Assembly (NCBI GenBank): GCA_005879795.1
Contig: VBKJ01000150.1
Coordinates: forward strand, 1 to 43,048
Length of the DNA stretch: 43,048 nt
Source of the DNA: Deltaproteobacteria bacterium
Lineage (GTDB): Bacteria; Desulfobacterota; Binatia; DP-6
Direction of reading: 5' to 3'
Part shown: positions 1-43,048 of the stretch, in pieces
Numbering within the stretch: the stretch's first letter is position 1
How the letters are laid out: each line of letters opens with the position of its first letter
The notes under the pieces: generated by a model
Told to the model about the DNA's origin: nothing
The model's database searches: none
Seen by the model: the letters and a program-made list of their open reading frames with translations, nothing else
Position numbers and translations under genes: made by a program

Positions 1-357
1 CACGACGCGGCCGCCGACGACCACGACGACGTCCACCACGTCGAGCACGACCACGACGCGGCCGCCGACGACCACGACGACGTCCACCACGTCGAGCACG
101 ACCACGACGCGGCCGCCGACGACCACGACGACGTCCACCACGTCGAGCACGACCACGACGCGGCCGCCGACGACCACGACGACGTCCACCACCTCGAGCA
201 CGACCACGACGCGGCCGCCGACGACCACGACGACGTCCACCACCTCGAGCACGACCACGACGCGGCCGCCGACGACCACGACGACCTCCACCACCTCCAG
301 CACGACCACGACTCAGCCACCGACCACCACCACGACCTCCTCCACCACCACCACGAC
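1..357 (+). repeat. 51-bp tandem repeat, seven units, coding
   Basis: Units begin at 1, 52, 103, 154, 205, 256 and 307. Units 1-3 are identical, units 4-6 differ at a few bases that are silent in the Thr/Ser frame (for example ACG to ACC), and unit 7 is clearly diverged (Gln for Arg, other Thr/Ser changes). The array is thus most uniform at its 5' side and decays towards the Cys-rich domain. The array continues beyond the left edge, so its copy number is unknown and such a repeat is prone to assembly collapse. Confidence 0.95.
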
Positions 358-553
358 CCAGCCCTGCCAGTGCCACGATGTTTGCACTGCGGGCCCGGCC
401 CAGTGTGCCACTGGCTGCGACCCCTGCGTCGCCGACGTCTGCGACCAGGATCCGAACTGCTGCGACCCAACGCTCGGCTGGACGGAGTTCTGCGTCGCCG
501 AGGCCGCGAGCCTCTGTTGCCCGCGCCCGGACCTCGTCTGCTGCCCCGGGTAG
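2..553 (+). CDS. Thr-rich repeat protein with Cys-rich C-terminal domain (5' partial)
   Basis: The frame is open from base 2 to a TAG at 551-553 (183 residues seen); the start lies outside the window. Residues 1 to about 120 are almost only Thr, Pro, Ser and Arg, built from a 17-residue repeat (TTRPPTTTTTSTTSSTT). The last 65 residues are rich in cysteine, with paired motifs such as CQCHDVC, CDQDPNCC, WTEFCVAEA and SLCCPRPD. Thr/Pro linkers of this sort usually separate exported domains and are often O-glycosylated, and DPxCC...W..FCV-type segments occur in secreted proteins of myxobacteria and relatives; both points are family knowledge. An extracellular or surface location is inferred. The other two frames of the repeat are also open (His/Asp-rich in frame 1), but only this frame continues into the Cys-patterned domain and shows synonymous changes between repeat units. 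Function unknown. Confidence 0.85.
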   Translation, partial: TTRPPTTTTTSTTSSTTTTRPPTTTTTSTTSSTTTTRPPTTTTTSTTSSTTTTRPPTTTTTSTTSSTTTTRPPTTTTTSTTSSTTTTRPPTTTTTSTTSSTTTTQPPTTTTTSSTTTTTQPCQCHDVCTAGPAQCATGCDPCVADVCDQDPNCCDPTLGWTEFCVAEAASLCCPRPDLVCCPG

Positions 554-620
554 CTTGCGACTGCCGCGTGCGCAGCCTCGACCGGCCAGGCACGTCGGAA
601 CGCTGTGCTGAGATTTGGAT

Positions 621-674
621 GGTGTCGCCCGATCGGGGACACCAGGTCGTCGCAGACTGACGAAACTGGTCTGC
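621..674. terminator. Two adjacent hairpins between convergent genes
   Basis: First hairpin 621-643: GGTGTC pairs with GACACC and encloses the palindrome CCCGATCGGG. Second hairpin 652-674: GCAGAC pairs with GTCTGC around an 11-base loop. They lie between the stop of the Cys-rich protein (553, +) and the stop of the histidine kinase (745, -). There is no T-run on either side, so an intrinsic terminator is not proven; position and symmetry suggest a shared 3'-end structure. Confidence 0.35.
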
Positions 675-744
675 GCTACGTCGGCTGCGCCCGTAGCGTC
701 TTCGCCAGCCGCTCGACGCTCAGGTGGACGGCCGCGGGATCAGG

Positions 745-2643
<1,899 letters not shown>

Positions 2644-2836
2644 AGTGCGCGCACCGCGGGCCTTCCGGCCGAGCGGTGCTCCTCGAGTATCGACCGGGAA
2701 GTCGAGGCACTTTAGGAGGTTGGGTCGCGGGAAAGCCTCCTGGACAGGCGCGGCCCGCCCGACTAGCTTCGCCCGCATGGGGTGCGGTCGCGCCGTCGTC
2801 CTCCTGGTACCCCTCGCCGCCGCCCTGGCGCGACCC

Positions 2837-2843
2837 GGAGGAG
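2837..2843 (+). promoter_or_regulatory. Strong ribosome binding site that sets the YbhB start
   Basis: GGAGGAG five bases before ATG 2849. An in-frame ATG at 2777 would add a 24-residue hydrophobic leader ([13 protein letters not shown]) that resembles a signal peptide but has no ribosome binding site of its own. The site favours the short, cytoplasmic form; the leader keeps the exported form possible. Confidence 0.5.
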
Positions 2844-2848
2844 CAGCC

Positions 2849-3313
2849 ATGGCCTTCGAGCTCAAGTCGAGCGCCTTCAAGCCGGGGGAGACGATCCCCC
2901 GCAAGCACACCTGCGACGGCGAGGACCTCTCGCCCGCGCTCGCCTGGACCGACCCGCCGCCGGGTACGAAGGGCTTCGCCCTCGTGTGCGACGACCCCGA
3001 CGCGCCCGCCGGCACCTGGGTCCACTGGGTGCTGTACGGCGTGCCGGCAACCGCGACGAGCCTGCCCGAGGGCGTGCGGCCCGCGCCGGCGCTCGACGAC
3101 GGCAGCCGCCAGGGCACGAACGACTTCCGCCGAACGGGGTACGGCGGGCCATGCCCGCCACGCGGCGGCCCCCACCGCTACTACTTCAGGCTCTACGCGC
3201 TCGACATGGTCCCCGTGCTTGCGCCCAGCGCGACCAAGGCGGCGCTCATGAAGGCCATCCAGGGGCACACGCTCGGCCAGGCCGAGCTGATGGGCCGCTA
3301 CGCGCGGCAGTAG
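2849..3313 (+). CDS. YbhB/YbcL family (PEBP-like) protein
   Basis: A 154-residue member of the YbhB/YbcL family, bacterial relatives of phosphatidylethanolamine-binding/Raf kinase inhibitor proteins. Family hallmarks are clear: the [18 protein letters not shown] start, DDPDAP at the ligand pocket, [19 protein letters not shown] and [11 protein letters not shown]. The biochemical role of bacterial members is poorly defined; they bind small anionic ligands in known structures. The start at 2849 rests on a strong GGAGGAG; with the upstream ATG at 2777 the protein would gain a Sec-like leader ending in an Ala-rich c-region (GGAAMA), which would fit the periplasmic neighbours. It is the first gene of a + run that continues with a cytochrome peroxidase only 14 bases after its stop, so the two are probably co-transcribed. 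Confidence 0.9.
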
Positions 3314-3327
3314 CGGGAGGAGGGTCC

Positions 3328-4605
3328 ATGCTGAACCGCCCAAGCGGGCCCATGCTCGCCGCCGCGGCGCTCGCCGCCGCGCTCGCCGGCCTCGCCGCCG
3401 CGCTGGAGGGGCGGCTGCCCCCGGGCGTCTCCCCGGTCCTCTACCAGCTCGTCGTGCCGCCCGCCGCAGCGCCCACGCCCGACAAGGTCGCGCTCGGGGA
3501 CAAGCTCTTCAACGACAAGCGCCTGTCGGTGAACGACCAGGTGTCGTGCGCCACCTGCCACGACCCCGCGCGCGGCTTCGTCGACCACAAGACGGTGCCC
3601 GACGGTGTGGCCGCGCCCGCCCAGCGCCCGCAGCGCAACAGCCCGACGGTACTGAACGCGATGTTCAACGCGACCCAGTTCTGGGACGGGCGCGCGCCGT
3701 CGCTCGAGGAGCAGGCGAAGCTCCCCATCCTGAACCCGATCGAGATGGGCCAGAAGTCGCCCGACGACGTGGTCGCCAAGGTGCGCGCCCTCCCGGAGTA
3801 CCGCGAGGCCTTCCCGCGCGTCTTCGGCCACGACGCGACCTACGACGACATCGCCGCGGCGATCGCCGCCTTCGAGCGCACCCAGTACGCCGGGGACGCG
3901 CCCTTCGACCGTTTCATCGCGGGCGACGAGAAGGCGATCGGCGCGGCTACCAAGCGCGGCTGGGGCCTCTTCAACGGCAAGGGCCGCTGCAACGCCTGCC
4001 ACGCCTTCTCGACCGTGAGCCCGCTCTTCTCCGACCAGAAGTTCCACAACATCGGCATCGCCGCGCACAAGACCGACTTCATCGACCTGGCGCGCAAGGC
4101 GGCCGGCACCGTGCGCGCGGGAGACCTGAAGCAGGTGGACGAGCTCGCCATCCAGACCCACTTCTCCGAGCTCGGGCGTTTCCTGGTCACCAAGCAGGCG
4201 AACGACATCGGCGCCTTCAAGACGCCCGGGCTCCGCAACGTCGCCATCACGGCGCCCTACATGCACGACGGCTCGCTCGCCACGCTCTGGGACGTGATGG
4301 ATCACTACAACAAGGGCGGCGTGCCGAACCCGAACCTCGACGGCGGCATGCAGCGGCTCGGCCTCTCCGAGGCGGAGATCGACGACCTGGTGGCCTTCAT
4401 GGAGTCGCTCACGAGCAGGAAGTTCGCCGCCCTCGCCAAAGAGGAGATGGCGCGCCAGCGCGCCCGCAAGAACGTGCGCCCCGAACGCGAGACCGCGGTC
4501 GCCATGGGCAAGCAGGGCCACCTGGGCGATCTCGCCCCGACCCCCGACCCGGCGCGGCCGGCCGCCTTCGGAGTGCTCGTACGCGGAGGGACCTCCTATG
4601 AGTAG
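3328..4605 (+). CDS. Di-haem cytochrome c peroxidase / MauG family protein
   Basis: A 425-residue periplasmic protein with an N-terminal hydrophobic leader (about residues 9-26) and two c-type haem sites, CATCH at 74-78 and CNACH at 221-225. The segment NAMFNATQFWDGRA and the C-terminal TPGLRNVAITAPYMHDGS, which supplies the Met ligand in bacterial di-haem peroxidases, place it in the CcpA/MauG family. Members reduce H2O2 or oxidise protein substrates with electrons from small cytochromes. The length is greater than the usual 320-350 residues because of a charged C-terminal tail after about residue 375. A GGGAGGAGGG ribosome site precedes ATG 3328. It overlaps the next gene (Tat metallophosphoesterase) by 8 bases. 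The mono-haem cytochrome two genes on is a plausible electron partner (inference). Confidence 0.92.
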   Translation: MLNRPSGPMLAAAALAAALAGLAAALEGRLPPGVSPVLYQLVVPPAAAPTPDKVALGDKLFNDKRLSVNDQVSCATCHDPARGFVDHKTVPDGVAAPAQRPQRNSPTVLNAMFNATQFWDGRAPSLEEQAKLPILNPIEMGQKSPDDVVAKVRALPEYREAFPRVFGHDATYDDIAAAIAAFERTQYAGDAPFDRFIAGDEKAIGAATKRGWGLFNGKGRCNACHAFSTVSPLFSDQKFHNIGIAAHKTDFIDLARKAAGTVRAGDLKQVDELAIQTHFSELGRFLVTKQANDIGAFKTPGLRNVAITAPYMHDGSLATLWDVMDHYNKGGVPNPNLDGGMQRLGLSEAEIDDLVAFMESLTSRKFAALAKEEMARQRARKNVRPERETAVAMGKQGHLGDLAPTPDPARPAAFGVLVRGGTSYE

Positions 4606-5719
4606 AGGGCACAAGAGCATCGAGACCAGGCACTACGAGGAGCGCGACGCCCTCTTCGCAGGGCTGAGACACGTCTCGCGCCGCTCGTTCATGAAGCTCG
4701 CCGGGCTCTCGGCCGGGCTCGCGATGGCGAAGGGGCTGGTCACGCCCCATGGCTTCCAGCTGGTCGAGGTGGCCAGCGCGGCGGAGGGCGACAAGCCCGC
4801 GTTCACCTTCGCCTATGTCTCCGACACCCACCTCTACCCGGCCAGCCTGAACGACCGCTTCCTGCGTGCCGCGCTCAAGGCGGTCGACGACGTGAACACC
4901 CTCGACCCCCAGCCCGACTTCGTCCTCTTCGGCGGCGATCTCGCGCAGCTCGGCCGGAAGGAGGAGCTCGATCTCGGGCGCCAGATCCTGAAGACCATCA
5001 AGGCGCCCGTCCACATGATGGTCGGCGAGCACGACTGGTTCCTCGACATGGGCGAGCATTGGCGCGCGCTCTTCGGGCCCGAGCAGCACTCCTTCGACCA
5101 CAAGGGCGTGCACTTCGTGACCCTGATGAGCGTCCAGGAGAAGGACTTCTGGACGGCGCGCGGCATGACGCCGGCCGAGCGCATGCAGACGGTCGCCGGC
5201 CTCGACAACGGCGTGCAGTCGCGCTTCGAGGTGGGCGAGGCGGGGCGCGCGTGGCTCAAGAGCGATCTCGCCAAGGTGGACCACAAGACGCCGCTCGTCG
5301 TCTTCTCGCACTCGCCGCTCTACAAGTACTACCGGCCGTGGAACTTCTGGACCGAGGACGCCGAGGAGGTGCAGGCGATCCTGAAGCCGTTCCGGCACGT
5401 GACGGTGATCCACGGGCACACCCACCAGCTGCTCACCAACCGCATCGACAACATCCAGTTCCACGGCATGCTCTCGACGGCGTGGCCGTGGCCGTACGCG
5501 CCCGAGGGTCTGCCCAAGCTCACCATCCAGATGAACCGCGCCGATCCCTTCGACCAGTTCGACGGCTGTGGCGACGGCGCGGTCGACGTGCTCGAGAGCG
5601 GGCTCGTGAACAAGCTCTACAATCTCTGGGATCGCAACCCGGTCACGGTGCGCGCGAGCTATCTCACCTCGAGCGCCAGGCAGGACGCGCCGCCGCGGAC
5701 GAAGCTGCCCTCGTACTAG
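4598..5719 (+). CDS. Tat-exported calcineurin-like metallophosphoesterase
   Basis: A 373-residue protein with a twin-arginine signal: SRRSFMK at 27-33 followed by a weakly hydrophobic stretch and an Ala-rich cleavage region near 60-62. The five metallophosphoesterase motifs are present in order: SDTH (D76, H78), GGD (D114), GEHD at 143-146 (Glu replaces the usual Asn of GNHD), FSHSP (H238) and GHTH at 273-276. Such enzymes use a di-metal centre to cleave phosphomono- or diesters; the substrate is unknown. The Asn-to-Glu change touches a metal ligand and could alter metal preference. Export in folded form suits the location of the flanking haem proteins. It overlaps the peroxidase gene by 8 bases and the cytochrome gene follows after 13 bases, so a single operon is likely. 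Confidence 0.9.
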   Translation: MSRGHKSIETRHYEERDALFAGLRHVSRRSFMKLAGLSAGLAMAKGLVTPHGFQLVEVASAAEGDKPAFTFAYVSDTHLYPASLNDRFLRAALKAVDDVNTLDPQPDFVLFGGDLAQLGRKEELDLGRQILKTIKAPVHMMVGEHDWFLDMGEHWRALFGPEQHSFDHKGVHFVTLMSVQEKDFWTARGMTPAERMQTVAGLDNGVQSRFEVGEAGRAWLKSDLAKVDHKTPLVVFSHSPLYKYYRPWNFWTEDAEEVQAILKPFRHVTVIHGHTHQLLTNRIDNIQFHGMLSTAWPWPYAPEGLPKLTIQMNRADPFDQFDGCGDGAVDVLESGLVNKLYNLWDRNPVTVRASYLTSSARQDAPPRTKLPSY

Positions 5720-5732
5720 GGGAGGGGACGCG

Positions 5733-6431
5733 ATGATGCCGAAGAGGACGCTCTACCTGCTGGCCGTCCTCCCGCTCGCCCTGGGCGGCATCGTGCTCGC
5801 GCGCTCCCGCCCGGGCGTACGGCGCCACGATGCGTCGCCGTCGCCGAGCGGCAATCTCGTGGTCGCGCTCTGCGACGGGAAGACGACGGCCGAGATCCCC
5901 GGCGTGAAGGAGGGCGAGACGCCGACGCCCGAGCAGGCGCGCGCCGCGATCGACGCGCTCATGGGCGAGTGGCGGCGGAAGAACCCCGCCGCGGGCTGGG
6001 ACGAGGGGCCCGCGCGCCTCGCCGACGCCGCCCAGCCGAAGGGTGGGGGGCCGCCCGCCGCGGCCGACATCCAGGGCGGCCAGACCTACGGCGCCTTCTC
6101 CGAGCGCGACCAGCGCATCTGGGAGGCGGAGACGGAGAAGTTCGTGCAGGAGGGCCGCCGCGTCTTCCACGACGCGAAGGCTTTCGGCGGCACGATCGGC
6201 GTCTCCTGCGACATGTGCCACCCCGACGCCGCCAACACGCACCCGGAGACGTACCCCAAGTTCCAGGTGCAGCTCGGGCGGGTCGCCCTCCTGCGCGACA
6301 TGATCAACTGGTGCATCCAGAACCCGACGCGCGGCAAGCCGCTGGCCGACGACGACCCGCGCCTGAAGGCGATGGAGGCCTACATCATCGCCCAGCGCAA
6401 GGGGGTCGTGCTCGAGTTCGGGAAGCACTGA
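5733..6431 (+). CDS. Mono-haem c-type cytochrome, SoxA/TsdA-like tail
   Basis: A 232-residue exported protein with an N-terminal hydrophobic segment (residues 6-23) and a single haem site CDMCH at 159-163. After the haem site, NWCIQNPTRGKPL (Cys193) and DDPRLKAMEAYI resemble the C-terminal halves of SoxA/TsdA-type cytochromes, where an INxCxxNPxxG segment follows the haem motif; Cys193 might serve as a haem ligand or redox residue as in those families (inference). Residues 40-130 show no recognisable domain. A GGGGAGGGG ribosome site precedes ATG 5733. It closes the envelope part of the operon and probably shuttles electrons for the upstream peroxidase. A role in thiosulfate metabolism is possible but there are no other sox genes here. 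Confidence 0.8.
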   Translation: MMPKRTLYLLAVLPLALGGIVLARSRPGVRRHDASPSPSGNLVVALCDGKTTAEIPGVKEGETPTPEQARAAIDALMGEWRRKNPAAGWDEGPARLADAAQPKGGGPPAAADIQGGQTYGAFSERDQRIWEAETEKFVQEGRRVFHDAKAFGGTIGVSCDMCHPDAANTHPETYPKFQVQLGRVALLRDMINWCIQNPTRGKPLADDDPRLKAMEAYIIAQRKGVVLEFGKH

Positions 6432-6458
6432 AGGGGCAGCGCTCCAGATCCAGACGGA

Positions 6459-7670
6459 TTGGTGTTATTCAGCGGAAGCGTGGAGCCGCGCGACGGGCAG
6501 GGGGACCAGACGCTGCGGCCGGTGCGGATCGCGGCGCTCATCGTGTTCGTGTCGGTCGCCGTGTTCCTGCCCATCGACGCGCATTACTCGCCCGCGGGCC
6601 TGCACAAGGTCCTCGTCGCCTACGGGGCGCACACCACCCTCGCGCTCGCCATCCTGCTCGCCAGCCTGACGCGCTGGGGTGCCCGGCGCGCGGACCCCCT
6701 CGCCCTCACGCTCGGCTTCGGCGCGGCCGCGAACACGCTCCTCTACGTCCACCTCTGGCCCCGCAATCCCATGCTGGTCGCGACCTCGCTCGTCTGCCTC
6801 CTCATGGGCTGCGCCGTGGTCTTCTCGTGGAGCGCGCCGCGCATGATCCTTCTGGGCGCGTTCGTCTGCGTGGGCTTCGCGATCGTGTCCAGCCGGGCGA
6901 CCGCCGCGGAGCTGGGCGGGGCGCCCGTCGTCTCCGCCGTCGGGGCGCTCGGCGTGGGGGCCCTCATCGCGATCGCCGGCGCCGGCATCCTCGGGCGCGC
7001 GCGCGCGAGCCTGGCCCAGCGGCAGGCGGAGCTGGCCGCCTTCTCGGCGCGTCTCATGGCGGCGCAGGAGGAGGAGCGGCGCCGGCTCGCACGCGAGCTG
7101 CACGACGAGCTCGGCCAGTCGCTGACCGCGGTCAACGCCTACATCTGGCTGATCGAGAAGGAGCTGCCCGAGGCGCAGGCGGCGCTGCGCGGCCGCACGG
7201 CCGAGGTGCGCCGCCTGGTCTCGAAGACGCTCGCCGAGATGCGCGAGATGTCACAACTCCTGCGCCCCTCGACCCTCGACGACCTGGGGCTGGTGCCCTC
7301 CCTCGACAGCCACCTGAAGGCGTTCGCCGACCGGCATCAGATCGCCACCAGCTTCACGGCCGAGGGCCTGCCCGAGCGCCTGCCGGCGGAGATCGAGACC
7401 GCGCTCTACCGCATCACGCAGGAGGCGCTCACCAACGTCGCCCGCCACGCCGGGGCGCACCGGGTACGTGTGGCGCTCACGCGCGAGCGCGCCGACTTGA
7501 AGCTCGAGATCGCCGACGACGGGCACGGGCTGCCCCTCCGGCAGGGCGGCACGAAGCCGGGCACCGGTCTGGTCGGCATCCGCGAGCGCGTCCACGCGCT
7601 CGGCGGGACGGTGACGCTGAGCTCCGAGAGCGGGGTGCGGATCAGCGTGCGGGTCCCGCTGCCCGACTAG
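6459..7670 (+). CDS. NarX/DegS-type membrane histidine kinase
   Basis: A 403-residue kinase. Residues 22-178 form five or six transmembrane helices, followed by a coiled linker and the HisKA_3 helix EEERRRLARELHDELGQS with phosphoacceptor His215. The ATPase domain has ALYRITQEALTNVARHAG (N-box), DDGHGL at 353-358 and GTGLVGIRERV from 368. This subfamily normally phosphorylates LuxR/NarL-type regulators; the NarL-type regulator at 32.3 kb is a candidate but distant. The start is uncertain: TTG 6459, GTG 6462 and GTG 6480 are all in frame and none has a clear ribosome site. It lies 27 bases after the cytochrome gene, so it may be the last gene of the envelope operon. Its stop overlaps the stop of the convergent rng gene by two bases. 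Confidence 0.85.
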   Translation: MVLFSGSVEPRDGQGDQTLRPVRIAALIVFVSVAVFLPIDAHYSPAGLHKVLVAYGAHTTLALAILLASLTRWGARRADPLALTLGFGAAANTLLYVHLWPRNPMLVATSLVCLLMGCAVVFSWSAPRMILLGAFVCVGFAIVSSRATAAELGGAPVVSAVGALGVGALIAIAGAGILGRARASLAQRQAELAAFSARLMAAQEEERRRLARELHDELGQSLTAVNAYIWLIEKELPEAQAALRGRTAEVRRLVSKTLAEMREMSQLLRPSTLDDLGLVPSLDSHLKAFADRHQIATSFTAEGLPERLPAEIETALYRITQEALTNVARHAGAHRVRVALTRERADLKLEIADDGHGLPLRQGGTKPGTGLVGIRERVHALGGTVTLSSESGVRISVRVPLPD

Positions 7671-9181
7671 CTTTCGAGCGCCACCTGGACCTGCTCGCGA
7701 TCGAGCTCGGGTGCAGCCTCGACCGCGACCGTCCGCCCGACCAGCCGCTCGAGCGCCTCCAGGCTGCGCCGCTCCTGCTCGGTCAGGAAGGCCGCCACCT
7801 CGGGATGGACGCGCAGCGCGATGCGCGTCGAGTCCCTCGCCCCGGCCGCCTCGCGCTGCACGCGGCGAAGGGCGTCGTAGGCGAGCGTCTCGAGCGAGCG
7901 CACGCGCCCCCCGCCGCCGCAGTGCGGGCACGGGCTCAGGAGGAGCTGCTCGAGGCTCTCGCGCGTCCGCTTGCGCGTCATCTGCACCAGGCCGAGCTCC
8001 GAGATGCGCAGCACGTTGGCGCGCGCCTTGTCCCTGCGGACCGCGTCCTGGAGCGCGTCGAAGACCTTCTTTCGGTTGGCGGCCTTCTCCATGTCGATGA
8101 AGTCGATCACGATGATGCCGCCGATGTTGCGCAGCCGGAGCTGCTGCACGACCTGCTTCGCCGCCTCGAGGTTGGTCTTGAGGATCGTCTCCTCCTGGTC
8201 CTTCTTGCCGACGTAGCGGCCCGTGTTGACGTCCACCGTGGTGAGCGACTCGGTCTGGTCGAAGATCAGGTAGCCACCCGACTTGAGCCACACGCGGCGC
8301 TCGAGGGCGCGGTTGATCTTGGTCTCCACGCCGTGCTGGTCGAAGATCGGGGTGAGCCCCTCGTAGAGATGCACGCGCGGGGCGAGCCGCGGCATGAGCG
8401 CGGTCACGAACTCGAGCACGCGCGCATGGTCCTCCCGGCTGTCGATCGCGAGCCGGTCGACGTCGGAGGTGAAGAGGTCGCGGACCGTGCGCAGCACGAG
8501 GTCGAGGTCGGAGTGCACGAGGGCGGGCGCGCTCGCGGCGTCGGCCTGCTTCTCGAGGCGCGCCCAGAGACGCGTCAGGAAGCGCACGTCGTCGTGGATC
8601 TCCCGCTTGGTCACGCCCTCGCAGGCGGTGCGCACGATGAGGCCGCCCTCCTCGGGGCGCTCGGCCTCGACGATGGTGCGCAGGCGGTCGCGCTCGGCGG
8701 GGTCCTCGATGCGGCGCGAGACCCCGATGTGCTGCGTCCCCGGCATGTAGACCAGGTAGCGGCCGGGGAGCGAGAGGTGGGCGGTCACGCGCGCGCCCTT
8801 GGTCCCCATCGGCTCCTTCGCCACCTGGACCAGCACCTCCTCGCCCTTGTGCAGGCGCTCCTCGATCGGACGTGTGTCGTGCGGCGGCGGGAGCGCCGGC
8901 GCCTCGACCAGCTCGGCCGCGTCGCCCTCGCGCGCCACCTCGGGCGGCAGCGCCGGGGGACCCACGTCCGAGGCATGCAGGAAGGCCGCCTTCGGGAGCC
9001 CGATGTCGATGAACGCGGCCTGCATGCCCGGGAGCACGCGCAGCACCTTGCCCTTGTAGACGTTGCCGGCGATCCCGCCGCCGCCGCGGCGCTCGATGTG
9101 CAGCTCGACCAGCGTCGTGTCTTCGAGGAGCGCCACCCGCGTCTCCCACGGGGCCACGTTGATGAGGATCTGCTTCGCCAC
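7667..9181 (-). CDS. rng: Ribonuclease G (Rne/Rng family)
   Basis: A 504-residue endoribonuclease of the RNase E/G family, which cuts single-stranded RNA in rRNA maturation and mRNA decay. Visible parts: an S1 RNA-binding domain (about 35-145) containing a Pro/Glu-rich insertion at 75-110, the 5'-sensor/RNase H-like region, the catalytic DVNTG (D317) and IDFIDM (D360), and the zinc-link CPHC at 418-421. It lacks the long C-terminal scaffold of RNase E, so it is G-like. The GTG start at 9181 lies 5 bases after the radical SAM stop, implying co-translation. Upstream sequence in the same frame belongs to the other gene. The stop shares two bases with the convergent kinase stop. The S1 insertion is longer than in E. 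coli RNase G. Confidence 0.93.
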   Translation of the reverse strand: MAKQILINVAPWETRVALLEDTTLVELHIERRGGGGIAGNVYKGKVLRVLPGMQAAFIDIGLPKAAFLHASDVGPPALPPEVAREGDAAELVEAPALPPPHDTRPIEERLHKGEEVLVQVAKEPMGTKGARVTAHLSLPGRYLVYMPGTQHIGVSRRIEDPAERDRLRTIVEAERPEEGGLIVRTACEGVTKREIHDDVRFLTRLWARLEKQADAASAPALVHSDLDLVLRTVRDLFTSDVDRLAIDSREDHARVLEFVTALMPRLAPRVHLYEGLTPIFDQHGVETKINRALERRVWLKSGGYLIFDQTESLTTVDVNTGRYVGKKDQEETILKTNLEAAKQVVQQLRLRNIGGIIVIDFIDMEKAANRKKVFDALQDAVRRDKARANVLRISELGLVQMTRKRTRESLEQLLLSPCPHCGGGGRVRSLETLAYDALRRVQREAAGARDSTRIALRVHPEVAAFLTEQERRSLEALERLVGRTVAVEAAPELDREQVQVALES

Positions 9182-9186
9182 CGCCG

Positions 9187-11973
9187 TCAGGCGGCCGCGG
9201 CGCGGAAGCGCGTTGCGACCTTGTGCACGCGAAGCGTCGGGACCTCCTCGGGGGGGATGGCGAGGAGCTCGCCCAGGAGCGCGCCGGGCTTGACCGTGCC
9301 CTCGGGCCCCACCGCCAGCTCGAGGGAGAGGCGCTGCGGCGCGGTCATCTCGAGCCCACGGACGAAGCGGCGCGCGTCCACGGTGCGCTCGCCCGTCCGC
9401 GTGTGCTTGCGGAGGGGAAACGACGACGCACCGGCGAAGCGCTCGAGCGCGGCCGCGACCGCGTCGGACGCGGGCGGCCGATCGAGCGCGGCCAGGTCGA
9501 CCTCGTAGACGAAGGCGGCGATGCTGGCGTCGATGCTGGGCGCGGCGCGCGGGACCTCGTCGGCGCCGGCGGGCTCGAGACCCTCGGGGAGCTCCGCGGC
9601 GAGGCGGTCGGCGACCGTCTCCGGCGGGGTGGCGGCGGTGAGGTCCAGGTCGACGTACTCGTCGTCGCTCGAGAAGCCGAGCGGGATGGCGGGGCTGAAG
9701 GAGAGCCGCGGCATCGGGTGGTGCCCCTGCGAGAAGGCGAGCGGCAGGCGGGCGCGGCGCGCGGCACGCAGGAACACGTTGCCGATCTCGCGCGCGCCGA
9801 TGAAGCGCGCGGGGCCGAGCTTGCGGTAGCGCAGGCGGATGCGCTGCGCGGGGGGCGGCGTGGCGGGGGCGGGCGCGAGGGACGACGGCACGGCGCCGAG
9901 CCATTCGTCGGCGTTGCCTTCGCCGGGGGCGCCCCCGGCCCCGCCTGCCACGGGCTCCGGAAGCGGCACCGCGTCGGGCATGGCCGGGCGCGGGCGCGGC
10001 CCTGCGTGGCCCTGCGCGGCGCGCTTGCGCGCCTCGCGCCAGGCCTTGGTCTCCCAGGCGGGGGCGCCGGCGGCGTCCTCGGTGGGGACGACGAGATCGG
10101 CCCAGCGGGATGTCTGGTGGCCGCGGTGGTCGCTGCCCTTGGCGCCGGCGGGGTGGTAGTCGACGTTGCGGACCGCCTGGAAGTCACAGGCGCCGCAGTA
10201 GGTGCAGCGCTCGATCGAGCAGTCGGGCGTGAGGACGCCGCTCACCGCACGCGCCAGGTCCTGGAGGAGGAACTTCCGGCTGACGCCCGCGTCGAGATGG
10301 TCCCAGGGGAGCTTCTCGGCGAGCGGCCTCCGGCGGAGGTAGAAGTGCGGGTCGAGGCCGTGCGCCGCCATCGCCTCGCTCCACACCTCGAGGCGGCAGT
10401 GCTCGGACCAGCCGTCGAAGCGCGCACCCCGCCGCTGCGCGGTCTCGATCACGTCGGCGAGCCGGCGGTCGCCGCGCCCGAAGAGGCCCTCGAGCAGCGA
10501 GAGCCGCGCGTCGTGCCAGCGGAACGCGATCTTCCGCCGTCCGAGCTCGTGGCGCAGGAGCGCCTGGCGCGCGCGCGTCTCCTCGAGCCTGAGCTGCCCT
10601 GCCCACTGGAAGGGCGTGTGGGGTTTGGGCGAGAAGGTGGAGACACTGGCCGTCACCCCGAGGCGCCTGCCGGCCGCGGCGGCGACGCGCGCCGACAGCT
10701 CGGCGATGCCGCGCACGTCCTCTTCGGTCTCGCTCGGAAGCCCGATCATGAAGTAGAGCTTCAGGCTCCGCCAGCCGAGGTCGGCGAACAGGCGCGCGGC
10801 CTCGAGCAGCTCCTCCTCGCGATACTCCTTCTGGATCACGTCGCGCAGGCGCTGCGTGCCGGCCTCGGGCGCGAGCGTGAAGCCCGTCTTCCGCACCCGC
10901 CGGATCTGCTCCAGGATGCGCGGCGAGAGCGCGTCGACGCGTGTCGAGGGGAGCGAGACCGCCACGCGCTCGGGGACGAGGCGGTCCATCAGCTCCTTCA
11001 AGAGCGGATTCACGCCGCTGTAGTCGCCGGTCGACAGCGAAAGCAGCGAGACCTCCTCGTAGCCCGTGCGCTGCATGAGCGCGGCGGTCTCGGCCGCCAG
11101 GCGCTCGGGGTTGCGCTCGCGCAGGGGGCGATAGATGTAACCGGCCTGGCAGAAACGGCAGCCCTTGACGCAGCCGCGCATCACCTCGACGCTCGCGCGG
11201 TCGTGCACCACCCCGACGTTGGGCACGATCGGGTTCGGGGGTGGCGCGAAGCGGTCGAGGTCGACGAGCACCCGCTTGCGGACGCGCGGGCGCGCCGGCT
11301 CGAGCGGCACGACCTCGGCGATCGTCCCGTCCGCGTGGTAGCGGGGCGCGAAGAGAGCCGGCGCGTAGAAGCCCGGGATGTCGGCGAGCGCGCGCAGCAG
11401 CGCGCCGCGGTCGCGGCCGTCCCAGGCGAGCACCCGGTCGCAGATGTCGCCCACCGCCTCCTCGCCGTCGCCGAGGAGCACGCCGTCCAGGAAGGGCGCC
11501 AGCGGCTCGGGGTTGAACGCGCACGGCCCGCCGGCGATCACCAGGGGATGCCGGGGCCCGCGCGCGGCGGCGCGCAGCGGGACGCGGCCCAGCTCGAGCA
11601 TGGTGAGGAGGTTCGTGTAGGTCAGCTCGTACTGGAGGCTGAAGCCGAGCACGTGGAAGTCAGCGAGCGGGAGGTGGCTCTCGAGCGAGACCAGCGGGAG
11701 CCCGCGCGCGCGCAGCAGCGCCTCCAGGTCGGGCCAGGGGGCATAGGCGCGCTCGGCGCCCACCTCGGGGCGGCGGTTGAGGACGTCGTAGAGGATCTGG
11801 AGCCCCAGGTGGGACTGCGCGATCTCGTAGACCTCCGGGAAGCAGAGGGCGAAGCGCAGCCGCACCGTGCCCGGGTCCTTCCGGATCGCCCCGCGCTCGT
11901 TGCCGAGGTAGCGGCCGGGCTTCTCAACCAACGGCAGCAGCCGCTCGTAGGCCTCGCGGAAGGTCGTCGGCAT
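9187..11973 (-). CDS. Two-domain radical SAM protein (TIGR03960-like) fused to a TIGR03936/DUF2344 domain
   Basis: A 928-residue protein. Residues 1-250 form a B12-binding-like N-terminal region without a clear cobalamin DxHxxG motif. The radical SAM core has CVKGCRFC (C268, C272, C275), followed by SLSTGDYSG and [13 protein letters not shown] as in B12-binding radical SAM proteins. A further Cys cluster ([12 protein letters not shown]) precedes a low-complexity linker. From about 710 to the end is the DUF2344 domain ([30 protein letters not shown]). In many bacteria these two parts are separate adjacent genes next to rng; here they are one polypeptide. The function of the family is not established; a tie to RNA or ribosome biology is suggested only by its constant neighbourhood with rng, also seen here. 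ATG 11973 starts the gene; it is divergent from tatA. Confidence 0.9.
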
Positions 11974-12059
11974 GCGAGGCAGCGCAGTATAGGAAGCACC
12001 CCCCGGCAGCGCAATTGAGCCAGCTTGCCTGCCCGGGCGGGCTCCCCTATGATTCGCGC

Positions 12060-12263
12060 ATGTTCGGGATGGGCATCGGCGAGCTGCTCGTCGTGCTCGT
12101 GATCGTCCTCGTCGTGTTCGGGGCCGGCCGGCTACCCGAGGTGATGGGCAGCATTGGCCAGGGGGTCCAGGCCTTCAAGAAGGGGCTGCGCGAGCCGCCG
12201 GAGATCGACGTCACGCCCAAGGACGCCGACGCCGCGAAGGCGAAGAAGCCCGAGACCTCCTAG
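12060..12263 (+). CDS. tatA: Sec-independent translocase subunit TatA/E
   Basis: A 67-residue protein with one N-terminal membrane helix ([17 protein letters not shown]), the hinge [10 protein letters not shown], an amphipathic helix ([14 protein letters not shown]) and a charged tail, the exact plan of TatA-family proteins, which form the Tat pore for folded proteins. The start is ATG 12060; an upstream in-frame extension (from 12015) adds a non-conserved segment. No tatB or tatC is near, which is usual when tatA stands alone. One confirmed-looking client is encoded nearby (the RR-signal metallophosphoesterase at 4.6 kb). Its stop shares two bases with the stop of the convergent zinc-ribbon gene. 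Confidence 0.93.
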
Positions 12264-13042
12264 CCCCGTCGGCTCGGCGCCTGCACGGCGACCACCTCGG
12301 CGCCGAACTCGCGCAGGTCGGTGGCCGGCGAGGCGAACACGACCAGGAAATCCGCCTGCTCGCCGGGGGCGAGCGACCAGTCCTTGGGCGGCTCGAGGGT
12401 CTGGAGGAGCGCGATCTCGCGCAGCGACAGGTCCTGGACGTCGCGGGGCGCCGCCCCGCAGAACACGACCTGCCGCTGCTCCTGCGCGCCGGCGATCCGC
12501 CCCTCGATCTGGATGCTGCGCACCGGGACCCCCGAGTTGTTCACCGCCGTCCCCGAGATGACGAAGACGAGCCGGTCGCCCTGGACGCGCTCGTAGCGTC
12601 CCTTCACGTCGTTCAGCTGGACGATGGTGGGCTGGAGGCGCGCCTCGGTCAGGCGGGAGCCGATCAGCGGCACGCTGCCGAACGCCGTGCGCAGGCCCTC
12701 CGGGTGAGTGTAGAGGTAGACGGAGAGGATCGCGTAGCCAAGGCTCACGAGGACCATGGTACGCACCGCGAAGCGCGCCGGGCTCTTCATGGGCCGCCCC
12801 TCCTCCGGTGCGACGTCGTACGCCACCGCCACGGGATCGGGCGCGGCATCATCGTCCCCAGGCTCGTCATCGAAGGCGAACTCGCGCTCCTCGTCCTCGG
12901 CGCCGGAGAGCATTGCCGGCTCGACAGCGCCGGCCTCGAACACGTGCCGGCAGCGGGCGCAACGGTAGGTCGTGTCCGCGCCGGGCTCCGCGCGCGCCGG
13001 CCGGCGGTAGAGCGTACCGCAGCGCGGACACTCGACAGTCAT
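12260..13042 (-). CDS. MJ0042 zinc-ribbon / DUF3426 membrane protein
   Basis: A 260-residue protein. The N-terminus has a CPRC...CARC zinc ribbon (C5, C8, C28, C31) of the MJ0042 type, then an acidic stretch (about 48-80), one membrane helix near 92-112, and a C-terminal beta-rich DUF3426-like domain ([28 protein letters not shown]) that would lie outside the membrane. Proteins of this build are common and uncharacterised in Gram-negative bacteria. ATG 13042 is 59 bases after the mlaD stop, so it may be the last gene of the Mla operon or have its own transcription. It meets tatA tail to tail with overlapping stop codons. Confidence 0.8.
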
Positions 13043-13101
13043 AAGGTCGGGCGCATCCTACGCACCGGCGGGTGAAACGCAAACCGAGCCGAGCGTCCCG
13101 G

Positions 13102-14142
13102 CTACGGGCGACCCCGATCGCCCGCCGGCGCGTCGGTCTGCGGCGGAGCGTCCGGCGTCGGCGCGGAGCCGCCGCCGCCGAAGAAGCGCAGCAGCCAGCT
13201 CTTGCGAGCGCCGCCCAGGAGCGCCTTGGTGTCGTGGTAGAGCGACGGGTCGTTCACCAGCTTGCCGAGCGTGCCCTGGCCGCGGTCGAGCTTGGCGGCC
13301 ACATCGGCCAGGTCGCTGATCGCCCGGTCGAGGTTGCCGAGCACGCGGTGGGCGTAAGCCTCGTCCTCCATCAGCCGTGCGAGCGCCCCGTTGCCGCGGT
13401 TGAGACGGGTGGTGAGCTGGTCGAGCGAGCGGGCGGAGTGGCGCACGTGGCCGAGCAGCTCGCGCGATTCCTTGGTGCCGCTGGTGAGCTGCCCGAGGAC
13501 CCCCTCGCCGCGGTCGACACGCTCGAGGATCTTCGCGAGCGACGCGGTCGTCGCCTGGACGTTCGCCATCGTGCGCTGCAGGTCGACCAGCGGCGCCTCG
13601 CCCAGCTCGCGGTTGCGGAGCATGGCGCCGAGCAGCCCCTCGCCGCGCTGGATGGAGCCCAGGACGTCCTTCAACGAGGCCGTCACCTCGACGATGTTGG
13701 TCACGATGTCGCCGCCCTGGCCGACCAGCGCCTCGATCTCGACCGGGTCGATCGAGGCGATCAGCCCGCCGGGCGACACGGGCGGCGACTCCGGCGTGCC
13801 CGCCGACAGCTCGATGTAGCGGTCGCCGAGGAGGCCGAGCGTGCGGATGGAAGCCACCGTGTTCTCGCGGATGCGCGGCGCGATATCCCCCTTCACGTTG
13901 ATGAGCACCTGGATGTGGCTGACCGCGGGATCGGGCGGGAAGCGCATCTCCACCACCGTGCCGATGGGCACGCCGCTCAGGCTGACCGGGGCGCCGGTCT
14001 GGAGCCCGCCGGTGCGCGTGAAATGCACCTCGTAGTGGACCTTCCGCTCCCAGAAGGGCTGCTCCTGGTTGAGCGAGAAGGTGGTCACCATGAGGATGGC
14101 GAGCGCGGTGGCGACCAGGAGCCCGATCTTGGTGGTGCGCAT
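13102..14142 (-). CDS. mlaD: MlaD/MCE-domain lipid transport protein
   Basis: A 346-residue membrane-anchored periplasmic protein: one N-terminal helix (residues 6-23), then the MCE domain (about 37-120; FTRTGGLQTGAPVSLSGVPIG, LGLLGDRYIEL), and a helical C-terminal part with four copies of an RGxGxLxxL motif at about 166, 211, 249 and 287. MCE proteins form a hexameric ring that passes phospholipids between membranes, with MlaE as permease and MlaF as ATPase, both encoded immediately upstream. The motif-repeat tail is longer than in E. coli MlaD (183 residues) and is typical of PqiB-unlike, helical needle-forming MCE proteins (inference). ATG 14142 is 6 bases after the mlaF stop. Confidence 0.92.
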   Translation of the reverse strand: MRTTKIGLLVATALAILMVTTFSLNQEQPFWERKVHYEVHFTRTGGLQTGAPVSLSGVPIGTVVEMRFPPDPAVSHIQVLINVKGDIAPRIRENTVASIRTLGLLGDRYIELSAGTPESPPVSPGGLIASIDPVEIEALVGQGGDIVTNIVEVTASLKDVLGSIQRGEGLLGAMLRNRELGEAPLVDLQRTMANVQATTASLAKILERVDRGEGVLGQLTSGTKESRELLGHVRHSARSLDQLTTRLNRGNGALARLMEDEAYAHRVLGNLDRAISDLADVAAKLDRGQGTLGKLVNDPSLYHDTKALLGGARKSWLLRFFGGGGSAPTPDAPPQTDAPAGDRGRP

Positions 14143-14148
14143 CGCGGT

Positions 14149-14886
14149 CTAGGCGGCGTTCAGGAACTCGTGCAGGAAGGGGTCGCGCGAGGCGCGTGCC
14201 TCGTCGGGCGTGCCGACGAACCGGATGCGGCCCTCGTGCAGGAAGGCGACCCGGTCGGCGACCAGGAAAGCGCTGCCGAGGTCGTGGGTCACCACCACCG
14301 AGCTCACCCCGAGACGGCGCTGCAGGTCGCGGATCAGGTGATTGATCTTGGCGGCGACCACCGGGTCGAGACCGGTGGTCGGCTCGTCGTAGAGGAGCGC
14401 GCGCGGCTCGAGCACGAGCGCGCGCGCCAGGGCGGCCCGCTTGCGCATCCCACCCGAGAGCTCGGCCGGCATGAGCTCTTCGCTGCCGGCCAGGTCGACC
14501 ATTTCAAGAGCCTGGCGCACGCGGCCGGGGATGGCGTGAGGCGGCAGCAGGCGATGCTCGCGCAGGGGGTAGGCGACGTTCTCGCCCACGGTGAGCGAGT
14601 CGAAGAGGGCGCCCTGCTGGAAGAGCATGGCGACGTTGCGCCGCACCGGCACGAGCGCATCCTCGTCGAGCCCCTGGAGGATCACGCCGTCCACCTCGAC
14701 CTCGCCGGCGTCGGGCACGAGCAGGGCGTTCATGTGCTTCAGGAGCACGCTCTTCCCCGAGCCGCTCCCGCCCAGCACGACGAGCGTCTCGCCCCCGAGC
14801 ACGTCGAGCGTGAGCCCGCGCAGCACGGGCTTGGCGCCGAAGGCCTTCTCGAGGCCGCGGCAGCGGATGTAGGGCCGTTCGCTCAC
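14149..14886 (-). CDS. mlaF: MlaF phospholipid transporter ATPase
   Basis: A 245-residue ABC ATPase with Walker A GGSGSGKS (39-46), Q-loop Gln90 (FQQGALFDSLTV is the MlaF-type sequence), signature LSGGMRKR (143-150), Walker B ALLYDEPTTGLDP and the H-loop THD. It energises the MlaE permease for phospholipid traffic in outer-membrane lipid asymmetry. The GTG start at 14886 overlaps the mlaE stop as GTGA, so translation is coupled. Confidence 0.94.
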   Translation of the reverse strand: MSERPYIRCRGLEKAFGAKPVLRGLTLDVLGGETLVVLGGSGSGKSVLLKHMNALLVPDAGEVEVDGVILQGLDEDALVPVRRNVAMLFQQGALFDSLTVGENVAYPLREHRLLPPHAIPGRVRQALEMVDLAGSEELMPAELSGGMRKRAALARALVLEPRALLYDEPTTGLDPVVAAKINHLIRDLQRRLGVSSVVVTHDLGSAFLVADRVAFLHEGRIRFVGTPDEARASRDPFLHEFLNAA

Positions 14887-15704
14887 GAGAGGAGGAAGAG
14901 CTTGGTCAAGAAGAAGTCCGAGATGAGGACGGTGATCGAGGCGGCGACGACGGTCCGGGTGGTGGCGCGGCCCACACCGTCGGCGCCGCCGGTCACCTGG
15001 AGCCCGTTCAGGCAGGCGATGATGCCGATGAAGTACGCGAAGAAGAACGACTTGCCGATGCCCGAGAAGACGTCGCGCAGGTAGAGCACCTGGATGAGCG
15101 AGTTCACGTAGAACTCGCCGCTGACGTTGAGCTCGGTCACGGAGAGGAGGAGTCCGCCCAGGATGCCGACCAGGTCGCCGATGATCGTGAGCACGGGCAG
15201 CATGACGAGGATGGCGATCAGCCGGGGGACGACGAGGTTCCGGATCGGGCTCGCGCCGAGGGCGCGGATGGCGTCGATCTGATCGGTGACCGCCATCGTG
15301 CCGAGCTCGGCCGTGATCCCCGCGCCGACCCGCCCGCCGATCATGAGCGCGGTCAGCACGGGACCCAGCTCGCGCACCAGCGCCATGCCCACGATGCGCG
15401 ACACGAACATCTTGGCGCCGAAGCGCGCCATGTAGGTGCCGAGCTGGAGCGCCAGCACCATGCCGGTGAAGAACGCGGTCAGGTTCACGATGGAGAGCGA
15501 GCGCCAGCCGACCTGTTCGAGCTGCACGACCACCGTGCGCCACTCGGGCGGGCGGCCGAGCGCAGCGCGGACGGCGTCGCGCGTGAGCAGCGCCACGGCG
15601 CCGAGCCCGTCGAGCAGGGCCAGGATGCCGGTCGGCACGGGCGCCGCGCGCGCGCCGGAGTCCGGCGTGCGGGCGGCCTGCACACCGACCATGGGCGGGT
15701 TCAT
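14883..15704 (-). CDS. mlaE: MlaE lipid transport permease
   Basis: A 273-residue inner-membrane permease of the MlaE/YrbE family, with about five helices. The conserved core is plain: ELGPVLTALMIGGRVGAG, TAELGTMAVTDQIDAIRALG and PRLIAILVMLPVL, plus the terminal TRTVVAASITVLISDFFLTK. It is the membrane part of the MlaEFD complex. Residues 1-45 are an N-terminal extension that includes an amphipathic region, as in longer family members. ATG 15704 overlaps the stop of the upstream membrane-protein gene (ATGA). Confidence 0.94.
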   Translation of the reverse strand: MNPPMVGVQAARTPDSGARAAPVPTGILALLDGLGAVALLTRDAVRAALGRPPEWRTVVVQLEQVGWRSLSIVNLTAFFTGMVLALQLGTYMARFGAKMFVSRIVGMALVRELGPVLTALMIGGRVGAGITAELGTMAVTDQIDAIRALGASPIRNLVVPRLIAILVMLPVLTIIGDLVGILGGLLLSVTELNVSGEFYVNSLIQVLYLRDVFSGIGKSFFFAYFIGIIACLNGLQVTGGADGVGRATTRTVVAASITVLISDFFLTKLFLLS

Positions 15705-16801
15705 ATCGACGGGGGGAGGGGAGTGTCAAATCGCGCCGGGCCCGAACGCGCGCCGACGGAGTGCACCGCCTGGAGCATGATGCCGTGGAAGAAGAAGAGG
15801 CTCACGAGCAGCGGGAGCACGTAGTAGGCGAGGCGGAAGAGCAGCACGGCGACGAAGGCGGTCTCGTACGGCACGGAGAGGCTCGCGAAGACCGCCGTCA
15901 TCGAGCCCTCCATCACGCCGAGCCCACCCGGCACGAGCGACACGAGCGAGAGGCAGATGCCGACCGCGAAGCCGATCACCACGAGGCCCGGGGGGATGGG
16001 GTAGCGGACGGCGCGGAACGCGGCCCACAGGATGGCGATGGTGAGCGCCCAGTCGAGCATGATCCACGCCGCGGGCGCGAGCATCCGATCCTTGCGGTCG
16101 AGGAGGAACTCGAGCCCCTGGTTCAGGTTGTGTTGGAAGCGCCACAGGCGCACGCGCCCCGGGGTCCAGCGCGGGACAACTCGCCGGAGGACACGATGTC
16201 CGGTGTTGGCGACGAAGAAGAGCGTCCGCCGGCGCAGCTGACGGTGATACATGAGCACCACGGCGTAAGTGAGCAGCCCCGTGAAGAGTGCCAGCGCGAC
16301 GCTCGCCGCCACGAGCGCCACCCCGGGCAGCACGTGCCGGAGGACCAGGCTCGCGAAGCCCACGGCGATGAAGGAGAGCAGGGTGAAGTTGGTGAGGAAG
16401 GTCTGCACGAGCGAGATCAGGACCGCGCGCCCCGTGGGGATGCGCTGCTGCGAGAGGAGATACATGCGCACCGCGAAGCCGGAGAGCCCGGCGCTGGTCA
16501 CCAGGTAGTTGGCCGTGTTCGAGACGAACGTGATCCGCAGCCAGGTGGGGAAGCCGAGCCGCAGGCCGGCCGCCTCCGCGATCCCCTGGTAGGAGCGCGA
16601 CATGGCCGCGTAGGAGGCGAGCGTCAGCAGGGCCAACACGACCAGCATCAGGGGATGGATGCCGGCGATCGTGCGCAGCAGCGCGGGCCCGTTGGCGAGT
16701 GCGCCGAGCAGAACGAGCAGGCCGCCGCCGGCGGTGAGCGCGGCGGCGAGGACGATCCGCCGGCGCCGGCCTACCGGGCCGTCAGCACGCCGGGCCGGCA
16801 A
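15701..16801 (-). CDS. UPF0104/YbhN (lysylphosphatidylglycerol-synthase-like) integral membrane protein
   Basis: A 366-residue protein with eight or so membrane helices. Sequence features of the UPF0104/YbhN family are visible: FVSNTANYLVTSAGLSGFAVR, a mid-protein cytoplasmic arginine-rich loop, and VGICLSLVSLVPGGLGVMEGS near the C-terminus. The family is related to the flippase domain of MprF and is found with lipid or glycolipid handling genes; no synthase domain is attached here. The start is TTG 16801, with a 20-base overlap with the upstream gene; no better ATG or GTG lies before the first helix. Its place directly before mlaE, with an ATGA overlap, suggests a job in the same lipid pathway (inference). 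Confidence 0.8.
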   Translation of the reverse strand: MPARRADGPVGRRRRIVLAAALTAGGGLLVLLGALANGPALLRTIAGIHPLMLVVLALLTLASYAAMSRSYQGIAEAAGLRLGFPTWLRITFVSNTANYLVTSAGLSGFAVRMYLLSQQRIPTGRAVLISLVQTFLTNFTLLSFIAVGFASLVLRHVLPGVALVAASVALALFTGLLTYAVVLMYHRQLRRRTLFFVANTGHRVLRRVVPRWTPGRVRLWRFQHNLNQGLEFLLDRKDRMLAPAAWIMLDWALTIAILWAAFRAVRYPIPPGLVVIGFAVGICLSLVSLVPGGLGVMEGSMTAVFASLSVPYETAFVAVLLFRLAYYVLPLLVSLFFFHGIMLQAVHSVGARSGPARFDTPLPPSI

Positions 16802-17783
16802 TGAGGCGCTTGGCCATCCACCACACGGCGGCTCCGGCGATGAAGCCGAGCGGCCCGCCGAAGATCATCGAGCCGATCAGGGCCGAGAAGTCGGGGTGGA
16901 CGGCGTTGCTCGTCCAGAAGATGAGGGCCGTGCCGAGCACGGCGGCAGTGGAGACGGTGAGCCCGCCATCGGTCTCTGGCACCGGGCCGAGGCGGTCGAA
17001 GGCGACCACCGCCGCCATGAGCGCGGTGGCGAGGAGCCCGAGCACGAGCTGGCCGGGGAGCGGGTGGGGATAGGCCGAGATCGTGATCGGCTGCGCGCTC
17101 TCGGGCTCGAGAACGACGTGCGTGACCGTCAGGTCGCCGCGCTCCGGATTCGAGAGCATGCGCACGTCGGCGGTGTGCCTCTGGTGTACGGTGGCGGAGC
17201 CCCGCCGGCCGAGACGACGCGTGCTCAGGCGGTCCTCGAAGGTGCCCTTCAAGACGCGCGTGCCGCCCGCACCCTCGAACGTCAGACTGTAGTTGACGGG
17301 TGGCGCGACGTTGCCGCTCGGGCTCTCGGCGAGCTGACCCTCGAGGAGGAGATCGACGGCCGCGCGCCCCGCGGCCGGGATGCGGAGCGGGAGCCCGCTC
17401 CCCGCTGCCGTCACCTGCGCCGCGTTGATGAGCGGGGTGCCCGGGAAGAGGCGCACGTGGAAGGGCACGTAGCAGGCGGCGAACCAGACCAGGCCGAGCC
17501 CGGCGCCCAGGAGCCGCTCGCGCGGCGCGTGCGCCCCGATCACGAGCGGACGCTCGCTGATATAGAGGAGGAGCACGAGCGACGCGGCGACCGTGCCGGC
17601 GAGCGCGGCCGCGCTCCCCACCGTCCCGGCGGCGGAGAGCGCGGCCAGGAAGGCGATGACCGCGAGCGCGAGCGCGGGTACGCCCCAGCTGCGCGCCGCG
17701 TCGGCCGCTGCCATGGCCGCGAGCGGAGCCCGCGGACGCGACTTGGCTCCTGCCGGTGCGCGGCTGCGAGACGCGGTGGCCAT
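16782..17783 (-). CDS. Unknown integral membrane protein
   Basis: A 333-residue protein I do not recognise. The N-terminus is basic and Ala/Pro-rich (residues 1-28), then three hydrophobic helices (about 35-110), a soluble segment of roughly 125 residues (about 115-235) rich in beta-type sequence (NYSLTFEGAGGTRVLKGTFE), and three more helices to the end, the last as GGPLGFIAGAAVWWMAKRL. The central part would lie outside the cytoplasm if the positive-inside rule holds. The start is ATG 17783; upstream in-frame sequence is low in coding character. As first gene of the run that leads through the YbhN-like gene into mlaEFD, it may belong to lipid transport, but nothing in its sequence proves this. 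Confidence 0.7.
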   Translation of the reverse strand: MATASRSRAPAGAKSRPRAPLAAMAAADAARSWGVPALALAVIAFLAALSAAGTVGSAAALAGTVAASLVLLLYISERPLVIGAHAPRERLLGAGLGLVWFAACYVPFHVRLFPGTPLINAAQVTAAGSGLPLRIPAAGRAAVDLLLEGQLAESPSGNVAPPVNYSLTFEGAGGTRVLKGTFEDRLSTRRLGRRGSATVHQRHTADVRMLSNPERGDLTVTHVVLEPESAQPITISAYPHPLPGQLVLGLLATALMAAVVAFDRLGPVPETDGGLTVSTAAVLGTALIFWTSNAVHPDFSALIGSMIFGGPLGFIAGAAVWWMAKRLIAGPAC

Positions 17784-17888
17784 CGGGCGGCGGCTTCGAC
17801 CCGGGCGGCCTTCTATCCCAGCGTGGGGGGAGGGGCAAGCTGCGGCCCGCGCAGGGTCAGCTTGCGAGCCGCCAGCTCCTCGACCGGT

Positions 17889-17904
17889 GAGTGACCGTTC
17901 ACTC
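17889..17904. promoter_or_regulatory. 16-bp palindrome, TetR-operator-like
   Basis: GAGTGACCGTTCACTC: GAGTGA and TCACTC are perfect inverted arms around CCGT. TetR-family operators often have a TGAnCGnTCA core, so a regulator of that family is a reasonable guess, but no tetR gene is in the window. It lies about 105 bases upstream of the unknown membrane protein start and 127 bases upstream of the promoter for the HTH gene. Confidence 0.4.
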
Positions 17905-18015
17905 CAAAACGCTGGCTCACGTGCAGAAACCGAGCGATCACGGATTGCCCGGGGCAAAACTCCCCTCTTCCCGGAGAAGGGGCAAACCAACGGGCCTGGG
18001 TCGTATTTGCCCTAG

Positions 18016-18045
18016 TTGACAAAGGCTACCGACTTTCGGCCTAAT
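18016..18045 (+). promoter_or_regulatory. Candidate sigma-70 promoter for the HTH gene
   Basis: A perfect -35 TTGACA at 18016-18021, an 18-base spacer and CCTAAT at 18040-18045 as -10. In sequence of this GC content a perfect -35 in an intergenic gap upstream of a + gene is notable. The -10 match is moderate. Confidence 0.4.
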
Positions 18046-18108
18046 GTCCTCACGCCCTTCCGGGGGGGACTTGCCCGGGAAATGTCAACCAGAGGTGGAA
18101 GGAGCCGG

Positions 18109-18153
18109 ATGCCGAGATGTTTGAGCCAGCCCAGCAGGGGGAGAACGCAGTGA
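18109..18153 (+). other. Possible 14-codon leader ORF coupled to the HTH gene
   Basis: ATG 18109 follows GGAAGGAG by four bases, and its short frame ends in TGA at 18151-18153, which shares a base with ATG 18153 of the next gene (TGATG). The arrangement would allow translational coupling. The peptide (MPRCLSQPSRGRTQ) has no recognisable feature; chance occurrence is possible. Confidence 0.25.
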
Positions 18154-18731
18154 TGGCCGAGGCCGGGCCGATGGCCGGTGAGCGCGCGCTCATGCGCGCC
18201 GTGCTCGAGGACGCGATCCGGTGCCTCGTCGGTGAGGTCGGGCCTCGGTACCAGCGCGGGCGGCTCGCCGCGGAGGCGCGGGCGTGGATCGAGGGCGCCG
18301 ATCCGCACTGGCACTTCTCCTTCGAGAACCTGTGCGATAGCCTCGGGCTCGACTCCGGGCGCCTGCGCGCCCGGCTGCTGCGCGACGCGCCCGTGCCGGT
18401 AGCGGTCGACGGGCGCCAGCTCGCCGGGCGCGGCGTCCGGCCGCCCCGGGAGACGCCGGCCGAGGACGAGATCGTGCAGATGATCCGGGCGGGCCGTCCG
18501 CTGCGGGTGGTGGCGCAGACCTTCGGCATCAGCGTCTCGAAGGCCTCGATCCTGTCGCGTGGGCTCGCGAGCCGCATGAAGGCGGAGCGCGACGAGGAGA
18601 TCCGCCGCCTGCGTCTCGACGGCTGGACGCATCGCGCGCTCGGGGCCCGCTTCGCCCTCTCCCGCATCCGTATCATGCGAATCTGCGCGCGCCGCGGCGA
18701 GGCGCTGACCGAGGGCCGGACCGCGGCCTGA
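18153..18731 (+). CDS. HTH-containing probable DNA-binding protein
   Basis: A 192-residue protein in two parts. Residues about 7-75 (ERALMRAVLEDAIRCL ... WHFSFENLCDSLGLD) match a small domain often seen in deltaproteobacterial regulators, where a W.FSF.N.CE.LGLD segment follows an LL.AVL.DA.. helix; I know it from unannotated proteins only. The C-terminal part has two helix-turn-helix-like stretches, RPLRVVAQTFGISVSKASIL and GWTHRALGARFALSRIRIM, as in invertase/transposase-type HTH folds. DNA binding is inferred. The start could be ATG 18117 (12 residues longer); ATG 18153 is preferred because AGGGGGAG lies nine bases upstream. It is transcribed away from the Mla operon and ends 13 bases from the convergent nrtR stop. 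Confidence 0.7.
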   Translation: MAEAGPMAGERALMRAVLEDAIRCLVGEVGPRYQRGRLAAEARAWIEGADPHWHFSFENLCDSLGLDSGRLRARLLRDAPVPVAVDGRQLAGRGVRPPRETPAEDEIVQMIRAGRPLRVVAQTFGISVSKASILSRGLASRMKAERDEEIRRLRLDGWTHRALGARFALSRIRIMRICARRGEALTEGRTAA

Positions 18732-18744
18732 GCGCGTCCGGACG

Positions 18745-19452
18745 TCAGCTCCGTTGCGCCGCCGAGGCGGCGAGTATCTCGACCATCATCGGACGGCGCC
18801 GCCGGAAGGCGTAGAGCGCGGCCGGCCGGTGCGCCCCGCGCCGCACGCCGCCGGCGCGGGCGAGCAGCCCGAGCGAGAGGACCTTCTTGCGGAAGTTGCG
18901 CCGATCGAGCCGGCGCCCGAGGATGGCCTCGTACATCTCCTGCAGCTCGCCGAGCGTGAAGCTCGGCGGAAGGAGCGTGTAGACGAGGTTGGTGTACGCG
19001 AGCTTGGCGCGCAGGCGGCCGAGTGCGGTGCGGAGCACGGCATCGTGATCGTAGGCGAGGGGCGGCAGGCGTGCCGCCGGGCACCAGGCGACATCGGGGA
19101 ACGGCTCGCGCGCCCGACCCGAAGGCGCGCCGTCGGCGCTCCGACCCTGAAAGCGGCCGCCGTGCGGGATGAGAGCGAAGTAGGCGACCGACACGACCCG
19201 GCCGTGCGGATCGCGCTCGGGGTGGCCGAAGGTGTAGAGTTGCTCGAGGTAGATGCCGCGCACGCCCGTCTCGGCGGCCAGCAGGCGGCGCGCGGCGCCC
19301 TCGAGCGTCTCGTCGGCCAGTACGCGGCCGCCCGGGAACGCCCAGCGCCCGGCGAACACGCCGCGCTGGACGCGCACGAGCAGCGCCTGCAGCGCGCGGT
19401 CGAGGACCGTGAACACCGCCACGTCGACCGCGATCGCCGGCGCGGGGTTCAC
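18745..19452 (-). CDS. nrtR: NrtR-type Nudix-related transcriptional regulator of NAD metabolism
   Basis: A 235-residue protein: a Nudix-fold domain (about 1-145) and a winged-helix C-terminal domain (about 150-215; FTLGELQEMYEAILGRRLDR, NFRKKVLSLGLL, RPAALYAF). This layout is the mark of NrtR, which binds ADP-ribose and represses NAD biosynthesis genes. The Nudix box at 42-64 is degenerate: it keeps GxxxxxE and the following Arg and a late Glu, but the REUxEE core reads RLLAAE, so hydrolase activity is probably lost, as in known NrtR regulators. The gene starts with GTG 19452 in a GTGA overlap with the nadA stop, so regulator and target are made together. A plain Nudix hydrolase is the alternative, less likely given the wing domain and neighbour. 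Confidence 0.85.
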   Translation of the reverse strand: MNPAPAIAVDVAVFTVLDRALQALLVRVQRGVFAGRWAFPGGRVLADETLEGAARRLLAAETGVRGIYLEQLYTFGHPERDPHGRVVSVAYFALIPHGGRFQGRSADGAPSGRAREPFPDVAWCPAARLPPLAYDHDAVLRTALGRLRAKLAYTNLVYTLLPPSFTLGELQEMYEAILGRRLDRRNFRKKVLSLGLLARAGGVRRGAHRPAALYAFRRRRPMMVEILAASAAQRS

Positions 19453-20459
19453 CCGCCCAGCTCGAGCATGCGCTCGAGTGCCGCTGCGGCCCGCACACGC
19501 ACGTCCTCCGCGACGGTGATCTCCGGGGCCAGGTCGCGGAGCGCGTCGCGCGTCCCCTCGAGGGTGATCATCTTCATGTACTGGCAGAGCTTGCAGCTCT
19601 TGTAGAACTTCTTCTCCGGGACCTCGAGCAGCAGGCGGTCCGAGAGCCCGCACTCGGTCACGATCAGGAACTCACGCTCGGGGCTCTCCTTCGCGTAGCG
19701 CACCATACCGCTGGTGGAGAGGACGGCGTCGGCGAGGGCGAGCACGTCGGCGCGGCACTCGGGGTGCGCCAGCACGCGCACGTGCGGCAGCGCGCGGCGC
19801 ACCGCCGCGATCTGCTGCGGGGTGATCTGGTGGTGCACGTAGCAGTTGCCGTCCCAGGCGATGATCGCCTTCCGGGTCCGTGACTGGACGTAGTTGGCGA
19901 GGTTCCGGTCGGGCACGAAGAGGATGTGCTCGCTCGGCAGCGCCTCGACGACGCGGACGGCGTTGGAGGAGGTGCAGCACGCGTCGCACTCGGCCTTCAC
20001 CTCCGCGGTGGTGTTGACGTAGCCGACCACCGCGAGGTCGGGATGGACGGCGCGCAGCTCGGCCTTGCGCGCAGCCAGGTCCTCGGCCGTCACGCTGTCG
20101 GCGAGCGAGCAGCCGGCGCGCAGGTCGGGGAGGAGCACCCGCCGCGTGGGGTTCAGGATCTTGGCCGTCTCGGCCATGAAGTGAACGCCGCAGAAGACGA
20201 TCGTGTCGGCGTCTGTGCGGGTCGCCTGGCGCGCGAGCTCGAGCGAGTCGCCCACGAAGTCGGCCACCTCGAAGATCTCCGGGCGCTGGTAGTTGTGCGC
20301 CAGGACGACGGCGTTGCGGGCACGCTTCAGGGAGTGGATCTCGGCGATGGTGTCGGCCAGCGCGGCGCAGCGCGCGGGGCCGTAGTGCAGGTCGCCGAGC
20401 GGCGCGAACAGCGCCTCGAGGTCGGGGCCCGTGGGGGCGAGGGTGGTGGCAGCGGGCAT
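19449..20459 (-). CDS. nadA: Quinolinate synthase A
   Basis: A 336-residue enzyme that condenses iminoaspartate with dihydroxyacetone phosphate to quinolinate in de novo NAD synthesis. The 4Fe-4S cluster cysteines are recognisable: AGCSLAD (C117), ACCTSSNAV (C162) and KLCQYMKMITLE (C292). NYQRPEI, the YVNTTAEVKA segment and HPEC are also family hallmarks. nadB and nadC are not in the window. It leads a two-gene unit with nrtR, and a good sigma-70 promoter with an overlapping palindrome lies just upstream, so control by NrtR is likely (inference). It is divergent from bioB. Confidence 0.95.
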   Translation of the reverse strand: MPAATTLAPTGPDLEALFAPLGDLHYGPARCAALADTIAEIHSLKRARNAVVLAHNYQRPEIFEVADFVGDSLELARQATRTDADTIVFCGVHFMAETAKILNPTRRVLLPDLRAGCSLADSVTAEDLAARKAELRAVHPDLAVVGYVNTTAEVKAECDACCTSSNAVRVVEALPSEHILFVPDRNLANYVQSRTRKAIIAWDGNCYVHHQITPQQIAAVRRALPHVRVLAHPECRADVLALADAVLSTSGMVRYAKESPEREFLIVTECGLSDRLLLEVPEKKFYKSCKLCQYMKMITLEGTRDALRDLAPEITVAEDVRVRAAAALERMLELGG

Positions 20460-20478
20460 GGGCAGCTCGGAGGTTCGT

Positions 20479-20495
20479 GTATCTCGTACGCATAC
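20479..20495. promoter_or_regulatory. Candidate NrtR operator
   Basis: GTAT and ATAC arms separated by nine bases, overlapping the nadA -10 element and the probable transcription start. A repressor bound here would block RNA polymerase. The match to NrtR is by position and symmetry, not by a known motif. Confidence 0.35.
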
Positions 20496-20520
20496 TCGGC
20501 CCTCGCGCCCGCCGTGTCAA
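20492..20520 (-). promoter_or_regulatory. Sigma-70 promoter of nadA-nrtR
   Basis: On the minus strand a perfect -35 TTGACA (20520-20515), a 17-base spacer and GAGTAT (20497-20492) as -10. It ends 32 bases before the nadA start. Confidence 0.5.
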
Positions 20521-20585
20521 CCGGGGTCGGGCGGCGGTTGCACGGGCGGGCCGGGCCAGCTAGGGAAGCCCGCGACCAGGAGGCC

Positions 20586-21635
20586 ATGAGCGGGCTCGAC
20601 GACACGGTGGCGGCGCTGGCCGCCGCGGGGCCGTACCGGGGGCTGGCCGAGCAGGCCCTCGCCGACCGGCCGCTCGCGCGCGCCGACGCGCGCGCCCTGC
20701 TCGACAGCCCGGAGGAGGACCTTCCCGCCGTGCTGTGGGCCGCCTTCGCGGCGCGCAGCCGGCACTTCGGCCGGCGCGTCAAGCTGTGCGTGCTCGAGAA
20801 CGCGCGCAGCGGCCTCTGCCCCGAGGACTGCGGCTACTGCTCGCAGTCCGCGGTGTCGACCGCCGACATCCGGCGCTACCGCCTCCGCCCCGTGGCCGAT
20901 CTCGTCGCGGGCGCCCGCCGCGCGGTCGCGAGCGGCGCGGGCCGCTACTGCATGGTGGTGAGCGCGCGCGGGCCGAGCGCGTCGGACATCGCGCACTTCG
21001 CGGGCGCCGCGCGCGCCATCCGGGCCGAGATGCCCGCGCTCGAGCTGTGCGTCTCGCTCGGCATCATGCAGGAGGGACAGGCGCGCGCGCTCGCCGAGGC
21101 GGGGGTCGACTTCGTCAACCACAACCTGAACACGAGCCGCCGCTTCTACCCGGCGATCTGCAGCACGCACACCTACGACGACCGCACGGCGACCGTGCGC
21201 AGCAGCGCCCGCGCCGGGCTCGGCGCCTGCTCCGGCGTCATCATCGGCATGGGGGAGACGCACGAGGACCTGATCGACGTCGCGGCCGAGTTGCGCGCGC
21301 TCGCGGTCGCCTCGCTGCCGGTCAACTTCCTCCACCCCATCGAGGGCACGCCGCTCGGCGAGCGGCCCACGCCGCCGGCGGCCGATTGCCTGCGCGCGCT
21401 GGCGCTCTTCCGGCTCACCAACCCGCGCGCCGAGATCCGGGCCGCGGGCGGGCGCGAGCGCGCGCTCGCCGGGGCCCAGGGCCTGGCCCTCTTCGCCGCG
21501 AACTCCATCTTCGTGGGGGGCTACCTCACCACGCCCGGCGAGGGTCCCGCGGACGCGCTCGCCATGATCCGCGCGCTCGGCTTCGAGGCGGAGGGCGAGG
21601 GGCGTCACGCCATGGACAGAGCGGCGCAAATGTGA
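20586..21635 (+). CDS. bioB: Biotin synthase
   Basis: A 349-residue radical SAM enzyme that inserts sulfur into dethiobiotin. The SAM cluster motif is CPEDCGYC (C78, C82, C85) followed by SQS; other signatures are CMVVSARGPS, ELCVSLGIMQEGQ, DFVNHNLNTSRRFYP, GVIIGMGET, NFLHPIEGTPL and LFAANSIFVGGYLTT. The residues for the second, 2Fe-2S cluster (Cys in the CMVVSARG and LCVSLG segments, Cys of SGVIIG region, Arg of NPRAEIRAAGGRE) appear intact. Only two bases separate AGGAGG from ATG 20586, which is close but no better start is seen. Other bio genes are absent from the window. Confidence 0.95.
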   Translation: MSGLDDTVAALAAAGPYRGLAEQALADRPLARADARALLDSPEEDLPAVLWAAFAARSRHFGRRVKLCVLENARSGLCPEDCGYCSQSAVSTADIRRYRLRPVADLVAGARRAVASGAGRYCMVVSARGPSASDIAHFAGAARAIRAEMPALELCVSLGIMQEGQARALAEAGVDFVNHNLNTSRRFYPAICSTHTYDDRTATVRSSARAGLGACSGVIIGMGETHEDLIDVAAELRALAVASLPVNFLHPIEGTPLGERPTPPAADCLRALALFRLTNPRAEIRAAGGRERALAGAQGLALFAANSIFVGGYLTTPGEGPADALAMIRALGFEAEGEGRHAMDRAAQM

Positions 21636-21686
21636 TGTGAGGCAGTCGCCGAGGTTCCCGACGAACATCCCGAGCAGGGGGTGGGC

Positions 21687-21893
21687 ATGCAAGAACGGCT
21701 GGCGCGGCGCTTCCACGCGCGTGAAGAGGACGAGGAAAAGGACAAGGATATCGACGACCTCGAGGACGAGGACCTCGATGAGGACGATGACCTCGAGGAC
21801 GACGACGACTTGGACGAGGACGACGACGAGGAGGAAGAGGAGGAAGAGGCTCGGGGCGCTAGGCCCCGGCCACCGTCATGCGCGCGATCTTGA
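21687..21893 (+). CDS. Small, extremely acidic protein
   Basis: A 68-residue ORF: a basic start (MQERLARRFHARE) followed by about 45 residues that are almost only Asp and Glu with occasional Leu in a regular DLEDED-like pattern, and a basic, Pro-containing end. No family is recognised. It could act as a nucleic-acid mimic, a metal or cation buffer, or a flexible partner, but this is guesswork. The start is ATG 21687 (GTG 21681 also in frame), after a G-rich ribosome site, 51 bases after bioB. Its last 35 bases overlap the 3' end of tldE on the other strand, and the low-complexity tract makes the reading frame hard to judge by codon bias; the opposite frame is a Ser/Arg run. Confidence 0.5.
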   Translation: MQERLARRFHAREEDEEKDKDIDDLEDEDLDEDDDLEDDDDLDEDDDEEEEEEEARGARPRPPSCARS

Positions 21894-23241
21894 GCGTCGG
21901 CGCGGCGATCGCGGAGCGCAACCGGAGGTCGCTCCCCACCATCTCGATGTCGCGCAGCATGCCGCGCAGGTTCCCCGCGATGGTGAGTTCCTCGACGGGG
22001 TGAGCGAGCTCGCCGTTCTCGATCCACAGCCCGACCGCGCCGCGTGAGTAGTCGCCGGTCACCGGGTTCACCCCGAAGCCGATCAGCTCGGTCACGTAGA
22101 GCCCCGAGCGCACCGACGCGATGATCGCCTCCGGCGCGTGCGGGCCCGGCTCGAGGACGAAGTTCGTGGGCGCCACGCCAGGCGCGTCGCCCACGCTGCG
22201 CGCCGCGTGCCCCGTGGTTCTGAGCCCGAGGCGGCGCGCCGAATACGAGTCGAGGAGGTAGCTCCTGAGCACGCCGCGCTCGACCACGACCCGGCGCTCT
22301 TGCCGCACCCCCTCGCCGTCGAACGGCCGCGACGCCGGGCCGGCGGGCCGGAGCGGGTCGTCGACCACGGTGACGGCGTCCGAGGCGACCTGCTCGCCCA
22401 GGCAGTCGAGCAGGAACGACATGCGCCGGTAGAGCGCCGAGCCGGCGATGGCGCCCGCCAGGTGGCGGAGGAGGCTCGCCGCGGTCTCGGGGTCGAAGAC
22501 GACCGGGCACGTGCAGGTGGAGGGGCGGCGCGCGCCCAGCCGGCGGAGCGCGCGGCGCGCCGCCTCGCGGCCGACCTCCGCGGGCGGCTCGAGAGCGGCG
22601 AGCTTCCGGTGCGCCGTGTACCACGAGTCGCGCTGCATGCCGCCGTCGCGCGCGGCGACCGGCACGACGGCCAGGCTCGCGGAGGAGCCGGCATAGGCGC
22701 CGGCGAAGCCGAGGCTCGACGCGTACGCGACCAGCCCGGCGTCGGCGCCGAACTCGGCGCCCTCGGAGTTGGTGATCTCGGGCGCGGCGGCGAGCGCGGC
22801 GGCCTCGGCGTCCCGCGCCCAGGCGAGCGCCTGCTCGGGCTCGAGCCGCTCGATCGCCGGATCGTGCAGGTCCAGGTCCGGCTGCGCCCCGGCGAGCTCG
22901 GCGGGGTCCGGCAGGCCGGCGTGCGGATCGGGAGTGGTCGTGCGCGCGAGCGCGACCGCGTCGCGGGCGAGCGCGGCGAGCCCCTCGGGGGTGAAGTCGG
23001 CGGTCGACACGATTGCGGTCGCGTTGCCGACGAAGACGCGCAGCCCGGCGCGCCGCTGGCGCGCGCGCGCGAGCTTCTCCACTTCGCCCAGGCGCACGCC
23101 GACCGCGAGCCCGTCACTCTCGACCGCCAGGGCGTCGGCGGCGCGCGCGCCGGCCGCGCGCGCGCGCGCGACCAGGTCGTACGCCAGCTCCCGCGGGTCG
23201 ATGTCGCCGCGCGCGCGAGCGCTCTCGTCGTGCGCGCTCAC
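21859..23241 (-). CDS. tldE: TldE/PmbA family protease subunit
   Basis: A 460-residue partner of TldD. TldD/TldE form a heterodimeric metalloprotease that trims unfolded leader peptides (microcin B17, CcdA are known clients). TldE-type sequence is seen in EITNSEGAEFG, LGFAGAYAGSSASLAVVPVA, RRPSTCTCPVVFDPETAASLL, NPVTGDYSRGAVGLWIENGEL and AGNLRGML. As expected for TldE it lacks the HExxxH metal motif. The GTG start at 23241 overlaps the tldD stop as GTGA. No peptide precursor gene is obvious next to it; the short exported peptide at 27.6 kb is the only small candidate in this half. Confidence 0.92.
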   Translation of the reverse strand: MSAHDESARARGDIDPRELAYDLVARARAAGARAADALAVESDGLAVGVRLGEVEKLARARQRRAGLRVFVGNATAIVSTADFTPEGLAALARDAVALARTTTPDPHAGLPDPAELAGAQPDLDLHDPAIERLEPEQALAWARDAEAAALAAAPEITNSEGAEFGADAGLVAYASSLGFAGAYAGSSASLAVVPVAARDGGMQRDSWYTAHRKLAALEPPAEVGREAARRALRRLGARRPSTCTCPVVFDPETAASLLRHLAGAIAGSALYRRMSFLLDCLGEQVASDAVTVVDDPLRPAGPASRPFDGEGVRQERRVVVERGVLRSYLLDSYSARRLGLRTTGHAARSVGDAPGVAPTNFVLEPGPHAPEAIIASVRSGLYVTELIGFGVNPVTGDYSRGAVGLWIENGELAHPVEELTIAGNLRGMLRDIEMVGSDLRLRSAIAAPTLKIARMTVAGA

Positions 23242-24677
23242 GGCCGCGTGCCGCCCACGGTGAGGCCGTCGATGCGCACCGTCGGCAGGCCGACCCCGAC
23301 CGGCACCGACTGCCCGTCCTTGCCGCAGGTGCCGATGCCCTCGTCGAGCCGCAGGTCCGCGCCCACGCGCGTGATGCGCGTGAGCACGTCGGGCCCGTTG
23401 CCGATGAGCGTCGCGCCGCACACCGGCCGCGTCACCTTGCCGCCCTCGATCAGGTACGCCTCGCTCGCCGAGAAGACGAACTTCCCGCTCGTGATGTCCA
23501 CCTGCCCGCCGCCGAAGTAGACCGCGTAGAGGCCGCGGTCGACCGAGCGGATGATGTCCTCGGGCGCGTCCTCGCCGGCCAGCATGAAGGTGTTGGTCAT
23601 GCGCGGCATGGGGAGGTGCGCGAAGCTCTCGCGCCGGCCGTTGCCGGTGGGCGGCATGCGCATGAGCGCCGCGTTGAGCCGGTCCTGGAGGTAGCCGCGC
23701 AGGATGCCGCGCTCGATCAGCACCGTGCGCTGCGTGGCCGTGCCCTCGTCGTCGACGTTGAGCGAGCCGCGGCGGCTGGCGAGCGTGCCGTCGTCGACCA
23801 CCGTGCACAGCTCCGAGGCGACGCGCGTGCCGATGCGGTCGGTGAAGGCGGACACGCGCTTGCGGTTGAAGTCGCCCTCGAGGCCGTGGCCGATCGCCTC
23901 GTGCAGGAGGACGCCCGGCCAGCCCGGGCCGAGGACGACCGTCATCGTGCCCGCGGGCGCGGCCGCGGCCTCCAGGTTGGTGAGCGCCTGCCGGGCCGCC
24001 TCGCGCGCGAAGCGCTCGGCGCGGCCGTCGAGCAGGGTGTCGAACACGAAGCGCCCGCCGCCCCCGTAGCTGCCCTGCTCGCGCCGGCCGCCGCGCTCCG
24101 CGATGCAGGTGACGCTCAAGTGCACGAGCGGCCGCACGTCGCCCACCACCGCGCCCGCGGAGGTGACGACCAGGATGACGCGGTACTCGAGCCCGATGCC
24201 GGCGAGCACGTTGGTGATGGAGGGGTCGATGGCGCGCGCGGCCGCGTCGAGGCGCTGGAGGAGCGCCACCTGGTCCGCGGGCGGCGTGTCGATGGGCGGG
24301 CGGGCGACCGGGTAGAGGTCGTGCGCGGCGGCGGCCGCGCGCGTGGCGGGGAGCGCGGCCGTCGCGCTGTGCTCGTCGGCGATCGCCCGGGCCGTGCGCG
24401 CCGCCAGCTCGAGCCGCTCGAGCGAGACCTCGTCGGAGTGCGCGTAGCCGCTGCGCGCGCCGGCGACCACGCGCACGCCCACGCCCTGGCTCACGTTGCG
24501 CGTGGCCTTCTTCACCACGCCCTCCTCGAGCGACGCGGTCTGGTTCACGCGGAACTCGAAGTAGAGGTCGGCGAAGTCGGCGCGCCGCTCGAGCGCCGTG
24601 CCCAGGATGCGCTCGAGCGCGCGGTCGGAGAGCCCGAAGCGCTCGTGGAAGAACCGCTCGGGCCGCACCACCTCCAT
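23238..24677 (-). CDS. tldD: TldD metalloprotease subunit
   Basis: A 479-residue catalytic subunit of the TldD/TldE protease. The zinc motif HEAIGH (259-264) with GLEGD is intact, and a Cys near the C-terminus (GIGTCGKDGQ) fits the third ligand seen in the E. coli structure. Other hallmarks: SYGGGGRFVFD, ESFAHLPMPRMTNTFM, GGGQVDITSGKFVFS and EAYLIEGGKV. ATG 24677; divergent from the DHH gene with a 111-base gap. Confidence 0.94.
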   Translation of the reverse strand: MEVVRPERFFHERFGLSDRALERILGTALERRADFADLYFEFRVNQTASLEEGVVKKATRNVSQGVGVRVVAGARSGYAHSDEVSLERLELAARTARAIADEHSATAALPATRAAAAAHDLYPVARPPIDTPPADQVALLQRLDAAARAIDPSITNVLAGIGLEYRVILVVTSAGAVVGDVRPLVHLSVTCIAERGGRREQGSYGGGGRFVFDTLLDGRAERFAREAARQALTNLEAAAAPAGTMTVVLGPGWPGVLLHEAIGHGLEGDFNRKRVSAFTDRIGTRVASELCTVVDDGTLASRRGSLNVDDEGTATQRTVLIERGILRGYLQDRLNAALMRMPPTGNGRRESFAHLPMPRMTNTFMLAGEDAPEDIIRSVDRGLYAVYFGGGQVDITSGKFVFSASEAYLIEGGKVTRPVCGATLIGNGPDVLTRITRVGADLRLDEGIGTCGKDGQSVPVGVGLPTVRIDGLTVGGTRP

Positions 24678-24740
24678 GCCCCCGACGGTACCAGACGGTC
24701 CGCCGGCGCGCCACCGCGTGCGCGTCGACCAAAATAGCTA

Positions 24741-24769
24741 TGGACAGCCGTCCGAGCAGGTGACATAAG
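24741..24769 (+). promoter_or_regulatory. Candidate sigma-70 promoter of the DHH gene
   Basis: TGGACA (24741-24746), 17-base spacer, CATAAG (24764-24769): five of six and four of six matches to consensus. It implies a very short leader (about 13 bases) before ATG 24789. Confidence 0.4.
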
Positions 24770-24788
24770 GGAAAGGTTCATCCGCTGC

Positions 24789-25811
24789 ATGGCTACCGTC
24801 GCCAGCCGCGGCGCTCTGACGAGCCTGCTCGGGGCGCTCGACCGCCCGGGGCCGCTCATCATCTTGCCGCACGACAACCCCGATCCGGACGCGCTCGCGA
24901 GCGCAGCCGCGCTCAAGTTTCTGACCGCGAGGCTGTCCAGGAAAGAGGCGCTGATCGGCCTCGGCGGCATCGTCGGGCGGGCCGAGAACCGCGCCATGCT
25001 CACCTACCTGAACATCACGCTCGTGCCGGTGGGCGAGGTGGCGTTCGACGGTGACACCGCCGTCGTGCTGGTCGACACGCAGCCCGGCCGCAGCAACAAC
25101 TCGCTGCCCGAGGGCGTCGTGCCGGTCGCCGTGATCGACCATCACCCGGCGTACGACGACTACCGCCGGGTCCCCTTCCTCGACCTCCGCGACCAGTACG
25201 GGGCGACCTCGACCATCGTGACCGAGTACCTGCGCGAGTCGAAGCTCGTGCCCGAGGCGAAGATCGCGACCGCGCTCTTCTACGGCATCGCCGCCGAGAC
25301 GCAGGACCTCGGGCGCGAAGCGACGGCGGCCGACATCGAGGCGAGCCATTTCCTCTACCCGTACACCAACAAGCGCCGGCTGGCGAAGATCGAGAACGCG
25401 CGCGTGCCGCGCGAGTACTTCCGCGTCTTCCGCGAGGCGATCGAGCGCGCCACGCTCTACGACAAGGTCGTCGTCTCGATGCTCGGCGAGGTGCAGTACC
25501 CCGACATGGTGGCGGAGGTGGCGGACTTCCTCCTCCGCCTCGACCAGGTGGAGTGGGCGGCGGCGGTCGGCACTTTCGGGAGCTGCCTCCACTGCTCGGT
25601 CCGCACCATCGACCGCGAAGTGAACGCCGGCGATCTCCTCCAGCGCGTGCTCGGCAGCCGCTCGGCCGGCGGCCACGACATGATCGCGGGCGGCCGCCTG
25701 CACGTCGGCGACGACCCGGCGGCGCGCGAGCGCGCCGCGGCCATGGTGCGGGACCGCCTCCTCGGCGCGCTCGGCGTCGATCCGGCGGTCGGGCAGCCGC
25801 TGGTGGGCTGA
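24789..25811 (+). CDS. DHH/DHHA1 family phosphoesterase (NrnA-like)
   Basis: A 340-residue phosphoesterase. DHH motifs: HDNPDPD at 28-34 (DxD), VDTQPG (D96) and IDHHP (117-119), each binding Mn or Mg; the C-terminal DHHA1 domain carries GGHDMIAGG near 285. The family includes oligoribonuclease NrnA and pAp phosphatases, so degradation of nano-RNA or of 3'-phosphoadenosine 5'-phosphate is likely, but RecJ-like or c-di-AMP activity cannot be excluded. Length is close to NrnA. A ferredoxin gene starts 44 bases after its stop on the same strand. Confidence 0.88.
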   Translation: MATVASRGALTSLLGALDRPGPLIILPHDNPDPDALASAAALKFLTARLSRKEALIGLGGIVGRAENRAMLTYLNITLVPVGEVAFDGDTAVVLVDTQPGRSNNSLPEGVVPVAVIDHHPAYDDYRRVPFLDLRDQYGATSTIVTEYLRESKLVPEAKIATALFYGIAAETQDLGREATAADIEASHFLYPYTNKRRLAKIENARVPREYFRVFREAIERATLYDKVVVSMLGEVQYPDMVAEVADFLLRLDQVEWAAAVGTFGSCLHCSVRTIDREVNAGDLLQRVLGSRSAGGHDMIAGGRLHVGDDPAARERAAAMVRDRLLGALGVDPAVGQPLVG

Positions 25812-25855
25812 GGCGGGCGCGCCGGATTGCGGCGCCCGCGCCCCCGAGGCACGAT

Positions 25856-26365
25856 GTGTCCGTGCCTTCGGCCATCGACATCATCAAGCGCCGGCTCAAG
25901 GAGGACCGCGTCCCCGACGCGCCCGACGAGATCGGCGAGAAGAAGAAGCGGCCGCGCGAGGTCGCCTTCATGGACGTGAACCTCTGCTGGCCGTGCGGCA
26001 AGTGCCCGGAGTTCTGTCCGGTCGCGTGCATCGAGTACCTGGCGCCGGGCAGCCTGCCCGGCCGCGGCCAGCAGCCGGTCCAGGATCGCTTCCAGGAGTG
26101 CATCGGCTGCTACATCTGCGTCGAGGTGTGCGCGCTCCTGACCGACTACGACGCCGTCCGGATGTACGACGTCGATCTCGTCGAGCAGCTCCTCGGCGCC
26201 GAGGTCGGCGACCGGAAGCCCGTCCACTACATCCCGGCCGAGGCCTACGAGGAGTACTTCTCCGAGGGCGGCGGGCGCAGCGTGCGCCACCTCGGCAAGG
26301 GCTCGCGCATCCGCGACAAGATGAACGCCGAGGAGCGCGCGATCATCGCGCGCGAACGGGGTTGA
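25856..26365 (+). CDS. Ferredoxin-like 4Fe-4S protein (2 clusters)
   Basis: A 169-residue cytoplasmic protein with two CxxCxxCxxxC motifs: C44, C47, C50, C54 (CWPCGKCPEFC) and C82, C85, C88, C92 (CIGCYICVEVC), separated by 27 residues, which is longer than in small bacterial ferredoxins. A charged N-terminus (KRRLKEDRVPDAPDEIGEKKKRPRE) and a 75-residue C-terminal extension of no recognised family surround them. It resembles the iron-sulfur subunits of electron-transfer complexes such as AprB rather than a free ferredoxin; a partner is not encoded here. The start is GTG 25856 (GAGG six bases upstream); GTG 25862 is also in frame. It is convergent with queG (stop codons 13 bases apart). Confidence 0.82.
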   Translation: MSVPSAIDIIKRRLKEDRVPDAPDEIGEKKKRPREVAFMDVNLCWPCGKCPEFCPVACIEYLAPGSLPGRGQQPVQDRFQECIGCYICVEVCALLTDYDAVRMYDVDLVEQLLGAEVGDRKPVHYIPAEAYEEYFSEGGGRSVRHLGKGSRIRDKMNAEERAIIARERG

Positions 26366-26377
26366 GCAAGGCCTGGG

Positions 26378-27478
26378 TCAGGCGGCGAGAGCCGCCCCGA
26401 TCTCCGCGACCACGCCGCTGTCCGTCTCTCTCGCTCGCGCCGCCTCGAGCGCGCGCCGCGCGCGCGCACCGCCCAGGCGGCCGAGGGCCCACGCTGCGTG
26501 CGCGCGCACCAGCGGCTCGGGATCGGCGAGGGCGGCGGCGAGGGGGGGCACGGCGTCGGGGTTCTCGCTGTTTCCGAGCGCCACCGCCGCGTTGCGGAGG
26601 AGCCCGCGCCGCTTCGCGCGCGCGACGGCCGTCCTCCCGAAGCGCGCCCGAAAACCCGCCTCGTCGAGCGCGAGCAGCGAGGGCAGGTGCGGCGCCAGCT
26701 CCTCCCGGCCGGCCGCGTCGCGCGCGTCGCCGTTCCACGGGCACGCCTCCTGGCAGAGGTCGCAGCCGAAGACCCAGTTGTCGAGGCGCGGGCGCAGCTC
26801 GGCCGGGATCGCGCTCCGGTGCTCGATGGTGAGGTAGGAGAGGCAGCGGCGGGGGTCGATCGTGTAGCCGGGGCCGAGGGCGCCGGTCGGGCAGGCGGCG
26901 TGGCAGCGGCTGCAGGTCCCGCAATGGTCGGCGGGCAGCGGTGCCGGTGCGAGCTCGAGGTCCGTGAACAGCTCGGCCAGGAAGAAGTACGAACCGGCAG
27001 CGCGGTCGAGGAGCAGCGTGTGCCTGCCGATCCAGCCGAGGCCGGCGCGCATGGCCCACTCGCGCTCGAGCACCGGGCCGGTGTCGACGTAGCCCTCGAA
27101 GCGCGCGCCGGGGAAGGCCGCCGCGAGGCGCGCGGCGAGCGCGTCCAGGAGCGCGCCCACGCGCGCGTGATAGTCCTGGCCGAGCGCGTAGGCGGCGATC
27201 CGGCCGGTGAGCGTCACGCGCCAGTCGGAGGCCGGCGGGGGCGGCGGGCGGTAGGCGAAGGCGAGCGAGATGACGGCGCGCGCCCACGGCCGCACGGAGC
27301 GCGGGTCGATCCGCTCCGCGGTGCGCCTCGCCAGATAGCCCATCTCGCCGGCGCGTCCCTCCGCGAGCCAGGCCTCGAGGAAGGGGCCCACCGGAAGCGG
27401 GCCGAGCGGCGCCGTGCCGGCGCGGGAGAATCCCAGCGTGCGCGCCGCGGCCGCGATCGTCGCCTCGCGGGAGCGCAT
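26378..27478 (-). CDS. queG: Epoxyqueuosine reductase
   Basis: A 366-residue enzyme that reduces epoxyqueuosine to queuosine in tRNA, using cobalamin and two 4Fe-4S clusters. The B12 domain has YVDTGPVLEREWA (Asp132 matches the catalytic Asp) and GLGWIGRHT; the clusters are CGTCSRCHAAC (C186, C189, C192, C196) and CDLCQEAC (C239, C242, C246) with C212. The C-terminal 70 residues are HEAT-like repeats (AALADPEPLVRAHAAWALGR), as in QueG. The start is ATG 27478; GTG 27496 is also in frame. Other queuosine genes are not in the window. Confidence 0.93.
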   Translation of the reverse strand: MRSREATIAAAARTLGFSRAGTAPLGPLPVGPFLEAWLAEGRAGEMGYLARRTAERIDPRSVRPWARAVISLAFAYRPPPPPASDWRVTLTGRIAAYALGQDYHARVGALLDALAARLAAAFPGARFEGYVDTGPVLEREWAMRAGLGWIGRHTLLLDRAAGSYFFLAELFTDLELAPAPLPADHCGTCSRCHAACPTGALGPGYTIDPRRCLSYLTIEHRSAIPAELRPRLDNWVFGCDLCQEACPWNGDARDAAGREELAPHLPSLLALDEAGFRARFGRTAVARAKRRGLLRNAAVALGNSENPDAVPPLAAALADPEPLVRAHAAWALGRLGGARARRALEAARARETDSGVVAEIGAALAA

Positions 27479-27602
27479 GACGCCCTGGTTTAGCACGCGA
27501 CTGAGGCCGTCAGAAGTCTGGCTCCGGTGTCAGCGGGCCCGCCGGCGGCCGCGCGTCCCGGCAGCGCGCGCCACGCCCTGCAACGATAGCCGCGCGTGGT
27601 AC

Positions 27603-27830
27603 ATGCCTTGCTCCCGTGCACCCTCCGTGCGGCGGGTACGCGGTGCGGGATGCTGTGGTGCCCTGGTGCTGGTGCTGGTGGTGGTGGTGGTGGTGGCGGG
27701 GACGGCCAGGGCGGAGGAGGACGGCCCGCTCGCGCGCGACGCGGCGGAGGGACCGGGCCGGGAGGCCCGGTCTCTCCGCGCGCCGGCCAGCGACACGCTG
27801 CTCGGGGACCCCTTCAACATCATCGGATAG
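27603..27830 (+). CDS. Small exported peptide with a poly-valine signal sequence
   Basis: A 75-residue ORF with basic residues, then a strongly hydrophobic Val/Leu run (ALVLVLVVVVVVAG), a good Sec cleavage site (ARA before EED), and a 41-residue acidic, Arg-containing mature part ending LLGDPFNIIG. The charge, hydrophobic core and AxA site argue for a real gene; the lack of a clear ribosome site argues against. Start may be ATG 27603 or GTG 27627. The GGT/GTG repeat gives long His and Gly runs in the other frames, which I take as shadows. No known family; it precedes the flagellar regulators by 270 bases. Confidence 0.45.
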   Translation: MPCSRAPSVRRVRGAGCCGALVLVLVVVVVVAGTARAEEDGPLARDAAEGPGREARSLRAPASDTLLGDPFNIIG

Positions 27831-28096
27831 CGCCCGGGCGCGCGCCCCCACAGTCACGAATTGCGGCCTGTGGCGGCCCCGCGAGGCAAAGTCCTGACCG
27901 CCCGGCTGCCCAGCTCGCGGCGGGGCGGGTCACCTCTGGTGGCACATCGGTTGCTCCCCTTGGCCCACGCCGGAGGGCCGTGGGTGGCCGGGGAGAGGAG
28001 GCGGACGGACGTGCAAGCGGCGCGAGGCGGCAGGCGGAGGACGCCGCAGGGCAGGGCGATCCTGCGCGCGGAGCCCGTCCACCGAGCGGAGTTCCG
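27831..28096. other. GC-rich gap before flhG
   Basis: No gene or RNA I can support. It opens with a 12-base palindrome (GCGCCCGGGCGC, 27830-27841) just after the stop of the small peptide. A stretch around 27856-27940 has paired GC blocks and was considered as a riboswitch but lacks the conserved core of c-di-GMP classes. Confidence 0.4.
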
Positions 28097-29044
28097 GTGA
28101 GCGGCATCCTCTCAGAGGAGGAGGGCGCCGCGCTCTGCCCGGGTCGCACCTGGCCGCCAGCCGCTGCATCCCGCCGGCGACGCCGCACCGGCCCGCGCGC
28201 TGCCTCTTGGCCGCATGAGGGGGGAAGACCCGCGGCGCGCCTGCGCGTGATCGCAGTGGCGAGCGGGAAGGGCGGCGTGGGGAAGACCAGCGTGACCGCC
28301 AACCTGGCCGTCGCGCTGGCGCGGCAGGGAGAGCGAGTGTGCGTGCTCGACGCGGACCTGGGGCTCGCGAACCTGGACCTGCTCCTCGGGCTCTCGCCCA
28401 GGCTCTCGCTCCTCGACGTGCTGCGCGGCGAGCGCCGCCTGACCGAGGTGATCGTCGACGGGCCGGCGGGCGTGCGCGTCATCCCGGCGGCGAGTGGCTG
28501 CGAGGAGCTGACCGCCCTCGGACCCGCCGAGCGCCTGCGCCTCCTCGACGAGGTCGACGCGCTCGACCAGGCGCTCGACGTGCTCCTGGTGGACGCGGCC
28601 GCGGGCATCTCGTCCAACGTGCTCCATTTCACCGCCGCCGCGGCCGACGCGCTCCTCGTCATCACGCCCGAGCCCACCGCTTTGACCGACGCCTACGCGC
28701 TCATGAAGGTGCTCGCCGCGCGCTACGGGCGGCGCGAGTTCCTGATCGCCGTCAACATGGCGGCGGGCGCGGTCGATGCCGAGGCGGCCTTCGCGCGCCT
28801 GGCGCGTGTGGCCGAGCGCTTCCTCCGCGTCCGCGTCGAGTACCAGGGCTACGTGCCCTATGACGACGCCGTACGGCGCGCGGTGCGCGAGCAGCTCCCG
28901 GTGCTGCTCGCCGCGCCCGGAGCGCCGGCGAGCCAGGCGCTCGTGCAGCTCGCCGCGCGCCTCGCGACACGCCCGCCGTCGGCGCCGACTGGCGGCGTGC
29001 AGTTCTTCTTCCGGCGGCTTCTCGGCGAGGGGAGGCGATCATGA
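28097..29044 (+). CDS. flhG: FlhG (YlxH/MinD-like) flagellar number regulator
   Basis: A 315-residue ParA/MinD-type ATPase. The deviant Walker A is SGKGGVGKTSVTANLAVALA from 56, followed by CVLDADLGLANLDLLLG, which is the FlhG/YlxH version, and a switch DAAAGIS. The C-terminus FFFRRLLGEG fits FlhG. In flagellates FlhG limits flagellar number with FlhF and binds FleQ-type activators. The start is GTG 28097 with GGAG five bases upstream; residues 1-48 form an Arg/Pro-rich extension. No flhF or flhA precedes it, unlike the usual order. It overlaps fliA by ATGA. Confidence 0.9.
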   Translation: MSGILSEEEGAALCPGRTWPPAAASRRRRRTGPRAASWPHEGGRPAARLRVIAVASGKGGVGKTSVTANLAVALARQGERVCVLDADLGLANLDLLLGLSPRLSLLDVLRGERRLTEVIVDGPAGVRVIPAASGCEELTALGPAERLRLLDEVDALDQALDVLLVDAAAGISSNVLHFTAAAADALLVITPEPTALTDAYALMKVLAARYGRREFLIAVNMAAGAVDAEAAFARLARVAERFLRVRVEYQGYVPYDDAVRRAVREQLPVLLAAPGAPASQALVQLAARLATRPPSAPTGGVQFFFRRLLGEGRRS

Positions 29045-29838
29045 TGGGGACGGGACACGGCGCCGCGCGCCGGCGCGCGGGGCGGGCCGCCACGGCCTAC
29101 GCGCCGCTCGCCGGGAACCGGGAGGACGTGCTGCGCCGCCACCTGCCTCTCGTGCGACGCGTGGTACAGCGCCTGGCGGCGCGCAAGCCGCCGCACATCG
29201 AGCTCGACGATCTGGTTTCGTGGGGCATCGTCGGCCTCCTCGATGCCATCGGCAAGTATGATCCGAGGAAGGAGGCGTCGTTCTCCACCTACGCGCAGTT
29301 CCGCATCCGCGGCGCGATCCTGGACCATCTGCGCTCGCTCGACTGGGTGCCGCGCAGCGTGCGGCAGAAGGCGAGCCTGATCGAGAAGACGGCGCACACG
29401 CTCGAGGGCGCGCTCGGCCGGCCGCCGAGGGAGGAGGAGATCGCGCGCGAGCTCGGGCTCTCGCTCGAGACCTACCAGGAGCTGCTCGCCCGCATCGGCG
29501 AGATGAGCCTCTTCAGCCTCGAGGACCTCGGCTTCGGACGCGGCGAGGAGCGCCTGAACCTGGAGCGCCGCTTCGAGGAGGACGAGGAGGATCCGCTCGG
29601 GGCGCTGCTCACGCGGGAGCGCGTCGATCTGGTCGCCGCGGCGATCGCGCGCCTGCCGGAGCGCGAGAAGCTGGTGATCACGCTCTACTACCACGAGGAG
29701 CTCACCATGAAGGAGGTGGGCGCCGTGCTCGGGTTGACGGAGTCGCGCGTCTCGCAGCTCCACTCGCAGGCGATGCTGCGCTTGAAGGTGCCGCTCAGCC
29801 ATCACTTCGGCGACCGGCACGACGAGCAGGAGCGGTGA
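29041..29838 (+). CDS. fliA: RNA polymerase sigma factor FliA (sigma-28)
   Basis: A 265-residue flagellar sigma factor. Region 2: NREDVLRRHLPLVRRVVQRLAA, IELDDLVSWGIVGLLDAI, YDPRKEASFSTYAQFRIRG; region 3: REEEIARELGLSLETYQELL; region 4: LPEREKLVITLYYHEELTMKEVGAVLGLTESRVSQLHSQA, the -35-binding helix. It directs late flagellar and chemotaxis genes. Overlaps flhG by four bases (ATGATG). A matching sigma-28-like promoter lies just downstream before flgM. Confidence 0.94.
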   Translation: MMGTGHGAARRRAGRAATAYAPLAGNREDVLRRHLPLVRRVVQRLAARKPPHIELDDLVSWGIVGLLDAIGKYDPRKEASFSTYAQFRIRGAILDHLRSLDWVPRSVRQKASLIEKTAHTLEGALGRPPREEEIARELGLSLETYQELLARIGEMSLFSLEDLGFGRGEERLNLERRFEEDEEDPLGALLTRERVDLVAAAIARLPEREKLVITLYYHEELTMKEVGAVLGLTESRVSQLHSQAMLRLKVPLSHHFGDRHDEQER

Positions 29839-29877
29839 TGCCGAGCCCGACCGGGGACGGCCTGGTGCCGAGGGAGC

Positions 29878-29905
29878 TCAAGATCCCGAACTGCGCTGCC
29901 GATAC
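29878..29905 (+). promoter_or_regulatory. Sigma-28 (FliA) promoter of flgM
   Basis: TCAAGATC (29878-29885), 12 bases, GCCGATAC (29898-29905). The -10 matches the enteric GCCGATAA at seven of eight positions and the TCAA -35 is the usual deltaproteobacterial variant. It ends 41 bases before the flgM start, so fliA-flgM forms the expected feedback loop. Confidence 0.65.
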
Positions 29906-29946
29906 ACCGTTGGGGAACCGGCAGGCCGCCGTCCGGGGCTTGAGCG

Positions 29947-30171
29947 ATGAAGGTCAATGACCCGAAAGTCCCGCTGCATCCGCCACTTGGCGGCACAAAC
30001 GGGCTCGCCGGGCTGGCGAGCGAGGAGGGCTCCCTCGATCGCCTGCGCGAGGAGAAGGTGACGGGGCTGCGTGCCCTGATGGCCACGGGCACCTACAGCG
30101 CCAACGTCCAGGACGTGGCGCGCCGGTTCCTGCGCGAGCTGCTCGAGGAGCTGCTCGCCGGCCGGGTCTAG
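29947..30171 (+). CDS. flgM: Anti-sigma-28 factor FlgM
   Basis: A 74-residue protein with a flexible Pro/Gly-rich N-half and a helical C-half. LREEKVTGLRALMATGTYSA followed by VQDVARRFLRELLEELL matches the FlgM sigma-binding C-terminal signature (KV..LRALIAAGTY.....VA..LL). It holds FliA inactive until exported through the hook. Position after fliA and under a sigma-28-like promoter support the call. Confidence 0.85.
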   Translation: MKVNDPKVPLHPPLGGTNGLAGLASEEGSLDRLREEKVTGLRALMATGTYSANVQDVARRFLRELLEELLAGRV

Positions 30172-30219
30172 GGCGCGGCGCGCGTCCGGCCGACGATCCG
30201 GCCCGGGATGGGGAGAGCG

Positions 30220-30438
30220 ATGCTGGTCCTGACACGGAAGTTGGGCGAGGTGATCCGGGTCGGCGACGCCGTCACGGTGCACGTCCTCGAGGTGCGGGGC
30301 AACCAGGTGCGGCTCGGCGTGGAAGCGCCCGCCGACGTGCGCATCTACCGCGAAGAGATCTACCGCGCGATCCTTGAGGCGGGCGAGAGCCCGCACCCCA
30401 TTCGCCCGGGCGGCCGCGCCCCCCGGTTACAAAAATAG
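30220..30438 (+). CDS. csrA: Carbon storage regulator CsrA
   Basis: A 72-residue RNA-binding protein. [36 protein letters not shown] and VRIYREEIY are the canonical CsrA sequence, with the RNA-binding R44-type Arg in RLGVEAP. It binds GGA motifs near ribosome sites, often flagellin mRNA. The start is ATG 30220 with GGGGAGAG upstream; ATG 30208 is in frame but not conserved. FliW, the usual antagonist outside enterics, is not present here. Confidence 0.95.
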
Positions 30439-30572
30439 CTCGCGGCGTACAGCTTTGTCCGGCAGCGCGCTCGCGGCGCGCCGGCGCCGGCCTGCATCGT
30501 GCCCCCGGAACGTCAGACTTACCGCAAGCTTGAGGGCAATTTCCTGACCCTGGTCGGGGCCGACACCGCATC

Positions 30573-30589
30573 GGGCGTGGCGCTTGCTT
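30573..30589 (+). promoter_or_regulatory. Possible sigma-54 promoter
   Basis: GGGC-N7-TTGCTT with the diagnostic GG (30574-30575) and GC (30586-30587) ten bases apart, 44 bases before the activator start. The -24 half is imperfect (GGCGT for GGCAC). Chance matches are common in GC-rich DNA. Confidence 0.3.
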
Positions 30590-30632
30590 CCTCTTCCCCC
30601 GGGCGCGGCCCGAAGCGCGCAGCGGGGGGTCC

Positions 30633-31705
<1,073 letters not shown>

Positions 31706-31721
<16 letters not shown>

Positions 31722-32179
31722 GCAGCCACCAGCGCTCGCTCCGCGGCTCGGCGGCCGCGCGCGCCGCGCTGCGCAAGGCATCGGGTCTGACCGCCCGCGT
31801 CCTCGTGGTCGACCACCTCGGCAGCGCGCGCTCGCCGCTCGCCGGGGTGCTGCGCGGCGCGGGTTACGACGTCGTGCTGGTCGGGAGCGGGCCGGCCGCC
31901 CTCGCCGCGCTCGAGCAGGAGGGCGCGGACGTCCTCCTCACGGATCTCTACATGCCCGAGATGACCGGCTGGGACCTGACGCGGGTCGTGCGGGCGCGCG
32001 GCATCGCCGGCACGCGCGGTCGGCCCCTCTGCGTGGGCCTCTACTCCGCGGTCCTGAGCGGTGTGAGCCGCGCACTGCTCGCGCGCGCCCAGGTCGACTT
32101 CGCGATCACCAAGCCGGGCGACCCCGAGACCATCCTCGAGGCGGTCGAGCGCGCGCTCGCGTGGGCCGAGGTGGCCTAG
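31706..32179 (+). CDS. Stand-alone receiver-domain protein
   Basis: A 157-residue single-domain response regulator with a 30-residue basic N-terminal extension. The phosphoacceptor is D80 (LLTDLYMPEMTG) and the conserved Lys is K136 (AITKPGD). The acidic pocket has only one of the usual two Asp, because the normal DD is VVDH (D36, H37), so metal binding may be weakened. It overlaps the end of the sigma-54 activator by 16 bases and has a GGGAGGA site before ATG 31706, so the two are co-translated. It may serve the activator as a separate receiver (inference). Confidence 0.85.
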
Positions 32180-32185
32180 CGGGCA

Positions 32186-32222
32186 GGGTCCCCCGGGGAT
32201 CAAGGACCCCTCACGCGTTTTT
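32186..32222 (+). terminator. Weak terminator-like hairpin
   Basis: GGGTCC (32186-32191) and GGACCC (32204-32209) form a stem around a loop with CCCCGGGG; TTTTT follows at 32218-32222, eight bases after the stem. The gap to the T-run is longer than usual. Confidence 0.3.
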
Positions 32223-32307
32223 CTCGGCGGGCTCCCCCTTTTTTCTGCGCCGAAAGCGCCCGCGCGGTGAGGAAGAAGCGAGCGAAACGTGCTTCGATCA
32301 CCGCGGG

Positions 32308-32955
32308 ATGGAGCGCATCCGAGTGTTGCTGGTCGACGATCACACGATCGTCCGTCAGGGGCTGCGCTGCATCCTCGCCACCGACGAGGAGATCGAGGTC
32401 GTCGGCGAGGCCGGTGACGGGCGCAGCGCGGTCGATCTCGCCGAGCGGCTGCGGCCCGACGTGGTGGTGATGGACCTGACGCTCCCCGAGCTGAACGGGA
32501 TCGAGGCCACGCGGCGCATCTACAAGCAGGAGAAGGACGCCAAGGTGCTCATCCTCACCATGCACACCGACCGCATGTTCGTCCGCCAGAGCCTGAAGGC
32601 GGGCGCGCGCGGCTACCTGGTGAAGGACGCCGAGGACACCGATCTCGTGAAGGCGGTCAAGGTGATCGGCCGCGGCGGCTCGTTCTTCAACGCCGAGGTC
32701 TCCCGCATGCTGCTCAGCGACTACCTGGGGGAGCGACCGCCGGGGGACGACGACGACCTCACGCGTCTCACGGGGCGGGAGCGCGAGATCCTCCAGCTCA
32801 TCGCCGAGGGGCGCACGAACGCCGAGATCGCCGCCACCCTCTCGCTCAGCCAGAACACGGTCGAGACCCACCGCAAGCAGATCATGAAGAAGCTCGACCT
32901 CCACAAGACGGCCGAGCTGGTCCGCTTCGCGCTGCGCAAGCAAGTGGTGAACTGA
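32308..32955 (+). CDS. NarL/FixJ-type response regulator
   Basis: A 215-residue regulator: receiver (residues 4-118; DDH at 10-12, phosphoacceptor D56, K106) and LuxR-type HTH (about 152-212; LTGREREILQLIAEGRTNAEIA, SLSQNTVETHRKQIMKKL). It would be phosphorylated by a HisKA_3 kinase; the kinase at 6.5 kb is of that class but not linked. The ATG at 32308 begins the receiver; sequence upstream in frame is not conserved. It closes the flagellar/regulatory block. Confidence 0.92.
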   Translation: MERIRVLLVDDHTIVRQGLRCILATDEEIEVVGEAGDGRSAVDLAERLRPDVVVMDLTLPELNGIEATRRIYKQEKDAKVLILTMHTDRMFVRQSLKAGARGYLVKDAEDTDLVKAVKVIGRGGSFFNAEVSRMLLSDYLGERPPGDDDDLTRLTGREREILQLIAEGRTNAEIAATLSLSQNTVETHRKQIMKKLDLHKTAELVRFALRKQVVN

Positions 32956-33236
32956 GCTGCGCGCTCGCCCGGCGCCGCCGTGACCCGGCGCGGCGCGTCA
33001 GTTGGCTCCCCTTCGTCAGGTCAGGTATCTCCCCCCGTTCCCCACACTCGCGTCCCGTCGCAGATCCGGAGCGATGATAGCGCAGACCGCAACGCATCTA
33101 GCTGGCCAGAAGCCCTACCGTAACATTAGTCTTGACGCGGCGACCCGCGCGTGTTGTTGCACAATCATGTGCTTTGCCCGGCTCCGTGCGCCGGGCTTGG
33201 CAGTTGACGAGAACGTTTGCCTCATAGCTGACCGCC
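32956..33236. other. AT-richer gap at the boundary to the glycan cluster
   Basis: About 280 bases without a gene. The part 33060-33235 is visibly richer in A/T than the preceding 30 kb and holds TTGACG at 33132 and 33204, but no well-spaced -10 partner. I cannot identify a tRNA, att site or terminal repeat. Confidence 0.5.
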
Positions 33237-35762
33237 GTGAGTCCGGTACGCATGCCCGCGCTGAGCCCCAGCACCCTCCCCGCACTCGCGGTAGATGCGC
33301 GGCCGTCCGCGCGGGGCAAGTTCATCTTCGTCGGCGATGACAAGCTATATGTCCGCGGCGTGACCTATGGGACGTTCCGGCCCGACGAGGATGGTCACGA
33401 ATATCCCGCCGCGGACGTCGTCGAGCGAGATTTCGCTCACATGGCGGCATGCGGCCTGAACGCGGTCCGCACCTACACGGTACCGCCGCCCTGGCTGCTG
33501 GACTGTGCCTGGAGGCATGGCCTCCGCGTCATGGTGGGTCTGCCCGTGGAACGATACGTCGGCTTCCTGGCCGACAAGAAGGACGGCCTCGATCGGCTGG
33601 TGGCGGTCGTGCGCGCCGGGGTGCGCGCCTGCCGGGGCCATCCCGCGGTCCTCTGCTACGCGATCGGCAACGAGATCCCGGCTGCCATCGTGCGCTGGCA
33701 TGGCCGCCGACGCATGGTCGGCCTCATCGAGCGGCTCTACCGGGCGGCAAAGGCCGAGGATCCCGCCGGGCTCGTCACCTACGTGAACTACCCCTCCAGC
33801 GAGTATCTGCAGCTGCCCTTTCTCGACCTCGTTTGCTTCAATGCGTACCTGGAGTCGCAGGAGCGCTTCGCCGCCTACCTCGCGCGGCTGCAGAACATCG
33901 CGGGCGATCGTCCCCTGATCATGAGTGAGATCGGGCTCGACAGCCTACGGCACGGCGAGAGCACGCAAGCGAGGGTCCTCGAATGGCAGACTCGAACGGC
34001 GTTCGCGTCGGGGTGCGCGGGCGCCTTCGTCTATGCCTGGACCGACGAGTGGTACCGGACGGGCGAGGACGTCGATGACTGGGCCTTCGGTCTGACACAC
34101 CGCGACCGGCGGCCCAAGAAGGCCCTGGCCACCGTCTGCGGGGCGTTCGCCGAGGCGCCGTTCCCGCCGGACCGGCCCTGCCCCCGCGTCAGCGTGGTGG
34201 TCTGCACTTACAACGGGGGGAGGGTGATCCGCGACTGCCTCGAAGGCCTCCGGAGACTGGACTACCCGAACTTCGAAGTCATCGTGGTCAATGACGGATC
34301 GACCGACACCACGGCGGCGGTGCTCAGGGAGTACGATTACCGGGTGATCACCACCGAGAATCGCGGCCTGGGCAGCGCCCGGAATACCGGCATGGAAGCG
34401 GCCACCGGGGAGATCGTCGCCTATATCGACGACGATGCCTATCCCGACCCGCACTGGCTTTCCTACCTTGCCGCCGCGTTCTGCAGCACGACGCATGCAG
34501 CGGTTGGCGGCCCGAACATCGGACCCCCCGGCGACGGGCGGTTCGCCGCGAGCGTTGCCAATGCGCCGGGCAACCCCACTCACGTGCTCGTGTCCGATCA
34601 GGAAGCGGAGCACATTCCAGGGTGCAACATGGCCGTCCGCAAGGCCTGCCTCGAGGCGGTGGGCGGTTTCGATCCTCAATTCCGTGTCGCCGGAGACGAT
34701 GTCGACCTGTGCTGGCGGCTGCGGGAACGCGGCGAGACGTTGGGGTTCAGCCCGGCGGCCATGGTCTGGCACCATCGCCGCAACTCGGTGCGCGCGTTCT
34801 GGAGACAGCAGCTGGGCTACGGCAGGTCCGAGGGGCTCCTGGAGAGAAAGTGGCCGGAGAAGTACAACGTCGCCGGCCACATCAGCTGGTCCGGCCGGGT
34901 CTACGGCAAGGGGCTCGCACACGCGCTGGGCCGGCCGAGCCGCATCTATTACGGCACGTGGGGCAGCGCGCCGTTCCAGCCTCTCTGCGAACCTCCGGCG
35001 GGCGGCCTCCTGTCGCTGGCCCTGATGCCGGAGTGGTACCTGGTGATCATCACCCTCATCGCGATCTCAGCGCTCGGGACCCTGTCGACGCCCCTGCTAT
35101 TCGCCTTGCCGGTGGCGGCCTGCGCAGTCGCCCTTCCTCTCCTCCAGGCCGGCCTGAGCGCGGCCCGGGCTCCGTTCGCGGGCGCGCCCCGATCCAGCGC
35201 TCTGGGGATGTTCAGGCTGCGTGGCCTGACGGCATTCCTCCATCTGCTCCAGCCCTTGGCCCGCCTGCGCGGTCGACTGGCCAGCGGCCTCACGATCTGG
35301 CGGCGGGGCCGTATGTCTGGGCTCGCGTTTCCCCGGCCGCGCACGTTCAGGGTCTGGACCGAACGGTGGCGGGCGCACGAGGAGCGGCTGCGGTCCCTCA
35401 AAGTGGCCCTGTGCGCAAACCGCGCCATCGTTCAGGCCGGGGGCGACTATGACCGCTGGGACCTCGAGATACGGGGTGGGATGTTCGGAGCCACCCGCGT
35501 GCTCATGGCGGTCGAAGAGCACGGCCACGGGAGGCAGCTCCTGCGGCTCCGCACGTGGCCGCGGTGCTCGCCCATGGGAGTCGCGCTGACCCTCGTGTTC
35601 GCCGCCCTTTCCACCACCGCAGCGATCGACCCCTCCTGGCCAGCCTGCGCCATCCTCGGCGTGGCGGCTCTGCTGGCGGCGGTGCGCACCGTGCAGGAGT
35701 GCGCTGCCAGCACGGCCGCGATCCTTCGCACGCTCGGGCCATCAGGCGCCGAAGGCCTCTGA
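33237..35762 (+). CDS. Glycoside-hydrolase/GT2 glycosyltransferase fusion, membrane anchored
   Basis: An 841-residue protein of three parts. Residues about 28-300 look like a GH2/GH5-type TIM barrel: YVRGVTYGTFRPD, CGLNAVRTY, and two candidate catalytic Glu, E146 (AIGNEIP) and E231 (MSEIGLDS). Residues about 318-560 are a GT2 domain: SVVVCTYNGG, VIVVNDGSTD, the DDD motif at 398-400 (YIDDDAYPD), and GGFDPQFRVAGDDVDLCWRLRERG. The C-terminal third (about 590-835) has two paired hydrophobic regions and a basic linker. A retaining beta-glycosidase or transglycosidase linked to a sugar-adding enzyme suggests synthesis plus trimming or branching of a glycan. The start is GTG 33237 or ATG 33252; neither has a clear ribosome site. 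The ABC exporter gene follows with a one-base overlap. Confidence 0.85.
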   Translation: MSPVRMPALSPSTLPALAVDARPSARGKFIFVGDDKLYVRGVTYGTFRPDEDGHEYPAADVVERDFAHMAACGLNAVRTYTVPPPWLLDCAWRHGLRVMVGLPVERYVGFLADKKDGLDRLVAVVRAGVRACRGHPAVLCYAIGNEIPAAIVRWHGRRRMVGLIERLYRAAKAEDPAGLVTYVNYPSSEYLQLPFLDLVCFNAYLESQERFAAYLARLQNIAGDRPLIMSEIGLDSLRHGESTQARVLEWQTRTAFASGCAGAFVYAWTDEWYRTGEDVDDWAFGLTHRDRRPKKALATVCGAFAEAPFPPDRPCPRVSVVVCTYNGGRVIRDCLEGLRRLDYPNFEVIVVNDGSTDTTAAVLREYDYRVITTENRGLGSARNTGMEAATGEIVAYIDDDAYPDPHWLSYLAAAFCSTTHAAVGGPNIGPPGDGRFAASVANAPGNPTHVLVSDQEAEHIPGCNMAVRKACLEAVGGFDPQFRVAGDDVDLCWRLRERGETLGFSPAAMVWHHRRNSVRAFWRQQLGYGRSEGLLERKWPEKYNVAGHISWSGRVYGKGLAHALGRPSRIYYGTWGSAPFQPLCEPPAGGLLSLALMPEWYLVIITLIAISALGTLSTPLLFALPVAACAVALPLLQAGLSAARAPFAGAPRSSALGMFRLRGLTAFLHLLQPLARLRGRLASGLTIWRRGRMSGLAFPRPRTFRVWTERWRAHEERLRSLKVALCANRAIVQAGGDYDRWDLEIRGGMFGATRVLMAVEEHGHGRQLLRLRTWPRCSPMGVALTLVFAALSTTAAIDPSWPACAILGVAALLAAVRTVQECAASTAAILRTLGPSGAEGL

Positions 35763-37504
35763 TGGCCCATACCGATCTTGCCCTCTACCGGCGGCTGCTG
35801 CGCGAGGCACGGCCCTACTGGCCGCACATCGCCGGCATGTTCCTGCTCAGCCTGCTCTCGACCCCCGTTGCGCTGCTCGTGCCGCTCCCGATGAAGATCA
35901 TCGTCGACAGCGTGATCGGCGCCCACCCGCTCCCTCGCTTCGTCGACGTGCTGCTGCCGCCCGCCTTGCACTCCAGGAACGCCCTCCTCGCTCTCATGGT
36001 CGCCTTCCTGGTGGCCATCGCCCTCGTCAGCCAGCTGAAAGAACTCGGCGTGTCGCTGCTGCGCACGTACACCGGCGAAAAACTGGTTCTCGGCTTCCGC
36101 GCGCGGCTGTTCTGCCACGTCCAGCGCCTCTCGCTCTCGTATCATGATTCCAAGGGAAGCACCGACTCTACGTACCGGATCCAGTGGGATGCTCAGTCGA
36201 TCCAGTACATCATGATCGACGGCTTCGTTCCCTTCATCACCTCGGGATGCAGCCTCGCGGTGATGCTCTACGTCACCGTGCGACTCGATCCGCAACTGGC
36301 GATGATCGGCCTGGCCGTCTCACCCGTCCTCCTCCTCCTCATGAGGATCTATCGCCGGCGCCTTCGCGGTCAGGCCCGCGCGGTGAAGGCGCTCGACAGC
36401 TCCGCCCAGTCGGTGGTGCAGGAGGTGCTGGCGGGCATACGCGTCGTCAAGGCGTTTGGCCAGGAGATCCGTGAACAGGAGCGGTTCGTCCGTCACTCCA
36501 GCGCGGGTGTGCGGGCGCGTCTGCGGCTCGCATTCGTGGAGAACGGCTTTGGTCTCCTCGTTGGCCTCACCACCGCCGGAGGGACGGCGGCTGTCGTCTC
36601 GATCGGCGCGCATCACGTGCTCTCCGGGCGACTCACGCTGGGGGAGCTGCTCATGGTGATGGCCTACCTGTCCCAGCTCTACGAGCCGTTGAAGACCATC
36701 AGCAAGAAATCGGCGAGCCTGCAGTCGCACCTGGCGAGCGCCGAGCGAGCGTTCACCCTCCTCGACCACACAGCGGACGTCAGCGAGCGGCCGAATGCCC
36801 GGCGACTGGTGCGCGCCACGGGCGGGGTGGCCTTCCGGCGCGTCTCCTTCGCCTACGACGGAAGTTCGAGGGTTCTGCACGACGTGTCGTTCGACCTCGA
36901 GCCCGGGGCTCGCGTGGGCATCACCGGCGCGACGGGTGCGGGCAAGACCACGCTCTTGAGCCTGCTCACCCGCTTCTACGACCCGACCGAGGGCCAGATC
37001 CTGCTTGATGGCGTGGATCTGCGAGAGTACAGGCTGGCCGACCTGCGCGACCAGTTCGCGATCGTCCTGCAGGACTCGGTGCTGTTCTCGACGAGCATGG
37101 GCGAGAACATCGCCTACGGGCGGCCCGGCGCCAGCGACGAGGAAATCGTCGCGGCCGCAAAGGCCGCCGGCGCCCACGACTTCATCGTGCGCTCACGGCA
37201 GGGCTACGAGAGCCGGGTCGGGGAGCGTGGAATGCAGCTCTCGGGCGGAGAGCGCCAGCGCATCGCGCTCGCGCGCGCCTACCTGAAGAATGCTCCGATC
37301 CTCATTCTCGACGAGCCCACGAGCTCGGTCGATCTGCGCACCGAGGCCGCGATCCTGGAAGCACTGGAGGGGCTGATGCGCGGCCGTACAGCCTTCGTGA
37401 TCACTCACCGCGCGAGCGCGCTCACGACCTGCGACATGCGGCTGCAACTGGAGCGGGGCCGTCTCGTGGAGGCGACGCCGGCGCTGCTACGTCGGCAAAG
37501 ATGA
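35762..37504 (+). CDS. ABC exporter, MsbA-like half-transporter
   Basis: A 580-residue half-exporter: six-helix membrane domain (residues 18-330) and ATPase domain. Walker A GATGAGKTT (389-397), Q-loop VLQDSVLF, signature LSGGERQR (493-500), Walker B ILILDEPTS (513-521), H549. It resembles lipid or lipid-linked glycan flippases and peptide exporters; with a glycosyltransferase directly upstream (TGATG junction), export of a glycan-lipid or glycosylated product is the best guess. No peptidase C39 domain, so it is not a typical bacteriocin exporter. Confidence 0.92.
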   Translation: MAHTDLALYRRLLREARPYWPHIAGMFLLSLLSTPVALLVPLPMKIIVDSVIGAHPLPRFVDVLLPPALHSRNALLALMVAFLVAIALVSQLKELGVSLLRTYTGEKLVLGFRARLFCHVQRLSLSYHDSKGSTDSTYRIQWDAQSIQYIMIDGFVPFITSGCSLAVMLYVTVRLDPQLAMIGLAVSPVLLLLMRIYRRRLRGQARAVKALDSSAQSVVQEVLAGIRVVKAFGQEIREQERFVRHSSAGVRARLRLAFVENGFGLLVGLTTAGGTAAVVSIGAHHVLSGRLTLGELLMVMAYLSQLYEPLKTISKKSASLQSHLASAERAFTLLDHTADVSERPNARRLVRATGGVAFRRVSFAYDGSSRVLHDVSFDLEPGARVGITGATGAGKTTLLSLLTRFYDPTEGQILLDGVDLREYRLADLRDQFAIVLQDSVLFSTSMGENIAYGRPGASDEEIVAAAKAAGAHDFIVRSRQGYESRVGERGMQLSGGERQRIALARAYLKNAPILILDEPTSSVDLRTEAAILEALEGLMRGRTAFVITHRASALTTCDMRLQLERGRLVEATPALLRRQR

Positions 37505-38505
37505 TGAGTAACGAAGTCGTGACCGGATCGCTGGCCGAGCACCCGGCGGTCAAGGCGTGGTGTGAATCGCAACACGCCGGGATCGCACCGCAGCGCATCG
37601 AAGTTCTGAAATCCAAACGTAAAGTGGCCACCTACCGGCTGGACGGCATTGGACCGGGTGGCGCGGCGGTGATCGCCAAGCGCTGCCGGGCCGCGACGGC
37701 CAAGGTGGAGCGGATGATCTACGCGGAAATCCTTCCCCGCCTGCCGGTGTCCGCCTTGCGTTACTACGGGTTCGTGGAAGCGCCCGACGATGAGTTCTGT
37801 TGGCTGTTCCTCGAGGAGGCGAGCCGGGAGCCCTATTCGCCGCAGCGCGCCGATCATCGGGCGCTGGCCGGGCGTTGGTTGGGGACACTTCATGTCGCTT
37901 CGCTTTCCGCCGACATGAAGGCCCGCCTGCCGGACCGGGGACCGAGCCACTACCTGCGACGCCTGCGAGACGTCCGAGCCACGCTGGGCGAGCACCTCGA
38001 CAATCCCGCCCTGCCCGCAGACGACTCGAGTCTGCTGCGAACCGTTGCGGCGCATTGTGACACGCTCGAATCGCACTGGGACGAAGTGGAGGGATGCTGT
38101 GCCGCGATGCCGCGCACGCTGGTACACGCCGACTTCGTGATCAAGAACCTGCGCGTCCGCGCCGGGGTGAGCGGCCCTGAACTGCTGGCCTTCGATTGGG
38201 AATTCGCTCACTGGGGCGTGCCGGCCACCGACTTGGCGCAGATCGTGGGGCGCGCCGCGAGTCCGGACCTGAACGTCTATGGCTCGGTCGTGCAGCGGGA
38301 TTTTGGACGTCTGGACGCCCGCGACATCCAGCGGCTGGCCGACTGCGGTAAGCTCCTGCGGGTGGTGGACGAACTCTATTGGGCGACGACGCTCATCGCG
38401 GGCAGTTCTTACAAGTGTTTCGTCAGGCCCCTTTCGAACTTCAGGATTTGTGAACCTGAATTGGTCGCGGCCTTTCGCGCCATGAAGTGGGCCAAATATG
38501 GGTAA
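37501..38505 (+). CDS. APH-fold kinase (phosphotransferase family), copy 1
   Basis: A 334-residue protein of the aminoglycoside/choline kinase (APH) fold. The nucleotide Lys is K60 (VIAKRC), the catalytic loop HADFVIKN at 209-216 and the metal motif FDWE at 231-234 are intact, so it should be active. Substrate cannot be told from sequence; the fold acts on sugars, amines and lipids rather than only on aminoglycosides, and the glycan setting argues against a resistance role. It overlaps the ABC gene (ATGA) and copy 2 by eight bases. Codons here end in A/T clearly more often than in the 0-33 kb genes. Confidence 0.85.
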   Translation: MMSNEVVTGSLAEHPAVKAWCESQHAGIAPQRIEVLKSKRKVATYRLDGIGPGGAAVIAKRCRAATAKVERMIYAEILPRLPVSALRYYGFVEAPDDEFCWLFLEEASREPYSPQRADHRALAGRWLGTLHVASLSADMKARLPDRGPSHYLRRLRDVRATLGEHLDNPALPADDSSLLRTVAAHCDTLESHWDEVEGCCAAMPRTLVHADFVIKNLRVRAGVSGPELLAFDWEFAHWGVPATDLAQIVGRAASPDLNVYGSVVQRDFGRLDARDIQRLADCGKLLRVVDELYWATTLIAGSSYKCFVRPLSNFRICEPELVAAFRAMKWAKYG

Positions 38506-39514
38506 ACCACTGACTAACGAGACGGTGACCGGGTCGCCGGCTGAACACCCGGCGGTGAAGGCATGGTGTCAACTGCAGCATACGTGGAACGAGCCGCAGC
38601 GCGTCGAAATCCTGAGGCTCAAGCGCAAGTCTGCGGTATTCCGCCTGGAGGGCGTTGGACCGGGAGGCACGGTGATCATCGCCAAACGGTGTCCTGCTAC
38701 TACGGCGAGGGTCGAACGGGTGATTTACGACGAAATCCTTGCACGCGTGCCGGTGCCGTCGCTGCATTGCCACGGGTTTCTGGAAGAGCCCGACAGCGAA
38801 CTCTGCTGGCTGTTCCTCGAAGAGGCCCGCGGGGTGATGTATTCGCCGCAGCGCGGCGATCATCGGGCGTTGGCCGCCCGTTGGCTGGGAACGGTTCACT
38901 GCGCGTCACTCTCCGCCGAATTGAAGGCCTTGCTACCGGACCGCGGACCGGCCCACCATCTGGGATTGCTGCGCTCCTCCCGGACCACGCTACGGGAGCA
39001 CCTGGCGGACAACTCAAGCTTGCCGGGCGAGGATGACGCCTTGTTGCGGAGAATTGTGGAGTGCTGCGACGTGATGGAATCGCGCTGGGCCGAGTTGCAG
39101 ACGATCTGTGAAGTGCTGCCGCACACGGTGGTCCATGGCGATTTCGTCATCAAGAACGTGCGCATCAAAGACGCCCCGGCGGGCCCCGCGCTGCTGGTGT
39201 TCGATTGGGAACTTGGCGGCCGGGGCGCGCCGGCCGTCGACCTCGCGCAGTTCGTTGGGCTCACGGTCAGCCCGGACCTCGCTGTGCATGGCTCGGTCCT
39301 GAAACGGGTCTATCCGCACCTGGATGTCCCGGACATTCAACGCGCCGCGGAGTGGGGCAACCTCTTGCGGTTGGTGGACGAGATGTACTGGGCGACCCTG
39401 CTGATGCAATTCGGCCGGTACGAATTGGTGCTGAAGCCGATCTTGACACTGAGGCTCTATGAACCGGGGCTGGTCGCGGGGCTGCAAGCCATTGCGGGAA
39501 GCGAACATGATTGA
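38498..39514 (+). CDS. APH-fold kinase, copy 2 (tandem paralogue)
   Basis: A 338-residue paralogue of the upstream gene, alignable over its whole length: both share AEHPAVKAWC near the start, ARWLGT/GRWLGT, LLPDRGP/RLPDRGP, HxDFVIKN and a closing E.YWAT segment. Lys63 (IIAKRC), HGDFVIKN at 213-220 and FDWE at 235-238 are intact. The pair arose by tandem duplication and has diverged widely, so the two may act on different sites or form a heterodimer (inference). It overlaps the third kinase gene by eight bases. Confidence 0.85.
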   Translation: MGKPLTNETVTGSPAEHPAVKAWCQLQHTWNEPQRVEILRLKRKSAVFRLEGVGPGGTVIIAKRCPATTARVERVIYDEILARVPVPSLHCHGFLEEPDSELCWLFLEEARGVMYSPQRGDHRALAARWLGTVHCASLSAELKALLPDRGPAHHLGLLRSSRTTLREHLADNSSLPGEDDALLRRIVECCDVMESRWAELQTICEVLPHTVVHGDFVIKNVRIKDAPAGPALLVFDWELGGRGAPAVDLAQFVGLTVSPDLAVHGSVLKRVYPHLDVPDIQRAAEWGNLLRLVDEMYWATLLMQFGRYELVLKPILTLRLYEPGLVAGLQAIAGSEHD

Positions 39515-40610
39515 AGGCTTGGAGACACTGCTGGAAGGCAAAGACCAGCCGGGCCTGACCGAGGTGCGCGAATTGCTCCAGGAGTTGCTGGCGGGGCAGG
39601 ACGGAACGGGTCGTTTGCTTGACCAGCAATCGCTGAAGCGGCGGACGCAAGGCGTGTACCGCCTGCGCTTTGCCATCGATGGCCAGACCCGCTCGGTTGT
39701 CATCAAACGCTTGGAGCCGGAGATCGCCCGACGGAATGAACTGGTGGCGAGACGCTGGCTGCCGGCGGTCGGTTTGGACGGCAGCGGTCCGCCCTTGCTG
39801 GGCAGCGTCGCCGCGCGCAGCGGAGTTTGCGTGTGGCATGTGTACGACGACCTCGGTTGTTGCGAGCTCGGTCCCCGCGAAATCGACCGCGAACCCGACG
39901 GCGAGCGATTGAAGGCTGCCGTCGAGTTGATTGCGCAGATACACACGGGCTTTGCGGGACATGCCTTGCTTGGAGAGGTGCGGCTGCACGGCGGAGACCT
40001 TGGAATTCATTTCTACGAAGCGAATGTGCGCGACGCGATCAGCGCGCTGCTAGGCTGGCAACCGCCGGCCGACCAGCGCGACTTGCGCGACCGCCTGCTG
40101 GTGCGGCTGGACAGACTACTCGACGAGTTGCCGCAACGGGCGCAGGCGCTGGCCGAATTGGGCGGACCAGAGACTCTGCTGCACGGCGACCTGTGGGCCA
40201 TCAACGTCTTCGTCATTCCCAGCGCCAAGGGCCCGTGCGCGCGGCTCATCGACTGGGACCACGCGGCGGTCGGCCCGGCCACCTACGATCTCTCGACGTT
40301 TCTGTTGCGTTTCTCCGCGCAGCACCGGCCGGGGGTGCTCGAGCGTTATCGTGGGGCTGTGGCGCGGGCCGGCTGGCGGCTGCCGGGAACGCAAGCCTTG
40401 AACCTGCTGTTCGAGACGCACGAGTACGCGCGCTTTGCCAATCGGATCATCTGGCCCGCGATTGCGCTGGTGAAGGACGGCGCCGAGTGGGGTGTTGAGG
40501 AGCTGGCCGAGATCGAGCACTGGTTTGAGATGTTGCGGCCGGTGCTTGCCCGAGAAAACGAGACGCACGCCCCGCCGAGTCCAGCATCCGTCCTGCGGAG
40601 GAGGCAGTGA
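39507..40610 (+). CDS. APH-fold kinase, divergent third member
   Basis: A 367-residue APH-fold kinase that is not a close copy of the other two. VVIKRL (K67), HGDLWAIN at 226-233, IDWD at 248-251 and GPATYDLSTFLL are intact; this form of the loop is close to choline/homoserine kinase-like and fructosamine kinase-type phosphotransferases. The start is ATG 39507 with GGGAAG upstream, overlapping the previous stop. The next gene begins in a GTGA overlap. Substrate unknown. Confidence 0.85.
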   Translation: MIEGLETLLEGKDQPGLTEVRELLQELLAGQDGTGRLLDQQSLKRRTQGVYRLRFAIDGQTRSVVIKRLEPEIARRNELVARRWLPAVGLDGSGPPLLGSVAARSGVCVWHVYDDLGCCELGPREIDREPDGERLKAAVELIAQIHTGFAGHALLGEVRLHGGDLGIHFYEANVRDAISALLGWQPPADQRDLRDRLLVRLDRLLDELPQRAQALAELGGPETLLHGDLWAINVFVIPSAKGPCARLIDWDHAAVGPATYDLSTFLLRFSAQHRPGVLERYRGAVARAGWRLPGTQALNLLFETHEYARFANRIIWPAIALVKDGAEWGVEELAEIEHWFEMLRPVLARENETHAPPSPASVLRRRQ

Positions 40611-42007
40611 TCGACCTGAGCCGCACTCGAAGAGGGCTTCTCAGGGAAATCGAGGCGCCGGACCTGGCTGGCGATCCTCTGAGGGATGTCACCGACACGC
40701 GCATTGCGACCACGGATGCGCACGTGAGCATCTGTGGACACGGGCGAGAAGGTCTTTTCCCGGCCCTCAAGCTCGCGCTCTCGGAACGGTTGGCGGCGGT
40801 ACCGCGGGCACAGCTGGCCAGAGACCTGCTGATGCCGTTGAGGAACGCCCTCGGCAACGCCTCGAAGCACGGCAACCGCGGCGAGCCCGCCAAGCAGGTT
40901 TCCGTGGAGCTGGTCGTGACCGGCAAGGGCGTGTTCATCGCAGTCGCCGACGAAGGTGCAGGCTTCGACGTTGCACGTACGTTGCGGCGCTTCCTGGAGC
41001 AAGAGAGCTATTTCGAGAATCGCGGGACTGGATTCCGCAACTTTCACGGGGGAAGCCCGGCCCTCGAGTTGCCGGAGATCGAGTCCTGCCGGGCGTATGC
41101 GAGCGACGATTGCGGGATCCGCTACGTGGTCCGGGTCTCCCGCCACGACGGGCAACCGGCCGAGACACGGATCCTCACGGGGAGGCTTCACTCGACTGTT
41201 GCCGCGGCGAAGGCGGACTTCGAGGCCGCAACGAGGCTGTATGACGCGAGGATGGCGAAAGACGTTCTGATCCCCCGAGCGGTGGCGAGGCTTGCCAGAG
41301 AACCGCAGCTCGTCCTCTACGACTTCGACCCGTGGATGAACTTCTGGGAGTATCAGAGCTATCGCCACAGCTATGGCGGCAGCTTCAGGGGCCTCCGGCA
41401 TTCCGCGAAAAGCATTGGCCGGGCGTTGGCGGGTTTGCACCGAAGCGAGTTCGTCCCGCGCCCCGCGGAGCCTGAGCTCGTTGAACCGCGCCTTGGGGAG
41501 ATGACCCTGCGGGCGGAGAGAAACCTGCAGAGCCTGCCGTGTGAACCGACACTTTTGAATCACTTCCGTTTCTCCGCCCAGCAGGTCCGGCGGCGGGAGT
41601 TAGAGAGGCAGCGAACCCTCACCCCGATCCACGGTGCCTTTGGTTGGGACTGCATCCAATATGGCTCCGACGATCGTCTCTATCTGTATCGGTTCGAGCG
41701 GTGCCGGCGATCCGATACGGGGCTCGATCTCGGAGGATTCGCGGCGGACGTGCTTTGCTTCGCGCTCGCCAACCACGATGAGGCCGCAGGTCCTCAGTGC
41801 TGCGACATCTTTCTGCGTTCCTACAATTCGAGGGCCGAACACCCAATCAGTGAAGACGATCTTCGATTCTATAGCGCCCTAGTCCTCGCCGAGCGCCTCC
41901 GGGACGCGGGGTGCCGCGCCGGAGTGGGTGCCCGGCAGTTGCTCGGGGCTCTGGACGCCGTGTTATGTTGTGAAGGCCGGGGCGTCGCCAGCGAGGTGAG
42001 GCCATGA
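40607..42007 (+). CDS. GHKL ATPase fused to an APH-like pseudokinase
   Basis: A 466-residue fusion. Residues about 65-180 are a GHKL ATPase of the RsbW/anti-sigma kind: N-box LRNALGNASKHGN (N80, N84), G1 DEGAGF (115-120), G2 RGTGFRNF (139-146). Residues about 190-450 have an APH-like plan, but the catalytic loop reads HGAFGWDC (342-349), with Asp changed to Ala and the last Asn to Cys, and the metal motif is YRFE (361-364) in place of DFE/DWE. The kinase half is therefore probably inactive and may bind or regulate, while the ATPase half looks active. The GTG start at 40607 overlaps the third kinase gene and the stop overlaps the deacetylase gene (ATGA). I know no described system with this pairing. 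Confidence 0.75.
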   Translation: MIDLSRTRRGLLREIEAPDLAGDPLRDVTDTRIATTDAHVSICGHGREGLFPALKLALSERLAAVPRAQLARDLLMPLRNALGNASKHGNRGEPAKQVSVELVVTGKGVFIAVADEGAGFDVARTLRRFLEQESYFENRGTGFRNFHGGSPALELPEIESCRAYASDDCGIRYVVRVSRHDGQPAETRILTGRLHSTVAAAKADFEAATRLYDARMAKDVLIPRAVARLAREPQLVLYDFDPWMNFWEYQSYRHSYGGSFRGLRHSAKSIGRALAGLHRSEFVPRPAEPELVEPRLGEMTLRAERNLQSLPCEPTLLNHFRFSAQQVRRRELERQRTLTPIHGAFGWDCIQYGSDDRLYLYRFERCRRSDTGLDLGGFAADVLCFALANHDEAAGPQCCDIFLRSYNSRAEHPISEDDLRFYSALVLAERLRDAGCRAGVGARQLLGALDAVLCCEGRGVASEVRP

Positions 42008-42669
42008 GATATCTAATCGTCAACGGCGACGACTTCGGCGCCAGTCGCGGGATCAACCGCGGCATTCTCGAAGCGCACCAGCGCGGCATCCTGACCAGCA
42101 CGAGCTTACTGGTGGACGCGCCGGGGAGCGAGGAGGCAGCGCGCCTCGGGCGGGCGGCGCGGGAGCTGAGCGTGGGCCTGCACGTCGATCTGCCCAACAA
42201 ACGCGGGGATTGTCGCGCCGAGCTGTCGCGCCAGTTGGCCCGGTTCGCGGAGTTGATGGGGCGCGCGCCGACGCACCTCGACTCGCACCACAATGTGCAT
42301 CGCGATCCACAGGCGCTGCCGTATTTCCTCGACCTGGCGCGGCAGCACGGTTTGCCTCTGCGCGAACACTCGCCTGTCGGCTACTTCTCGAAATTCTACG
42401 GGCAGCGGGGCGGCGAAAGGCGCTTGGAGCAGATCAGCGTGGAGAGTTTGGCTCGCATGTTGAAGATGACAATCGCCGACGGCCTCACGGAACTGAGCTG
42501 TCACCCTGGATACGTCGACCCCGACTTCTCCACGGCCTATAACGCCGAGCGCGAGGCCGAATTGCACACCCTGTGCGATCCGCGAACCCGCCAGACGCTC
42601 GCAGAGTACACCATTCGACTCATCAGCTATCATGACGTCGGCAAACTCCTGGCGAGCGCGGCGACGTGA
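42004..42669 (+). CDS. YdjC/ChbG (HpnK-like) carbohydrate deacetylase
   Basis: A 221-residue member of the YdjC/ChbG family, which removes acetyl groups from N-acetylated sugars, or in HpnK acts on hopanoid-linked sugars. Metal and catalytic residues appear in VNGDDFG (D9, D10), GLHVDL (H60) and LDSHHNVHRDP (H95/H96, H99); ELSCHPGYVD follows as in the family. It is 30-60 residues shorter than usual ChbG proteins. The substrate would be the glycan made by this cluster (inference). The next gene begins nine bases downstream. Confidence 0.9.
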   Translation: MRYLIVNGDDFGASRGINRGILEAHQRGILTSTSLLVDAPGSEEAARLGRAARELSVGLHVDLPNKRGDCRAELSRQLARFAELMGRAPTHLDSHHNVHRDPQALPYFLDLARQHGLPLREHSPVGYFSKFYGQRGGERRLEQISVESLARMLKMTIADGLTELSCHPGYVDPDFSTAYNAEREAELHTLCDPRTRQTLAEYTIRLISYHDVGKLLASAAT

Positions 42670-42678
42670 GGAGACATC

Positions 42679-43048
42679 ATGCCAACAGTCGTGATGTCAG
42701 CGTTCAACGTTTTGAATTTCGTCGAAGGCGGCGGCCACTTCTGGGTCTATATGCAATACGCGCAGGGCCTCCGTCAGTCGGGCTGCGACGTGTACTGGCT
42801 GGAGAGCTTCCGCAGCCGGGGCAATGGAGAGTCGGATGCCGGCTTGCTCTCTCCGTTCCTGGCGCGAATGGAGCGGTTTGGATTGGGTGGCAAAGTCATT
42901 CTCTACCCAGACGACGGCTCGGGTGGCGAGGCTGGCTTGCCGCGGCAGTATGTCGGCATGAGCGCGGACGAGGCCGAGGCGATTTTTGATCGGGCCGATC
43001 TGTTGCTGAACTTTCATTACGCGACTGCTCCGAGGCTGTTGGCTCGCT
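42679..43048 (+). CDS. Glycosyltransferase-like protein, 3' truncated by the window edge
   Basis: An open frame from ATG 42679, preceded by GGAG at 42670-42673, to the last base (123 complete codons). The start MPTVVMSAFNVLNFVEGGGHFW, then a helix YAQGLRQSGCDVYWLE, resembles the N-terminal Rossmann half of GT-B glycosyltransferases (a glycine-rich loop followed by an alpha helix and GCDVYWLE strand). About 120 residues are too few for a family call. Its place right after the deacetylase makes it part of the same transcription unit. Confidence 0.65.
   Translation, partial: MPTVVMSAFNVLNFVEGGGHFWVYMQYAQGLRQSGCDVYWLESFRSRGNGESDAGLLSPFLARMERFGLGGKVILYPDDGSGGEAGLPRQYVGMSADEAEAIFDRADLLLNFHYATAPRLLAR

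Follow-up and report, generated by a model that had tools for sequence, protein, structure and literature searches.

We find that the regulator gene beside nadA in this 43,048-nucleotide stretch of DNA (hereafter the window, meaning the whole stretch analyzed) most probably encodes an NrtR repressor of NAD synthesis of the ordinary, autoregulating type, with nadA and nrtR forming an operon under a 23-bp operator; we put the probability of this reading at roughly 0.88. The protein fits the NrtR family in its domains, its impaired Nudix signature, its linkage to NAD genes and its conserved palindromic operator, and comparative genomics strongly supports the predicted nadA-nrtR operon with an NrtR-type repressor and an operator at the nadA promoter. 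The observations behind this are the domain make-up of the regulator, the coupling of the two genes, the conservation of the operator and its presence together with nrtR, and the finding of the same site before other NAD genes in relatives. It is a known kind of regulator and biologically ordinary, not novel in kind. The features of the locus are collected in Table 1.

Table 1. Genes and regulatory sequences of the nadA-nrtR locus (positions in the window).
Feature	Position	Strand	Description
nrtR	18745-19452	minus	235 aa, GTG start; Nudix-like domain and C-terminal winged helix
nadA, quinolinate synthase	19449-20459	minus	NCBIfam PRK09375.1-2, 405.7 bits (cut-off 294)
Operator, 23 bp	20473-20495	minus	GTATGCGTA CGAGA TACACGAAC (that is, GTATGCGTA-N5-TACACGAAC)
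GTAT-N9-ATAC	20479-20495	.	Covers the left arm of the 23-bp operator and part of its right arm
TTGACA	20515-20520	minus	Probable -35 element of nadA, 19 bp before the operator
bioB, biotin synthase	20586-21635	plus	NCBIfam bioB, 357 bits (cut-off 225); divergent neighbor

The two genes interlock at the sequence GTGA, in which the start codon of nrtR and the TGA stop codon of nadA have 4 nt in common. The NadA protein also scores above the Pfam NadA cut-off, and the regulator exceeds the cut-offs of both Pfam NUDIX (residues 9-138, 57.9 bits against 21.1) and Pfam NrtR_WHD (residues 158-216, 82.2 bits against 27). The coupled NrtR-nadA unit described in an earlier note on this DNA, made from the sequence alone, is therefore borne out by the overlap and by family scores for both proteins. 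Over its full length the regulator matches BtAraR (5bs6, E 7.5e-33) and SoNrtR (3gz5, E 4e-27), and its AlphaFold2 model (mean pLDDT 85.9, pTM 0.81) superposes on AraR (5dd4; Z 24.4, rmsd 2.4, 212 residues aligned) and on the NrtR-DNA complex 3gz6 (Z 23.4, rmsd 2.5, 213 residues aligned). Its best NCBIfam match is NF050029 (ADPR responsive repressor NtrR, an equivalog family), with 137.3 bits under a curated cut-off of 400, so that the NCBI rule would not give the protein the name NtrR. Among the surrounding genes, a 204-aa open reading frame (18117-18731, plus strand) converges on nrtR and has only a sub-threshold Sigma70_r4 match, with no family above cut-off. Beyond bioB lie a short frame (21636-21890, plus strand), whose tail is very acidic (runs of D/E) and sits over an array of 6- to 21-base repeats, and two adjoining genes for PmbA/TldD-type metallopeptidases (21862-24677, minus strand).

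The gene pair is widespread in the class of the host. Among 148 class genomes, our own included, 77 contain an NrtR homolog, and in 64 of these 77 the gene immediately upstream, in the same orientation, is nadA (64-100% identity); in one further genome, G133, a divergent nadA adjoins nrtR. For comparisons within the class we used 67 NrtR sequences, namely the 64 with nadA adjoining and those of G010, G044 and G054. Active Nudix hydrolases carry the signature GX5EX7REUXEEXGU, and at this place the window's NrtR reads G42...E48...R56-L57-L58-A59-A60-E61-T-G63, i.e., RLLAAE. L57 and A60 take the places of two of the three REUxEE glutamates, and we rejected an active Nudix hydrolase on the grounds that the intact signature is replaced by RLLAAE; the protein has probably lost hydrolase activity. 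Both the box alignment and Pfam agree with the earlier description of a degenerate RLLAAE box in a protein that keeps its winged helix. All three glutamates survive in none of the 67 class sequences, compared to 9 of 21 relatives that belong to other phyla, and the damage to the box varies among class members. In NrtR regulators a degenerate box is usual, and it is uninformative on the ligand bound.

For the operator, the earlier note had proposed the palindrome GTAT-N9-ATAC. This sequence occurs once in the 43-kb window, where shuffling gives an expectation of 0.03, and is the sole exact copy in the 4.1-Mb genome (the matches on the two strands being one palindromic place). We searched the nadA upstream regions of relatives with GTATGCGTANNNNATAC, consisting of the left arm of that palindrome and ATAC, and found conserved bases beyond its right arm (columns 18-23, mostly CGCAAAC or CGCAAAG). 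Considering that this flank lay outside the search seed and nevertheless proved conserved, we tested the axis of symmetry: over 61 aligned sites, 66% of the base pairs were complementary about the axis of a 23-bp site, compared to 46% about the axis first proposed and 10-41% about other axes. The true axis is thus 3 bp away from the proposed one, and on the strength of the conserved flank and the axis test we replaced GTAT-N9-ATAC by the 23-bp palindrome; the shorter sequence is present at the site, but in the wrong register. The consensus is roughly GTWWGYGTM-N5-KACRCAAAS, with G7, T8, A16, C17, C19 and A21 invariant over the 61 sites. The copy in the window is imperfect, with 6 of 11 pairs complementary; its leave-one-out score of 21.6 exceeds the 99% quantile of its shuffles, 5.2, and under a matrix built without the window it scores 24.8, the next-best place in the 43 kb scoring 3.8.

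We then scored nadA upstream regions with this matrix in a leave-one-out manner, using the 99% quantile of shuffled controls as threshold; the matrix and the tested loci come from one set of related genomes. A 23-bp site above threshold precedes nadA in 61 of the 63 nadA-nrtR loci with an upstream region, which belong to several families, compared to 0 of 23 in class genomes that have nadA and lack NrtR, the control set taking in the region before each of the 23 nadA genes that were found in the absence of an NrtR match (Fisher 6e-19, a value that is too small, as kinship was ignored). The contrast between NrtR-positive and NrtR-negative genomes upstream of nadA is nearly complete. A strict operator pattern likewise matches 52 of 77 NrtR-positive genomes and 2 of 71 NrtR-negative ones (p 3e-18, again too small because kinship was ignored); of the latter two, the match in G014 is at the edge of a contig and that in G072 overlaps a predicted ORF. 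As a control, the strict pattern read backwards matches 10 of the 148 genomes. The two loci of the 63 below threshold are L096, with a score of 4.4, and L057, where 112 bases of contig remain upstream. The upstream set was drawn up without L001, which is cut inside nadA, and without L025 and L026, which duplicate the contigs of L001 and L002, and L186 did not enter the analysis; the G133 locus with its divergent nadA (L053, 39% identity) was kept out of the 63 by a requirement of 60% identity and does carry a site. In other phyla, where scores were taken without a shuffle control and some loci are richer in A+T, the matrix found similar sites, for example with scores of 23.9 in L011 (Cellulophaga), 23.7 in L013 (Bacteroidia bacterium), 18.9 in L004 (Anaerolineales, 38 bp before the match), 16.4 in L009 and 11.2 in L010. 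In the literature collection searched, no paper pairs NrtR with “Binatia”, and one pairs it with Deltaproteobacteria.

The operator lies in the intergenic region between nadA and bioB, and bioB has the same divergent orientation in L002 and L027-L030, loci of the own family, which would suit a site that serves bioB, or one that arose by chance. Yet tblastn finds bioB in own-family loci only, while the site is kept in 61 of 63 nadA loci and its presence tracks nrtR; we therefore set bioB aside as a target and regard both of these explanations as extremely improbable. With respect to nadA, the spacing to a probable -35 element is regular: TTGAC[AT] occurs 18-20 bp before the operator in all six own-family loci having an upstream region (the window, L002 and L027-L030), and within 30 bp of it at 12 of 61 class sites, compared to 42 of 3,050 shuffles. 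From this spacing, the operator would fall over the -10 and start region of nadA, the customary position for repressor binding. A weak -10-like GAGTAT, 17 bp from TTGACA, overlaps the first four bases of the operator. As a scan with the sigma-70 consensus found no promoter at nadA, the -10 stays a guess, and the placement of the palindrome over the nadA -10 in the earlier note, while in agreement with the TTGAC[AT] spacing, is plausible.

Within its own genome, which is 99.56% complete, the operator has no second copy even with 3 mismatches allowed, and the matrix finds none at nadB (C113), at nadC (C176), or at five of seven places with NAD synthase candidates, those given as loci. A multi-gene regulon in this genome was therefore rejected, and with a single site the nadA-nrtR operon appears to be the whole regulon. 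The earlier note had suggested looking for further copies near other NAD genes and had named their absence as a refutation; there are none in this genome, but among relatives the site does recur before such genes, so that the missing second copy speaks only against a multi-gene regulon here. Strict sites precede nadB in G053 and nadE, which encodes a glutamine-type NAD synthase, in both G034 and G035; in G129 a single site, and in G134 two abutting ones, precede nadA on a contig other than that of nrtR. The two sites of G134 (L138:3572-3616) are oppositely oriented, and a divergent MFS-like ORF adjoins them. Two further sites in NrtR-positive genomes have no recognized NAD gene beside them: one in G006 (1724595; L136:3096-3118), operator-like, with a score of 23.8 and downstream of an alcohol-dehydrogenase-like ORF, and one in G076:C73, with a score of 9.8.

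Six genomes of the f16 branch (G134, G118, G119, G136, G137 and G138; loci L143-L148) differ in that their NrtR homolog, 59-63% identical to that of the window, neighbors SDR, KDPG-aldolase-like or ABC-type genes and not nadA. The last five of these lack both a nadA match and a strict site, and nothing scores above 4.9 in the loci examined. In this branch nrtR may have been relocated beside catabolic genes, the nadA of G134 keeping its two operators on another contig. Such neighbors would also suit a regulator that senses a sugar or another catabolite, with the linkage to nadA incidental. AraR of Bacteroides thetaiotaomicron is a regulator of this kind: according to PMC4666351 it controls arabinose genes and binds L-arabinose, and its response to arabinose is likewise given in PMC6800001. 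It is the best match of our protein in both sequence and fold, by a small margin over SoNrtR, and its Nudix box is also broken. Unlike AraR, however, our NrtR has nadA and bioB as neighbors with no linkage to arabinose genes, and a single genomic operator, at nadA. The nadA linkage in 64 of 77 genomes and the divergent nadA of G133, the operators before nadA, nadE and nadB, and the fact that both strict sites of G134 precede a nadA away from the contig of nrtR all argue against sugar sensing, which we consider very unlikely.

The identity of the effector is a separate matter. PMC4666351 and PMC6800001 describe characterized NrtRs as released from DNA by ADP-ribose, and NdnR of C. glutamicum as answering to NAD. 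By analogy with the former, ADP-ribose might be the ligand of our NrtR. Arg98 of SoNrtR, which contacts ADP-ribose according to PMC4666351, corresponds to His83 in our protein (pairwise alignment, with an offset in the entry's numbering), and the equivalent residue is arginine in only 18 of the 67 class sequences, compared to 18 of the 21 relatives outside this phylum. Together with the precedent of NdnR (PMC4666351), this would favor a variant with the same operon and operator in which NAD+, or another compound of the NAD pathway, acts as co-repressor; on the other hand, the rest of the RDP motif and the DH motif (R80, D81, P82, D135 and H136) is nearly invariant, and we regard a co-repressor as possible but on balance doubtful. 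It is also conceivable, if unlikely, that the sensor switched its ligand in the class as a whole and now reads NAD+ or another pathway compound in place of ADP-ribose, given that the Arg98 contact is mostly lost and the Nudix box broken in all 67 nadA-type sequences while the NAD operator is kept. The NAD-dependent feedback of the earlier note, which would correspond to the co-repressor variant, is a prediction.

Among known systems, SoNrtR of Shewanella oneidensis (PDB 3gz5, 3gz6 and 3gz8) shares with our NrtR the order of domains, similarity over the full length and control of NAD genes, with a fold match of Z 23.0-23.4; the two differ at Arg98, which is His83 here. MsNrtR of Mycobacterium smegmatis, as described in PMC6800001, adjoins the de novo genes nadA/B/C, is an autorepressor with an inactive Nudix domain, and has a 23-bp palindrome, GTTTTCGA-N7-TCGAAAAC. 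Our regulator resembles it in its linkage to NAD genes, its broken Nudix box, the 23-bp length of the palindrome and a predicted autorepression; unlike MsNrtR, our nrtR is linked to nadA alone, lies downstream of it and overlaps it, and the arms of the operator differ. NadQ of Agrobacterium (PDB 7q91-7q94) has a homologous winged helix and NAD-gene targets, with a lower fold match (Z 17.0-18.0); PMC5343134 describes its effector domain as dissimilar to that of NrtR and its operator as ttATRCTCannntGAGYATaa.

Taken as an ordinary NrtR repressor, the system would work as follows. The genes nadA and nrtR would be transcribed as one autoregulated operon, and NrtR dimers would bind the 23-bp palindrome, which follows closely on the TTGACA element and overlaps the promoter of nadA, thereby blocking transcription of nadA and of nrtR itself. 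A ligand reporting NAD turnover would fill the catalytically dead Nudix pocket, and the winged helices would shift and release the repressor from DNA. Binding of our NrtR to DNA, and a role in repression rather than activation, are predicted here from sequence.

In our genome the regulon would be close to minimal, as it appears to consist of a single operator and a single target operon. Across the class, the finding adds a group of mostly metagenome-assembled bacteria to those with an NrtR regulon and defines its 23-bp operator there, and the combination of a varied ligand pocket with a nearly fixed DNA site makes these proteins suitable for asking to which NAD-related compound NrtR responds.
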